Positions 1-64,000 of a DNA stretch of 64,000 nucleotides are shown piece by piece. Location: the NCBI GenBank assembly GCA_002591725.1, contig NJAL01000006.1:1-64000 (forward strand). The letters run 5' to 3'. This DNA is from Candidatus Didemnitutus mandela. GTDB lineage: Bacteria; Verrucomicrobiota; Verrucomicrobiia; Opitutales; Opitutaceae. The notes below the pieces were generated by a model. It was not told the origin of the DNA. It made no database searches and saw nothing but the letters and a program-made list of their open reading frames with translations. The position numbers were made by a program, and so were the translations under genes. Every line of letters begins with the position of its first letter. Positions within the stretch are counted from its first letter, which is position 1.

Positions 1-105
1 CCGCAAAGCCGCATCCTTCATCTTACTATCGGTGTGCGCGAGCATGCGCGCCGCCGCACGGGCGCGGTAGCCCAGATCGGCAACCAATTGGGTTAGTTCG
101 CTCAT
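1..105 (-). CDS. proA: Gamma-glutamyl phosphate reductase, N-terminal part
   Basis: Only the first 35 codons lie in the window; the rest runs off the left edge. The start reads MSELTQLVADLGYRARAAAR, which fits the N-terminal helix of ProA, the NADPH-dependent enzyme that converts glutamyl 5-phosphate to glutamate semialdehyde in proline synthesis. The ATG (105-103) overlaps the original proB stop TGA (104-102) as ATGA, a classic coupled proB-proA arrangement. Since proB upstream is broken, translation of proA may be weakened. Whether the rest of proA is intact cannot be seen here. Confidence 0.8.
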   Translation of the reverse strand, partial: MSELTQLVADLGYRARAAARMLAHTDSKMKDAALR

Positions 106-856
106 GAGACACACACCTTGGTAGGGAAATACGTACCGGCCTGTTTCCCAGCGAGAATCGCAGAAACCTGGCCCGGGCGTCAGCCACTCGCGATATACAC
201 CGGAACCCCTGCTTCGACTGCGCGACGCGCGGCCTGCAGTTTGGAAAACATCCCTCCCTTGGACACACGGCCGATATCGACGCGAACCAAGCCGGCTACT
301 TGGTCGATATTTTTGACCACGGGGACAACAGCACCTGCGCCATCCAGTAAGCCATCGACGTTCGTGAGAATCACGAGCAGATCGGCGCCGACAAGCGATC
401 GTTATCACCAAAATTCAATTCTTCCACTGCAACGGAATCGTTTTCATTGATGATCGGAACCACGTGGCGGTGCGAAAAAAGATGCTCCAAAGTGTTTGCA
501 GCGTTATGGTACCGTGTGCGGCTATCGAGGTCGCCATGTGTCAAGAGCAGCTGCGCGACCGTAACCTTGTAGCGTGAAAACACGGTAGTATAGCTTTGCA
601 TCAACTGCGATTGTCCGACCGCAGCGCAAGCCTGGCGCCCCACGAGCCCGGCCGGGCACTCTCTCAAGCCCAGCGCCGATATACCCGCAGCCACCGCGCC
701 GCTCGACACGATCAAGCATTCATGCCCAGCCCGCACCAAGGTCGTCACTTCGCGACCGAGTCGGTCAAACTGGCGCTGATCCAAAGCGCTGCCTTTTGGA
801 TTGGACAAAGTGGCCGATCCAAACTTGAGTACAATGCGACGCAAACGTTTTTCCAT
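102..856 (-). pseudogene. proB: Glutamate 5-kinase, broken by a frameshift and an in-frame stop
   Basis: The first part, from ATG 856, reads MEKRLRRIVLKFGSATLS and continues through the ATP and glutamate binding segments to NENDSVAVEELNFGDNDRLS. The frame then shifts near 371-374. The next frame carries ILTNVDGLLDG and GGMFSKLQAARRAV, as in the second half of the kinase domain. It ends at IASG, followed by a TGA (182-180), but the same frame goes on as RPGQVSAILAGKQAGTYF to the natural TGA at 104-102. So there are two lesions, and no C-terminal PUA domain is visible; the gene is the short form. ProB makes glutamyl 5-phosphate, the first step of proline synthesis. A TTG at 910 overlapping the mutL stop is an alternative start, but family alignment favours 856. 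Confidence 0.85.
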
Positions 857-906
857 AAAAACACCAGGAAACGCGCGTCCGGCTACTCTCTCAAGGGAGA
901 ATTGCG

Positions 907-2712
907 TCAAGCCCGCTGAAAGCGACGCGAGAGATCGCTTTGTTCTAGCTCAAAATACGTCGGTCGACCGCCTGGGCTGACATGGGGCTGCTGACACGCG
1001 AAAAGCCTCGCAACTAGCGACAAGGCCTCGGCTTCGTTCAACGTCGCCGGTAATCGTACTCCTTTCTGGGCTGCAAGACGGGCCAGTTCGTCATCGGCTA
1101 AGTGCAGATTTTTTTCGTCGAGCCGTCCATCGCGCGCAAGCGCTAGCACATCGCGGAGAAAAACCTCCACAGCGTCCTGGTCGAGCCACAGTGGCACGGC
1201 TTCGATCCGGAAAGAGTTCCGACCAAATTCGCCAACTTCAATGCCATGCGCGGCGAGAAATTTTAGCCGCTCAAGTAGCACCGCACTCGTAATCGAATCA
1301 AGTTCCACAAGCACCGGGGACAGTAGTCGCTGGCTCGCCACCTCTCTCTTTGTAAATTGTTTCTGCAATTGTTCAAACCAGATCCGCTCATGTACCGCCC
1401 GCCGATCGAGCACAACAACTCCACCTGGCGACTCAAAAATCGCATATCCCCCGTGCACGGTCCCTAGAAATCTCCAGCCGTTATCGGACAACGGGAAATC
1501 ACCTAACACATCAGATCCGCCAGCTATCAAAGAAAATTCCTCTGTGGGCAAGGCCGAAAAAGATGAAGCAACCGCCTGCGGCCAAGGCACAGATATCCGC
1601 GGTAGCGCCCAATTCGGCAGCGACAGCAACGGAACGTCCGGAGCCGCCTGCAGACTAAAGGGAAGCGGGGCACTAGCACCCGGTAGCGGATTCAACAACG
1701 GAGAAGTAACAGACATCGTAGGCCCCGTTGCCCGCAGCTTCTGCAACACCTTTTTGATCACAAATTCCCGCACTTGTCTCTCGTTTCGGAAGCGCACTTC
1801 GCGCTTGGCCGGATGGACGTTGACGTCCACCGCCGCAGAATCGAGCTGAAAAAAAAGGACGGCAATCGGATAGCGTCCCTTCGGGATTGATGTCGCGTAC
1901 GACTCGATCAGCGCATAACTCAGCGTCCGGCTGTCGACGGGACGCTGGTTTACGAAGGTGATCATCTCGTGGCGCGCCGCGCGATTCACGCCCGGTTTGC
2001 CCACCAGCCCGCTCAGGCGCAGGCCATTTTCCTCGGCATGCAAGTCGAGCATTTTCTCGACAAATTGCCGGCCGAAAATCTCTCCTACCCGTTCAACCAG
2101 CGTGGAACAAGCTGGCGACTTGAACAACATGCGTCCGTCTTCAATCAGCGTGAAGGCAGCGTGCGGACACGCCAGCGCGTAGAGTCGCACCGTCTGGACG
2201 ATGTACGCGGCTTCGGTCGAGTCGGTCTTGAGAAATTTTTGACGCGCGGGAACGACGTGAAACAGGTGTCTGACGACGATGCGAGTGCCCGGAGCCAGGC
2301 CACATTCGCACACATGCAAGAGCTTGCTGCCGCTGATTAGAATCTCGGTACCCGCGGTTCTGCTAGCGGGACGCGTTTTAAGTTCGAAGCGCGAAATGCT
2401 GGCAATTGATGGGAGCGCCTCGCCGCGAAAACCAAAAAAGGCGAGCCGGTCGAGATCAGCAGTTTCGACAATCTTGCTCGTCGCATGGCGTTCGAGCGCA
2501 AGCAAAGCCTCGTCTTTCGTCATACCGCAGCCGTTGTCCTCTACGCGCAGGTAACTGCACCCGCCATGGCGAAACTCGATTTCCACCTTCGTCGCGCCAG
2601 CATCGAGGGCGTTTTCCACCAGTTCTTTGATCACTGCCGCTGGACGCTCGATGACTTCGCCAGCGGCGATCTGATTCGCAACTCGATCCGAAAGGATGCG
2701 AATGATGGACAT
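907..2712 (-). CDS. mutL: DNA mismatch repair protein MutL
   Basis: A full-length MutL of 601 residues. The GHKL ATPase motifs are ENALDAGA (33-40), DNGCGM (59-64) and GFRGEAL (94-100). The transducer domain with VDVNVHPAKREVRF lies near 295-308, followed by a Pro/Ser-rich linker and the C-terminal dimerisation domain. The endonuclease motif that reads DQHA-x2-E-x4-E in nicking MutLs is here DRRAVHERIWFE (436-447): Asp and both Glu are kept, but Gln-His is replaced by Arg-Arg. MutL couples MutS mismatch recognition to strand removal. It sits 22 bp downstream of argH and is followed at once by broken proB. The ATG start gives the canonical SIIRILSDRVANQIAAGEV N-terminus. Confidence 0.97.
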   Translation of the reverse strand: MSIIRILSDRVANQIAAGEVIERPAAVIKELVENALDAGATKVEIEFRHGGCSYLRVEDNGCGMTKDEALLALERHATSKIVETADLDRLAFFGFRGEALPSIASISRFELKTRPASRTAGTEILISGSKLLHVCECGLAPGTRIVVRHLFHVVPARQKFLKTDSTEAAYIVQTVRLYALACPHAAFTLIEDGRMLFKSPACSTLVERVGEIFGRQFVEKMLDLHAEENGLRLSGLVGKPGVNRAARHEMITFVNQRPVDSRTLSYALIESYATSIPKGRYPIAVLFFQLDSAAVDVNVHPAKREVRFRNERQVREFVIKKVLQKLRATGPTMSVTSPLLNPLPGASAPLPFSLQAAPDVPLLSLPNWALPRISVPWPQAVASSFSALPTEEFSLIAGGSDVLGDFPLSDNGWRFLGTVHGGYAIFESPGGVVVLDRRAVHERIWFEQLQKQFTKREVASQRLLSPVLVELDSITSAVLLERLKFLAAHGIEVGEFGRNSFRIEAVPLWLDQDAVEVFLRDVLALARDGRLDEKNLHLADDELARLAAQKGVRLPATLNEAEALSLVARLFACQQPHVSPGGRPTYFELEQSDLSRRFQRA

Positions 2713-2734
2713 CGAACAACAATCCCTCAGCCGC

Positions 2735-4135
2735 TCAGCCGAGCGCTTTTCCCCAGCGCGCGAACTGGTGTTCTATCTGCGCGGGACCGGGCATGCCAGT
2801 GCCGAGGCGGCGAGCCATGGCCTTCTTCAGATCTAAGCATTCAGCCCAGTCCGGCCCGAATGCTACGTGAACTTTCTGTACGTCGGCTAGCGCAAGTTTA
2901 TTTAGTGGCACTCCGGACCTCTCGGCCAGCCGGACCACTGTACCAACCGCGTGGTGAGCCTCGCGGAACGGTACACCAACGTGCACGAGATAGTCAGCTA
3001 GATCGGTGGCGAGCAACATCGGATCATCGACCGCTTCCGCGCAACGAGCAGCATCGACCGTCATGCTCTCAAATATGCCGGCAAGCACCTCAAGACAGAG
3101 CACGATTTGGTCGTGGCTGTCAAACACCGGCGGCTTATCCTCCTGCAAATCGCGATTGTAAGTCAATGGCAGGCCCTTCACGAGCGTGAGAAGCGTGTGT
3201 AAGTTGCCTTGGAGCCGGGCTGACTTGCCCCGGATCAGCTCGATTGAATCCGGGTTCTTTTTTTGTGGCATCAGGCTCGAGCCAGTGCAGAAAGCATCTG
3301 ATAAATCCACGAACTTTAACTCCGCGCTCATCCAGAAAATCAGATCCTCCGCCATGCCCGAGAGGTGCACGCCGACGAGCGCGCAAGCCGAAGCAAACTC
3401 GATATGGAGGTCGCGGTCATTGACAGCATCCATGCTGTTTTGCGTAATCCGTGGCTTGCCCTTCGCGTCGACAAAACCGAGCTCCTTGGCAGCGAACTCG
3501 CGATCCAATAGCAGCGTCGTACCAGCGATGGCGCCTGAGCCGAGCGGCAGCCAGTTGGCATGATCCGCCACCACTGCAAAACGCGCGGCATCGCGCTCGA
3601 GCATTTCCAAGTAAACAAAAAGGTGATGTGCAAGGAAGACCGGCTGAGCGCGCTGGAGGTGCGTGTAACCGGGAATCAGCACCTCCGAATTCGCCTTGGC
3701 AACAGTTAGAATGGCGTTCTGGGCCCCGCGCACTTTTTCGATAATTTCCACGCAGGCTGACTTGAAATAAAGCCTCATATCGGTCGCTACCTGGTCGTTG
3801 CGGCTGCGCGCGGTGTGGAGCTTAGCAGCAGCGGGCTCGCGCTTCGTGAGCGCTTGCTCGATGTTCATGTGCACGTCCTCGAACTGCGTGCTCCACGTAA
3901 ACTGACCGGCCTTTATTTCCGCAGCGATCGCATCGAGCCCGCGATGGATCGCATCACGTTCTTTCGCCGTCAAGAGACCAACGTCCGCCAGCATCGCCGA
4001 GTGGGCTTTGCTGCCTTGGATATCGAAAAGCGCAAGGCGGCGGTCGAACGAAACAGACTCGCTGAACCGAATCATAAGTTCCGCCGGCTGGGCGACGAAA
4101 CGTCCGCCCCATGTTGCTTGCGCTTGTTTGGCCAT
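2735..4135 (-). CDS. argH: Argininosuccinate lyase
   Basis: 467 residues from ATG 4135, a normal length. ArgH splits argininosuccinate into arginine and fumarate, the last step of arginine synthesis. Seen are HTARSRNDQ (107-115), the THLQ segment (158-162) and the fumarase/lyase superfamily signature [12 protein letters not shown] (285-296) with its catalytic serine loop. The frame is open upstream to 4201, but [13 protein letters not shown] is the usual family start. It is first in an argH-mutL-proB-proA minus-strand run; upstream is decayed DNA, so its promoter probably lies in 4136-4250. Confidence 0.96.
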
Positions 4136-4201
4136 AGGAACGACCAAAACAATACCGCGATACGGCGCTTGGCAACAAAATTTTGGGCCGTGTAGCGTCA
4201 A

Positions 4202-5703
4202 AGGGAATTCGGATTTGTTTCGCCCCCCGACCGCATGGTGACGGGATGTTCCGGCGTCTCTAGATATTTTTTCTACTCGTCTGCAGCGCTCCCAGGTGGC
4301 CGATCTATGGGTTCAGATAACAGTTCCGCACATAACATAAAAATATCAATCAACATCCAGAGTGTTCGTGTAACTCTGACCACAACGCTCTTCCCGTGCG
4401 AAGGCAACGCGTTTTCAGCAACTCTACGGGGAGTAAGGTGCGGTCATGACTTTCTGTTTTTTGGAGTGAATCTGACAAGAGCATCATCCGACTGCCAGCC
4501 GGGTAGCTGGACAAAACTGGGGCGCGGCAAACACATCGAATTGACATATGCAATCTTCAACGAGAAGAATGTACACTAAGCAAGGTTATAGACCCGGGCC
4601 GACCTGGTGGACGCCGTCGACAGCAAGATCAAGGTGCGCACACCAGCGTAGACGACGTAGAGCTGATATTTAACGACGCCTACGAAGCAACACCGCTTCT
4701 GGCTAGTCAGTCCACCCAATGAAATCTCACCACTCGATTGGTGGATCGAGGCTGTGGAAAACCGAACAATTGAACGTAGTTTTTTTTCAATACACCTCCC
4801 AAATCCTTCGACCTGAATATTGACACCCAGATTTCCGTGGCAATGCAGGCAATGCGCCGCAGGGCGTCGGCGGAGATTTCTTTCGCCACTTTTCAATTAA
4901 AGCCCGTGATGTCGACTTGGTGTAAGCGTCGATCGTCATGGTAGTCAGTATGCAGGAAGCAACTGAAGCGGTCGTGAAGTCCATTGACAAAAACACAAAA
5001 TGACAGCCGCGATTGTCTTTCGCTTGAATCATTTTTCTGTCCCGATGAGTCCGTGAGTAAGCTTACACCTTGGTAAATCCCCAATGCTTTTGACCATAAA
5101 ACATCGTGAGCCACCGGAGCACCGTTGTCAGAAAAGCTTCGCGATACACGCAGAAACAGTCGGGATGCGCAAAAGTTGTCCTAGAGGAAAAGAGTCGTCT
5201 ACAAACAAAGAAATAAGATTCATCGCCGATGTGATCGCAGCCTCGTGGAAGATGTAAAACGCCACCTTGGCTAAACAGCGGGCGCGCAGTCGCGAAATCG
5301 CAGCATTTGCCGCCGACAATCTGTAATCTCGAGAATCGCCACCAACTTCGGAGCAACTTCCGGAATAGCTAAAAACGTCGAGTACGACTTTTTCGCTGTC
5401 GAAAAGTCAGTGGAAATCTCGCTAGATTTCGCAGCCGCAGTCTTGTCTCTGGTTGGTTGGCGACGGACAGTGACAGTGAGCGCAAGGCCTCGAAGCAGAT
5501 GCCTTTGCGATGTGAGTATCTTGTTTGTCAGCGGGATTGTGAAGATAAACGGTATTGGCTTTCGCCGCCACACAAATCGCCGCGCGTTTCGGGGTCGCCG
5601 CACACTTTTCACGGCCACCCTTAGAGTGGCTGAGCTGAACTGCAAGCGGAGAGGCAGCCCAAGTTCGGCCACGTAGCGCTTGTTCGGCTTAGCGAACAGG
5701 TCT
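4202..5703 (-). other. Decayed region with unrecognised minus-strand coding remnants
   Basis: No open frame here is convincing. On the minus strand several short open stretches have protein-like composition and seem to continue one another across frame changes. Examples are GLHDRFSCFLHTDYHDDRR (near 4900-4970), AKEISADALRRIACIA (near 4880-4840) and AVTSAMNL-like helices near 5200. These suggest one or two dead genes read in the same direction as ymdB and argH, but I could not assign a family. No tRNA, terminator or repeat was seen. Confidence 0.4.
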
Positions 5704-5958
5704 TCATTTTTTCGTCGCTAAAATGGGTGGAAAATGGGCGGGCTTCCCCGCGCATGGACTGCCGCCGCCATCGGCGATCACTACGCCGATAAGCCAGCGC
5801 GCAACAGAATCGAAACATTCGGCAACACTGTGGTAGGGCATTGTCTCAACATCGTCCTGATACGTAGCCAGATAAAGGTGTTCCTTCTGCTTCAGCGCGG
5901 ATTCCAGTAAACTATCATCCGGCATGGAAACATCGGCTGCAGAACACGAAAATTTCAT
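5704..5958 (-). pseudogene. Unrecognised gene start coupled to ymdB, probably truncated
   Basis: An 84-codon open frame whose ATG (5958-5956) overlaps the ymdB stop TGA (5957-5955) as ATGA. That layout is typical of a translationally coupled downstream gene and argues that this was a real start. It begins MKFSCSAADVSMPDDS and contains LYLATYQDDVETMPYHSVAE. After about residue 65 the composition becomes irregular and it stops near 5704, where decayed DNA begins, so it is likely the front of a dead gene. No family recognised. Confidence 0.4.
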
Positions 5959-6737
5959 AAGGATTGGGGAAGACTGAGCCGCTCGATATCTTGCGCACGA
6001 CCGGCGGCGTCGAACTCAACGAGCGTAGCCGAGAGCCGCACATCGCCCGTTGCGACCTCGCAACGGCGTGGCATGCTGTCGAGAAAACGGGCGATCGCCG
6101 GCTCGATCTCGCGGCCGAGCACCGAGGCGTGCGAGCCCGTCATACCAACATCGCATTGAAAAGCCGTCTTCCGATGCAAAAGCGAGCAGTCGGCCGTAGT
6201 AACATGTGTATGCGTGCCTAGAACAGCGGTGGCGCGACCATCGAGGAACCAACCAAGCGCCTGTTTCTCAGATGTCGCCTCGGCATGGGCTTCAACAAAG
6301 AATGCATTCGCAACTCCATTGAGTTTTTTCAGCAGGGCATCGGCAGCAAGAAACGGACATTCCGCTTTCATCCCGACAAAGCTGCGACCAAGCACTGTAA
6401 AGATCGCCAGCCGGCAACCATTTTTTTCGACAACCAGATGATCGCGGCCCGGACAAGCGACAGGGAGATTGGCCGGGCGGCAAACGCAATCGAGGTCAAG
6501 GATCTCATGGTCAAAACCACGTTGGTCCCACACGTGGTCGCCCAACGTAATCGCATCAACACCCGTCTTGAGCAATGTCTGGCAAATGGCTCCCGTTACC
6601 CCCGCACCGGCAGCGGTATTCTCCGCGTTCGCGATAATAAAATCGATATTTCGTTCCGCCTGCAACCGCGGCACCTCAGCACAAACAATGTCACGGCCAG
6701 GCCGGCCGACAATGTCACCGATAAACAGAAGTTTCAT
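5955..6737 (-). CDS. ymdB: YmdB-like metallophosphoesterase (TIGR00282 family)
   Basis: 260 residues, the normal length. Members of this family are di-metal phosphodiesterases; Bacillus YmdB hydrolyses 2',3'-cyclic nucleotides. The N-terminal GDIVGRPGRD (7-16), NAEN (37-40), GDHVWD (66-71) and C-terminal GTHTHVTTAD segments supply metal ligands. The usual GNHTWD is here GDHVWD, so one Asn is replaced by Asp. The protein is cytoplasmic. It lies 17 bp downstream of tolB on the same strand. In many bacteria ymdB sits beside rny (RNase Y), which is not seen here. The substrate in this organism is inferred only. Confidence 0.9.
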   Translation of the reverse strand: MKLLFIGDIVGRPGRDIVCAEVPRLQAERNIDFIIANAENTAAGAGVTGAICQTLLKTGVDAITLGDHVWDQRGFDHEILDLDCVCRPANLPVACPGRDHLVVEKNGCRLAIFTVLGRSFVGMKAECPFLAADALLKKLNGVANAFFVEAHAEATSEKQALGWFLDGRATAVLGTHTHVTTADCSLLHRKTAFQCDVGMTGSHASVLGREIEPAIARFLDSMPRRCEVATGDVRLSATLVEFDAAGRAQDIERLSLPQSL

Positions 6738-6754
6738 GCTAGAATCCGCTGTGA

Positions 6755-7933
6755 TTACAGAGCTAGATAGCTAGCGCTCCAAACATTACCCAATCCGCTC
6801 GGGCTGAGGCACGTAGCATTTCCTGTCTCTGTGTCGAGCAGGTAAAGGGCACTGGAGCCTGCCGAACGGAAGGTGCAGATGACATGGCGAGCATCAGCCA
6901 GCCAAACAGGCTCGATGGCATCCATAGGTGCGCTGGAAACAATCTTGGCAGAACGCTGGCTCGAATCGTAAACAGCGATTTGGTACCCGTGACCAACCCC
7001 CGCTGTGAAAACAATCTTGTTGGGATTGGCCCAGCTCCAGTCGGGCTCCGTACAGTATTTTGAAATGTTGATCGGCAAACGCGACATCGTGCCACCAGAG
7101 GCCGACATAACAAAGAGCTGCGGGCCACCTGCCGCGTCCGATGTGAACACAAGGCAGGAGCCATCCGGCGACCACGCCGGCGATGCCTCGACAGAAGGTG
7201 TGTGTGTGAGGCGGCGGACTTGCCGGCTAGAGACATTGCCCACGTAAATCTCGGGATTGCCCTCACCCGACAGAACCATCGCCACCTTTGATCCATCGGG
7301 GCTGAAGCGCGCACAGCTGTTAGTACCCTTGAAATTCACTAAGACTTTCAACTGCCGCGTGCGCAAGTCGAGTAAGTAAATATCGGGGAAATAGCTACGA
7401 TAGCTCGTAAAAAGAATTTTTTCTCCGTCCGGTGACCAGCGAGGGCCGACGATTTGTTTACCACTGACAGGATAACTCTGGAGGTTGCCGAAAAGCACGT
7501 CTCCGGTCACAATCGTTTGTTGACCGTCTCGTTCGGCGACAAAAACGAGTTTCCCATTAAAAAAACCTTTCAAACCGCTCGTCTTTTCGATTGCAACGTC
7601 GATCGCCTTCAGAAGCGCGTGTCGTAGCGAGGTACCAGCGACAGTCTGGTTGAAGATCGAGCTCCCGGAACCGTGGGAAATGTCAACCGTAATCTGATTG
7701 CAGCCCGACGCCGTGAATTTAATTACAAACGCACCGGAGGAAACAAGCCGGTATTTGCCGTGGATGTTAAAGGCAAATTGCGCCAGACGCTGGAGCTCGG
7801 GCGAAGCCGAGCTGACCGACACGGGAATAGTAATAGTCGTACCGCCTTGGACGGTGACCGTGCCAATGTTGCGGTCAGCAAACACCGAAGCAGAAAAAAA
7901 CAGGGCGATAAGAAAAAACAGAATTTTCTGCAT
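6755..7933 (-). CDS. tolB: TolB-like periplasmic beta-propeller protein
   Basis: 392 residues. It starts with a clear signal peptide, MQKILFFLIALFFSASVFA, with cleavage likely after about residue 19. An N-terminal domain follows, then repeated PD40/WD40-like blades: GPRWSPDGEKILFTSYRS, CARFSPDGSKVAMVLSG and ASPAWSPDGSCLVFTSD. TolB belongs to the Tol-Pal system, which links the inner and outer membranes and peptidoglycan during division. No tolQRA or pal is seen in the window, so its partners must be elsewhere or lost. It is divergent from mrp, with 137 bp between the starts that should hold both promoters. Confidence 0.88.
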   Translation of the reverse strand: MQKILFFLIALFFSASVFADRNIGTVTVQGGTTITIPVSVSSASPELQRLAQFAFNIHGKYRLVSSGAFVIKFTASGCNQITVDISHGSGSSIFNQTVAGTSLRHALLKAIDVAIEKTSGLKGFFNGKLVFVAERDGQQTIVTGDVLFGNLQSYPVSGKQIVGPRWSPDGEKILFTSYRSYFPDIYLLDLRTRQLKVLVNFKGTNSCARFSPDGSKVAMVLSGEGNPEIYVGNVSSRQVRRLTHTPSVEASPAWSPDGSCLVFTSDAAGGPQLFVMSASGGTMSRLPINISKYCTEPDWSWANPNKIVFTAGVGHGYQIAVYDSSQRSAKIVSSAPMDAIEPVWLADARHVICTFRSAGSSALYLLDTETGNATCLSPSGLGNVWSASYLAL

Positions 7934-8070
7934 GACGAAGGGAGAAAGCGTGATGGCTGGAAAAGGAAAAGCCGCGAAATTGATTTTATTCGTGACAGGC
8001 TCTTCGATAAACTCAAGCCTTTCGACTTTTCCAAGCCTTTAAGCCCTAAAACCCCTTTTCCCGCCGAGTC

Positions 8071-9132
8071 GTGACGTCCGAAGAGATCAAAACCGTTCTA
8101 AAGCAGGTAAAGTATCCCGGCTTCAACCGGGATATTGTTTCATTTGGGCTCGTCCGCACGGCGAATTTCGTCGACGGTATCGCCAAGGTAAGCGTTGCCA
8201 TCACAACGTCGGACTCGAAAGTGCCTACGATGTTGCGTACGGAAATCAAGAAGTGTCTCCGCGCCCAACCGGCCATCAAGGATGTAATTATCGAACTGGC
8301 CGTTTCAGCCAGCAAGGCCTCGCCGCAAGCCGGGCAAGCTAACCTCGGCGGCAACAAAATGCCGACCGGAATCAAGCACGCCATAGCCATCGCCTCTGGA
8401 AAAGGCGGCGTGGGGAAAAGCACTTTTGCCGTCAACCTCGCCTGCACTCTGGCCCAATTACTGGAAACGGACGGGCAACCGGATCGTGTCGGCCTCATGG
8501 ACTGCGACATTTACGGTCCCTCCGTGCCGTTGATGATTGGCATTTCCGGCCAGCCGGAGCTGGACGGCAACAATCTGTTACCCCTACAACGACACGGGGT
8601 TAAAGTGATGTCGATGGGATTTCTAGTAGACGACAACACGCCAGTCATCTGGCGCGGCCCAATGGTCATGAAGACGATCCAGCAGTTTGTCCAAAACGTA
8701 AAGTGGGGCGAAATCGATGTCCTGTTGATCGACCTACCACCAGGAACCGGTGACGCCCAGCTTTCACTCGTGCAGACTCTGCCGCTTGACGGAGCAATCC
8801 TGGTAACAACGCCACAAACGGCTGCAACAAACGTTGCTCGCAAAGGCGGACTGATGCTACAAAAGGTAAATGTGCCCCTGATTGGAGTCGCAGAAAACAT
8901 GAGCTGGTTCGAAGATACCACAGGCAATCGACAACCTCTTTTCGGCGAGGGCGGCGGCGCAGCAACGGCAGGATCGCTTGGCACCACGCTACTCGGACAG
9001 ATCCCACTCTATCCGGAAATCCGTGCGGGAGGCGACTGCGGACTCCCCGTGGTGGTTAACTCCCCTGAGAGCGGACCGGCTAAAGCTTTTCACAAAATCG
9101 CAAAAAATTTACTGTGTCAGCTCAAAACATAA
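8071..9132 (+). CDS. mrp: Mrp/ApbC-family iron-sulfur cluster carrier ATPase
   Basis: 353 residues from GTG 8071. An N-terminal MIP18 (DUF59-like) domain covers about 1-90. The ParA/MinD-type ATPase follows, with Walker A SGKGGVGKST (109-118), MDCDIYGPS (143-151) and DLPPGTGDAQL (221-231). Mrp proteins carry Fe-S clusters to apo-enzymes. Most family members have a CxxC pair just after ENMS that holds the bridging cluster; here the segment reads ENMSWFEDTTGNRQPLFG (275-292) and has no cysteine. Some Mrp-like proteins of other phyla also lack it, so cluster binding would need other residues. No ATG alternative is evident near the start. Confidence 0.93.
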   Translation: MTSEEIKTVLKQVKYPGFNRDIVSFGLVRTANFVDGIAKVSVAITTSDSKVPTMLRTEIKKCLRAQPAIKDVIIELAVSASKASPQAGQANLGGNKMPTGIKHAIAIASGKGGVGKSTFAVNLACTLAQLLETDGQPDRVGLMDCDIYGPSVPLMIGISGQPELDGNNLLPLQRHGVKVMSMGFLVDDNTPVIWRGPMVMKTIQQFVQNVKWGEIDVLLIDLPPGTGDAQLSLVQTLPLDGAILVTTPQTAATNVARKGGLMLQKVNVPLIGVAENMSWFEDTTGNRQPLFGEGGGAATAGSLGTTLLGQIPLYPEIRAGGDCGLPVVVNSPESGPAKAFHKIAKNLLCQLKT

Positions 9133-9329
9133 GACACGTCACAAGCAAATGGAACCAACTTTCTCTTTCTTTTTGGTGGGAATTATCCCAGGCTTCTTAT
9201 TTTCGAATCGTTCGAGCAATTCCGTCTGTTGACAGCAGCAGTCGGAGATTTCTAGCTTATCCTGGTATATGGCCATGTCTGCCATGTTAGCTCGGTAACA
9301 TCCCTAGGTGTCCTAGGTGTCGCCGATTT

Positions 9330-9560
9330 TAGATGCAACTCATGAGTCACCTTCCGGTAAACCCAAAATGGCAGCAAGGAGTTCGTTAAACAGTCGAGCT
9401 TCTATCAGGAATTTCTCGCCGATAGTGAAGAGATCCTGAAGCACAAGTGAATTGAATCGGAGCGGCTAGACTACGACATCGGATCCGAACGGGCGTTAAT
9501 TGGACTGGATCCGCAAGCACCGCAGTGTCTGGCGCGAGAACTGTCGCACAAAACTCACAG
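9330..9560 (+). pseudogene. Remnant of a short conserved protein (unrecognised)
   Basis: One plus-strand frame reads SFYQEFLADSEEILKHK, then a TGA, then IESERLDYDIGSERAL. After a one-base shift it continues as DWIRKHRSVWREN. The pieces join into a sensible acidic/basic helical protein in which the TGA most likely replaces a TGG (Trp). I do not recognise the family. The rest of 9133-9730 holds nothing else I can name; a T/G-rich duplicated 'taggtgtcc' motif lies near 9303-9320. Confidence 0.45.
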
Positions 9561-9730
9561 ATGCTGCCATTCGTCCAAGCCGAATGGTGAGAAACTACCA
9601 AATTGCAGCTAAAATTTGCCACCGCCAAACGGAAAACAGGAAAAGGAAGCACAGCTTTCGGTGATCGACCTTTTTCGTCCCGGGAAAAAGGCCAGCGTGA
9701 GCCAGCCTCAAACAAAACGATGAAGGTATC

Positions 9731-9895
9731 TTACTTGATCTCCTTGTGCACTGTGTGGCACTTAAGGAAGGGATTGTATTTCTTTTTCTCGATCCGCTCG
9801 GCCACCGTCTTTTTGTTACGCTTAGTGAGGTAACGCGAAACAGGCTTTCCCTTTTTCCTGGCTTCAGTGCACTCTAGAATGACAGTTTCTTGCAT
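9731..9895 (-). CDS. rpmG: 50S ribosomal protein L33
   Basis: A 54-residue frame, too short for many gene finders. It reads [20 protein letters not shown] and ends with [14 protein letters not shown]. The RYLTKRNKK and [10 protein letters not shown] segments are diagnostic of bacterial L33, a small protein of the large ribosomal subunit near the E site. Only two cysteines remain (C9, C46), so this is a zinc-independent (C-minus) type rather than the four-Cys form. It stands alone; rpmB is at 52397, not beside it as in some phyla. Confidence 0.93.
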
Positions 9896-9971
9896 GATTT
9901 TAAAAGTTAAAAATTTGATATAAGAGGGTTCGCTTGCAAATCTACAATCTAAAAATTTGCGCCATCGCCCT

Positions 9972-10001
9972 TTGGGGGGCGAAACCAGGCCCCAAGTTTT
10001 T
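9972..10001 (+). terminator. Hairpin with T-run, plus-strand reading
   Basis: TTGGGG (9972-9977) pairs with CCCCAA (9990-9995) and is followed by GTTTTT. It lies between two minus-strand genes (rpmG and the diadenylate cyclase fusion), so on the plus strand it could stop antisense transcripts. On the minus strand it forms a stem without a T-run. Confidence 0.3.
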
Positions 10002-10015
10002 CGCCTCCTAGACGG

Positions 10016-11365
10016 TTACGTTACCTTTCTCTCGGCAAGAGGCAACATTACCCCTCGCCGAAAGAGTGTCACTTGCCCGGAGCTTGAGGAAACGGCGATC
10101 GCGATGCAATCGGCAGCCACGGAGATCGCCGCTGCCGCGGCATGCCGCGAGCCCAACCCCCCCGGCAAAGCATGGTCATAGTCAGAAGCTTGAATAAGCG
10201 CGCCAGCCGCCTCCAACGTCCCATCACCACGGATGATGAACGCTCCATCGATCGAGGAAAACTCCTTCACAGTTTCGTCCATGAAAGGGTTAAGGATGTT
10301 GCGGTCTTGCGCCCTATAGCCGTGAAACGGATTCAACACAAGCGGTTTGCTCATTCGGTCCACGCGATCGGCATCGCCCACCACAAAAAAACATCCTATT
10401 GGCCGGCCTTCCCTGCCCTCGACAGCTAGCTCGGTTGCCACACTAATCACCCGCTCGAGCACCTCCGGGTTGACGTCCCGAGGTAGTAGGTCCGCATGGC
10501 CGATCAGAAACGTTTGAAATTCCTTTTCGATATCGACCACGACCAGCGTGTCAAACTGGTTGCTAGCCGCGATGCCGCCAACGCAACACACACGATCCGT
10601 GAAAACGAGAATTCCGCGCATGAGGCCGACTAGCACTGCGCTGCGCAATTGCGCCATACGCTGATTCGAAAACGACCGCACTTGAATCGTTTCGGCGTAG
10701 TGTCCGGGATGGTCCTCTGCCTCGGCCAGATTGCGGGAAACAAGAATAGTTTTCAGCCCCGCCCTCCATTTCGGAGCCAAAAAGTTTCCGGTGAACGTAT
10801 CGCCAAAGACCATCAATACCCTGCAACTAGTGCGCAAGGCGACACTTTCAGCCTGACGGAGGACGATGCGGTTGACGAGGTTTTCGACCGCCGGAACGAA
10901 CTTCGGCGCAATGCCACCGAAACCAGAATGCAGATGCTCATAAAGCGTGTCAAGGTCAGGCGCCCGGACGAGGCTTTGGACGAATGACTGCTCCTTGAAC
11001 AAATTCGCAAGAGCCCCTAGCACTCGCAGGTAATCGCGAGTTTTATCGCCGGCAATCAACATGATGATCAACCGCACCGGATCGTTCTCGATCGCACCGT
11101 CGTAGCGAATGCCGTAGTGACTGCGCCCCACCGCAATCACGTATCGACGGTTCATCTTCGTTCGCATATGCGGCAGCGCCACGCCGAGTCCGAGATATGT
11201 CGTCATGGTGCTTTCCCGGCGCAGGAGTCTTTTGATCAGCGACTCTTTGTCGAGATCAGATAGCCGGTCGAGAGTTAGGTTCACGAGTTCTTCGAGGGCC
11301 GGCTCCATTTCGCCGCTCTCGAGGCCCACGACCCGTCCACGTATGAGGTATTTGTCGAGCCGCAT
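10016..11365 (-). CDS. PTS EIIA domain fused to a diadenylate cyclase (DisA_N/DAC) domain
   Basis: 449 residues. Residues about 1-150 resemble a fructose/mannitol-type EIIA domain, with the phospho-acceptor region GLGVALPHMRTK and candidate His66. A middle part (about 150-330) has alternating beta and helix character. The C-terminal part is a DAC domain: GREGRPIGCFFVVGD, VLNPFHGY, then the catalytic DGA motif in DGAFIIRGDG (373-382) and the second motif as GLGSRHAAAAA (403-413). Most c-di-AMP synthases read RHR at this point; here it is Arg407-His408-Ala409. The enzyme class condenses two ATP to c-di-AMP, which controls potassium and osmotic balance. No transmembrane segment is seen, so it is probably cytosolic. 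The fusion suggests phosphorylation-dependent control of c-di-AMP synthesis; this is inference. Neighbours are rpmG and nuoA, with no PTS genes. Confidence 0.85.
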   Translation of the reverse strand: MRLDKYLIRGRVVGLESGEMEPALEELVNLTLDRLSDLDKESLIKRLLRRESTMTTYLGLGVALPHMRTKMNRRYVIAVGRSHYGIRYDGAIENDPVRLIIMLIAGDKTRDYLRVLGALANLFKEQSFVQSLVRAPDLDTLYEHLHSGFGGIAPKFVPAVENLVNRIVLRQAESVALRTSCRVLMVFGDTFTGNFLAPKWRAGLKTILVSRNLAEAEDHPGHYAETIQVRSFSNQRMAQLRSAVLVGLMRGILVFTDRVCCVGGIAASNQFDTLVVVDIEKEFQTFLIGHADLLPRDVNPEVLERVISVATELAVEGREGRPIGCFFVVGDADRVDRMSKPLVLNPFHGYRAQDRNILNPFMDETVKEFSSIDGAFIIRGDGTLEAAGALIQASDYDHALPGGLGSRHAAAAAISVAADCIAIAVSSSSGQVTLFRRGVMLPLAERKVT

Positions 11366-11455
11366 GAAAAATCGGAAAAACTCCTAACTAAAAGCTGTCT
11401 ACAAAGTAGTTCGGCCTTGGAAAGTTTTTTATGTTCAACGCGCCAACTAATTAGC

Positions 11456-11848
11456 TCACTTTTCCCAGTCGAGCGCACCTTTTTTCACTTCGTAGAAAAG
11501 ACCTAGCACGAGCACGCCGAGGAAAAACAACATCGGTGTTAGGATTGCGATGTGGTTCGCGAAAAAATCGCGATAGACGAACGACCACGGAATAAGAAAA
11601 ACAACCTCTATATCGAAGAGAATGAAAAGCATCGCAGTGACATAGAACTTGACCGAAAATTTTGTATGCATACCGAAATCGGACGGTACACCACATTCGT
11701 AAGGAGTGTCTTTGACCTTGTTTTTCTGCGCACGCTGCCCCAAAAAATAGCTACTTGCAATCAAGCACAAGGTGATGATTAGTGTAAGTACAATCTGAAG
11801 GAAAATCGGAAAATAAGCCAAACAAGGCACGATCGAGATCGTTCGCAT
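11456..11848 (-). CDS. nuoA: NADH-quinone oxidoreductase subunit A, orphan
   Basis: 130 residues with three membrane helices, near 10-32, 65-87 and 98-118. The family signature DTPYECGVPSD (47-57) is present; the Cys lies in the loop that moves during complex I turnover. FILFDIEVVFLIPW is the usual second helix with its conserved acidic residues. NuoA is part of the membrane arm of the proton-pumping NADH dehydrogenase. No nuoB-N gene is adjacent; the upstream neighbour is a DUF362 pseudogene. The start at ATG 11848 is a reasonable choice. Confidence 0.93.
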   Translation of the reverse strand: MRTISIVPCLAYFPIFLQIVLTLIITLCLIASSYFLGQRAQKNKVKDTPYECGVPSDFGMHTKFSVKFYVTAMLFILFDIEVVFLIPWSFVYRDFFANHIAILTPMLFFLGVLVLGLFYEVKKGALDWEK

Positions 11849-11955
11849 TTCAGCGCACGCAGCAAGGTCGAAATTTCTATAAAATCGCCAGAGCTCCGTA
11901 CAGCTTCCAGTGTAGCGTTCTGTCTTGACGGTAAAAACCTAGTTCGCTCCGACCT

Positions 11956-12981
11956 TTATCCACTGCGTCTTCGACGAATGGCGATATCCCACGCCCAATT
12001 GCTCTGCAAAACTAAGCATGTGCAAATTCTCGCCTTCGATAGGACTATAGGACTGAAACCGGCTTTCTTCCTCACCGAGTTGAGCTTCTCCAGCATCAGG
12101 TTGTCGAGTAGCACCGGATCCGCACTCATTAAAATTTTCGATTCCGAAACCGTGTAAAGCGAATTGGAATAAGGGCCACCGGCGAACTGATAAAGTTGCA
12201 AAGTTGCAAGCTGGCGATCGTCAGTAACCAAGCTTCACGCAATTCCTGAATCGCCGAATTTTCTGCCACAGCCGCCGGACTCTTAAAAACGGAACGTGTT
12301 TGAGGCGTTCCACAGCGTCGCGTTTACCTTTACCAGAACGCCGTTGGTACCGTTAGTACCGAGCACAGGATGGTCCGTGTAAATGGGCAGATTAATCCAG
12401 AAATCCGCATCTAAAAACAGTGGGCGTGGCGATGAAGCTTTTGCGGTCCTCATCGATGGTCGCCGAGGAGTTGCTGTTGGGGCCTTGTTCCACTACGCAA
12501 CTGCTAAAGTTCGAACCACAGTACGCCGGTATCAGGCTGTCGTAGAACCACAATAGAACCAAAATGGATCGTAGCAATCACCCGACTCAAAAGCGAACAC
12601 CGGGGTGTTCCGGAAAAGTAGCTAATCCTAGACCTGTGGCAAAAGGATCTAGCCAAAGAAGATTCTGGTTATTTAATTTAAGTCAACCAAAAAATGTTTT
12701 TTCGTGTAGCGACGCTCCTCCAGCACCGAGATTATAGTCCGAACGAGAGGAATCGGCGTCCGCCAAGCAAGGACCGAAATCAGTATAAAGTTAAAGTATA
12801 AACCTTCAAAGCCCACTTTATTTTTCTCCCCTGGATGCAGCCAACGGCCGGTCCGCTTTTCATAATTCTGAAAAAGCTTCTTGACGGCGAAGCAATACGC
12901 CCCGTCGCTAAAATCCGCTAACTTGAAATTGTAAGCTGGCTCGTGCGGCAGGCGCAACCGTCTTGGCAGAGTCCGCCGCAC
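11956..12981 (-). pseudogene. DUF362-domain protein, multiply frameshifted
   Basis: Minus-strand pieces in three frames line up in family order. Near 12960-12680 are NYEKRTGRWLHPGEKNKVGF and RTPIPLVRTIISVLEERRYT. Near 12400-12300 is [20 protein letters not shown], then [14 protein letters not shown]. Near 12180-12060 is LYTVSESKILMSADPVLLDN and LEKLNSVRKKAGFSPI. The order (KVN-like start, TP-LVR helix, VINxPvxkdH, L-S-DPVALD) is that of DUF362 proteins, a family of unknown biochemical role often near ferredoxin-like redox proteins. At least three frame changes make it non-functional. Confidence 0.65.
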
Positions 12982-13216
12982 GCAAAAAGATCAGAGGCCA
13001 AAAAGAAGCAACCAGCCGAAGGAAAAGGAAAAGTTTGAGGTGGGGGGACAGAGAAACAGAGGGAGAAGTCATTTAAGAAAGAAACTAGTTTCTTATTTAC
13101 CTACATACATCTTACTTACCCTTAATGCATCTTGACAGACTCTTTTTCCTGGAAAAGCTTAAAAACTGTGAGGGACTTTGCCGGATTTTTGTTTATGCGC
13201 ATATTCCCATCGCCCG

Positions 13217-15094
13217 ATGCCCGTCATCAAAGTCAGCAGCTTGCGCGACCTAAAAAACCAGGTCAACATCCACGACGTCGTCGTGCGCACAGTTGCGCTC
13301 AAAAAAGTTGGGCTCAATCGTTTCAAGGGTCTGTGTCCTTTTCACTCTGAGAAAACACCATCGTTCCACGTCTCCGTCGATCGCGGTCTCTACAAATGTT
13401 TCGGTTGCGGCAAGGCAGGCGATGTCCTCAATTTCGTGATGGAAATCGAAAGGCTCCAGTTCACTGAAGCGGCTGAGACTATCGCGAAACGCTTCGGCGT
13501 CACGCTCGATTACGAAGAAAGAACCGGTAGCCCGACACGCAAGGAATACTCGCTGCGCCAGGAGATTTTCGACGTACACGATTTGGCGGCGGAGTTCTAC
13601 CGGCAGGCCTTTCTCGCCGCGACGCCATACGGCAAATTTATCCGCAACTATTGGGAGAAAAACCGTCGTTTCTCGCCGGAGCTCGCAGAAGAGTTCAAAA
13701 TCGGCTTCGCGCCAGTCGACGACCAAACGCTTGCCGCCGGGCTGATAAAACGCCGCTTTTCTGAGGACGCCCTGCGGCAGTGTGGATTGTTTTTCATTCG
13801 CAAAGACACCTCCGTCGCGCCAGCGACGTTGCGGCCGCGCTTTCGCGGGCGTTTGATGATTCCGATTCGCGATCACCAAAGTCGCATCACTGCTTTCACC
13901 GCGCGCCAGCTCAAGCTTACACCGATCGACGACCCAGCACGCGAAGCCAAATACGTCAACTCCCCCGAGACGCCGATCTTCACGAAAAGCCGCTTACTTT
14001 TCAACCTCGACCGCGCACGCACGGCCGCTGGCGACGGTCATCCGTTTATGCTTGTTGAAGGCCAGCTCGACGCCCTCCGCTGCTGGAGCGTGGGTCTAAA
14101 AACCGCAATAGCTCCCCAAGGCACTTCAATCACCGACGGCCAGCTCCAGCTTCTGCGTCGGTATCACCCGCAAGTTGAGTGCTTCTTCGACAGCGATTCC
14201 GCGGGACAAAAGGCGGCGCTGCGATTCCTGCCCATGGCGCTTAAGGCTGGGCTCGAGGTTCGTTTTCTCATGCCCGCCGGGGAAGAGAAGCTCGATCCCG
14301 ATCTATTATTTCTCGAGCGCGGCTTCGCGGCCTATGAAGAAGTACGGCGGGGCTCCCTCAGCGCCATGGAATTTGCCGTGCGCTCACTGTTGCCCGCCGC
14401 AGCCCACGCAGGCGCCGAGCAAAAGGTGCGCGCCGCGCAGGCACTTTTCGAAATTGTCGCCCAAGCAGAATCCGACGTTGCGCGCACGTCGTTCATCGCG
14501 GAAGCCTCCGCACCTTTGCAAGTCGCCCCTAGCGCGTTGGAACAAGACTTTCGCGCCTTCGTCACCCGGCAGGCCGGCAGCCTTTTCCCGAGCCCGGCCA
14601 ATGCGGGTTCAGCGCCCGCGAGTCCCGCTATGATCGACGCCAATGCCCATACCAAAGGATTGGAAGCGCATTTGCTTTATCTTTGTCTACATCACGATCA
14701 GCTGCTTGTTGCGCTCGGCTCATTACTTCCTCCTGAATGGATCGACAGTTCAGTGCCTTCAGGCCGGCTGCTAGACCGTTTTTTAGCAGAAGCACACCAC
14801 AACGGCTGGACCAGCCGCAAACAAGTTGAACAGTTAATTGATAGCCAAGAAGAAAAACAATTAATCGCCAACCTTCTTTTCGACTCTCCCGGAAATGAGG
14901 AGTGGACCAAGATCGTCAACGAAGGCCTCAAAGCGCTACATCGACGGTTTTTAGAACCAAAGCTGCGTCAAATAGAACTTGAAATAGCCTCGAAAGGGGA
15001 GATAGGTGACCCCTATCTCTTTTCCCTATTGAAGCAACGCGCCGATATTTTTCGCCAACTCCAGCATCCGCCCCGACTAACGGTCAAACTGTAA
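13217..15094 (+). CDS. dnaG: DNA primase
   Basis: 626 residues from ATG 13217. The CHC2 zinc ribbon uses C40, H43, C61 and C64 (LCPFHSEKTPSF and CFGCGKAGDV). The primase core follows, with the TOPRIM acidic motifs as FMLVEGQLDAL and ECFFDSDSAGQKAALR. A C-terminal helicase-binding region covers about 480-626. DnaG lays RNA primers for the replication fork. The frame is open for 13 codons upstream, but MPVIKVSSLRDLKNQVNIHD is the family start. It is followed 66 bp later by rpoD, which fits the widespread dnaG-rpoD macromolecular-synthesis arrangement, without rpsU. Confidence 0.97.
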   Translation: MPVIKVSSLRDLKNQVNIHDVVVRTVALKKVGLNRFKGLCPFHSEKTPSFHVSVDRGLYKCFGCGKAGDVLNFVMEIERLQFTEAAETIAKRFGVTLDYEERTGSPTRKEYSLRQEIFDVHDLAAEFYRQAFLAATPYGKFIRNYWEKNRRFSPELAEEFKIGFAPVDDQTLAAGLIKRRFSEDALRQCGLFFIRKDTSVAPATLRPRFRGRLMIPIRDHQSRITAFTARQLKLTPIDDPAREAKYVNSPETPIFTKSRLLFNLDRARTAAGDGHPFMLVEGQLDALRCWSVGLKTAIAPQGTSITDGQLQLLRRYHPQVECFFDSDSAGQKAALRFLPMALKAGLEVRFLMPAGEEKLDPDLLFLERGFAAYEEVRRGSLSAMEFAVRSLLPAAAHAGAEQKVRAAQALFEIVAQAESDVARTSFIAEASAPLQVAPSALEQDFRAFVTRQAGSLFPSPANAGSAPASPAMIDANAHTKGLEAHLLYLCLHHDQLLVALGSLLPPEWIDSSVPSGRLLDRFLAEAHHNGWTSRKQVEQLIDSQEEKQLIANLLFDSPGNEEWTKIVNEGLKALHRRFLEPKLRQIELEIASKGEIGDPYLFSLLKQRADIFRQLQHPPRLTVKL

Positions 15095-15160
15095 GAGTTT
15101 GTAAGAGTTAAAAATTCGCGCTGCTTCTGTCACTCGTCACGAGACTGATTATATTTTGTT

Positions 15161-17149
15161 ATGTCGCGTAAATTCAAGCCCGCCGCAGTCCATGCCAAAT
15201 CTTCTAAAAAAAAGGAGCAAAAGCCGGCCGTAAACCCTTCCGTTTACCGCCCTATTAAAGGACATAATATCGTCCATAAGAAAGCAACGAAAAATATTCC
15301 CATCGACCCCACCGTGATACCCGGCAAAGATTGCAACGAAGCATCGGAAAATACCTCTGATTCTACCAAGGAATTAAAGGGGAAACCAATCGAGGATCTC
15401 TCCGGCAGTCTCAACGAAAGGATTCGCTACCTGATCCGTCTTGCAAAGGAGCAACCCTATCTCACCTACACCGAAATAAACGAAGCGCTGTCCGAATCCA
15501 TCGATAGCTCTGAGGACATCGAGAACGTCATCTCGATTCTCCAAAATCTCGAGATCGACATCCTTGATCCGCAGGAAGTGGAAGATTACAAGATGCGTCA
15601 GGAAGAAGCCGAGGATGAATCGCGCACGTCGAACAACGACATCCTCGACGATCCCGTCCGCATGTATCTGAAGCAGATGGGCCAAGTGCCGCTGCTCACC
15701 CGAGAACAGGAAGTCGAGATTTCGAAACGCATCGAAACCGCCGAAATGAACGCACAGACCGCGCTCTTCACGCTCGGTCCTGTTGGCAAATTTCTCTCCG
15801 ATCTCGGCGAAAAACTCCTCCTGCGCACAGAGCGTTTCGACCGCCTCGTCATCGACAAGAAGATCGAGGGCCGCGAAGCCTACTTCAAAGGTCTCGGAAA
15901 ACTCATCGAGAGCACGCGCGAAAACGATACTGCTGCCACCGAGGCCTGGAACGACGCACAGAGATCTCGCGATGAAAAATCGCGCAAGAATGCGATGGTC
16001 CGCTTTAAGAAGCGCGACAACATCCTTCGCGCGAATCACGTCAAGTTCTACTTCAAACTAAAAGTCTTCGAGGACTTTCTAACCGACTTAGCTCCGCGCA
16101 TCGAAGAAATTGAACATTGCTTCCAAGATCTTGAGCGCGCCAAACACCCCAAGACAAAAAAAGACGCCGCGATCGACACGGAGGCCGTCAACGCCCGCCT
16201 AAAGGGTATCGAGCTCGAACTCCGCATCGCCCCGCAAGCTATAATAGATACACTGAAGATCGCTCGCAAACACATCGGCGAAGCATACCAGGCGAAGACC
16301 GAGATGGTCGAAGCCAATCTTCGCCTGGTCATTTCAATCGCCAAAAAATACACGAATCGCGGTCTCTCTTTCCTCGACCTTATCCAAGAAGGCAACATGG
16401 GGCTCATGAAAGCCGTCGAGAAATTCGAATACCGTCGCGGTTACAAGTTTTCCACTTACGCAACATGGTGGATCCGCCAAGCCATCACCCGCTCAATTGC
16501 CGACCAAGCCCGCACCATCCGAATCCCGGTCCACATGATCGAGACGCTAAACAAGGTGATGCAGGTCCAGAAGCAGCTTCTCCAAGAATTCGGCCACGAG
16601 CCCACACCAGAAGAAGTCGCCGAGGAGATGGATCTGCCTGCAGAACGCGTGCAGCAGATAATGAAGATGGCACAGCAGCCCATCTCGCTGCAATCGCCAG
16701 TGGGCGACGGTGACGACACCTCGTTCGGTGACTTCATCGAAGACAAAGCTGCCGAAAACCCCTACGACATGACCGCTTTTTCGTTGCTGCGCGAAAAAAT
16801 CATAGACGTTCTGGACTCACTGACTGAACGCGAACGCCGCGTTCTTACGCTTCGCTTCGGGTTAGTCGACGGCTACAGCCGCACTCTCGAAGAAGTCGGC
16901 AAACAATTTAAAGTCACCCGCGAACGCATCCGCCAAATCGAAGCCAAGGCGTTGCGCAAAATGCGTCACCCAACGCGCATCCGCCAACTGCATGGATTCT
17001 TCGATGCAGAACAGATCGATAATCCGCAAAGCCTTCTGAAGAAGCCGCCGACCATTCCGTCCCAATTAATGAAACAGACTGGTTCCTTCGCCAATGAACC
17101 TGCAATGTTAGGATTACCCCCAGCGTTCTATCCGCCATCACAATCTTGA
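15161..17149 (+). CDS. rpoD: RNA polymerase primary sigma factor, sigma-70
   Basis: 662 residues. A Lys-rich N-terminus and region 1.1-like segment come first, then region 1.2 [20 protein letters not shown], with a non-conserved insert at about 230-370. Region 2 is very well kept: [34 protein letters not shown] and [15 protein letters not shown]. Region 3 and the region 4 helix-turn-helix follow, with [20 protein letters not shown]. It directs RNA polymerase to housekeeping promoters. After region 4 there is an extra tail of about 50 residues. A stem-loop lies just beyond the stop. Confidence 0.98.
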
Positions 17150-17157
17150 CCAACTTT

Positions 17158-17178
17158 TCACCTTTACTAAAAAGGTGA
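17158..17178 (+). terminator. Stem-loop after rpoD
   Basis: TCACCTTT (17158-17165) pairs perfectly with AAAGGTGA (17171-17178) around a 5-nt loop, 9 bases after the rpoD stop. There is no strong T-run (TTAGGC follows), so it may act as an RNA 3' stabiliser or a weak terminator before tatA. Confidence 0.45.
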
Positions 17179-17196
17179 TTAGGCTATAGTTCTTCC

Positions 17197-17436
17197 ATGT
17201 CTCTCGCCTCTTTTTTTCTTGCTGGTATCTTTGGCCTGGGCGGCCCGGAACTTCTTTTGATTCTCACCGTTCTTCTGCTGCTTTTTGGCAGCACAAAGCT
17301 TCCCGCACTTGCCCGCGGTTTGGGCCAATCTATTCGCGAATTCAAGAAAGCCGCGATCGATGCAAAAGAAGAAGAAGAAGAAGAAGAAGAAGATAGCACC
17401 AAGAAAAGCCCCCCTCCTGAACACGGAAAAAATTGA
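17197..17436 (+). CDS. tatA: Sec-independent protein translocase TatA
   Basis: 79 residues. One membrane helix (about 14-31, [20 protein letters not shown]) is followed by the [20 protein letters not shown] hinge and amphipathic helix, as in the TatA/E family. TatA oligomers form the channel for folded proteins carrying twin-arginine signals. tatC is not in the window. The C-terminal tail is acidic because of a run of eight identical GAA codons (17368-17391), a microsatellite that can change length without shifting frame. Confidence 0.92.
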
Positions 17437-17491
17437 TCATAGTTTCCGCTTTATCATTTTTAGCACGTTCCCTTTCTGGAATGCACTTTTT

Positions 17492-19768
17492 TCATGCCTC
17501 CATCCAAGTGCGAAACGTCTTAATCTGGTCTGGCGTACCTAGAACAAGCACGTCATCGTTTTCAATCAGACGCTCTTCGCCCGTCGGATTCAGAAGCCGC
17601 AGGCCGCCGCGATTGATTCCCGCCAATTGCACTCCGCAGCGGCGCGTTGGTGCGAGTTCGGCCAGGGTGCAGCCGGAAAGCTTGCATCCCAGCGGAATCC
17701 ACACCTTCTCCATCAACACTTCGTCGAAATTCGAAGCCGGAATCTCGCCGGAAACCTGTTTCAAAAATGCTTTTCCTGCGTTCATCTGCTTCGTATCGCC
17801 AAGCAGTAGCACACGATCACGGGGATAGAGCGCCGTGTCCGGTGATGGGGTCGCAATCATCACGCCCTGGCGCTCGATACCAGCGACCGTACAGCCGAAT
17901 TTTGCTCGCAGTCCCAGCTCGCCCAGCGTCTGTCCGCTGTGCATCGCCAAGTCTCGTAGCACGCACTCTGTCAACCCTAGTTGCCACTCGCCGTGCGGGG
18001 CCAGCCACGGCGCGGTCGTTGCTGAGAGCTCCTTTTCGTTTTGCGTCAACCGCTGCTGCAGCTCCACCTCCAAAACACTGTGCCAATAAACCAGTTTGCG
18101 ACGCATCAACAGCAGTGCCGCCAGCACCAACACCAAAAACAGTAGTGGTATCCAAGGTTCGCAATTACCCAACGGTGGCAGGGAGCTCAGCCAGACAAAA
18201 ATCAACACCACCGAGACAGTCTTGATACCGCTTTCTATAACGGGCTTGATGCGGGTCGCATGTGTCATACCCGCACTTCCCAGCTCGGAATAGATAAGCG
18301 CCAGAGCACCAACGTTGCGCCAAATTGCAACGAGCGGGATGAGCATGGCAACCGTGAGCAGACTCCCAAAAATCAGTTCCGGCGCCCGCGGAAACAGTTT
18401 GTGGGGGAAAAACTGCCGCGACGATTGCAACAACGGCTCAGCAAACGTCAATAGGCCTGTCACAAATAACACCTCCATGGCGATCTGGATCATGCGCTTA
18501 CGGCTCATCCGCCATAGGAGGCTGCGTTGCTGCCGCTGAAAAAGCCGTTCGAGCCAGTCGCGATACTGCTCCAGCCAGTTCGCCAGCCAGCGCGGTATCC
18601 AGTGTTCCACACATTCGCCAGCTATCGGCGAAATACGCACCATGAAGGGCGCCGCCAGCGTCGACAGCAGCGATACGATTACCGCGATCGCCTGAAGATC
18701 CGCACCTATCACGCGCGCTGCGACGCCCATTTGCGCGATAATAAAAGAAAACTCCCCCAACGTCGTCACCGCCATACCCACGCGCACCGCCTCTCGCACA
18801 ACGGCTCCAGAAATCAACATGCCTGTTGTAACGGCAATAGTGCGTCCGACCAGACACACAACTCCCAGCAGCAGCACCAGCCACCACAGGTGCACAGCCA
18901 GTTTCAAATCGATCATCATGCCAATCGCCACGAAAAAGACTGCGCTGAACAGATCACGCATTCCCTCGAATGCACGATCAGCCTGAATCCTATGCGGTGT
19001 CTCCGCCACGATCGCTCCGAGCAAAAATGCACCGAGCGCCAGCGAAAAGCCCGCTCGCTCAGCCATTACAGCTAGCATAAAAAGCAGTCCGGCCGTTACG
19101 ATCGCCAGTAGTTCCTCATCAGCGTTGACGGAAATTTTTTTCAGCAACCATGGGACCACCAGCAAACCACCCACGCCCGCCATAACCACAAATGCGCCCA
19201 GCAGACCCAGCGTCTGTCCCATCGAGGTGTCCTGCGCACCGGCTAGAGAGGTCAGCGAATTCAAAAGCACCAGCATAAAGATAGCTACGATGTCTTCGAG
19301 CACCGACACACCCATCGCAGTCTGGCCAAATTTTTCATGCATCGCGTCGACATCCTGCAGAACCTTGCCAATGATCGAAGACGACGACACCATGAACATC
19401 GCAGCTAAAAACACCGTTTTCGTGTGTGTCCAGCCCAACACCACGCCAGTAGAACGCCCAATCTGGTACATAAAAAACGCCCCCGTAAACGTGGCCACGA
19501 GCAAACCGCCACCCAGCCCCCGAATACGACGCAGACTGAGTTTCAGTCCGATAGAAAACATCAGGAAGACCAGGCCAATCTTCGCCAGAGTTTCAATTTG
19601 TCCGACATCCGCCACCAGCGCAAAGGGAAACGTATGCGGCCCAATCAGCACGCCCGCAAGCAAAAAGCCAACGACCGATGACAGCCCTAGCCGCTGGCAA
19701 GCCCAGCCCACCAAGCCGGCCACAACCATCACCACCGCTAGATCTTGGATAAAGTCAATCCCTTGCAT
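17492..19768 (-). CDS. KefB/CPA2-type cation:proton antiporter with two TrkA-C domains
   Basis: About 758 residues from ATG 19768. The first 390 residues form a CPA2 exchanger domain of 10-12 helices, with GFLLAGVLIGPHTFPF, GLVFLMFSIGLKLSLRR and SVLEDIVAIFML, where the acidic pair of the ion site lies. A linker with further helices follows (about 460-570). Two TrkA-C (RCK_C) domains end the protein: TLGELGLRAKFGCTVAGIER and SGCTLAELAPTRRCGVQLAG. No Rossmann TrkA-N domain is seen. RCK_C domains can bind c-di-AMP or other ligands, which makes a link to the cyclase at 10016 possible but unproven. The gene is divergent from mreB. Confidence 0.9.
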   Translation of the reverse strand: MQGIDFIQDLAVVMVVAGLVGWACQRLGLSSVVGFLLAGVLIGPHTFPFALVADVGQIETLAKIGLVFLMFSIGLKLSLRRIRGLGGGLLVATFTGAFFMYQIGRSTGVVLGWTHTKTVFLAAMFMVSSSSIIGKVLQDVDAMHEKFGQTAMGVSVLEDIVAIFMLVLLNSLTSLAGAQDTSMGQTLGLLGAFVVMAGVGGLLVVPWLLKKISVNADEELLAIVTAGLLFMLAVMAERAGFSLALGAFLLGAIVAETPHRIQADRAFEGMRDLFSAVFFVAIGMMIDLKLAVHLWWLVLLLGVVCLVGRTIAVTTGMLISGAVVREAVRVGMAVTTLGEFSFIIAQMGVAARVIGADLQAIAVIVSLLSTLAAPFMVRISPIAGECVEHWIPRWLANWLEQYRDWLERLFQRQQRSLLWRMSRKRMIQIAMEVLFVTGLLTFAEPLLQSSRQFFPHKLFPRAPELIFGSLLTVAMLIPLVAIWRNVGALALIYSELGSAGMTHATRIKPVIESGIKTVSVVLIFVWLSSLPPLGNCEPWIPLLFLVLVLAALLLMRRKLVYWHSVLEVELQQRLTQNEKELSATTAPWLAPHGEWQLGLTECVLRDLAMHSGQTLGELGLRAKFGCTVAGIERQGVMIATPSPDTALYPRDRVLLLGDTKQMNAGKAFLKQVSGEIPASNFDEVLMEKVWIPLGCKLSGCTLAELAPTRRCGVQLAGINRGGLRLLNPTGEERLIENDDVLVLGTPDQIKTFRTWMEA

Positions 19769-19958
19769 GGGGAAATGTCGCATCGCGACCGTCGAGGCAC
19801 ACATCCATACATCAAACACACCAAGCCCATGTTCTGAAAGGTTTCATAGTCTTATAGTCTTTTCTTTTGCCAGCGCAAATCACCGAAAACCAACGAGGTT
19901 GACTTTGACAACTTCCCTTAAGCGTGACTTTGATTCTGAAACTATAGTCAAGCATCTC

Positions 19959-20984
<1,026 letters not shown>

Positions 20985-21090
20985 GCTCCTGGGAATAATA
21001 GCCCCTGGACGCCTAAAGCTCACTTCTTCTTCAGGAAGCACCACCAGGGTTCGTTGACTCTCGCGCACTCTCGCCGCCAGCCTAAGCACC

Positions 21091-21939
21091 GTGCATCCAC
21101 AAAAAAGATTCGACCAATACCGCCCATTCTTTGTGCTCGGCATCGTCGTTGCCGTATGGCTCTTCCTACCGCTAGTGCTGAAAACGTTCACCCGGGTTTC
21201 GCTTTTCGAGATCCAAGCGCCAATCATCGTCCTCGATTCCTATATTTCAGATTTGCAGACGTTCTGGAGCAACCGTTCCCACTCAAAGGACCAAATTCTC
21301 GCAGCAGGCCGCAACACCGCGAGTCTGATCGCACAATACAGTTTCAGCGTCCAGCAAAACGAGTATCTCCGCGCCGAGATTCGCCGACTGGAAAACCTGC
21401 TGAAGTTGTCCCCCATGCCCGGATTTCGGCTTGAAGCCGCTCGCGTAGCCCATCGCGATTTTTCCGGCTGGTGGCAGCGCATGGTCATCCGCAAGGGGTC
21501 GAACTACGGGGTTTCTGTCGGCGCCCCTGTCGTTTTCTCCGGAGGCGTCGTCGGCCGCATCGTCGAGGTGCACCGCTACACTGCAGTAATTGATCTTGTC
21601 ACAAGCCCAACGTTTCGCATTGCCGCCTGCGTCCTCGGCAGCGATCGCCCGAGCAGCTACCAGGGCGGCGTCAACAAAACGTTTCAGCCACCGCATGGCT
21701 CGGTAAAATTTGTCTCCAATGACATCTACGCCAGCTCCTCGCGACCCGTTCGGCTTGTCACGTCCGCCTTAGGCGATGTCTTTCCTCCAGGAATAACGAT
21801 CGGTGAAATCACAGCCCTTGAAGCATCGACCGACGGACTTTTTAAAACCGGTGATGTGCGTCTCGACAACAAAATAGGCTCACTGACAGAGGTCACTGTT
21901 CTTGTGCCGTTCAGGCCACTCCACACCATAGCGGAATGA
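21091..21939 (+). CDS. mreC: Rod shape-determining protein MreC
   Basis: 282 residues from GTG 21091. One membrane anchor (about 13-33) is followed by a coiled coil (about 75-102) and the two beta-barrel subdomains with WWQRMVIRKGSNYGVSVGAP and GGVVGRIVEVHRYTAVIDL, which are conserved in MreC. It is a periplasmic scaffold that binds PBP2, MreD and RodZ. The stop overlaps the next start (ATGA at 21936-21939). 106 bp separate it from mreB. Confidence 0.93.
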   Translation: MHPQKRFDQYRPFFVLGIVVAVWLFLPLVLKTFTRVSLFEIQAPIIVLDSYISDLQTFWSNRSHSKDQILAAGRNTASLIAQYSFSVQQNEYLRAEIRRLENLLKLSPMPGFRLEAARVAHRDFSGWWQRMVIRKGSNYGVSVGAPVVFSGGVVGRIVEVHRYTAVIDLVTSPTFRIAACVLGSDRPSSYQGGVNKTFQPPHGSVKFVSNDIYASSSRPVRLVTSALGDVFPPGITIGEITALEASTDGLFKTGDVRLDNKIGSLTEVTVLVPFRPLHTIAE

Positions 21940-22499
21940 TCTACCGCTACGATCTTCGCTGGCTGGTGGTCTTCGGCTGCAACCTGCTTCTCCTCTGGCT
22001 CAGTGCGCTCGCAAACCAGCGCTTGGCCCAGTTTTCGTTCCTTAGCTGGGATTACGTGTCGATTCATCTTTATCTCGGCGGCCTTTTCGTGGTGTTCTCC
22101 GGTCTGTATATGGATTTTCGCAATGGCTTCATCAGCACCGCGCTTACCGGTCTCGCTTACGATGCCCTCGAACCGGTTCCATTTGGAACAAGCCTCGTGC
22201 TGTTCGGCCTCATCCACGCCTTTCTCATTTTTAACCGCTATCGCTTTTCCATCCAGGAACCGATTTTCGCAATCATCGTGGCCTTCCTTTCCAACCTACT
22301 TCTCGTGATTGCAATCTCGTCTCTCTTGATCGGCAACGGCTCCGAGCCGGCGTTAATGTGGCTGCGCCTACTTATCGACTTGATCATATCGCAAATCGTG
22401 CTCGCACCCATCACTCCGTGGTTCATCACATTTCAGATTGTCGTGCTAAAAATATTCCGTTTTCATGGAGAAAATCACAAAAACGTGAACTCGGTTTGA
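21936..22499 (+). CDS. mreD: MreD-like integral membrane protein
   Basis: 187 residues with five or six hydrophobic helices and little else. The sequence itself is poorly conserved, as is usual for MreD; the call rests on position between mreC and mrdA, length and topology. The motif GFISTALTGLAYDALEPVPFG resembles the conserved loop of MreD (G-x3-G-x2-D), which supports it. It overlaps mreC by ATGA, so translation is coupled. It is the membrane part of the rod elongation complex. Confidence 0.78.
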   Translation: MIYRYDLRWLVVFGCNLLLLWLSALANQRLAQFSFLSWDYVSIHLYLGGLFVVFSGLYMDFRNGFISTALTGLAYDALEPVPFGTSLVLFGLIHAFLIFNRYRFSIQEPIFAIIVAFLSNLLLVIAISSLLIGNGSEPALMWLRLLIDLIISQIVLAPITPWFITFQIVVLKIFRFHGENHKNVNSV

Positions 22500-22528
22500 T
22501 TTTCGCCCACACACATTTCGCTTGCCCC

Positions 22529-24865
22529 GTGGCCAAAGCCATCGAAACATACCGCTGTCAGAATCCCCGCGTTTTCTCTATCTATTTCATCCTGGCAGCG
22601 ATGATTTTGCTGCTGCTCGGCGGCGTTACCTGGCTGCAGATTCTCCAATTCGATCTCTATAGCAAGTCCGAACGTCTCCAAAACCAACGGCGCGTCATCA
22701 TACCCGCCCCTCGCGGCAAGATCCTCGATCGCAACGGTAAGATCCTCGCCAGCAATCGGCCGCGCTTTTCGCTCGTGCTGGACCTTACCGAGCTCCGCCC
22801 GCAGCTCCGAACCGAATACAACAAAATCTACCGCAATTTTTCCTACGCCAAGAAGGGTAATCGCCCCAGTATCGCCGAGATGCATCGCCTCTCATGCGTC
22901 GCAGTCGCGCAAAAACACCTCGACAAAGTCAACGCCATCCTTGGTTGCCACAAAAAGGTCAACGCCGGCGAGATCGAGCGTCACTCTAGCCAAGCGCTGC
23001 TCTTGCCCTACATCCTGCTCGACAATCTCAGGTTCGAGGAATACGCTCGTCTCATCGAGCGCCTGCCAGTCGGTTCGCCTTTGCAAGTCTACACCTCTAG
23101 CACCCGCTATTATCCCTATGGGCGCGCAGCCTCGCACGTTCTTGGCTTTTCCGGTATTGACGACAATCCCAAGGCCGAAGATTTAGGTGGCAAAGACCTG
23201 CTGACTTTCAAAATGAAAGGATTGTTCGGGCGCGATGGCCTGGCAAAGAAATTTGACGAGCAGCTCCAAGGAGAAGCCGGCGGTGCGATCTATCGCGTCG
23301 ATCCCGCTGGCTACAAAATTAATCCTCCGCTCGAAAAACGTGAACCAGTCCAAGGCAACAATATAGTCACAAGTCTCGATATCGACCTGCAACAAGCCGC
23401 CGAAGCCGCAATGGCTGACAAGATCGGCGCCGCCGTCGCCATGGACGTTAACACCGGAGAGGTCTTCGTCATGGCATCCACGCCCAACTACGATCTCAAC
23501 GACTTCGTGCCCCACCTTTCATTCGCGAAAGCCAAAGAAATCAATGACAAAGGCGCCTGGTTTAACCGTGCGATCGCCGGTACCTATGCGCCAGGATCCA
23601 TTTTCAAAATCATCACCACAATCGCCGGCCTGCGATCAGGAAAAATCAGCCCGACGACCTCGCACGTCTTTTGTTCGGGGAGCCTGGCCTTTAAAAACCA
23701 CCGCGTCGGCTGCCCCCACGCACACGGCAGTGTCGGCCTCGCCAAAGCTCTCGCTGTGTCCTGTAACATGTTTTTCTACAACTACGGCCTTGGCATCGGT
23801 CCGCACCTCATCGCCAACGAAGCCCGCCGCTTTGGCTACGATCAGCCTACCAGTATCGAATTACCTGGTGAGACCAACCACATGATTGTACCGGACCCCC
23901 ATTGGAAAAAGAAACGTTTCGGCGATGTCTGGCATTCAGGCGACACCAACAACTATTCAGTTGGACAAGGCTTCCTCAACGTAACTCCGCTGCAGGTCGC
24001 CTGCATGACAGCCTCGCTCGCCCGCGGCGAAACGCGCACCACGCCCTTGATTCTGCACGATAACAACCGACAACGACAGCACTCGGAGCCAATTGGTATC
24101 ACTCCCGCACAATACAACGTCATCGTCCAAGGTATGGAGAACGCCGTCCAATTTGGAACCGCTCGGCTGCTCGGCATGCATACGATGCGTGTCGCTGCTA
24201 AGACCGGCACAGCCCAAGTCCGCAAAACCAGCGGCACCATCGAGCTCGCATGGCTGACCGCCTTCGCTCCGATCGAAAACCCGCAAATCGCTGTTGCTGT
24301 CGTGATGGAAGGCCAGAATCTCAATACCAACCACTCCGGCGGCATCTTCTCTTCTCCTATCGCAAAAGCCATCCTCGAAAAGTGGCAAAAAAAGTATAGA
24401 GTACCGCCGCCGGGTTCCGCCCCCAGCTGCATATCGCCTCGACGTGACGCGAACAGGCCCCGCTCACCTGACGAAACGCATAGCCCGCTCTGGCCAGCCT
24501 TCCCGGGGAACGATAGCGCAATCGGAGTAGTTCCCCACATATCTTTTCTACCTCGCGCCTATCGCCTGATGTTATTTCAAGTCGGCGCAGCCAGCGTCGA
24601 ACTTTACGTCGGATCAAGAGCAAAACCTTTTTTTCGCCCACGCCGCCTCCACCAGCAACGGAACGTCATCCAACTCGTCCAGCCGAAGGACGCGAAGGCC
24701 GCAACTAACTCCGAAAATTTTCATCACCCAGCGATCGTTCCATGGACGACTTTATCAGATTACAACCCCGTCCGCTCACGCTTCAGCCGGCTCGCGCAAC
24801 GCAGCGCTTCGCTCTGTCCTGAACAGGGTTTCCCCCATGGAAAAGTTGAAGCATTTATACCATAA
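22529..24865 (+). CDS. mrdA: Penicillin-binding protein 2 with an abnormal C-terminal run-on
   Basis: The start is taken at GTG 22529, giving VAKAIETYRCQNPRVFSIYF and a membrane anchor at about 15-35. The dimerisation domain has the usual RGKILDRNGKILASNRPRFS. The transpeptidase domain holds SIFK (catalytic Ser near 357), SCN (near 411) and KTGTAQ (near 558). It crosslinks peptidoglycan during elongation. The family homology ends at AILEKWQKKYR (near 24390). The frame then runs on for about 150 codons of atypical Pro/Arg/Ser-rich sequence to 24865, a sign that the native stop was lost in a frameshift and translation enters decayed DNA. The catalytic domain is complete, so activity is likely. 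Confidence 0.93.
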   Translation: MAKAIETYRCQNPRVFSIYFILAAMILLLLGGVTWLQILQFDLYSKSERLQNQRRVIIPAPRGKILDRNGKILASNRPRFSLVLDLTELRPQLRTEYNKIYRNFSYAKKGNRPSIAEMHRLSCVAVAQKHLDKVNAILGCHKKVNAGEIERHSSQALLLPYILLDNLRFEEYARLIERLPVGSPLQVYTSSTRYYPYGRAASHVLGFSGIDDNPKAEDLGGKDLLTFKMKGLFGRDGLAKKFDEQLQGEAGGAIYRVDPAGYKINPPLEKREPVQGNNIVTSLDIDLQQAAEAAMADKIGAAVAMDVNTGEVFVMASTPNYDLNDFVPHLSFAKAKEINDKGAWFNRAIAGTYAPGSIFKIITTIAGLRSGKISPTTSHVFCSGSLAFKNHRVGCPHAHGSVGLAKALAVSCNMFFYNYGLGIGPHLIANEARRFGYDQPTSIELPGETNHMIVPDPHWKKKRFGDVWHSGDTNNYSVGQGFLNVTPLQVACMTASLARGETRTTPLILHDNNRQRQHSEPIGITPAQYNVIVQGMENAVQFGTARLLGMHTMRVAAKTGTAQVRKTSGTIELAWLTAFAPIENPQIAVAVVMEGQNLNTNHSGGIFSSPIAKAILEKWQKKYRVPPPGSAPSCISPRRDANRPRSPDETHSPLWPAFPGNDSAIGVVPHISFLPRAYRLMLFQVGAASVELYVGSRAKPFFRPRRLHQQRNVIQLVQPKDAKAATNSENFHHPAIVPWTTLSDYNPVRSRFSRLAQRSASLCPEQGFPHGKVEAFIP

Positions 24866-27439
24866 AATATTTTTTAAAGCCGCAGCGTCCTGCCATTATA
24901 TTATATCCTGCGATCATTTGTGCCGAAATTCCCGGAGCTCAGCACAGTACCGTCAGCCCGCGGAAAAACACTCATAGAATCCCTCCTAGACAAAGCGAGC
25001 TAAGTACAGGATAAGATTACTCTCGCCCGTCAGAATCTTCGCCGCCCACGCATGCGGGTCCGGAATCTGCGTCCAAGTAGTCGCCCAGGCAGCAAAATCT
25101 CTCTGTTTTCGCAGCACCTACGCTGGCATTGATTTCGTCCAAAGAGCCACCTCGTTGACCTTCCTGTACGGTTCCCTCCAAATTCAGCCTTGACATCACA
25201 CCACCTGCAGCAGTACGAATCTCGGCCTCCTGTTAGCATGCGAGCGAATCGGAAAAGGAAAAAGAGAGGAAGATAGGGGGGCAACGCAAACCGCAAATTG
25301 GCGTCACCGCCGCCAAACCTCCCCCCAGCTTAGCCACCAACCAATAGCCATTTCCTTATAGATCAGCGCTGTTGCGATGTTTTTCTCGAAATCGATCAAC
25401 ACCACCACAAATTCACAACGAAGAGGGCGCTCAGCGCGCAAGCTGTGGAAAGAAGCGGCGCTCCCCCCTAACACCACCAGCCAGCACACCCGCCACCACA
25501 ATAAGCCTGCAAACCCTTGTGTTTATGGTAATAGTTGACGCTGCGATAGGCAACCAGCAGCGGCTAGAACCGGAATCAGCACCGGCAAGAACCTCCTTTG
25601 AGACAATCAAATCCGCCAAATCGCCGCGATTGATCCCTAGTATCCTAAGCATCCAGACACCAAAGCACTCGCTAAGCAAACACTTAAGCCGGGAAAGCTC
25701 GCCAAGATTAAGCGGTAGCCATCAGCTTACCAATCGAAATAAGCCGCCACGCACCGGTTTTCTCCGGGGTAAATGTGATATTTTCTTTCCAGCTTTGTCG
25801 CTGTGGGAGGTAGCTGGGCTGCCTTTGGCAGCACTGAGCAATGCCAGTCGGCCGAGCAATAGCTCGAGATCGCTCTGAGCTGCCGCGCTTCCGTACATCC
25901 CTCACTGTTCCTACAAAACGCCCGCAAACCGGGTTCTCGGTAAACAAATTCTCAGCGAGCAAAGCAACAAACTACATATATTACATATATATACGTTCAA
26001 ATTGATAGCCAAGTAGCGGCGTCGGCGTCCAAATCGAGTATACAGCCATCCTGTATCTCCGGTAGCAAATTGCTGTACAAGCAACCAGCCGGAGCACGTT
26101 TCCCTTCCAGGGCACCAGTTAATATAATTGGTACAAATCGTGCGCAACACAATCGCGATAGCATCAGCAATATTCCCCCTAATTTTGTTCTCGCCGCCCA
26201 TTGGCCCGCCGCGCGGCCCGGGATACACCGCCTCTTCAAGCCACCGGCAGTTCACTTGAGCAGACCAGACGAAGGCGGGTACGGTGCGCGCTTCGCTTCA
26301 AATAGTCTTTGCACATAAAACCAAAGGGGGAAAAGGAACCCAATCCCGCCAACTCGACAACCATCTCGCCTCGAACCTCCAGTCTGACGACCTAATCTGT
26401 CATCGCCACACTGTCCGGTTCCACAGCTGCAAACGGTAGCAGCTTTGCTGTTTTCTCCCATTGGACCAGCGCCTGGGCTTTCCCAATCTCGTTAGCCGTA
26501 CGCCGCCACAGGAACATGACGACGTCGAGCTACAAACCATAAGTCAGCAGCTAGAGCGTTACAAGTCCCGAGCTTCCACTGTAACAAACAGTTTGATGAC
26601 CGAAGCAGCAAGTCGCCAGCAGTTACAGTTTCCAGGAACTTCGGGAAAATTTAAACTAGGAAAGATGGAGAGAAAAATAGTAATAAAAAACTATCTTCCA
26701 TCAATAGGTTATAAAAAACTAAACCGATAACCAGCGCAAAATGCGATCATAAAAATTCTCGGCCAGGCCACAGAGACCCGCTCGCGTTTTCACAAAAAAA
26801 CCAAGTCATCCGTTGCCAGTTTAAACCCCGACTAAACCCACTCCCTTTCTTACTGCACGCGCCAGCTATACAAAAATCATTAGAGTACCACAATGGAATC
26901 CGACGACCCGTTTCAAGGCTGCCCGCCTCGACCGTCCTTTGTTCCTAGAAAACATCGAACGTTTGGCGCACTAGTGCCAGCCAGTGATTCCCAAAGCCAG
27001 GGGCACCATCGCCTGGGTATTCTCCGCATGGCAAAATCGCACCTACACAACAAGACCAACGTAACGCACCGCACAAACCGCCACGCACCCTTAACGCCCA
27101 CCTTAAACTCCACTTCGGTGCGGATAGCAGAAACCAATTTCAAGAGATACTTCAACAAGATATCTTCCACGAAGACCAGCCCTGACACCAACTGCGCTTG
27201 CAGCACCCTCGGGCCCAGCGGCCCGACGACCACTGAGAGTGGAATCACATTATGGCCGAGCCACGGCCGCCCACAGAATTTTCAATTCAACCACCGGTTC
27301 TGGATAACCCATGTACACTCATGTACAAGCGCAAGGGAAGCCAATCCATCTGGCACACTCCGGAAACGGGGAAGTACCCTCATAATCAACAGAGTTGTGG
27401 CTTCAGCCATAAAGAGCGTGCCGAACGGATTGGCGGTCC
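24395..27439 (-). other. Decayed region, remnants of an envelope-stress-type cluster
   Basis: The first part overlaps the PBP2 run-on; its minus strand carries a protein-like segment VMKIFGVSCGLRVLRLDELD with DVPLLVEAAWAKKRF (24735-24620), unrecognised. Further on, minus-strand fragments include AELPGLGSFSPFGF-like text near 26330, a Lys/Glu beta stretch ATKLERKYHI plus FTPEKTGAWRL near 25790-25740, and DFAAWATTWTQIPDPHAWAA near 25090-25040. The second set weakly resembles BatD proteins, often found with moxR. No intact gene, RNA or mobile element is visible. Confidence 0.35.
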
Positions 27440-27860
27440 CACCTAATCCTCATCCGTGCAAAATCGATCACTTCGAGCAACGCAGAATGCGTCTTCGGTA
27501 CTGAACGGTTGATCTCGTCCGCCAGCACCAAGTTCGGAAAGACCGGGTTCAGCTTGAACGCGAACTATTCCCACTGCTTCGTCGTAAACCGAAAAACTTG
27601 TCACGTCACTCGATAGCAGACTGCTGGTAAACTGGATTCTCAAGAACGCATAAACCGTCGCGCAAAACAGAGCGTAAGCGAGCGTTGTCTTACAAACACT
27701 GGGAATGCCCTCGATTAGCAGAGGGCCTGCGGGCGAGCAAACACGCCAAGTACTTGTTCGATCACGTAATCCTTACCACAAATGACCACAGCCACATCAC
27801 CTTTCACAGTCGCCCGACTTGCCGCCTGTACATTCGCAACGTCTTTTTTTAGCATAAAGT
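27440..27860 (-). pseudogene. MoxR-family AAA+ ATPase, N-terminal remnant
   Basis: Read on the minus strand across several frames: GDVAVVICGKDYVIEQVL, then SRAFPVFV (the degraded GVPGVGKT area), RIQFTSSLLSSDVTSFSVYD, and [20 protein letters not shown] followed by [18 protein letters not shown]. The last three are the MoxR hallmarks RIQFTPDLLPSDVTG and GPVFANxxLADEINRxxPKTQSALLEAM. At least three frameshifts or stops break it and the C-terminal lid is missing. MoxR ATPases are chaperone-like and usually precede DUF58/VWA genes. Confidence 0.75.
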
Positions 27861-27989
27861 TGTTTATGACCAGAAGCTAGCGTTTACGATTTCTCTCGCA
27901 AACGGATTTCTTTATGCCCGCAATTGAATCATAAGCCGGCTTAAGTGTCGTCAGCCGTTGGCTCCCATGGTCGGCAACAAGCCGGCCGC

Positions 27990-29140
27990 CACATATTTCA
28001 GGCGATACCGGTGCAGCGTACTTTTTTCTCAGCTTTCCCTAGGTCGAGCTCGATCCGCAAACCTTTTTCTTTGCTTTGTGCCGCCGCTGCGCGAGTTTGT
28101 CGCGGCAAAACGACTGATTCTCATGCTCGGCATCGGACTCATAACTTTTACCACGTTGCCGGTCGGACTGACGGCACACTAGTTAACATCCGGTCTCGGA
28201 CTGGCGATAGCTTTTGTACTTCGTGTAGTGGCTTCGTCGACGGACATAAATCGCTATGAGTGTGCGGTCATGGAGCGGCTTAAAATGCCACAGGGAGTCA
28301 CTACAGTGTTGAACGAAGGATAAACCTTGGTGAGCAGATGTCACAGGTTTGTAGCCGCCCTTCAAACTCGCGGTCGACATATTGGTGGTAACAACGTTAT
28401 CGCTTCGGGCTACAGCTTGGCAACTCGTCCTAATCGCCCTCGTTAGGCTGGCCTCTTCGCAGACCTAGAGCTCGCCTTCCCCGTGGCCCGCCTGCACAAC
28501 TAGCTGAAAAATCTATACGGGTTCGGATGTGTTCATCGAAGTCACTTTCCAACTACTGACTGTATCCTCCGCCTGCCTGACAGCGAAAGGCATCGGAAAA
28601 GTCGGGTACCCCCCCTCCGACCTAGCGTCCGGCCTTTATTCAGGCATGGGGGGATCTTTTCGCACCAGTGCAGTCTCGCGGCAGATATCGTAACTCCATA
28701 GGCGGCGATCGTTTTGTTTTGGCTCAACAGCCTGGCCTTCGTGCTTCCCGGTCTGCAATTTTCGGAGCTCTAGTCGACGATCAATCATCAGTGCACTGGC
28801 GCTCTTCGTCGACCCAGTGGCGGGCACCGCTAACTTAAACTTTCCCGACGTTCACCTATCCTTTCTTGCTTTATGTCCCACTCCGAAAGCCCGAAAAGTT
28901 TTTCTCGTAGCGCATCACAGCCACCGCCGGGTTGGTAAGCATTTGGTAGTACAGTAACGCTCGCCAGAGCGCTCTCGATTCCAACTGGAATCATTAGACG
29001 GTTTCCCGGATGCTAACACGCAATATGGTCATCTTCCTTGCCTTCGGCGTCATCCTAACGACACTGTTGCCCTACGGCACGACACTTGAATGGATGGGAG
29101 TCGATTATTGGGAAACTTGGGCTGCAAGCCAACGGGCCTA
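27990..29140 (+). pseudogene. CPA1-type Na+/H+ antiporter, decayed
   Basis: Plus-strand pieces in family order: VAAKRLILMLGIGLITFTT then LPVGLTAH (28100-28180); GLGLAIAFVLRVVASSTD (28195-28245), which matches the GAIVSPTD ion-binding helix; RLKMPQGVTTVLNEG (28275-28320), matching RRLxxILEGESL; WLNSLAFVLPGLQFSEL (28715-28770); and MVIFLAFGVILTTLLPYGTT (29020-29085), the last helix. Internal stops and shifts interrupt it throughout. This family exchanges Na+ for H+ at the inner membrane. Confidence 0.65.
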
Positions 29141-29740
29141 ACCCCGCAAGAAAAAACTAGTGTACGCTACCACCGTCGAGGTCAGCCTGAAAAAGCAACG
29201 AAGTTGCGAACGACCAAACTTCGAGCAGGGAGAGCCCCACCGTTTTTCCCCTCGTGATCGCGGAACACAAGCACCAGCTCACAAAGACTAACAAACCGCT
29301 GGATGGGGATCCATCCTCTTCAAACGTTTCGCAATCGATAACCTCTGGCGTCATGACAGGCGAGGTGTATCCGCCCATTGCAACGGCCGCATCGATCATG
29401 AGAAACCGCTAACCTCACCGGGTTGCGAAGAGTCTTGTCGGTAATTTTTGAGCACACGCTTTCTGTACGAACTCAGCCGACCCAGGGAAATCCCCTGAAT
29501 CTTACACATGAGTATGACATCCTTTCCCATCACCCTTTCACGAATACCATGCGCATTAAGGCGAATGGGAACCCGATTATAGACGTTGGTCAATTGGAAT
29601 AGTTATTCATCGCTTCGGCTTTGAAGGCGATCCGAGTCAAGGACGGCACCGCTTCACGGAAGGCCACGAGCTTGAACTCGCACGCGAGGACAATCGTTTT
29701 CGAATTTCCAGACCGACAACCAAAATAGCAGAAGCACTTC
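29141..29740 (-). pseudogene. Unrecognised minus-strand gene remnant
   Basis: Fragments EFKLVAFREAVPSLTRIAFK, RVPIRLNAHGIRERVMGKDV and ETFEEDGSPSSGLLVFVSW follow one another on the minus strand with frame changes between them. They have protein-like composition, but I do not know the family. A stem-loop (CTGAACC 29741-29747 with GGTTCAG 29751-29757) lies at the upstream edge. Confidence 0.35.
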
Positions 29741-29841
29741 CTGAACCTTCGGTTCAGTAAAAATAGATCTTTTTATATTTCAGTATATAACCTACCTGTT
29801 ATCCCTTGTCAAACGCGACAATACACCTCTAACTTGAAAGG

Positions 29842-30585
29842 GTGTCGTATTTGTTTCCGGGAAATCTTCTTAGACACGTGGCCATCATCATGGATGGCAA
29901 CGGTCGCTGGGCGAAACAGCGCGGTCTGCCTCGGCTGGAAGGCCATCGTCGCGGTCTGGAAACGGTGCGTACCATCGTCAATACGGCCCAGCAAATTGGC
30001 ATTCGCTACCTAACGCTTTACGTTTTTTCCGTGGAAAACTGGAAGCGGCCCGCCGAGGAAGTTTCCGAACTGATGGGTCTGCTCGATTTCTTCCTAAAGC
30101 GCGAACTCAAGAACCTGATCAGGGACCAAGTGCGGCTGCACACCATCGGCCGCATCGATCAGTTGCCAACAAATCTGCAGTGGGAACTCACCCGTGCGAA
30201 GGAAGCGACCAGCCAGTTCAAACAGTGGAATCTTATCCTAGCACTCAACTACAGCGCGCAAACCGAGGCCGCCGACGCAGCCCGCGCCTACGGCGAGGCC
30301 ATGCTGGCCGGCCGCGAAAAACCGGGCGAAGCCACATGGGAGAAGTTTCGCCGCTATCTTTATACCGCCGATTTCCCCAATCCCGACCTGGTGGTCCGAA
30401 CCTCCGGGGAAAACCGTCTCAGCAATTTCCTTATGCTCCAACTCGCCTACGCGGAAATGGTTTTTACGCCCACTCTCTGGCCGGACTTCGGCCACGATGA
30501 ACTTGTCGCCGCAGTAGAGTGCTACGGCTCCCGCGAGCGCCGCTATGGTCTCATCACGGAACAAATCAAATCCTCCTCCCGCTAA
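29842..30585 (+). CDS. uppS: Undecaprenyl diphosphate synthase
   Basis: 247 residues from GTG 29842. Seen are HVAIIMDGNGRWAKQRGLPR (12-31, catalytic Asp18), EGHRRG, LYVFSVENWKRP and RTSGENRLSNF (near 189-199) with the closing FTPTLWPDF, all classic cis-prenyltransferase motifs. It extends farnesyl diphosphate with isopentenyl units to the C55 lipid carrier for peptidoglycan. Together with dxr, ispG, ispA and murJ in this window it forms one supply line. It heads an apparent operon uppS-cdsA-dxr-rseP. Confidence 0.97.
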   Translation: MSYLFPGNLLRHVAIIMDGNGRWAKQRGLPRLEGHRRGLETVRTIVNTAQQIGIRYLTLYVFSVENWKRPAEEVSELMGLLDFFLKRELKNLIRDQVRLHTIGRIDQLPTNLQWELTRAKEATSQFKQWNLILALNYSAQTEAADAARAYGEAMLAGREKPGEATWEKFRRYLYTADFPNPDLVVRTSGENRLSNFLMLQLAYAEMVFTPTLWPDFGHDELVAAVECYGSRERRYGLITEQIKSSSR

Positions 30586-30611
30586 CCGAGTTTGCATCTT
30601 CTTTTTTCGCC

Positions 30612-31442
30612 GTGGCTTCACGCATCTTCAGCACTATCCTGCTCTGGGTCATCATTCTCGGGAGCCTGTGGTTTTTCGGTGAGCATGCCGCCATCGTCCT
30701 GCTCACACTAGCCACAACACTCACGCTGCACGAATTTTATCAATTGATTGAAAAGATCGGCTACCGCCCATTCCGCTGGCTTGGGCTAACGCTCAGTGTC
30801 GCAATGACCGCTGGTTCTTTTTACTATGACAACTATAGCGCAACCAATGCCCTGCCCGAGGCGCTGCTCGTTTTTGGCTTACTCATCTCGTTTTTTGCAG
30901 CGCTCGGCGCCCGCGAAACCAGCGCTCGCGTAGAAGCCATCTGTTTCACTATGATGGGCCTTGTCGCCATCTCGTTTACGCTCCAATATCTCATTCGCAT
31001 CCTCACACTCGACACCGGAGCAGTCGGCGGCCTCGGCCTCTGCCTGTGGGTTGTCGCAACCTCGAAGTTCTGCGATGTGGGCGCGCTGCTCACCGGCATG
31101 GCGATCGGAAAACACAAAATGAGCCCTAGCATCAGCGCCAAGAAAACCTGGGAAGGTGCCGTAGGCGGTGTACTCGTTTCTTCCGGAATCGGCGCCAGCA
31201 TCGCCTTTTTCGCTTCCGCCTATCTTCCGGAATTTCTCACTCCTCTCACTGCCGCGATAATCGCCGTGCCACTCGCCATCACGACTATCGTTTCCGACCT
31301 AATCGAGTCTGCCATAAAGCGGCGCGCAGATAGCAAGGATGCGGGGAAACTCATTCCCGGCATCGGTGGCGCTTTCGACCTGACGGACAGCCTGCTACTC
31401 ACGGCTCCGGTCGCATTCTACGTTTTTTCCTTCCTAGTTTAG
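30612..31442 (+). CDS. cdsA: Phosphatidate cytidylyltransferase
   Basis: 276 residues from GTG 30612; the frame is open upstream over the end of uppS, but VASRIFSTILLWVIILGSLW gives a sensible first helix. About eight membrane helices. The C-terminal signature reads SAIKRRADSKDAGKLIPGIG then GAFDLTDSLL, the CdsA pattern S-x3-R-x4-KD-x5-PGxGGxxD-x2-DS; the usual PGHGG is PGIGG here. It makes CDP-diacylglycerol, the precursor of all phospholipid head groups. It lies 26 bp after uppS. Confidence 0.93.
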   Translation: MASRIFSTILLWVIILGSLWFFGEHAAIVLLTLATTLTLHEFYQLIEKIGYRPFRWLGLTLSVAMTAGSFYYDNYSATNALPEALLVFGLLISFFAALGARETSARVEAICFTMMGLVAISFTLQYLIRILTLDTGAVGGLGLCLWVVATSKFCDVGALLTGMAIGKHKMSPSISAKKTWEGAVGGVLVSSGIGASIAFFASAYLPEFLTPLTAAIIAVPLAITTIVSDLIESAIKRRADSKDAGKLIPGIGGAFDLTDSLLLTAPVAFYVFSFLV

Positions 31443-31463
31443 TTTTGTGCTTTAGTTTTGTGC
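31438..31463. repeat. Perfect 13-bp tandem duplication at the cdsA-dxr junction
   Basis: TTTAGTTTTGTGC occurs at 31438-31450 and again at 31451-31463. The first copy contains the cdsA stop TAG, the second the TTG start proposed for dxr. It is most easily explained as a slippage duplication that moved dxr 13 bp away from cdsA. Confidence 0.9.
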
Positions 31464-32636
31464 TCCCCTCCCAAATTTCTTAAACGTCGCATTGCCCTGC
31501 TCGGGGCCACCGGCTCCATAGGAGAAAGTGCGCTGCGCGTCCTTGCAGTCCATCAGGACCAACTGGAACTTGTGAGTATCGCGGCCCAGTACAATCACCG
31601 CCGACTCGCCGAAATCGCCCGGGCTTTTAGAGTTCGCCACGTCGGTATTTTCGACAACGCTGCTTTTAATGAAGCAAAGGCTGGGGGGCAGTTCGCACCC
31701 GACATCAGACTATATGGCGGGCTGGCCGGGCTCACAGAGCTGGCGACCATGCCCGAGGCCGATGTAGTGCTCGTTGCAGTCGCAGGCACCACCGCTTTGA
31801 AGCCGACCCTCGCTGCCATCGCCGCGCAAAAGACCATCGCTCTCGCTTCGAAAGAAATCCTCGTGCTTGCTGGAAAGTTTGTAATGGCCGCCGCCCGCGC
31901 CAGCGGCAAACCACTGTTGCCAATCGACAGCGAGCACAACGCCATTTTTCAGTGTTTGGAGCGGCGCCCCACTGCTGAAGTCAGCCGTGTCGTACTTACC
32001 GCTTCCGGTGGCGCGTTTTGTAACTGGCCGCTGAAAAAACTGGCTCAAGCCAAGCCGGCGGACGCTCTCAAACACCCAAATTGGTCGATGGGGCCGAAAA
32101 TCACGGTAGACTCGGCAACGCTCGCCAACAAAGGACTGGAGCTAATCGAAGCCCAATGGCTGTTCGGCCTGCGCGCCGAGCAATGCGAGGCAGTGCTGCA
32201 CGCCAAAAGCATCGTGCACTGTCTTGTCGAATTGACAGACGGCTCGTTTCTCACCCAGCTTTGCCCACCGTCAATGACATTCCCGATCCAGCACGCGCTG
32301 TTCCACCCCGTTCGCGCTTCGCGACCAACGGAAGCGGGTCTGGACCTTAGCCGCGCGTTAACCCTCGATTTCAAACCGGCCGACGAGACACGTTTCCCCT
32401 GTCTTCGCCTCGCGAAGCAAGCCATGCGTACCGGTGGCGCCGCCCCAGCTATCTTCAATGCCGCCAACGAGATCGCTGTCGCTGCTTTCCTTGGGGGCCG
32501 CATTCCCTTCCTTGCGATTTCCGAAATAATCGCCCACACTCTGGGCAGTCTTTCATCTTGTGATCCAACCACTCTCCAAGAAGCCCTTGCGATTGACACC
32601 GAAGCGCGCCGTCTAGCCTCCCAATTTTTTGTTTGA
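31458..32636 (+). CDS. dxr: 1-deoxy-D-xylulose 5-phosphate reductoisomerase
   Basis: 392 residues from TTG 31458. The NADPH-binding GATGSIGESALRV is at 17-29, followed by ALASKEILVLAG, LPIDSEHNAIFQ (metal ligands Asp and Glu), LTASGGAF, MGPKITVDSATLANKGLELI and HALFHP. It turns DXP into MEP, the committed step of the non-mevalonate isoprenoid pathway. A GTG two bases later is out of frame, so a TTG start is needed. It follows cdsA by 15 bp and its stop overlaps the rseP start. Confidence 0.96.
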   Translation: MCSPPKFLKRRIALLGATGSIGESALRVLAVHQDQLELVSIAAQYNHRRLAEIARAFRVRHVGIFDNAAFNEAKAGGQFAPDIRLYGGLAGLTELATMPEADVVLVAVAGTTALKPTLAAIAAQKTIALASKEILVLAGKFVMAAARASGKPLLPIDSEHNAIFQCLERRPTAEVSRVVLTASGGAFCNWPLKKLAQAKPADALKHPNWSMGPKITVDSATLANKGLELIEAQWLFGLRAEQCEAVLHAKSIVHCLVELTDGSFLTQLCPPSMTFPIQHALFHPVRASRPTEAGLDLSRALTLDFKPADETRFPCLRLAKQAMRTGGAAPAIFNAANEIAVAAFLGGRIPFLAISEIIAHTLGSLSSCDPTTLQEALAIDTEARRLASQFFV

Positions 32637-34048
32637 ACTACAATTTATTTCATTTTTTGATAACCACCCTTTGGTCCATCTTCTTGATTCTCCTTTTCGG
32701 CGGGGGCTCAATTTTTGTCCATGAACTCGGCCATTTCATCGTCGCTCGTCGCTACGGTCTGAAAGTCGATAGCTTTTCTATTGGTTTTGGACCGGCGCTG
32801 TGGCGTCGATATAGCAAAGATGGCATCGAATACCGCCTGTCAGTCTTGCCGTTTGGCGGCTATGTCACCCTCCCACAACTCGCCAACATAGCCGCACTCG
32901 AAGGCGGTGGTATACCTGTATCTAACCCGTCGCCCCCCGACACGGTTGCCGAGCGCACTACCAATGTGCCAGAGCCAAGCTACTCGACCAAGATGGTCGT
33001 CTTCGTCGCTGGCGCTTTCTTCAACGTCCTCTTCGCGCTTCTACTTGCCATCGTTCTCTGGATCATCGGGCAGCAAACGAGCGAAAACCTTTCCACGACA
33101 CGCATTGGTTACATTCCCGATACCATCCAGCTTCCTAGTGGAAAAAACGTCACGAGCCCGGCGCGAGAAGCCGGCTTTCAGGTAGGTGACACGATTCTCT
33201 CTCTCGACGGCCGCCAGGTCAGCAATTGGGCTGAGTTGCTGAACACGCTCATCACCAGTTCAAACGTCGCCACGGATGGCCGCCGCGAAGTTGTCTTCTC
33301 CGTTCTACGCGACGGCAAGCCTAAGGATATCACCGTCCATCCCATACTCGTGACCAAAAACTGCATTCGTAGAATCGGTATTCTCGCAGCCTACACGCCC
33401 ATCGTAGCCAGCGTGCCAGAAAAATCCTTTACAAAAAAAATCGGTCTCCAGGCAGGCGACAAACTTATAAAGCTCGATGGCAAGCCGCTACTCAACCTTT
33501 TTTCCCTCTACGACACGCTGCAAGCCAAACCCGCCAAGCCGTTAATCCTCACGATAGTCCGGAGCGACCGCATGCTCGATCTGACCGTGCCGGCCGATCA
33601 TCAGCACGATGCAAACTCGATTTTTGGTACAGACTTCCGCATTAAAACCGGCCTTATCCACGAAAACCCTTTTTCTCAGCTTGGCAGCCAGCTACGCATG
33701 ACGTGGCGGTTCGCCGCCAGTCTGCTCAAACCAAAGTCCGACATTGGCATCGACAAGCTCACCGGTCCCATCGGCATCGGTCATGCCTTCTGGAAAGCAT
33801 CGAAATCCGGTATTCGCTACGTGTTCTGGATTACGACTTTGGTAAACATCAATCTTGCCATATTCAATCTGCTCCCCCTCCCAATTCTCGACGGCGGCCA
33901 AATGCTTTTTGCCACGATCAGCAAGCTCCGCGGCAAAACCCTTCCGCCCAATCTAATCGCCACAGCAAACAGCGTTACGCTCATCCTTCTCTTATCTTTG
34001 ATTATTTATGTCGGTTTTTTTGACATCCAGCACATTCGCCACAAATAA
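32633..34048 (+). CDS. rseP: Site-2 intramembrane metalloprotease RseP
   Basis: 471 residues, start TTG 32633 overlapping the dxr stop (TTGA). The zinc site HELGH is at 30-34 in the first helix; the third ligand region PILDGGQ lies near 417-423. Two PDZ-like segments sit between (about 165-245 and 255-320, EAGFQVGDTILSLDG and IGLQAGDKLIKLDGKPLLN). RseP cuts anti-sigma factors or leftover signal peptides inside the membrane. No rseA or rpoE-like gene is nearby. The cdsA-dxr-rseP order is common in bacteria, which supports the call. Confidence 0.95.
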   Translation: MNYNLFHFLITTLWSIFLILLFGGGSIFVHELGHFIVARRYGLKVDSFSIGFGPALWRRYSKDGIEYRLSVLPFGGYVTLPQLANIAALEGGGIPVSNPSPPDTVAERTTNVPEPSYSTKMVVFVAGAFFNVLFALLLAIVLWIIGQQTSENLSTTRIGYIPDTIQLPSGKNVTSPAREAGFQVGDTILSLDGRQVSNWAELLNTLITSSNVATDGRREVVFSVLRDGKPKDITVHPILVTKNCIRRIGILAAYTPIVASVPEKSFTKKIGLQAGDKLIKLDGKPLLNLFSLYDTLQAKPAKPLILTIVRSDRMLDLTVPADHQHDANSIFGTDFRIKTGLIHENPFSQLGSQLRMTWRFAASLLKPKSDIGIDKLTGPIGIGHAFWKASKSGIRYVFWITTLVNINLAIFNLLPLPILDGGQMLFATISKLRGKTLPPNLIATANSVTLILLLSLIIYVGFFDIQHIRHK

Positions 34049-34050
34049 CG

Positions 34051-34120
34051 CGACCTGCACCACCAAACAGGTCGAAGATACAGCTCCGACACCAAACCTG
34101 TAATCTATATGACAGGTTTG
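34051..34120 (+). promoter_or_regulatory. Two tandem stem-loops with a shared ACCTG/CAGGT core
   Basis: First hairpin: CGACCTG (34051-34057) with CAGGTCG (34068-34074), 10-nt loop. Second: CAAACCTGT (34093-34101) with ACAGGTTTG (34112-34120), 10-nt loop. Both stems are perfect and both are centred on ACCTG/CAGGT. They fill the gap between rseP and ispG and could be terminators without T-runs, an RNA element or repeated operator sites. Confidence 0.5.
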
Positions 34121-34158
34121 CAATCGGCAGCAGCTCTTATTCATAGAGGAGCTCAGAC

Positions 34159-36195
34159 ATGTCTTATTGTACTTCCCGTTTTCACACCCTTCGCCGGCGC
34201 ACAGTCGAGGTAAAAGTCGGCTCCGTCGGCATCGGCGGGACCAATCCCATCCGCCTGCAATCGATGACAACGAGCGACACTCAAGACGTCGCAGTCACCG
34301 TGAGACAATCCATTGTCCTCGCCAAAGCCGGTTCTGAAATCGTCCGCATCACCGCCCCGAACGTGTCCGCGGCAAAATGCCTGAAACATATCCGCGCGCA
34401 GTTCACGGCCGCCGGCTTCGGTCACGTACCGCTAGTCGCTGACACTCATTTCCTGCCCTCCGCCGCCATCGAAGCAGCCGAACACGTCGAAAAAATTCGC
34501 GTTAATCCCGGCAACTATGCCGACAAAAAAAAATTTACGGTCAAGGAATATACCGACAACGATTACGATCACGAGCTCGAGCGGCTGAACAAATCGTTTT
34601 CTCCTCTCGTGAAACGCTGCAAGGAGCTCGGCCGCGCCATGCGCATCGGCACAAACCACGGCTCGCTCTCCGACCGTATCATGAACCACTACGGTGACAC
34701 GCCGCTAGGCATGGTCGAGAGCGCGCTGGAGTTTCTCCGCATCGCCTGCTCGCACGATTATCACGCCATAGTACTTTCGATGAAGGCCAGCAATCCGAAG
34801 GTAATGATCCAGGCATATCGCCTCCTCGTAGAACGGATGCAGCAGGAGGATATGCATTATCCGCTCCATCTCGGTGTCACCGAAGCCGGCGATGGCGAAG
34901 ACGGACGGATCAAGAGCGCCATCGGCATCGGCTCGCTCCTACTCGACGGTTTAGGTGACACCATTCGCATCTCGCTCACCGAGGATTCGGTCTACGAAAT
35001 TCCTGTCGCCCGTGCCATCGCCAACAAGGCCATGAGCCTCTGGGCTGCGCCGCAGCCGGAAGCAACCGCGCTGCCGCTCACTGACGGGGTCGACCCTTTC
35101 CACTTCACCAAGCGCGCCACAGCAGAATTACAGTTTCCCGAAAAATGCGCCGTCGGTCCCCAAGTAATCGTACTAGCCCCATTGGAAAACCTTCCCGTTG
35201 CGCTGGACCTGCTCGCATCGCCGCGATTGAAAGACACACCCGCTGATGGACTTCTGATTCCGCTCGCACAAGCAACCGAACTCGAAGCACTGCGTGGCAT
35301 CATCTTAGGACGGGAATTGCCGGTGTCGTTTCTCGTCTTTGACATCGCATCCGGTATCACGCTCGAGCAGCTCAGCACACTCTTGCAGTCTTTTAAAGGT
35401 CGCGTGGTCGTCACCCGTCGATTCGCAGCAACGGAAGTTGAAGCGCTTCGCGCTTTCGTTACCACTATTCGTGGCCACGGACACTTTTCCGCCCCGGAAA
35501 TCGCATTGGAGGATTTTCCCCTTTATGAGCCGCTGCTCCGCAAAATCGGCAACGCAGGCCTGATTTTTACACTCTCGGGCTTGTCCGCGTCACACGCAAT
35601 CGCCACCCATGCCGTCGGCGCTTATCGCCGGCTCCTTGAGTTTCTCCGCAGAGCGGACCTGCGAACGCCAATCTGGATTCGCAATACCGCCGAGACCGCC
35701 GTACGCAGCGACAGCTCTTTTCTCTCGAAGCTGCTCGAAGCGAGTTTTCTCACCGGCACATTACTCTGCGATGGCGCAGGCGACTTCGTGAGCATCGAGA
35801 CTGAAGCGGACGTTACTCGTGCAACCAAGCTCGCTTACAACATCCTCCAGGCTTCCGGTGCACGCATTTCCAAAACCGAATTCGTCACGTGTCCGAGCTG
35901 CGGACGGACTCTTTTCGACCTACAAAAAACCGTCCAGCGGGTTCGGAAGAAAACGGGCCACCTCAAAGGCGTCAAACTCGCCATCATGGGTTGCATCGTG
36001 AACGGTCCGGGAGAAATGGCCGATGCCGATTTCGGCTACGTCGGCGGTGCGCCCGGAAAGATCAATCTTTACGTGGGGAAAACATGCGTCCAATATAACA
36101 TCCCCCAAACAGAGGCCGATGCTCGATTGATCGAGCTTATTCGCGAGCATGGGAAATGGGTTGATCCGGAGCCATACCACGCACTTCCGAGCTGA
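34159..36195 (+). CDS. ispG: (E)-4-hydroxy-3-methylbut-2-enyl-diphosphate synthase, long form
   Basis: 678 residues, the three-domain type found in Chlamydiae, Bacteroidetes, Verrucomicrobiota and plants, compared with about 370 in E. coli. The N-terminal TIM barrel (1-290) has RLQSMTTSDTQDV and KIRVNPGNY; an inserted second barrel spans about 300-540. The C-terminal domain binds the 4Fe-4S cluster with Cys in CPSCGRTLFD (near 578) and GCIVNGPGEMADADFGYVGG (near 613). It catalyses the sixth MEP-pathway step. The start at ATG 34159 has a GAGGAG-type ribosome binding site just upstream (ATAGAGGAGCTCAGAC). Confidence 0.97.
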   Translation: MSYCTSRFHTLRRRTVEVKVGSVGIGGTNPIRLQSMTTSDTQDVAVTVRQSIVLAKAGSEIVRITAPNVSAAKCLKHIRAQFTAAGFGHVPLVADTHFLPSAAIEAAEHVEKIRVNPGNYADKKKFTVKEYTDNDYDHELERLNKSFSPLVKRCKELGRAMRIGTNHGSLSDRIMNHYGDTPLGMVESALEFLRIACSHDYHAIVLSMKASNPKVMIQAYRLLVERMQQEDMHYPLHLGVTEAGDGEDGRIKSAIGIGSLLLDGLGDTIRISLTEDSVYEIPVARAIANKAMSLWAAPQPEATALPLTDGVDPFHFTKRATAELQFPEKCAVGPQVIVLAPLENLPVALDLLASPRLKDTPADGLLIPLAQATELEALRGIILGRELPVSFLVFDIASGITLEQLSTLLQSFKGRVVVTRRFAATEVEALRAFVTTIRGHGHFSAPEIALEDFPLYEPLLRKIGNAGLIFTLSGLSASHAIATHAVGAYRRLLEFLRRADLRTPIWIRNTAETAVRSDSSFLSKLLEASFLTGTLLCDGAGDFVSIETEADVTRATKLAYNILQASGARISKTEFVTCPSCGRTLFDLQKTVQRVRKKTGHLKGVKLAIMGCIVNGPGEMADADFGYVGGAPGKINLYVGKTCVQYNIPQTEADARLIELIREHGKWVDPEPYHALPS

Positions 36196-36627
36196 TCCCA
36201 GAGTACAAAAAATAAATTTTCAGAGGTTTTCAGAGGAGAGCCTCAGCCTCCTGGGGTTTGTAACGTTTTTGTAGTAAGAAATTATACCTACCGGTATTGT
36301 CAACGCGTTTTGGGAATTGTCTTTGAAATGCATTTTCGGATTCACGTTAATATTCTAACTTTCTTTTAATTAAAACTCACTCTCACTCCTGTTCTTTGCC
36401 GCATGCTCCTTTGTATTGGGTTTAACCATTCGACTATGGTTTAACTTAGATATTGCCCCACACACAAATATGCGACCCGACCTATCTTCAGGCAGAGCAT
36501 CGGCGCGCTTGGCCAATTCTACTTTCCCTGACGGATTTTTACTGGACCAAAATCGATTAAAAAACGATAGTAGTGCCCACATTTCGAGAGTGTAAATAGT
36601 AAATAAAACTACTTCTTCATCAAGTTC
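36196..36627. other. AT-rich gap upstream of dnaA; no clear origin boxes
   Basis: This gap of about 430 bp is lower in G+C than its neighbours. It holds a tandem TTTTCAGAGG repeat (36217-36226 and 36227-36236). No TTATCCACA-type DnaA box was found by eye on either strand. A 70-codon minus-strand frame (36370-36582, starting MWALLSFFNRFWSSKNPSGK) is open but has no convincing ribosome binding site or family, so it is not called as a gene. Confidence 0.5.
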
Positions 36628-38019
36628 ATGTCGTCAGTGCCGCTCAACACCGCCCTCTGGGAAACCGTCAAATGCGATCTTAAGGAATTATTCCCAGAAG
36701 ACGTGTTTCAGATGTGGTTTGAGCCGATAGCCTGCCTCGACGCCAGCGAGGACACCATTACACTCGGCGTGCCGAACGAATTCGCCGCGATCTGGATTCA
36801 CGACAACTACCTTGACCTAATCTCCCAACGCCTGCGGCTTTCCACCGACCGGATAATTCAGGTAGCGTTGAAGAAAGTCGACGGTGGCGCGCCGGAAGCG
36901 GCGCCCGCCCGCGCAGAGCCGGCCACCCGCATATGCAGCCCCCTGTTTTCAAATTCGAAGCCGCGCTTGATCAGCTACGATGGGCAGCTCGTCGCCGACA
37001 GTTCGCTCAATTTTCGGAACACCTTCGAAAACTTTGTCGTCGGACCAAACAATCAACTGGCCCATGCCGCGGCTTTGGCCGTCGCTCAAAGCCCGGCGCA
37101 GGCTTACAATCCTCTTTTCATCCACGGTGCCACTGGCCTCGGGAAAACCCACCTGATGCATGCCATCGGACACAGCGTCCTTCAGCGAAACCCAAACACC
37201 AAGGTTGCCTACCTTTCGACCGAAAAGTTCACCAACGAGTTCATCCACTCGCTCCAGCAAAACGCCATCACCAAGTTCCGGCAACGCTACCGCCACGTCG
37301 ACGTGCTACTGCTCGACGACATCCAATTTCTCGCCGGCAAAGAAGGCATTCAAGAAGAGTTTTTCCACACCTTCAACGACCTGTTCGAATCCGGCCGGCA
37401 AATCGTTCTTTCCAGTGACCGCCCAGTCGGCGAAATCGCCACCCTGGAAGCCCGCCTTGTTTCGCGCTTCCAGTGGGGCCTCGCCGCTGACATCCAGTCG
37501 CCCGACCTTGAGACCCGCGTCGCTATCCTACGCACCAAGGCAGCCAGCCTCAAAATCGAAATCCCGATGCCCGTCCTAGAGTTCATTGCCCAGCACATCA
37601 TCAAAAATATCCGGCGGCTGGAAGGTGCTCTCATCAAAATCTCCAGCTATTCTGCCCTAACCGGAAAGCTGCTCGATCTGCCCACCGCCGAATCGCTGCT
37701 CAAGGATGTGTTGATGGAAGAGGCAAAGAACCGTCTCAACATCGAGAGCATCCAGAAACGTGTCGCCGACCATTACCAAATCCGCTACTTGGACATGACG
37801 AGCAAGCGACGGCCCAGCACCATCGTCTTTCCACGCCAAATCGCGATGTATCTCAGCCGCAAGCTGACCCGACACTCTCTCCAGGAAATCGGCGAGGCCT
37901 TCGGTGGCCGCGATCACGGCACCGTCATCCATGCAATTCGCATCGTCGAAAACCTCATAGAAGTCGACGATTCCGTGCGTAGCAGTATGACCTTTCTCGA
38001 AAACCAGCTTTCGAAGTAA
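36628..38019 (+). CDS. dnaA: Chromosomal replication initiator DnaA
   Basis: 463 residues with all four domains. Domain I covers about 1-80 and a short linker domain II about 80-125. The AAA+ domain III has LFIHGATGLGKTHLMHAIGH (Walker A near 167) and LLLDDIQFLAGKEG (Walker B near 229). Domain IV has the DnaA signature LTRHSLQEIGEAFGGRDHGT (near 413-432), which binds DnaA boxes. It opens the replication origin. dnaN, recF and gyrB are not adjacent, unlike the ancestral order. A hairpin follows the stop. Confidence 0.98.
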   Translation: MSSVPLNTALWETVKCDLKELFPEDVFQMWFEPIACLDASEDTITLGVPNEFAAIWIHDNYLDLISQRLRLSTDRIIQVALKKVDGGAPEAAPARAEPATRICSPLFSNSKPRLISYDGQLVADSSLNFRNTFENFVVGPNNQLAHAAALAVAQSPAQAYNPLFIHGATGLGKTHLMHAIGHSVLQRNPNTKVAYLSTEKFTNEFIHSLQQNAITKFRQRYRHVDVLLLDDIQFLAGKEGIQEEFFHTFNDLFESGRQIVLSSDRPVGEIATLEARLVSRFQWGLAADIQSPDLETRVAILRTKAASLKIEIPMPVLEFIAQHIIKNIRRLEGALIKISSYSALTGKLLDLPTAESLLKDVLMEEAKNRLNIESIQKRVADHYQIRYLDMTSKRRPSTIVFPRQIAMYLSRKLTRHSLQEIGEAFGGRDHGTVIHAIRIVENLIEVDDSVRSSMTFLENQLSK

Positions 38020-38021
38020 GA

Positions 38022-38041
38022 CTGGCGCTTTTTCTCGCCAG
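38022..38041 (+). terminator. Stem-loop after dnaA
   Basis: CTGGCG (38022-38027) pairs with CGCCAG (38036-38041) around CTTTTTCT, two bases after the dnaA stop. There is no T-run afterwards, so its strength as a terminator is uncertain. Confidence 0.4.
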
Positions 38042-38079
38042 ATTAACAGAGTCCGTTTCGTTAATCCAGTTTCCCCTTT

Positions 38080-38661
38080 ATGAACGTTTCTCTCTCCGCC
38101 GAACAAAAACAAGCCGTTGCCGCTTGGGTCGCCGCCAGCGGCAGTCTGTCCATCATCCAGAAGAAACTTGCCGAGCAATTCAAAATTCCCATGACCTACA
38201 TGGATATCCGTTTGCTCGTCGACGATCTCGGTCTCGAGTTAAAAAACGCCGTATCCAAGGCCGACGCCAGCGATGTCACAAAAGAGCCCCCCTCTCCAGC
38301 TCCCAAACCAGCGGAGGAGAAAGGCTTAATCGACAAGCTGAAGGGGAAAGCAGGCCTCAGCGGTAGTGACGGTGCCACCTGTGAAGATGAAATGCATCCC
38401 AAGGGAAACTATGATGCCGAAGGCGAATTGAAACCTAAAGCCGAGAGCTCGCTGAGCGTCGAAATCGATCGCGTCGTACGCCCCAACGCCGTCGTAAGCG
38501 GCACAGTGAAATTCAGCAGTGGCGTCAGTACCAAATGGACTATGGACCAATACGGCCGGCTCATTATCAACACAAGCAAAGAAGGCTACAAGCCGAGCAC
38601 CCAGGACGTACAAGCCTTCCAACGCGAACTCAGCCAACAACTCCAACACCAAGGCTACTAA
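38080..38661 (+). CDS. Conserved hypothetical protein
   Basis: 193 residues. A helical N-terminal part (1-60) reads MNVSLSAEQKQAVAAWVAAS and includes LSIIQKKLAEQFKI, which resembles a small helix-turn-helix or wing-like fold. A Pro/Lys/Glu-rich linker (about 65-85) follows, then a C-terminal beta-rich part with SGTVKFSSGVSTKWTMDQYG then RLIINTS. Clean reading frame and normal codon use among decayed surroundings suggest selection. I do not know its role; it may be a Verrucomicrobiota-specific family. It follows dnaA by 60 bp but may have its own promoter. Confidence 0.75.
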   Translation: MNVSLSAEQKQAVAAWVAASGSLSIIQKKLAEQFKIPMTYMDIRLLVDDLGLELKNAVSKADASDVTKEPPSPAPKPAEEKGLIDKLKGKAGLSGSDGATCEDEMHPKGNYDAEGELKPKAESSLSVEIDRVVRPNAVVSGTVKFSSGVSTKWTMDQYGRLIINTSKEGYKPSTQDVQAFQRELSQQLQHQGY

Positions 38662-39130
38662 ACCTTCGCCGGCTTTGGCTCGTTTTATATTCGAACACAA
38701 AGGCGAGCAATTCAAGTATCTCCCAAATCATTAAAAATAAGAAGTTTGCTGCACAGTAAGCCGGAATTCACGCTCCGCTTTATGTTAGTGATGCAATTGA
38801 ATAAACGCACCGCCAAAACTGTAGTGCATTTGCAGATAAACCAGCTGCACGCACAGCGCCGATTCATAGCAAGTCACCACCTTATTTTAGAGTTTCTTAA
38901 GCCAAAATTGCCATTGGCTACTTGATTGTCCGTGCGCAATTTCAGCGCTTGCCGCAACCCGGATTCCGCCTTAGGTAATTTTTTTGGTTTGCGCTAGTAA
39001 AATACGCAGTTTCAACCGGGCCCCAAAATGGCTCGGTGTTTCTTGAGGCATCGCCCACTATTCCCGTGCCATAATCTCCGGCTGTCCAGGTGTAGTAGCA
39101 ACTTGCGCCAAATTATAACTTGCATCGCCG

Positions 39131-40869
39131 TCATTTAGATCGAGCGTTCCAAAACGCGGTACAAATGGTGTTCCACCTTATTGAGCCACCCCAGCCGGAC
39201 AAGCGCACCTGAGAGATCGCTTTCGTTCGCCGAGCCCGGCTCGTGTTGTAGCGCGATTTCGTAGCAATGCAAGACGACCTCTGGACGATTCTGGATGGAG
39301 GAGTTTTCCCCAACGTAACCTTGGAAAGCGGCCGTCTCTGAAATATAGGCGACAGCAGACTGCAGGTAGAGAGACAGCTCCCGTCCAGATCGCCTTTATG
39401 CAACAGAAGTAATCCGAGCCGTTCCTGCGCATAGGCCATGTGTGCGGGCATCAGCACCGATTCACGATATTACGCGCACCGTCCTTTCATTTCCGTCGCT
39501 CGAGCATAGGCCGTAGCTTGTAGTTCGATTGCGATTACGTCGTATTGAGTTTGACGTGTCCTCCGGTAGTGCGGCTCCGCTTCCTCGTTTCGATCAAGAT
39601 CGTAGAGCGCGCGACCAAGATTGCCTTGAGCAATCACGTATTCCAGTTATTTTCGCCATCGTGTCACTCAAAAACAAGCGGGCTCGCGTAGGCCCCGCCC
39701 CGGTTGCTCAGGAACGTCAGTAACCCGAAGGCGAACACACAAGAGCCAGCTCGCCAATCAGAGCCCGCGTACCCAACCGGAGGCGGACACTTCGACCACC
39801 AGTAGCACGATCACCACTATCAACAAATACATTCAGTTTTCAACAATGAATTTACATCGTTTCTGACAATCCAAGCTGATCAGGCTGCAAGGATGAGGGA
39901 AAAACGTCCCCAAAAGGCCGAAAAAAACTCGTTGAATCAGGCTCCAAACTATGAAATCGAGCAAATCCAACACCAAAACGGCCGGACCTACTATTTCTTG
40001 CCAGTGCTCCACACGCACAAAACGGTAGTTGAGGTTAAGTAATCTGGCCAAAAGTTGAGACGCAAGTAGCGAGAGACCGTCCAAAAATGGGTCAGCCAGT
40101 AGTTGATCATCACTGTTGATAAAAAATCGAAAGCATTACCTCAACCAGACCAGCAAACAGAAGGGCAAACACATCGCAGCCGCCAGCAGCCCGTTGTTAT
40201 ATTCTTTCGGATGCGCCACGCTTCCCGGAAAAAATTCGGTTTATATAATAAAATAAGCAAAAGTCCCCTTTCAATAACTTTTTTAACCTACGCCGCCCAA
40301 CGCGGAAAACACGGGAACCGCGGGCAAACGCCGGACCCTTCCACGGGACTCAGTCGGATCGGTTGCCTGTAAAAAAATGTAGAGCGTCAAAAGATAAGAC
40401 AGTCCCCATCAATAAATCGGAGCACTGGGTCGTGTAAGTAACCGCTTCGGTCTGCGACAAATGAAAGGTCCACAAAAGAGCCGCAGCAAAAGCGGTCGCG
40501 TCCGCAATTTTCCCCGCAGCACGGACCGGCTCAGTGTTCGTGTCCGGCACAAAAGCCAGAAAGACACAAAGCCCGCCGAGGCGTGGTCCCCGGAGTTAAA
40601 GACATTGATAGTTTCAAAAGGTGGGCCCGCTGAGCGCAAAATTCAGAACCAGCGTCAAGTTGAGCAAATGGCCGGACGAACGCTCCACATTGAATTCTCC
40701 ACCTCCGCCGGCGGGGAAAGATCAGCCAGCGCTGGCGAGTCGATAGATTATCGAGAATCGACAATTCGTTATTGGAAACGAACGGTGCCCCGGAAGTGTT
40801 TGTGTAAACCGCGGATACCGCGAGAGCAATTGCCACGTCGACCAGCAGAAGCAGACGCTTATTTTTCAT
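39131..40869 (-). pseudogene. TMTC-like membrane protein with TPR repeats, decayed
   Basis: The N-terminus is readable as KNKRLLLLVDVAIALAVSAV then SGAPFVSNNELSILDN (the FVFDDxxSIxxN motif). VRPFAQLTLVLNFALSGPTF follows in another frame, then LWTFHLSQTEAVTYTTQCSD, matching the HPLQTEAVTYIxQRxESL hallmark of these proteins. At the far end TPR-like text remains: AYAQERLGLLLLHKGDLDG and LHCYEIALQHEPGSANESD then LSGALVRLGWL. Many shifts and stops lie between. The family consists of multi-helix membrane proteins with C-terminal TPRs, probably glycosyltransferase-like. The dead gene ends next to ligA on the same strand. Confidence 0.7.
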
Positions 40870-42901
40870 TCAGCCACCGAGCAAACTCCGTCTCATCGAT
40901 GACGGGCACACCAAATTCTCTCGCTTTGTCGAGTTTTGAGCCCGCCCCCCCCCCCGCAAGAACGAAGTTCGTCTTCTTGCTTACGATGTCTGATACCTTG
41001 CCACCAAGCGCCTCGATTTTTCCCGTCGCTTCTTCGCGCGTCAGCGAGGGCAATGTGCCGGTAAGCACAAAAGTTTTCCCAGCAAACACCGTGCTGTAGC
41101 CCGCAGCCTTCTTCGCCGGCGCCTGCGGTCTGACGCTCATCTGCAGCAACTCGGTAACGAGCTCACGGTTTCGAGGCTCCGAGAAAAACTCCACGATTAC
41201 CTTCCCCATCCTGCCGCCGATGCCGGTGATCACCGATTTCTTTTCCCTAAAAAAATCGTCAAGTTTCGCCCCGGCCAACGCCTCCAAGCCGCCAAAATGG
41301 GCAGCGAGGTCCTTCGAAGCTGCAGTGCCGACGTGCGGAATGCTAAGCCCGTGAATGACACGCCACAGTTCAACGGTCTTGGCTTTGTCGATAGCATCGA
41401 GCAAATTGTCGGTCGATTTTTCCACGTTCTTGCCGCGCGCCAGCAATTCTTCGCGTCGCAGACGCAGCCGGAATAAGTCGGGAATAGCTTTCACCCAGCC
41501 TTTTTCTACCATTTCGTCGATCATCGCACTGCCAAGGCCATCGATGTGGAGCGCCGCCTTTGAAACGAAGTGTCCGAGTCGCCGGCGCACCTGTGTAGGA
41601 CAATTGGGACTCGGACAACGGATCGCCACTTCGCCATTGAATTGTACGACCGGCGTGTTACAAAATGGACATTTTATTGGAAATTCGTAAACTTGACATG
41701 CCGGTGTACGACGGCTTTTATTTACATTGATCACTACCGGGATAATTTCGCCAGCTTTTTCCACGAACACGTAATCGCCGATGCAAATGTTCTTGCGCGC
41801 GATCTCTTCGCGATTATGGAGCATAACGCGCGAAATTGTGGTTCCGGAAAGAATCACCGGATCTAACTCGGCGACAGGCGTAAGCACACCCGTGCGACCA
41901 ACCTGCACCGTGATGGCCTTAATCTGCGTCTCCGCCCGTTGAGGTACAAACTTGTAAGCGATCGCCCAGCGCGGAGCCTTGGAAGTACGCCCGGCAGTGC
42001 GCTGTTGTGCAAAGGAGTCCAGCTTCACGACGGCGCCATCGGTGCCATAGCTGAACCCATGACGGAGCTGATCGAGTTCACTCACCGCCGACCATACTTC
42101 GTCGATGCCACGGACTGGCCAGTACTTCTCGACGGTAGGTAAGCCCCAAGTCTTTACCAACTGGTGAAACTCGCTCTGGCTCCCGGCCATGGCCGGCTCG
42201 CAGAAGCCAATACCATAGAACACGATTTCTAATTTCCGCTTCGCTACCTCACGTGAATCGAGCTGCTTGATAGTGCCTGCAGCAAGATTGCGCGGATTGG
42301 CATAAAGCGCAATGCCCTCTTCTTCCCGCTCCTTGTTGATTCGCTGAAACTCAGCGGTCGTCAGATAAATCTCTCCACGGATTTCCATAGCCTCCGGGGC
42401 CGGATGTGCTGTCGTAGACTTGAGCTGAAGCGGAAGCGCGTAAATTGTCCTGGCATTGGCTGTAGTGTCGTCGCCAGTCTCGCCATTACCCCGGGTCACG
42501 GCGCGAATAAGTTGGCCTTTCTCGTAAGTGACGCTAACCGCAAGCCCGTCGATCTTTGGCTCGACAACGTAATCGAGGTCCTCGCGTTCAAAAAGCTTCA
42601 CCAAGCGCTGGTGAAAAGCTCGAAGCTCTTCTTCGGAATAGGTATTGTCGAGACTCTGCATCAGCTGTCGATGCCGATATTGCACGAAGCCTTCGAGGCG
42701 GTCGTCCCCCACTCGGATCGAGGGAGAGTCCTTGGAGGCAAATTGCGGAAACTGTTTCTCGAAATCCCGTAGTTCTTGCACGAGCACATCGTAATCGCAA
42801 TCGGCGATTTCCGGCTGGGCATGACGGTAGTAAAGCTCGTTATGGTGCGCAACTTGCGCGCGCAGATCCGCGATTCGTTTTTTGGCGTCGGCCGGGGTCA
42901 T
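40859..42901 (-). CDS. ligA: NAD-dependent DNA ligase
   Basis: 680 residues from ATG 42901. Domain Ia has NELYYRHAQPEIADCDYDVL. The adenylation site is EPKIDGLA with Lys116, followed by TRGNGETGDDTT. The OB fold comes next, then the four-Cys zinc finger with CPFCNTPV and RCPSPNCP, the HhH region with HIDGLGSAMIDEMVEKGWV and a C-terminal BRCT domain (about 600-680, FVLTGTLPSLTREEATGKIE). It seals nicks in replication. The frame is open further upstream to 43405, but that part is a VanZ-like pseudogene read through in frame, not ligase. Confidence 0.97.
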   Translation of the reverse strand: MTPADAKKRIADLRAQVAHHNELYYRHAQPEIADCDYDVLVQELRDFEKQFPQFASKDSPSIRVGDDRLEGFVQYRHRQLMQSLDNTYSEEELRAFHQRLVKLFEREDLDYVVEPKIDGLAVSVTYEKGQLIRAVTRGNGETGDDTTANARTIYALPLQLKSTTAHPAPEAMEIRGEIYLTTAEFQRINKEREEEGIALYANPRNLAAGTIKQLDSREVAKRKLEIVFYGIGFCEPAMAGSQSEFHQLVKTWGLPTVEKYWPVRGIDEVWSAVSELDQLRHGFSYGTDGAVVKLDSFAQQRTAGRTSKAPRWAIAYKFVPQRAETQIKAITVQVGRTGVLTPVAELDPVILSGTTISRVMLHNREEIARKNICIGDYVFVEKAGEIIPVVINVNKSRRTPACQVYEFPIKCPFCNTPVVQFNGEVAIRCPSPNCPTQVRRRLGHFVSKAALHIDGLGSAMIDEMVEKGWVKAIPDLFRLRLRREELLARGKNVEKSTDNLLDAIDKAKTVELWRVIHGLSIPHVGTAASKDLAAHFGGLEALAGAKLDDFFREKKSVITGIGGRMGKVIVEFFSEPRNRELVTELLQMSVRPQAPAKKAAGYSTVFAGKTFVLTGTLPSLTREEATGKIEALGGKVSDIVSKKTNFVLAGGGAGSKLDKAREFGVPVIDETEFARWLNEK

Positions 42902-43335
42902 GCGCAAAAGTAGGAGCACGCCACGGTCTTTTTCAATCCACGGCTGTGCAAAAACAGCGACTGCTCGAGTGCCCGCGCATAGAAGTCCCAATTTATATAT
43001 GCTGTCACGGGAATGCCAGCCCCAAGTGCATAGTGCATTCCGCCAGCCAACCGTCGAACTCCAAGTTGCGCCAAGGTGTGAAGTTTTGGTATCATTCGCC
43101 GGGAAAGACCATAGAGCTAACTGACACCAGTGCCACCACGAACCAGCCGTAATGCAGCATAGCGTTGCTTCTAACCAGCAACGTAGGGCGAACAATCCAA
43201 TCCATAGGGAAAAATGCGCCACCTTGTCGAAATGCGAGATCACAGGCGCCGCCACTTGACTGAAGATCGAAGTTACAAAGACCGTGCTGGCGACCAGAGC
43301 GCCCCGCCCAAACTCTCCGCTCCCCCTGCTGGTTA
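42902..43335 (-). pseudogene. VanZ-like membrane protein, decayed
   Basis: Just upstream of ligA on the same strand. One frame gives PVISHFDKVAHFSLWIGLFA, the VanZ DKxxHFxxYxxLa motif. The next frame gives HYGWFVVALVSVSSMVFPGE, and then comes YQNFTPWRNLEFDGWLAE, which matches the HQxFTPGRxxexxDxxaN motif. A stop (TGA/TAG) and at least two shifts break it. VanZ-family proteins are small polytopic membrane proteins of mostly unknown role. Confidence 0.6.
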
Positions 43336-43359
43336 AACATAACAATTTTCTCGAAGTGG

Positions 43360-43433
<74 letters not shown>

Positions 43434-43501
43434 ATAATGGATCGGAAGATTGATGAGGCCGCACCCTCCCGGCCGACGCAAGTCTTTTTTTCTGTTACTG
43501 G

Positions 43502-43575
43502 CGCCCCGGGCGTGATTCGAACACGCGACCCAGGGTTTAGAAAACCCTTGCTCTATCCAGCTGAGCTACCGGGGC
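43502..43575 (-). tRNA. tRNA-Arg (anticodon UCU)
   Basis: 74 nt including discriminator G. Acceptor GCCCCGG/CCGGGGC; anticodon stem AGGGT/ACCCT with loop TTTCTAA, anticodon TCT, reading AGA and AGG. D loop AGCTGGATAGAGC and T loop TTCGAAT are normal. It is 68 bp upstream of tRNA-Pro on the same strand, so they are probably cotranscribed. Confidence 0.94.
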
Positions 43576-43600
43576 CTGACCGGAGAACACTTTGGTTCGC

Positions 43601-43634
43601 AAAAACTGCGCGCGCAAGCCTGCGCGCGCAGTTT
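43601..43634 (-). terminator. Strong GC-alternating hairpin with T-run on the minus strand
   Basis: AAACTGCGCGCGCA (43603-43616) pairs perfectly with TGCGCGCGCAGTTT (43621-43634) around a 4-nt loop. On the minus strand the stem is followed by TTTTTG, so it can work as a rho-independent terminator for transcripts coming from higher coordinates, just before tRNA-Arg. Confidence 0.7.
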
Positions 43635-44124
43635 ATATCGACACGAAGCCAGACGGGACCAATTATAGACCGAAGCCCAGGGGCACCAACCACGAATAAT
43701 TGCTCGACTTTTAGGCAGCTTCTGCAAGGCCGCTGAGCCACTCAGCACGTACCGTCAGAACCATCCCATCCGTCACTAACCCCGATCACTAACGCACCTA
43801 CAGCTTCCTGCTGCCGCTTCTCAGTCAGCACCAAAATCTCCTCCAGCCATTCATCTTACCTTTTCCCATTCCCATCGAGCCGCTATCTCGCCAGAATTCG
43901 CAAAGGGCAGTCCAAGCTTATATAATATAAAATATAATAACATAAAGGGCATCAAGCTCTACGCTGCCGGTAGGGGGTTCGCCGAGCTCCAATGATTCAC
44001 CAGCGTCTCGAACACTCGACTGCGTTCTGCGATCATTTCAGGAAACGACTAGGCCTGTACAAAGTAAACGGACAAAGCTCGGGTAACAAAACCGACAGAT
44101 CGAAGGAGCAATCGAGAGGATTGC

Positions 44125-44274
44125 ATGCTAAAAAGACTCTTTGATTTGCTCCTAAATGGTCCTTTATTATATGTTACAATTGCCGTGTTTCTAGCCGGCA
44201 TATCTGGATTTCTGGATTTATTTTCTGGCAGGCCACCTTGCGTGGTTAAAAAGGACCGAAAGGAGGCACTCTGA
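44125..44274 (+). CDS. Small hypothetical membrane protein, 49 residues
   Basis: The frame begins MLKRLFDLLLNGPLLYVTIA, continues with VFLAGISGFLDLFSGRPP and ends in a basic tail. One hydrophobic helix (about 13-33) follows a Lys/Arg start, fitting a single-pass protein with the N-terminus inside. A purine-rich GAGAGGA lies four bases before the ATG, a good Shine-Dalgarno sequence. It stands alone in an otherwise empty stretch (43635-44300) where I see nothing else. No family recognised; it could be a chance frame. Confidence 0.4.
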   Translation: MLKRLFDLLLNGPLLYVTIAVFLAGISGFLDLFSGRPPCVVKKDRKEAL

Positions 44275-44303
44275 TCTCTATTTTCACCTCTTTTTTCTTA
44301 AGC

Positions 44304-44379
44304 TGGTGGACCGGATCGGGATCAAACCGACGACCTCATCGTTGCGAACGATGCGCTCTATCAACTGAGCTACCGGCCC
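44304..44379 (-). tRNA. tRNA-Ala (anticodon CGC), encoded CCA
   Basis: 76 nt with encoded CCA. Acceptor GGGCCGG pairs with CCGGTCC (one G-U), discriminator A. Anticodon stem CATCG/CGATG with loop TTCGCAA gives CGC, reading GCG. The D loop reads AGTTGATA (A at position 19 instead of G) and the T loop reads TTTGATC (U at 56 instead of C), so the G19-C56 tertiary pair is replaced by A19-U56. All helices are otherwise intact. Confidence 0.9.
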
Positions 44380-44559
44380 CCTGTGAGCTCTGTGAGGAGG
44401 AATGTAAATGAGCGAACGCGCAGCCGGAGTAAAACAAAATTCCCCGCGCCTATTTTTTTTTTTACAAAAATTTAATATATTCGTAATTTTCATATTCCAA
44501 TATTTTCCCTGTACTTAGGGAAAATAAATTATTTTTTTATTTTACTCAGCATGTATAAA

Positions 44560-44939
44560 AAGAGCGATATCGAAGAAATTTATTCCCCCTAACTTCGTTC
44601 GCCATCCCCAAGGCGGCCCAAGCAGCCGAAGCCAGCACTACCGAACCCAATAAGCCCGCCAGAAAAAAAGCTCAAAGCACCACACCCGCCAAAAAGAAGC
44701 CCACTCCCGCTGTCTTTTCCCTCCTCGGCTTTAATCGCACCCGGATCGACATCGGCTTCGGCAATGGGTTAGCCATCAGCAGCATCAGCGCCGGCTTGAG
44801 CTGGGATAAAGACATTACGATGGACAGCATCAGCCCTAATTTTCGGGCTGTAACGTTCAAGGACACCAACAACTCCATCGTTTCCAATGTGCTCGTGAAC
44901 AACGCTCTCGTGGAGCGTCAGCAGCAAGTACGCCGTTGA
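44560..44939 (+). pseudogene. C-terminal fragment of an unknown, probably secreted protein
   Basis: An open stretch without any in-frame start codon. It begins near LTSFAIPKAAQAAEASTTEP, continues through a Lys/Pro/Ala-rich linker (ARKKAQSTTPAKKKPTPAVF) and then reads like a folded domain: FNRTRIDIGFGNGLAISSIS, DKDITMDSISPNFRAVTF. It ends at TGA 44939. A possible lost start, ATG near 44552 (MYKKSDIEEIYSP), lies in another frame before a run of five C. Family unknown. Confidence 0.4.
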
Positions 44940-45027
44940 TGCCAGTCAGACTTTCGCAATAACACCAACAGCTATGAAGAACCCCCTACGCCGGGCCGCG
45001 CTGAAAGGAGCCCGCTTTCAATCTGGA

Positions 45028-45613
45028 TTATGGATTAATTTCCAGCAACGCGTCGCACACCGCGTCAGATGGCGTCTTTTCCCCAGCCGGGCCAATGGCT
45101 GGAACAACCGTGCAATGCATCGTGATCCGGGTGAAAGGCCACGGAACGTAAAACTGGTCCCAACTTTTCAGGCGCCACGCCCGGTTCTACGACATAGACC
45201 GGGCCTCTCGGGCCATCGGGCGTGATGCCGATATCGTGTCCTTCCCGCATCAGCTCGATCAGCCGCTACGCTGCCTCGCGACCGAAGCTACTGCTCGATC
45301 CTCGCACCGGATAAATGCCTACCATCCGGTAAAACGCCGCGACCCACGCGCCGTCCTTGCTCACGCTCACCAGACCATAAACACGCCGCTTCGTTCGGTA
45401 GCGCCGCAAAATTTCCGCTGAAAGAAACAGCCTGTTGTGCCAAAGCACGATCGCCACCGGCTCGTCGGACTTCGTCAACAGAGCGAAAGTTTCCGCATCG
45501 GCTTCGAAACGCAACATCCAGCCCCAAGTGCGCAAGAGCAACGCAGCTAGCCAGAGCAGTGCCCACCGCCAGCCCTGCACTTCGTTAATCGTTGCAGATT
45601 CCTTGCTTTGCAA
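45028..45613 (-). pseudogene. DUF374 lysophospholipid acyltransferase-like protein, broken
   Basis: From ATG 45613 it reads through EPVAIVLWHNRLFLSAEILR, YGLVSVSKDGAWVAAFYRMV and YPVRGSSSSFGREAA. A TAG then interrupts the same frame, which continues as RLIELMREGHDIGITPDGPR then GPVYVVEPG. About 20 codons are deleted and the end is in another frame: AWRLKSWDQFYVPWPFTRIT. These are clear DUF374 (LPLAT-like) motifs; the family acylates lipid A or lysophospholipids at the inner membrane. A nonsense codon plus a deletion and frameshift make it dead. Confidence 0.8.
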
Positions 45614-45749
45614 ACCGCACTCTTATGCGCGATTTCGCGCCCGCGTGCCAAGTTAAACTTGTACCCGCCTGCGCCGCTCTCGATACTCTTTCTATGCGAC
45701 TACCGCTTTGTCCGCACCTCTCCCGCCCGTCCTAGAGACAATGAACGTC

Positions 45750-46320
45750 GTCGCGCTCACCATGCACGAAGAAGAGCGCGACGTCAGTTTTATCTAACCG
45801 CGTTTACCAGAAGCGAATTCCTCTTCGTCAACAATTACGAACACTTTTAAAAGCTGCCCGCGAAAACCGGCGTGCAATTCCGCCTGTATCTACCGGAAAC
45901 CGGCGACCGCGTTTTTCCCATGCACCCCATCAACATTCCCGCCGATGCCGCATTCGTCTTGCCTTTATACTTTTCAGGTGAGCGACAGCTCCCGCCTCGA
46001 GTTGGGCCACCATGCAACCGCTCGTCATCGCTGGCAGCGGATGCAAAGCCGCCCTGCTATTTTGCGCAAACGCCCAAGGTCTCGCAAAGCATTTCTTTTC
46101 CAGCGCTAGCATCGTTGCACCCCACAGCCAAACAAGAAGTTCCGCAGTAACAATCTCGCACGAGTTCTCCACGTCAAAACCAGCCGCCGTCCGGCATTTG
46201 ATCGTGAACCCACCACTCAAGATCGTGCTCCTCGACGAAGCCGATTCGCTTACACTCATACAGTATTCGGCCAACGGGCTAAGTGTGTTTTGAAGCACCC
46301 GCTCCTGAGCAAACTACACC
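45750..46320 (+). pseudogene. C-terminal remnant of a GH35-like beta-galactosidase
   Basis: Readable pieces: RSEFLFVNNYEHF, then TGVQFRLYLPETGDRVFPMH and PINIPADAAFVLPL, which fit the 'G-x-x-F-V-N-N-Y' jelly-roll end of bacterial GH35 enzymes with the IPAxxxFxWP motif. Further on are FDREPTTQDR/VNPPLKIVLLDEADSLTL in shifting frames. The catalytic barrel that should lie upstream is absent; instead the DUF374 gene and tRNA-Ala on the other strand are found, so a deletion removed the front. It lies directly before the GH2 remnant in the same direction. Confidence 0.5.
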
Positions 46321-46799
46321 GCTAAGTGTTCGAGCCAGTTCGCTCCGCCGGTCCGTTTTCGCATTATCAAACCCGGCTTCGCACAGAAGCTTGTAGCGAG
46401 CGCGATTTGGCGCATCAAGGTTCCGTCTGATCTCGACCCCCGCCTCGGACCTGCTGTTGCGCCTCCATGATACCATTATATTATATCGGCTACGCCGTCC
46501 TTATTTTCATCTTCAAACCATTTTTGATCAAAAACTTCTACAACATAAAATCGCTTGATATCGGCCTGTGGCGCTATGCCAACGACATCCGCAACCGCAA
46601 ACTGAGAACCAAAACCCTGCCGCTGCAAAAGGGCACGCTAGTCTACTTTTCGGATCTGTCCACACTACCCGATTTCGGCGGTCGACCCGCGGGAACCGAA
46701 CTGCATTTCATGGAACTTCTTACACGCACGGCTACCTCTCCTTTATGCAATTTCTGGCTTTAACTTTCGCAACCACCACCGCCAGCGTTTTCTCGATGT

Positions 46800-49090
46800 C
46801 CGTCTCTCATTCGGTCCAATCTCTCGTCAGTACCTGGAATTTCGGACTCGGTCGCACCGATTCCGGGCTCACCGCAACAATGGATTGCGGGCAGCTTGTC
46901 TGGGTATGATGACGAGATCCGGCTTCCCAGCGTATCTCAACAAGCACAAGGTTATAGCAGCAACATCACCCCGGAGAGACTCTCGCTAGTTTCACTAGGC
47001 AACGCTTGGTAAAAATTGCAGTCTGCCGCATTCCGCAAACACTTTACCAGCCCAGCTATGTCGAGGTACCCTTCCTTTCGCAATTACCCAAGCACTATAT
47101 CGGAGCAGCGTAGTATCAGCGTGTCGCCATAGCCTCTCCCCAAGCCGCCGAACAACGTCTCGAGCCCTTCGTCGAACGACCGCACTAACAGACTACCGTT
47201 TGGATCGACGACCGCCAAAATAGGCTTCAACGAAAGCCTCGTCGAACCACGCACCTATTACCTCGTAGCGCTTACGCCAGAGATACATCGCCTAACCATC
47301 AGGATCAATAGCCGACAGATTATTCATTTTTCGCAACCTACGGAACGACCATCGCCAAGTCAAAGCCAACACCATCTCTGACGCGCTGGGCTGACGCGCT
47401 GGGGTAAACATGGAATAGCATCGACGGCCGCATCGATGCTCCAGTCCATCCATCCATCTCGCCTGGATCAATGATACGCAAACTTTCTAACGTAACCAAC
47501 AAAACCGCGCAACTTATCGTTACGATTGGCAACAGCGCCAAGTACGCACCAGCCACGGAACGCTGCCGGAAATCAGACGATTCCTGTTGTTTAAGATATC
47601 TCCGGCTTCGAAATCGAAGAGGGTAGTCATATTCTCTGTCAACGCGTGCCTTGGAGACAATATTTATCCCGGTTTGCAACATCTCCAGGTCGCGTTCGAA
47701 AGCAGTTGTACTGGCAACGAAAAAACGCTCACTCTGACCTTTGGACTCCGCGAAATCTTGTGGCACGATAAGAAACTTCTACTAAATGGCCGTCCGGCCA
47801 ACTTGAAGATGACTCACTTCAACCTTGATTTCCCTCTTACCACCTATCCCTCCACCGGTGTAGAACCATGAGAGCGAATCACCAAGCGCTTCTAGGCATT
47901 TGTTTTTGCTTCATCGGAAGATCTTGAGGAAGAAACGCCTCGACTGCTTCGCGCCTACTGCCTACTGGAGCCATCCGTCGTTCATTTTTTCTCCGAATAA
48001 TAAGCTCAGCGGTCGCTACACGAGAGTTCACCCCGGGATAAATAGCGTAGTAGTTAAAAAAAAGATCCACACAGACACTATACCATCGGCACAGGCTGCA
48101 ACCAATTCAAGGAAATCGAAGGCAGCGCGCCATATAGCATCCTTGTTCGCTACGACGCAGCAAACTGCAAGACTCGAACAAGTGGTTCGGGTAGTGTTAT
48201 GGGTCTGTTTTCGGCAACGTCAAGATCCCAGTCTTCGTCTCTGAGGTCTGACAGTGTATATTTGTATATGCCTATTTTATGCCCATTTTAATTTTTATAA
48301 TTACTTTTACCACACACCCGTATCCTAGACAAGGATACGGGTGTGTGGCTGCTTCGTTCAACAATTTCGTACGAGCCTATGGGAAATCTCCAACTCGCCT
48401 GCTATAGGACATCGAAAAGAATCTCCGTACGTCCGGGTTCGCCCGCTATAAACTAAACTGTTCAACCTTTGCGATTGCCTCAGCCAGAGCACGCCCACCA
48501 CCGAATTCTTCGAAAGCAACGCTGAGCTTTATCGTTTCGGCCAATAGCCCGCTGGTTTCCGTGCGATTTGTCGATTCGCAAAAATATTCCGCTTGGCCGT
48601 GCGTCAGTGCCCTTAGCCAATTTTCCCGCTCTGGGCGCCTATCCGCTCGTAGTGGGCATCGCCGGAACCGATGCAGAAAGCGACTGGAATTTCTGGCTCT
48701 ATTTGCAAGTTTCCTGCCTCAGCGGCCGCCCCCCCACCGATGTGTTTCTCACTAACAACTGGACCGCGGCCAAAGCCTGTCTCGCTACTAGGGGACAGGT
48801 CGTGTTTACGCAGTTCCCGACAGCCCTCGGCCTCCCCACTAACCCACCCACAAAGACAAAGCACGTCTTCTGGAACACTCAAACGATGGTAAGGCCGATT
48901 GGATCCCCCCCCGTCTGCGTATCGACGCAATGTTGGACCCACTCGTCGAAAGTCGGCGCCCCGCGCTAGCCGAATTTTCTGCCAACCGATTTTGCGGCCG
49001 GCAGTAAACCCAGCTCATCGACGATGCGAAATTTGTTAACCTAAAGAGAACGCCGCGCGATCTCGCGTCGATTACCGAAGCAGCCAACTA
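46800..49090 (+). pseudogene. Glycoside hydrolase family 2-like enzyme, multiply frameshifted
   Basis: A long decayed gene whose order is still clear. N-terminal sugar-binding domain: STWNFGLGRTDSGL, then VEVPFLSQLPKHYIGAA-, TTVWIDD- and IGFNESLVEPRTYYLVALTP followed by EIHRLTIRI. Central part: LTLTFGLREILWHDKKLLLN then GRPANLKMTHFNLDFPLTTY (47720-47855), the start of a GH2 catalytic domain. C-terminal part: LGRASVPLANFPALGAYPLV then GIAGTDAESDWNFWLY, DVFLTNNWTAAKACLATRGQ, and LIDDAKFVNLKRTPRDLASI. The catalytic barrel with its Glu residues (about 47870-48560) is mostly gone and a perfect 17-bp inverted repeat sits there. Confidence 0.75.
48310..48348. repeat. Perfect 17-bp inverted repeat, 5-nt loop
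   Basis: The arm 48310-48326 (CCACACACCCGTATCCT) is the exact reverse complement of 48332-48348. Flanks are AT-rich on the left. No T-run follows on either strand, so it is not a standard terminator. No second copy was seen in the window. Confidence 0.9.
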
Positions 49091-49341
49091 ATAAATCGCA
49101 ACTGATTTATAGTTATTATCTTAGAAACTAATGCAAGCCCCAGACGGTTGCTCGCTTCTGTGGCCAAACTCGCCGTAAACGACCAGTTTTGCCCGCAAGG
49201 GACACTCATCCCCGATACAAGCCGCCAGCCTGTAGCTTGGCAGCAAAGCTCCCGCCGAACTGATACGGCATCGAACCTTCAACCGCGATTTCGACGACGG
49301 TAGGAATCGGTCGAAACCGCCGCGAAGTCTGATACGTGTGC

Positions 49342-50382
49342 TCAACCGAGATCCAGCGACAGACTCGGCGCGATTTCCAACCCAAATCCCCCAGCATTCA
49401 CGCCGCCGGCTTCGCGATCCGCCGAGACGGCAAAAGCGACCATGCCCGCGTTGTCGCCCGTTTGAGCGGGGGCAGCGCGGGAAAAGGGCACGCCACACCA
49501 GGCCGCCAGAGACTCCATCCCAGCCTGCAGAACCTTGTTGTTAGCCACACCTCCGGAAAGGCCGATACTGCGATAATCCGCCTGTTCGAACGCAAGTTTG
49601 GCCTTCCGGGCGAGAGATTCAATGACAGCGGCCTGATAGCTTGCGCAAAAGTCCGCCCGACGGCGCACAACTTCCTCAACAGGCATTTTCTCAAGTTTAT
49701 AACGCAAACTTGTTTTCAGTCCGGAGAAGCTGAAGTCCAGTGTCGCACGCTGGGCCACGGCACGAGGAAATTCAAAGGCAGTCGGGCTACCTTCACGGGC
49801 AAACTTTTCGATCTGTGGTCCGCCCGGATAGCCAAGGCCGAGCAGCTTCGCACCCTTGTCAAGGATCTCGCCTGCGGCATCGTCCATCGTCTCGGCGAGC
49901 AATCGGATTCTCCTTTCTTTGTCGATGGAGAATAACGCCGTGTTGCCGCCGGAGACCAGCAAACCGAGGTGTGGGAGCAGATCGGAAAAGTATTCGTCAA
50001 ATTTCTCCGGAGCTGCGGCGTGTAACGCAATGAACGGGGAAAACGCATGCGCGCGAAGATGGTTTACGCCCACCACCGGAACACCGCACGCAAGCGCGAG
50101 CGCTTTCGCTACGGCCAGTCCCATCGCGAGGCAGACTGCAAGGCCCGGCCCTTGCGTAACAGCCACACAGTCTATATTTTTCAGCGGTACAACAGCAAAG
50201 GCCCGGCGCAAGAGCGGTCCGAAATACTGCAAGTGCTCCCGGCTCGCCAAATCGGGCACCACGCCGCCATACGTTTCGTGCAAGGCGATCTGGCTGTGGG
50301 TCCATTCCCCGGCGAAACCCCTTGTTGGCTCAAAGAGCGCAACGGCAGTTTCATCACACGAACTTTCCAAGGCGAGAATCAT
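49342..50382 (-). CDS. tsaD: tRNA N6-adenosine threonylcarbamoyltransferase
   Basis: 346 residues, full length. The N-terminal ALESSCDETAVAL and GGVVPDLASREHLQ are typical. The metal ligands are His108 and His112 in NHLRAH; LVSGGNTALF, DDAAGEILDKGAKLLGLGYP then GGPQIE, and GLSGGVANNKVLQ complete the ASKHA fold. With TsaB and TsaE it puts the t6A modification on tRNAs that read ANN codons; neither partner is in the window. Its ATG (50382-50380) overlaps the stop of the dead ctpA gene upstream (ATGA), so it once depended on coupled translation. Confidence 0.97.
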   Translation of the reverse strand: MILALESSCDETAVALFEPTRGFAGEWTHSQIALHETYGGVVPDLASREHLQYFGPLLRRAFAVVPLKNIDCVAVTQGPGLAVCLAMGLAVAKALALACGVPVVGVNHLRAHAFSPFIALHAAAPEKFDEYFSDLLPHLGLLVSGGNTALFSIDKERRIRLLAETMDDAAGEILDKGAKLLGLGYPGGPQIEKFAREGSPTAFEFPRAVAQRATLDFSFSGLKTSLRYKLEKMPVEEVVRRRADFCASYQAAVIESLARKAKLAFEQADYRSIGLSGGVANNKVLQAGMESLAAWCGVPFSRAAPAQTGDNAGMVAFAVSADREAGGVNAGGFGLEIAPSLSLDLG

Positions 50383-51297
50383 TGCAAGACCCGCGCTTCA
50401 CGGACGCCAGTGAGCACCTCTGTCACGCTCGCTGTGCTGTCGTTGGCTAACAAAGCGACCGGGTAATTGTGCATCGGGTACTTGCCATCAGGACGATACT
50501 TCTCGCGTAAGCCATTAGCGCGTAGATGCATGTAAGCGATAAGTTCGTCGCAGTCGAAAAGCTGGTCACACACGTCAATTTCAGCATCGAACAAGCCGTC
50601 AGAGTTATTGCGCAGATCAATCACGAATCCGTTGATATTGTTCTTTTTTCATGTAAGCGAGCATCATGGCAAATTCGTTGCCCGTGTGTTCGCTGAATTG
50701 CGTACTCTGATATAATCGGCACCATCGGTGCAGCAAACCATTATGGATGTTTTTCATGAAGATGCGCTACCGCTTTAACTTAAAACTACGCTCCTTGTTC
50801 TGCAAAGTTTTAAACATCGTGGTTCGGCTTGCCGCGAATCAGACGGGTGATCTTATCGAGTGCGCCGCTTTCGACGGCCTTACCATCGATTTTTTTGAGA
50901 ATGTCGGCGCACTCTCAGCCGGACTTCCCACTGTCGGCGTAATAGCGACGACTTTGCGGTCACGTTCTTCGGCTTGGATTCCCACCCCTAGTGGATTCGA
51001 TGTTGATATCCTCCTTAGTTTCATCATATTCTTTAGTGGTGAACTCGAAATGCAAATTCAGCTAGACGAATATGTACTTTAGGGCCGTCGTAGTCAACTC
51101 ATCGTAATCGGCGTAGAACTTGTTGTCATAATAGCTTTCATTCCCGATTTAGAGCACTTTACAGAATTTCCACACAGTGCAATCACTCGAGTGATCCGAC
51201 TACCAACTGAACAGCGCCGGGCTGCCGCGCCGCGAACTGCGCTATCCCGAAACCAGGCGCCACCCGCGAGGGTAATCGCAAAAAATCGTTTAAGCAC
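50379..51297 (-). pseudogene. S41-family C-terminal processing protease, decayed
   Basis: A start near GTG 51297 gives VLKRFFAITLAGGAWF, a signal peptide. Then, in mixed frames, ESYYDNKFYADYDELTTTAL, LNLHFEFTTKEYDE, the PDZ part GVGIQAEERDRKVVAITPTV plus GSPAESA, KKIDGKAVESGALDKITRLI, TQFSEHTGNEFAMMLAYMKK, NINGFVIDLRNNSDGL and PVALLANDSTASVTEVLTG, where the catalytic Ser region (here STAS) lies. These are CtpA hallmarks. At least four shifts break it and the stretch between PDZ and protease is shortened. CtpA trims periplasmic proteins. Its stop overlaps tsaD. Confidence 0.8.
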
Positions 51298-51331
51298 CCG
51301 TCTAACTGTGAGCAAATGACTAACTTTGTAA

Positions 51332-52321
51332 ATGGGTTCCTCTACAGCCACCTTTAGCGATATTTTTCCCACCGAGCCCGGGGCAACCCAGGGCGTGTCG
51401 TTTGCGCGGTTCATGGAGTTCGCGCTCTATCATCCTGAAGTCGGGTATTACCACCGGAATCGTACCCGCGTGGAGCTCCGGCAGGACACTGATTTTTATA
51501 CCGCGAGTTCATTGGGTCCGATTTTCGGCGAACTCGTGGTGGCTGGAGCCCAGCAGCTGCTCGGATGTCATTGGGCCACGGATTTTCCGTTTGTCGAAAT
51601 TGGCGCCGAACCCAGTGGAGGAATCTTAGATGGCCAGGCCAGTTCGTTTGCCCAAATACTCACTATACATGTTGGCGATCCCCTGAGGTTACCCGAACAG
51701 GCTGTGGTTTTTTCCAATGAGCTCTTCGATGCCCAGCCCTTTCACCGCATGATCTGGCGAGCGGGCGCCTGGCGTGAAACGGGTGTTGCCTGGCAGAACG
51801 AAAAGTTAATGGAAGTTGAATTGCCGGAATTTTCATCTGAAGTAGCGGCAATGCAGTCCCAACTGCCCGCCGCTGCAGCAGATGGCTACCGTCTCGATCT
51901 GCCGCTGCAGGCGACAATGCTGCTCGAGGAAATCCTCACCAAACCGTGGCGCGGGCTCTTTTTGACCTTCGATTACGGAAAATCGTGGCAAGAGTTGACA
52001 GAAGCGACGCCCCAAGGCACCGCACGAGCCTACTCGTCTCACTACCAAAAAAACGACCTGCTCGCCGCGCCTGGGAAACAGGATCTCACCTGCCATGTCT
52101 GCTGGGATTGGCTAAGCGGAGCCCTTCACCGACATGGGTTTGCCAAAGTGGCTGTAGAATCGCAGGAAAGCTTCCTTGTGCGGCACGCCGGCGCCGCTTT
52201 GGAGAGCATTGTAGCAGCCGAAGCTGGTAGCTTCAGCGCCCGGAAACAGGCCATTTTTCAATTGCTACACCCAGGCAATATGGGACAAAAATTCCAGGTA
52301 TTGAATGGATTACGCACTTAA
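51332..52321 (+). CDS. MidA/NDUFAF7-like SAM-dependent methyltransferase (PF02636)
   Basis: 329 residues. The opening GVSFARFMEFALYHPEVGYY (22-41) and DTDFYTASSLGPIFGELV (53-70) are highly typical of the COG1565 family, as is VVFSNELFDAQPFHRMIW and FLTFDYGKSWQEL. The family methylates an arginine of a complex I subunit in mitochondria; bacterial roles are less clear. The SAM-binding motif, usually ELGPGRGTLM, is here EIGAEPSGGIL, which departs from the normal glycine loop. The presence of nuoA in the window makes a complex I link imaginable only. It is divergent from the dead ctpA. Confidence 0.82.
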   Translation: MGSSTATFSDIFPTEPGATQGVSFARFMEFALYHPEVGYYHRNRTRVELRQDTDFYTASSLGPIFGELVVAGAQQLLGCHWATDFPFVEIGAEPSGGILDGQASSFAQILTIHVGDPLRLPEQAVVFSNELFDAQPFHRMIWRAGAWRETGVAWQNEKLMEVELPEFSSEVAAMQSQLPAAAADGYRLDLPLQATMLLEEILTKPWRGLFLTFDYGKSWQELTEATPQGTARAYSSHYQKNDLLAAPGKQDLTCHVCWDWLSGALHRHGFAKVAVESQESFLVRHAGAALESIVAAEAGSFSARKQAIFQLLHPGNMGQKFQVLNGLRT

Positions 52322-52396
52322 ACGGGAGATCCGAAAACACTTGAGATTTTCCTTGCAAAAGCGGATATCTGGCTTTTATAAAAAACTCAAAATATC

Positions 52397-52627
52397 ATGG
52401 CTAGAATTTGTGCAATCACAGGCAAGCGTCCCATCAAAGGGAGCATTATCAATCGCAAGGGTCAGTCCAAGAAGAGCGGCGGTATAGGCACACACATCAC
52501 CAGCAAAACAGTCCGCAAGTTCTGCTCGAACCTGCAGAAGATCCGCATCAAGACCTCCAACGGCGGCACGAAGCGCGTCTGGGTGGCCGTCAAAGCAATC
52601 AAAGCCGGTCTCGTCGAAAAAGCTTAA
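52397..52627 (+). CDS. rpmB: 50S ribosomal protein L28
   Basis: 76 residues: MARICAITGKRPIKGSIINR is the standard start, followed by THITSKTVRKFCSNLQKIRI and a basic C-terminus with VWVAVKAIKAGLVEKA. L28 joins late in large-subunit assembly. It is 75 bp downstream of the methyltransferase gene; the usual partner rpmG is elsewhere (9731). Confidence 0.97.
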   Translation: MARICAITGKRPIKGSIINRKGQSKKSGGIGTHITSKTVRKFCSNLQKIRIKTSNGGTKRVWVAVKAIKAGLVEKA

Positions 52628-52985
52628 GCACTTTATACTTTATATTTCTCTATTCCAAGCTCGCAGTCTTCCGGCTAATGATTTTTATGTGGCTACAAAA
52701 TCCTAATATTATGGATAGCGCCGCACAAATACTCCTACAGAAAGAATAGGTTCGACACGAGCTGAGCCTCTCGTTTAGCTCACGCATACTTCAAAGTCCT
52801 TTGCACAGGCTTTCTCGGCAACGCATGTAACTTCTAGCGGCACGACCAGATGGAGTAAAGACCAATCGACTACCGTGTATCGCACAATCAGCCACAGCCA
52901 GCCAGTCTTCGATTTGAAGCCAATGCGCAATCATACGGCTGTGCATTGCACAGTTTAGTTGGAATCGTTAGATAGTCCAATCTGT
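52628..52985. other. Gap between rpmB and murJ, nothing recognised
   Basis: The two genes converge here. I see no long stem-loop, RNA or coding remnant that I can name in these 358 bases. Confidence 0.5.
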
Positions 52986-54560
52986 TTAATTATTCCGCCG
53001 CAGCAAGCGCACGGCCACTTGGCCAAACTCCTTGCTCCCTTCTACACGTAGCGCCAGCAGCGTTAAACCGTAAACTGTCATGCCCGCAGGAATCAGCCCA
53101 AGTACGGCCCACCAGTCCGCGCACCGCCCGCACCCCAACGTTTGAATGAGATGCCAGCCCAGCGCCACTAGCACGCTCATGATGGCCGTCGCGATGAGAA
53201 TTTTTAAAATAGTGGGCCAGAGCACACCGAAGTGCATTCCAGGGATTTTTTTCGCAAGCGCTCGCTGCAACAGCACCGCCTGCAGCATCACCGCGCTTGT
53301 ACTCGCGATTACGAGGCCAGGCGCACCCAGCCAGTTTTTCAACAGGAGGCTTAGCGAAATATTCGCGAGGAAATCGACCGCCGCGATCCGTACCGGCGTA
53401 GCCGTGTCTTTCACTGAATAGAAGGCACGGATCGTTAAGTTTACGACAGAAAAAAATGGCATGCCGATCACAAAGAGCATCAGCAGCGAAGCCATCGTCT
53501 GCGTATTTTTCGCCGTGAAAGCGCCGCGCTCGTAAAGCAACCGCACGATCGGCTCGTTAAGAAGCGCCAAGCCGGCCGCAGCCGGCACGGTGATAATCAG
53601 AACCAACCGCAATCCTCTGTGGAAATCCACCGCCATCTCGAAAAAATTCTGCTCCGCCGCATGTTTAGCCAAAAGCGGATATATCACGGTCGAGGTGGCG
53701 ACGGCAAACACGCCGATCGGCAGTTCTATAAGTCGATTCGCATAGAACAGCATCGTTGCCGAGGATACCGCAAGCGAAAAGGCCAGCATGCGCGACACGA
53801 AGGTGTTGATCTGGTAAATCGCCGTGCCAAAAAGGCCAGGGACCATCAAACGGGCTATTTGGCGCACCCCCGGTGCCAGCTGCAAAGCAAAGCGTGGCCT
53901 CCAGCCGAGCCGAATCAGCACGACCGCCGGCACCGTCATCTGGAAAAATCCACCGATCAATACACCGAAGCACACCCAGTAGACCTCGCCAAGCGGCGTA
54001 CTCGCAAAATGTAAACCCGCACCGGCAAGCGAGAGAATTGTAGCAATGTTCAGCCAAACCGACGAAAGCGCCGGCTCGGTGAAACGCTTCAACACGTTCA
54101 GGGTCGCATTGAACGCCGCCGCGAAGCAGACAAACGCGAGATACGGAAACATTAGCGCCGTGAGATCGGCGGCCAGATACCACTTTGCCTCATGTCCGGA
54201 CAGGAGCCGCGACTGGCTGAAAACCACCATCGCCGCCACCACGAGTGTCGTTGTGATCATCGTTAGCCAGCTCACCACGAGATTTAGGAGTTGAAACGCG
54301 CCACCTTCGCCGCGATCGCGCAGCTCTTCCTGTAAGGTTGGTATAAAAGCAGCCGTCAGCGCGCCTTCGCCCAATAGTCGCCGGAAAAGATTTGGCAGGC
54401 TGAATGCAGTCAGAAACGCGTCGTTGAAGACGCTGCCGCCAAAAGCTGCCGCACCCAACTGGTCGCGCACGAGGCCAAGGATTCGCGACGCCACCGTCAC
54501 GACCGCCACGCCCCCTATGGTTTTCAAGCTCTTGAACACAGACTTCGTTGTACGGCTCAC
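52986..54560 (-). CDS. murJ: Lipid II flippase MurJ
   Basis: About 524 residues from GTG 54560 (VSRTTKSVFKSLKTIGGVAV); the frame is open to 54638 and a longer start cannot be excluded. Fourteen hydrophobic helices; conserved MurJ segments are VASRILGLVRDQLGAAAFGG, DAFLTAFSLPNLFRRLLGEG, ALTAAFIP and RAFYSVKDTATPVRIAA. The charged residues in the central cavity appear kept (RxLGLVRD Arg/Asp). It flips lipid II across the inner membrane for peptidoglycan synthesis, linking uppS and mrdA of this window. Confidence 0.95.
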   Translation of the reverse strand: MSRTTKSVFKSLKTIGGVAVVTVASRILGLVRDQLGAAAFGGSVFNDAFLTAFSLPNLFRRLLGEGALTAAFIPTLQEELRDRGEGGAFQLLNLVVSWLTMITTTLVVAAMVVFSQSRLLSGHEAKWYLAADLTALMFPYLAFVCFAAAFNATLNVLKRFTEPALSSVWLNIATILSLAGAGLHFASTPLGEVYWVCFGVLIGGFFQMTVPAVVLIRLGWRPRFALQLAPGVRQIARLMVPGLFGTAIYQINTFVSRMLAFSLAVSSATMLFYANRLIELPIGVFAVATSTVIYPLLAKHAAEQNFFEMAVDFHRGLRLVLIITVPAAAGLALLNEPIVRLLYERGAFTAKNTQTMASLLMLFVIGMPFFSVVNLTIRAFYSVKDTATPVRIAAVDFLANISLSLLLKNWLGAPGLVIASTSAVMLQAVLLQRALAKKIPGMHFGVLWPTILKILIATAIMSVLVALGWHLIQTLGCGRCADWWAVLGLIPAGMTVYGLTLLALRVEGSKEFGQVAVRLLRRNN

Positions 54561-54639
54561 GGAACCGCCCGAGGTAATCTCCAACACATCACCTTGAGTC
54601 GTGAGCCGCAGCCACTTTGGCCAAACGCCACCTGCCATG

Positions 54640-55240
54640 CGTCAGGTACCAGGACCTGCAGAATCAAATACCGCGTCATCCAAACGCCAAAATAGAAAAA
54701 CTTGTATAGCGGACAAGAGTCAAGGTAATCCTTTTCCGGAACAAAAGTATCACCACCGTTCGCTTTCTCGAATGATCCCACGGTCAGGAAAGTAATCCCC
54801 CCCGGTCAGTCCCATCACGATAAAGCCACAAATGGAGGTAATCTGGAATTGACTTATCCAACAGCCGAAGATTTGGAGTCTTCAAGATTACCCAGGTCGA
54901 TTTCTTTTCGGGCTTATCTTTTGATCTTTTCGCCGCACCCGTTGCTGGCGTTTTTCGCACCAGGAGCGATGGTCCCCACAAATTGAGATTCAGATCGGGA
55001 AATGCCGCCTCGCCGCCACTCGCGAGCAACTTTCCCTTGGCCTCAAGCGTCGCCACGGAAATTCCGCTGGTATTCCCGGGAGATAAATAGACGACTCCAA
55101 AAGCTGACTCCTTCGGCAACTCGCGCACGAACTTCACAAGCTTGAAGACCAGAGGAAGTGCGCCCATCAACAGCCTGAGCGCAGCTCCCAAAACGCCCCC
55201 AAGATGTTGGGGCCACAGAGAGCTTTGTGAATCTTTTTGT
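54640..55240 (-). pseudogene. Unrecognised membrane/periplasmic protein, C-terminus shifted
   Basis: A 135-codon open frame (55191-54784) begins MGAALRLLMGALPLVFKLVK, a hydrophobic anchor. It continues with ELPKESAFGVVYLSPGNTSG, GGEAAFPDLNLNLWGPSLLV and LDKSIPDYLHLWLYRDGTDR. Text in the next frames goes on sensibly (YFPDRGIIRESERWYFCSGK) up to about 54640, so the true end was displaced by one or two shifts. Upstream, 55240-55330 holds a GGCCGA/TCGGCC hairpin (55289-55307) followed by a T-rich stretch on the plus strand. Family unknown. Confidence 0.4.
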
Positions 55241-55579
55241 CTAGCATAGGCCGATCCAGCTGCTAGTGGCCGAATACTTTTCGCTTTCGGCCGAATTCGA
55301 ATCGGCCATCTTCTTTTTTGCCAACACTAGACTTTCTATAATCCATGATGTAAAATTTGGATCGATTTATTAACAATCAGCCTAGCGCCTCCCAAATCCA
55401 AAAATCTTACGAAACAAGCCTTGTACGTTACATTTCGCATACTCGTATTCTTAGGTTAGCATAGGTAACGAGAGCGAGATGAAAATCCGTGCCTTTCGAA
55501 TTGGCAAAATCTCTTCTCTCTTGTGGTTCACACTATCCATTTGCCAGGTCGGATTCCATCGCAAAAATTCTGCTACCAC

Positions 55580-56461
55580 ATGGATTTTGCAGTTCAGTTC
55601 GAAGCCTATCGTCAGGAAATCGAAGCCGCAATCGACCGCTTTTTGCCCGCGGCCAAAACAAAACCGGAGCGCCTGCACGAAGCCATGCGCTATGCGATGC
55701 TCGGCGGCGGGAAGCGCCTGCGTCCTATCCTCGCGCTCGCTGCTGCCGATCTCTTCCACCGGGAAAACGACCCACTTCCCGCCGCCGTTGCCATCGAATG
55801 TGTACACACATACTCGCTCGTCCACGACGATCTGCCGGCAATGGACAACGACGACCTGCGCCACGGCCGACCGGCCGTCCACAAGCACTACGACGAAGCC
55901 ACCGCAATCCTCGTCGGCGATGCCCTTCAAGAGCATGCGTTTTCACTGCTCGCGTTCCACTACCAGGACACCCCCAGCATTGCTGCCCGCCTCGTAGCCG
56001 AACTGGCGACAGCCGCCGGCAGCAGTGAACTTGTCGGCGGACAGATGGCCGATCTTCTAGCAGAAAAGAAAGCCAACGTCTCCGCAGCCGAACTCGACTT
56101 CATCCACGCCAATAAAACCGCTGCCATGGTGCGCGCTGCCCTTTACCTCGGCGGCGTGGCCGGCGGCGCCTCAACGTCAGATCTCGCCCGGCTCGCCACC
56201 GCCGGCCGCTCGCTCGGACTTGCCTTCCAAATCGTCGACGACATCCTCGACGTCACCGCCGACAGCGCTACGCTCGGTAAAACCGCCGGTAAGGATAAAA
56301 AAGCCGACAAAACCACCTATGTCAAATTGCACGGTCTCGAAGCCTCGCGTCGTTTTGTCCACCAGCACACCGCAAACGCGTTAAAAGCCTTGGCAGAGCT
56401 TCCCAGCACCAGCCGTTTTTTGCATGAACTCGTCGAGTCCATGGCGGTCCGGGAAAGCTGA
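55580..56461 (+). CDS. ispA: Polyprenyl (farnesyl/geranyl) diphosphate synthase
   Basis: 293 residues from ATG 55580. First Asp-rich motif DDLPAMDNDD (83-92), with the GGGKRLRP substrate segment (42-49); second Asp-rich motif FQIVDDILD (near 215-223) and GKTAGKDKKADKTTYVKLHG. The D-D-x4-D spacing of the first motif and the length fit bacterial short-chain IspA-type enzymes, so farnesyl diphosphate is the likely product. It feeds uppS. Its 3' end abuts decayed DNA. Confidence 0.94.
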   Translation: MDFAVQFEAYRQEIEAAIDRFLPAAKTKPERLHEAMRYAMLGGGKRLRPILALAAADLFHRENDPLPAAVAIECVHTYSLVHDDLPAMDNDDLRHGRPAVHKHYDEATAILVGDALQEHAFSLLAFHYQDTPSIAARLVAELATAAGSSELVGGQMADLLAEKKANVSAAELDFIHANKTAAMVRAALYLGGVAGGASTSDLARLATAGRSLGLAFQIVDDILDVTADSATLGKTAGKDKKADKTTYVKLHGLEASRRFVHQHTANALKALAELPSTSRFLHELVESMAVRES

Positions 56462-59400
56462 TCGTCATGACCAGCCAGCGCGAGGGCCATCTTCTTTGGA
56501 AAACCGAGTTTCTCTAGCAGATCATCGCGCACCTAACGCAAGGTTTTGTCGTTCTCCGACACCAGCAGTGAGTCGTAGTGGGCGGCCAGTTTCTACTCAG
56601 ACCGATGCACGCCGGGCAAGCCCGGAAACCTCCAGAGTTCCTATATCAAGCGTAGGCTTCCCGGAAAATCATGTAAGGACGTTCTGTATTCTACAAAAGC
56701 CATAGCGGATCGGATACGCAGCAAAATTTTTCGCCAATTGTTTGCCGACTTTGGCAGGGGGACTAGCCAGGAAGCCAGCTTTGAAACACGGAAATCGGAC
56801 ATCCTATGTCGCTGCAGCCAAGGCCAAATAAGAAAGGATAACGTCCACTGGGCCAGTGCAGGTTTTATCTTCAATGTAAGCCGTGTAAATAGTTAGTCAA
56901 AAACATCTCTGCTGCATGGCTGGTCTCCCTCAATAGGTAGCCAAAGCATCTCGTTTGTTCATCGGACGGCGCGTGTAGAACTCGCAATATTCCTAACCAC
57001 GTCTTCTTGAACGCAGGATCATCGTAAAAGCTGGATTGCGTTCCGCGCGTGCTTCCACCAAGCAGAAAGCCGCGGACAAATGTAAAACGAAAATACCACC
57101 GGACGCGACTTTCGCAAAAGAACCAGCTTCGAGGCTGAAGTTCGCAGCGTCAGTGAAAAATTTCTGCCGCTGCGCAGTGACACTATGTATGATCTCGAAG
57201 AAGCACTCGTACATTTTCGATTCTGCCAGTTCGCTCCGATTCGGTGAGCCACACCACGGTTAGCGCTCCCAAGTTCGTGCCAAAACCTGAGGAAATCTTC
57301 GCCTTGTTCAGATCGAGCGTCATGGCACGATCCGAAACCTTGCTATTTTCTTGGATCGTGCAAAGCGCGCGCCGACTCCACTTGTTCGCACATAAGATCG
57401 ACCCACCGCTCCGCGGCCGTGAGATAGTGATAATAGCACCAGTTCGCCGCATTGCTAATACTCAGCAGCTTTGCACTGAAAAGCCCAATAAGAGGACATC
57501 GTGTCGCGAAGTAGGGCAACACAAAACAGCCTTTGGGATGGACGTTAGCCCCAACCCGTGCGACGTGTCATTGCCTCGAAAAACTGAGGGAGGCTTGCTC
57601 TGCACGGTGTTCAGGGAAAATAACTAGAAGTCGATCGAAAGCTCGGAGTTGCCCCAAACAAAATCACCGACGCCGTAACGCCACTCGTAGTGGTTCGTAT
57701 CGCAAGTATGCATCACGTCACCGTAGCCTCCCAATACCGCCAGCGCTCGCCGCGCTATCTGAGATAATAATTAAAATTGTCTGTCAGCTGCTACTCAATC
57801 GCCTTACGGACCTGGTTTGAGCAATCAAGCCAGTGCCCAGACTTCGCAAGAATGTAGGTATGCCAGCGTGCCAGCGTGGCCATCAACACGAACAACTTAC
57901 GCACGGTCTCGGCGAGTTCGACAAGCTTTTCCAGAAACGGGGTCACCGGCAGCGCCCAGAAAAAAGTTCGCTTGTACACGCCACACCTTCGTGGTTCGTC
58001 GAAATCAGACTCATAATGACTCATAATTCTAGCTGGTTGTTTTTAGTCCCTCCAGTTGCTTGGCTTAGCTGTCCTCGGCCATTTAGTCGTAGTAGCCACG
58101 CAAATCCATCGGCACGGTTTCGAGTGGGGCCAGAGTAAAACTATGATTTCAACCTTTCCCACAATCGCTTCGAAGACCTTGAGCTCGGCTGGATAGTTTT
58201 TTCAGAAATTCCAGGTCCAAAGGGCGGCTCGACTGTCGAACACGCCGATATAAATCTGCCCATCCGCTCCTTCGCCACGCACAGAGCTCAGCCAAGCGTA
58301 GCCAGCCAGGCTTGATGCGTTTCCAAATCTCAAAGCCGCCCTAGATCGATTGAAAAAGCTTTCAGTTACCGAAAGCCGACACAAATTGGAGCTGGCTCGA
58401 AGCGATCTTTTCCAAAATATCGAGCAGCTGTGTGACGCGTTCGACCAGCTGAGCTTCGCGCATCGCTTTGCCGATATCGCATTGCAGGCCCGTAACCCTG
58501 CGGACTGTCTCCGGGAAGAGGCTAGCTTCCTGCCCCGAAAAACGAAGATGCCGGCTGTAGAGCTCTACAGCACAATGACACTTCGAACCGATTACAAGAT
58601 CAGCAACGAAATTCTACTTTTATCGACTTCTAGAACGACCATGTGCGATAAGCAAACCGCATCGCTAACCGCATAAAGTTAAAAACGTAAAATAAATGCC
58701 AACCATTTCCGGTCACCATGCGCAATGGGCCTTTCAGCTCTCACCACAGACCAGCTCGCTTTGTTCAAGCACCACTCGAGGGCCATCCCTGCCAATTTCC
58801 CCAGCAAGCTCCGCAGCCGCCACCCCGCCAATCCAGGCGGTTCTTGAGCTGCAGCGCGAGCCGGCTATTTTGCAGAACTATTTTCTCGCTGCACTGTATT
58901 CGCAGCACCAAGACACAGCCATTTTCGGGGAAACAGGCCTGCACCACACCGGAATCGAACACGACTTCGTTCGCAAATCCGCTCGCGAAAAGCGAGTTGG
59001 CCTGCTCGCGACGGTATTCCTGATGGAACTGCAAGGACATAGCTCACGGGCGCAGCTAGGATAGGTACACGCCTTTTCAATTTCAACGAACTGTCGAGCC
59101 AATAAAGCTAACAGCTAGGTTTGAAGCGCGATCGACGCCCCGCCACTGCTCGCACAGTGGAAAGGAAATTTCTGGGCAACATTTCCCGCGCAGCCAACAC
59201 ACCCCCCCGTAGTTTCCGGAACCGCAACGGAAACATAGCCCATCGAGCCAGCCTATGGGAAAACCACCCAGGACAACGGCCAGTTCCAAAAAAACGCCGG
59301 CAATTTTTAAACAGGCAACCAGCGGCTGGCCAACTCTGTTGGCAGCGGTAAACAAATCCCCAACGGGACAGTGGAACCATGGGCAAGGCGATCGACAGCT

Positions 59401-60560
59401 CAGACGAGATGGAAAATTCACCGCAACTCTCTGAGAAATCCGACTACTAATTCAGGGCTGGGCTGCTGGGCATCACATCAGCCATGTGTTTTCACCAACG
59501 CTAGCAGGAAAGCGTCTGCGCAATAGCGGTCCAACACGCCTTGTCCTAAATTTTGATATAGCCGAAAAGCTGACGGATGCCTAGATACAGAAAAATAGAG
59601 TAATTGTGCCATCCTTTTTATCTTCAAGGGCTGCTCGAGGTTGGCGCAGATGGGACGATGACATTGACATTTATATTCCGTTTTCTGTCCGGTGTTCGAG
59701 TACATAGCAAGGGCTTTGTGAATCATAGGAATTTTTCAGGGACAAAAACGAAAACGAACATTTGGTAGCGTGGTTTCCAAAGCACAACACTTCCAGCCTT
59801 CCCCGCAACGGAACAGGCCGAGAATTCCCCGGAAAAATCGGAGTGATGGGTTCCCCGTTGCACCCGAGCCTAATTAGAAATTTCCTGCATCCACAGCTCA
59901 TTTTCCATGCCTATCCCTACACTGCTGCACTTGGCATGCTCGCTCGGGCTATTCCAAACAACTGTGTCCGATGCATTCAGCGGTTCCCCCCGCGTCAGAG
60001 CAGAAGCAGCAGAACCGCATTCGCGTTGCCGCCAAAGCAGTTAATTAAAAATTAAACTACTAACTGTAAACACTATGCCGTTTTGAAAACGTTCAAAAGG
60101 ATGGGAATTTCGCGGGGTGTTAGTTAGCAGCCCTCGAGATGCTGGAACCAGAACGACCCTCACTAAGCGCGCATTATAACGAAAGACTGCTTCTGGGCAT
60201 TACCGTGCAACGCCAACTAACTCGGTTTCGAAGCAGAGCGACTTCAAATACGGGCCCGAAAGCATGCGCTTCAGCGGTCTCGACACCATCCTTACAACGT
60301 GGTATCCAAAGCCTGATCCTCCTCCCAGTCTCCGGCTTTCCAGATTCGCTACGGTCTGAGCTGACAGCGCTACACAACCATCTTATCGACCACCAGGCGT
60401 TGCACTGCATGTGCTCCGAGCACTATCGCTCCCGCTCCATGGTCATACCTCTTCAGATCTTGTATCGCCAGGGCTACCGTTGTTCCAGCCTGTTCATGGA
60501 AATTTCGACCGACAAGCGCCTGCAATTTCGCTAGGAGAGGAACTTCTCTAGCGCTACAAA
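56462..60560. other. Decayed region, no intact gene
   Basis: About 4.1 kb where all frames are short. Protein-like minus-strand fragments include VRDDLLEKLGFPKKMALALA near 56530, DLNKAKISSGFGTNLGALTV near 57320, GVGDFVWGNSELSIDF near 57650 and EAQLVERVTQLLDILEKIAS near 58430. They show that several dead genes pointed to the minus strand, facing ispA. I could not name any of them. No tRNA, IS element or CRISPR was noticed. Confidence 0.4.
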
Positions 60561-61090
60561 AATACCTACCCAACATCATCGATGTGCCGCCGCTCCGACA
60601 GTCAGAAGTTGGCCGCCAAAGTTTTGGAACATGGTTCGAGAAATACGGCCCCCGGTGTCGCGGCCAGCCACTTCCCCAAAGCGGTTACGTAGATGACAAA
60701 CTTCAGCGCCCAAGCTACAAGCTACGAAGACGTACGGTTTCGTTTGTCTGAATGCCCTGCTCACGAGTGGAAACTCGTACAACCCTAGACCTGCGCTCGC
60801 AGCAGTATTATCCGCAGCTAAGGCACTAACCTTAGCTGTACGCGACCTTATGTCGTTTCGTCAGGAGGCCGCCGATTCTTTTAGTCTCTTCGCCGGTGTT
60901 TTGGTCGTGCTGCACGTGCGAATGCGAGTCGTCGTTGTAACCGAATTGCATGGCCACAAAGTCGTCGGACTTCAGCATTTGCTTCACGTAATCCCAGCAA
61001 TCCTAAGTCAAGTAGGTATGGCTGTCAGGCCAGCTATCGCGCGGTTCACCAGATTGATTTTGGACAGACCAAACTAGAATGACAACAAAT
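60560..61090 (-). pseudogene. Rhamnogalacturonan acetylesterase-like SGNH hydrolase (CE12-like), decayed
   Basis: Minus-strand pieces in family order: LVNRAIAGLTAIPT (block I neighbour, like VVNRAIGGRSSRTF), WDYVKQMLKSDDFVAMQFGY then NDDSHSHVQHDQNTGEETKR and IGGLLTKRHKVAYS, which match the GDYVxIQFGHND hallmark and the GTGEET loop of CE12 enzymes. The Asn-Asp pair of the oxyanion site is kept as YND instead of HND. Afterwards the frame shifts repeatedly (ALGKWLAATPGAVFLE). This family removes acetyl groups from pectin side chains outside the cell. Confidence 0.6.
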
Positions 61091-64000
61091 CCCCCCCACC
61101 CCACTAACCGCCTTCGCCTGGACAATTGTGCACTAGTGCAATCGCCGATGAGAAGTAGCGTAGCAAGTACCACGATCTCAGCCTCGGGTAGGTTCAGTCA
61201 ACCTGCCTTATCCTCTTCTAAGGCTTGTCTTTTTCAAAAGAGAATCGACGAACAGATTATTTTTGTCTCAGTCCCTTCAAACCAGTGACCACTTGCGCCG
61301 CGTTAACTCTGCATCGACGGAATTGGTATACACGTAATTCGGGCCAAAAGCTCATTCACTTTTCTCTCACCCAGTCCCAGAAACTGGTCAGCAGCAATTT
61401 GCGTCAGATCGACAAACGAAACGATACCACCTCCTGCTCGGCAATCTTGCAGTCCCACTCGCGATAATTGTCCGAACCACGTTGAGCATTTACCATCTTT
61501 CCAGATTTTACACACTGTCGGGATAGAACAATCGGCAGGGCCCCTTTGCCTTCACGCCAGTGATTACCTTGCAGATATGCACAGCTAAAAGTGTATACGT
61601 CTTCGTCCTTCTTGGTAAGTTAATGGATAGGACAAAAACACCGGTCTTCACATGCGCCAACAATTCACACCACAAATTTTCGGTGGCAAAAGGTGCGGCT
61701 GCTCTGTCAGCCGAGAGCTAGGTTCACAGCTTTAGATTTGGACAGATCGAAGTAGTCGAAAAACAGAACATCCTAACCTTGGACCGGATGGCCGTTGTTT
61801 TTGCAGCGGTCAAATCGCCCGTAGCAAGGATTGTTAGAGGCTTGAGATTGTATTCTTCCGTTCTTCCGCAATTTCGGTTTGCAAGACAAATTCTAGAAAT
61901 TAAGTTTAATGTGTCAGCGGTACGAGAGCAAGGAGAAATTTTCTGAATAAACCCATAATTTATGGGGGAAACTTCGTTGTTTCAGTTTTTGTGGATGAAA
62001 ACTTCTTCTGAATTGCGTCGATGACAGGCATCGGAACTGTGATCAATTGTGCCATGGCATAGCCGGCTACTGATGTCTTTTCCGGGAAAACGCATTCTAT
62101 TAGTCACGTCTCCCCAATGCGTGAGGTCTCGCAAATGCAGCACACTGTAATGTTTTTGCATAAGTATCGAAATAGACCGAAGCAGTCTACGCCGATCTTG
62201 ATGGCGGTAAACCCATCAGCCCATAAGCCAGCGGGAGAAAGAATAACGGCCCAAAGTTTTTCGACCCCCCTTGGAGATTGTCGGGCCAGGTCAAATGAAG
62301 GATTTCCTCGAGTTCGAGAAACTTAGTTTCTTTCGTCACGATGAAAGAATATCGGCCATTCGCCGACAGCAGCGTCGGACCGATAACACTGAAGCCTTGA
62401 TTGGAAAACAAACGCTTTGCGGCAAATGTCTTCGAACCCTTGGTGGTGACAAAATAAATTCGGTGGCTTAACTCATTATCCAAATGCCCCCTTAGTCTCT
62501 AGTAGACAGCTAACGATGGTCAGCCACCCAGAAAAGTCAAACATTCATCACACGTCGAATCTCACGCAGCCTCGAGAACCGAAAAACTTAGCACCGCCAG
62601 CTTATGTTTCATCACAGGAATTGCCTGCTGCCCCAACCAAGTGAGAAAATCCTTCGTAGCCGCATAGCTGATTCTGCGATTCCAAAAGCTCCAAGGTCCA
62701 CACCATTTGATACGTGTGGTGTGGTTCGGGGGGGCCCGCACGCGATACAAGAATCGCGCATCAGCCAGTCCTTGCCCAACCCTGCCAGCAGCAGGACGCT
62801 TTTAGCACCCGTGAACCTCTTTCAGTCGAAGCCATCCGAGCTCCAGATAAGGTTCAAAAATATCTCCTCAACATTATCGACGAAATACGAACAGATAGAC
62901 CGTGTTTTCTGCCCATGCCCTCGCCAATATCGCGATTATCGCCAAAAGCGGCAGGAACTTTTAAATGTAAAAGTTCATTGCTCCAGGCTGGTCGACAAAA
63001 GACCGATCACGAAATCTTCGTGCCAAATCGCAGACGGTTAAGGAGCGTAACTCACGTTTGGAATCGAGCAGCCGTTGCAAGCCGATTGTACCGTCGCCCG
63101 GAACCATCATGTTTTTCGCATCCCTTGGGCAAAAGCTCATTGTCCACATCGACCTCGTACGTTCACACCGACAGGGCATAGACCGCGCACAACCAGCCTA
63201 CTACCAATCGCCGCCAAGTAGGCCAAGATCAGCCGCAAACCACTTCAACCACTTTATTTGGCTTTTGCGAATTCCACAGCGCAGAAAAAACTGCGTGCCG
63301 CCACACATGTTCGAGCAGAAAGCGGTTTACTTCTGAGCTAGTGTAAATGTAACGTTCGGTTATCAATCGATAATCGTGGCTGGCTATGTTCGCCAGCCGG
63401 CTCGCCGACGAACCCGACCGGAATGAATCAAATTGTCGGAGTTGGGCGTCTTAATACCAGCAAGGTTAGGAACACACCGGGATCCCAAAAAATAAATCCA
63501 CTTTCCGTCAAGCGCGTGCACGAGCATCTTGCTGTAACCGCCATCTCTCCAAGCATCGAGCCATCGAACGACACATTAAGCTGGACCGACCATTCGTCCT
63601 GACCGAAAGGCATGCTACGTACGTTTATCGGTCGCTGCTTCGCAGCCAGAAAGCTAGGAAACTTCGCTACGCGGTGTCTGCAGATCACACCCAGTGTCCC
63701 GGTCACTCTCGCTGCAAAACATGACGAGTATAGGGTCGGTCGGAAAGAATTGCAGATAGTTTAATTATAGGTAATTCAACCATTCCGACTAACGATGGAT
63801 GACATCCACCTAACCTGTTCGAAAATTGAGTGTAAAAAGCGTGCAGAGCAGCTCGCTGCGAATCTGAATCTGGAACCAACTGCTGGTGTAGAGGAAAGTC
63901 CTTCGCCTAAACGAAAATAATCGACGCTTCATCTGGCGATATTCACTTCATATTCGGCGCGAAAAGTTGGTTTCTCGCCGCCGGACTACGGCTGGCTCGC
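61091..64000. other. Decayed region to the window edge
   Basis: About 2.9 kb with only short frames. Minus-strand fragments that look like real coding text are KWCGPWSFWNRRISYAATKD then FLTWLGQQAIP (62690-62610), HRIYFVTTKGSKTFAAKRLF and FSNQGFSVIGPTLLSANGRY (62460-62350), and FGQDEWSVQLNVSFDGSML (63630-63540). Given the nearby CE12-like remnant they may belong to secreted carbohydrate-active enzymes, but that is a guess. Confidence 0.35.

Follow-up and report, generated by a model that had tools for sequence, protein, structure and literature searches.

The nitrogen-type PTS and c-di-AMP are each known, independently of one another, to regulate potassium in bacteria. One class of c-di-AMP synthases, DacD, reportedly goes back to a paper by Corrigan and Gruendling from 2013, in which the EIIA-DacZ_P-DAC layout discussed here may already have been drawn. 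According to the part of PMC6741144 that was available, the representatives of the class come from Lacunisphaera, Puniceicoccaceae, Coraliomargarita, a Verrucomicrobia and an Opitutae bacterium; in NCBI taxonomy the genera Lacunisphaera and Coraliomargarita both fall within Opitutia, a class. Opitutaceae and other Opitutae/Verrucomicrobia are the source of the closest named records of the protein described below, and because the two sets of taxa agree we call it DacD, an assignment made by taxa and not by sequences. Biochemical activity data were not found in the accessible portions of the literature on DacD, and no EIIA-DAC protein was described in the titles and abstract openings of the mostly open-access c-di-AMP literature on EIIA, PTS, PtsN, PTS-Ntr, DacD and Verrucomicrobia.

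The protein is encoded by Candidatus Didemnitutus mandela, in a stretch of 64,000 nucleotides (the window) that was analysed as a whole. We consider that it is probably a soluble, DacD-class diadenylate cyclase with an EIIA-Ntr-like input and a K+ output: in its relatives an EIIA domain phosphorylated by EI and HPr would modulate the cyclase, and in Ca. D. mandela itself that input would have been lost.

Domain layout and predicted structure

The dacD-like gene occupies positions 10016-11365 of the minus strand as a single intact frame of 449 codons with an ATG start; frame 1 of the plus strand is interrupted by numerous stops across the same interval. Pfam divides the 449-aa product into a PTS_EIIA_2 domain (PF00359) at residues 20-146 (10928..11308; E 1.2e-23; 84.1 bits against a curated cut-off of 27), a DacZ_P domain (PF21755) at residues 164-285 (10511..10876; E 3e-19) and a DAC domain (PF02457) at residues 314-439 (10049..10426; E 1.8e-19; 70 bits against a curated cut-off of 27), all on the minus strand. 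All three score well over their cut-offs, and the EIIA_2 and DAC scores lie so far above theirs that chance matches are excluded. A first-pass annotation, made from the letters of the DNA, had described an EIIA domain fused to a DAC domain in one intact protein and had proposed searches with these two profiles; the fusion and both of its named parts are confirmed, but that two-domain view overlooked DacZ_P, which is a probable sensor domain according to Pfam. The candidate phospho-histidine, His66 (codon 11168..11170, minus strand), is where that annotation had placed it and aligns with the His of PtsN; the residue is His in 100/100 distinct close homologues and in 109/142 homologues across the order. 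This protein is the sole DAC match in its genome assembly (2.17 Mb, 10 contigs, completeness 74.5%).

We modelled the protein with AlphaFold2 together with 81 locus homologues, drawn from 82 diversity-picked members after exclusion of one, L194, whose EIIA part is degenerate. The model has a mean pLDDT of 85 and a pTM of 0.55, values that suggest well-modelled individual domains and, given the pTM, an uncertain packing of those domains. In a Foldseek search of the PDB with this model the best matches were the EIIA-Ntr structures 2a0j and 1a6j (TM by target 0.86 and 0.88), followed by more EIIA chains; CdaA, DacA, DisA and CdaM appeared lower, the isolated DAC chains among the displayed matches having a TM by target of 0.55-0.69. 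A profile search of solved chains gave no convincing match over DacZ_P, where the only match, 3dm9_B (E 0.95), was at chance level.

The protein matches the NCBIfam models for DacZ, fruA, PtsN and CdaA, each under its cut-off. EIIA-Ntr (PtsN) provides the best structural matches and the aligned His, but here the EIIA is fused to a cyclase and scores 40.8 bits with TIGR01419 against a cut-off of 138.7. The archaeal DacZ/CdaZ proteins share the DAC domain and about 70 residues preceding it, which align over 192 columns with 99.6% probability in a profile comparison with haloarchaeal DacZ; they differ in being without EIIA and in having DACZ_N as their N-terminal Pfam match where the window protein has DacZ_P, and the DacZ equivalog NF041371 gives the window protein 108.6 bits against a cut-off of 430. 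CdaA/DacA, DisA and CdaM match the DAC domain in structure, and CdaA/DacA have the DGA motif in common with it, but these enzymes and CdaS differ from the window protein in their accessory domains.

Distribution and catalytic motifs

Homologues at E 1e-30 or better were found in 193/223 genomes of the order, that of Ca. D. mandela included, and in 77/83 of its genera. Among the 252 confirmed loci, the 80 named ones that were retained share 59-75% identity with the protein over almost its full length, and their titles refer to Opitutaceae, Opitutae/Opitutia and Verrucomicrobia(ota), with genera that include Opitutus, Candidatus Didemnitutus and Rariglobus. The genomes searched as relatives contained a match in 52/57 cases (own genome included), one of them with EIIA only (G054) and another split over two contigs (G047). 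All 82 diversity-picked members have EIIA_2, all 82 have DAC and 80 have DacZ_P. A chance or mis-assembled fusion is ruled out by the match in 77/83 genera and by the presence of EIIA_2 and DAC in 82/82 picked members. Judged by its homologues, the EIIA-DacZ_P-DAC protein is typical of its order. DacZ_P was detected in 46/288 genomes of the phylum, 41 of these 46 belonging to the order, and an EIIA-like front with the His was recognised by eye in three genomes of one family outside it (L167-L169).

The protein persists in order genomes as small as 0.7-1.1 Mb. DacZ_P-DAC proteins lacking a detectable EIIA were seen at loci L191, L193, L195-L198, L202 and L203, in genomes of 0.7-1.0 Mb; a search of the loci of these eight EIIA-less genomes for a remnant of EIIA gave nothing convincing (best E 0.092). 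Ser or Tyr stands at the His66 site in homologues L164, L165, L161, L224-L227 and L249 (groups f4, f16 and f19), in spite of EI and HPr matches in their genomes.

The DAC domain contains the motif D373-G374-A375 (10241..10249, minus strand), as the first-pass annotation had noted, and a second motif, R407-H408-A409 (10139..10147, minus strand), in which Ala replaces the last residue of the RHR of CdaA/DacA. According to the sections that were available of papers including PMC3328451 and PMC4568413, DisA and CdaS have RHR as well. The departure from RHR had been read as a possible sign of degeneration, and a catalytically dead DAC domain that serves as a sensor of ATP or of c-di-AMP would be the corresponding explanation. 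We read the motifs in 145 homologues from the 193 genomes with a match, a non-random set for which EI-less genomes were chosen deliberately. The second motif is RHA in 120, RHS in 11, RHT in 6, RHM in 4, RHV in 2 and RHG in 1, with 1 unreadable; the first is DGA in 134, DGG in 6, DGS in 2 and DGC in 2, again with 1 unreadable. Thus no readable sequence has Arg as the third residue, whereas D-G and R-H are retained in 142/142 scored homologues, including the eight proteins that are without EIIA. In 100 distinct close homologues, the window protein among them, His66, D373, G374, R407, H408 and A409 are invariant and A375 is kept in 98. RHA is indeed present at 407-409, but it is the state of the family, on the evidence of these alignments, and not decay.

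The mutational literature bears on both sides of this question. Changing RHR to AAA abolishes the activity of Mtb DacA (a DisA orthologue) and of Bt CdaS, as described in the available parts of PMC3328451 and PMC4568413, and this favours a dead domain, as does the lack of a tested homologue from the order in the portions of the literature that were available; those mutants alter all three residues, which is not the loss of the third Arg alone. Mtb DacA tolerates replacement of the G in DGA without loss of activity (same papers, same parts), so the conservation of DGA is a blunt test of activity. In S. aureus DacA the contacts with a substrate analogue are made by the D, the G and the Thr that precedes RHR (PMC6368335, in the part available). 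The equivalent residue here is Ser406, a position at which the order has Thr in 66, Ser in 44 and Ala in 32 of 142 homologues; a hydroxyl is therefore available in 110/142 and missing in 32/142. Two Haladaptatus plasmid proteins annotated as DacZ have the motif GLGTRHH, in which the third residue, as in the window protein, is not Arg. The DacZ of H. volcanii is reported, in the accessible part of PMC6741144, to be active with Mn only. A dead domain also sits poorly with the position of this protein as the only DAC match in its genome. Since the third Arg is missing from the entire family, a dead enzyme is ruled out as the main reading of the RHA motif and the sensor explanation is demoted to an improbable one; on balance, we infer that an active enzyme is far more probable than a dead one. 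In an active DacD, two ATP-loaded DAC domains would meet and produce c-di-AMP.

The PTS in the order and in Ca. D. mandela

The first-pass annotation had proposed that PTS phosphate flow might set the level of c-di-AMP. EI, scored as a profile match to the EI N-domain, which is no proof of an intact gene, was matched in 171/223 genomes of the order, a number that includes the broken copy of Ca. D. mandela, and HPr in 180/223, again with Ca. D. mandela included. We scored the His66 site against EI in 142 genomes, leaving out G442 (both pieces at contig ends), G047 (the split copy) and G458 (broken frame), and counting Ca. D. mandela as EI-negative. EI and His occurred together in 95 genomes, EI without His in 8, His without EI in 14 and neither in 25, so that His66 is retained in 95/103 genomes with an EI match versus 14/39 without an intact EI (Fisher p 1.7e-11, kinship ignored). 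The EIIA domain as a whole is gone from 8 genomes, four in f80 and four in f81 (completeness 68-93%), and 8/8 are without an EI match. Completeness of 74.5% for Ca. D. mandela and of 68-93% for the EIIA-less genomes weakens every one of these absences.

Comparisons that take account of kinship do not bear out the raw association, and their pairs are too few to decide either way. Six independent pairs on the tree differ in EI, and among these His differs in 0.9 on average (0.7 in the same direction, 0.2 in the opposite one); in eight independent pairs that differ in His, EI differs in the same direction in 0.9 and in the opposite direction in 0.1. A pairs test with under 6 deciding pairs is unable to reach 0.05.

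These observations allow an explanation in which the protein is an active c-di-AMP synthase whose EIIA is purely structural, for dimerisation or the docking of a partner, and has never been a phospho-switch. The replacement of the His by Tyr or Ser in 8 genomes that bear both EI and HPr (G348, G371, G338, G455, G039, G359, G195 and G220) is in keeping with a structural role, as is the retention of His in 14 genomes without an intact EI (13 with no EI match, and Ca. D. mandela); the pairs on the tree lend the EI-His link no support, although they are without the power to exclude one. The frequencies of His retention given above, uncorrected for kinship, and the restriction of EIIA loss to genomes without EI both speak against it, and we regard a purely structural EIIA as unlikely. 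For most of the order the data are compatible with a phospho-switch, short of proof. In relatives that have EI and HPr, His66 would be phosphorylated and the EIIA domain would then modulate the cyclase. A more specific version of this proposal can be put forward only tentatively: across the order the EI-HPr phosphate on His66 would directly set the cyclase, and in the smallest genomes the loss of EI would precede that of the His or of the entire EIIA domain, with the cyclase retained. The genome of Ca. D. mandela would be just past the first of these steps.

The PTS of Ca. D. mandela is damaged. The first-pass annotation had said that the window contains no other PTS gene, and the genome searches for EI and HPr agree with this; their only matches sit on other contigs, and a search for a further EIIA by similarity to the window protein gave one match in the organism's own genome. 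The EI (ptsI) gene is a pseudogene (L154, 8236-9969, contig C9): the single EI match covers 72 positions within a 105-aa frame, and a tblastn search with the EI of a relative (G005) located the remainder as fragments in three different frames, one of them interrupted by an in-frame stop. Same-genus relatives have one EI match each in 12/12 cases, in frames of 530-643 aa. HPr is an open frame (L155, 4970-5221, contig C2) that keeps the His motif and is about 11 C-terminal residues shorter than its counterparts in relatives. The genome check for ptsI and ptsH that had been proposed therefore gives a mixed answer, an open if shortened HPr and a broken EI. The break is unlikely to come from sequencing error in general, because the cyclase gene, dnaG, rpoD and the antiporter gene described below are intact within the window; poor sequence quality confined to this part of contig C9 could also account for it.

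With a frameshifted pseudogene as the only EI match and a shortened HPr, PEP-driven control is probably dead in this organism, and PEP-dependent phosphorylation of His66 has probably been lost. PTS control, as proposed earlier, thus becomes unlikely in Ca. D. mandela, while most genomes of the order have an EI match. Since EI is broken, EIIA is probably stuck in the unphosphorylated form, and the cyclase would work at a fixed setting or on the input of DacZ_P alone.

His66 persists in the window copy although EI is broken. At columns that are otherwise invariant this copy has private changes in 15/87 positions of EIIA, 9/68 of DacZ_P and 9/99 of DAC, a higher number in every domain than in any of the 11 relatives from the same genus, in a count that is uncorrected for branch length and in which close relatives mask each other's changes. 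One of these relatives (L093) has 10/82, 2/61 and 3/93 in the same three domains, so it is likewise fastest in EIIA and a faster EIIA is not peculiar to the window copy. Such changes, with the EI pseudogene and the shortened HPr, could mean that the gene is being lost and that its frame, no longer functional, has by chance so far escaped the decay of the genome. The full 449-aa frame with its catalytic positions retained, a share of private changes that is lowest in DAC, and the persistence of the protein in the 0.7-1.1 Mb genomes all argue to the contrary, and we hold this explanation to be very improbable. A cyclase that remains active after the probable loss of its PTS input is the reading that we prefer.

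Neighbourhood and candidate potassium output

A NuoA-like gene (11456..11848, minus strand; Pfam Oxidored_q4, E 1.1e-29) lies directly upstream of the cyclase gene. It is found just upstream and on the same strand at 78/80 named loci and at 29/30 further loci from the phylum scan, and at 1/30 of a set of mostly small-genome loci (21/30 with upstream room) and 0/4 outside the order.

The TrkA_C (RCK_C) domain binds c-di-AMP in other bacteria. A candidate c-di-AMP target is present about 6 kb from the cyclase gene, where a CPA2/KefB-like cation:proton antiporter of 775 aa with two TrkA_C domains is encoded (17492..19819, minus strand); it is the only TrkA_C protein detected in the genome. In 5/9 same-genus relatives (G003, G005, G007, G008 and G009) a TrkA_C protein and the cyclase are encoded on one contig, about 7-13 kb apart; in the other 4/9 the two are on different contigs or no cyclase gene was detected (G002). 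The title of PMC12453120 names the binding of c-di-AMP by TrkA, and EIIA-Ntr acts on K+ systems in proteobacteria according to the available parts of PMC6488665 and PMC9239096.

With regard to turnover, a 333-aa, NrnA-like DHH-DHHA1 protein encoded about 4 kb beyond the window (L292, 594-1595, contig C7; 94 bits, cut-off 350) may hydrolyse c-di-AMP or pApA. A PgpH-type 7TM-7TMR_HD phosphodiesterase gave no match in 10/10 genomes of the genus, that of Ca. D. mandela included, and 7TM-7TMR_HD was matched in 4/4 genomes from other families; the window has no c-di-AMP riboswitch at gathering score.

Taken together these genes suggest an attractive route from the PTS through c-di-AMP to K+, every step of which we infer: PEP or nitrogen status would set the level of c-di-AMP, this would act on RCK_C transporters and they would adjust K+ balance. 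A built-in PTS receiver, if true, would give a c-di-AMP synthase a direct input from the PEP/nitrogen state of the cell. Lineages of the order in which EI, the His or the EIIA domain has been lost naturally offer a ready comparison set. If the proposal is correct, two systems of K+ control that are usually studied in different bacteria would be joined in one protein.
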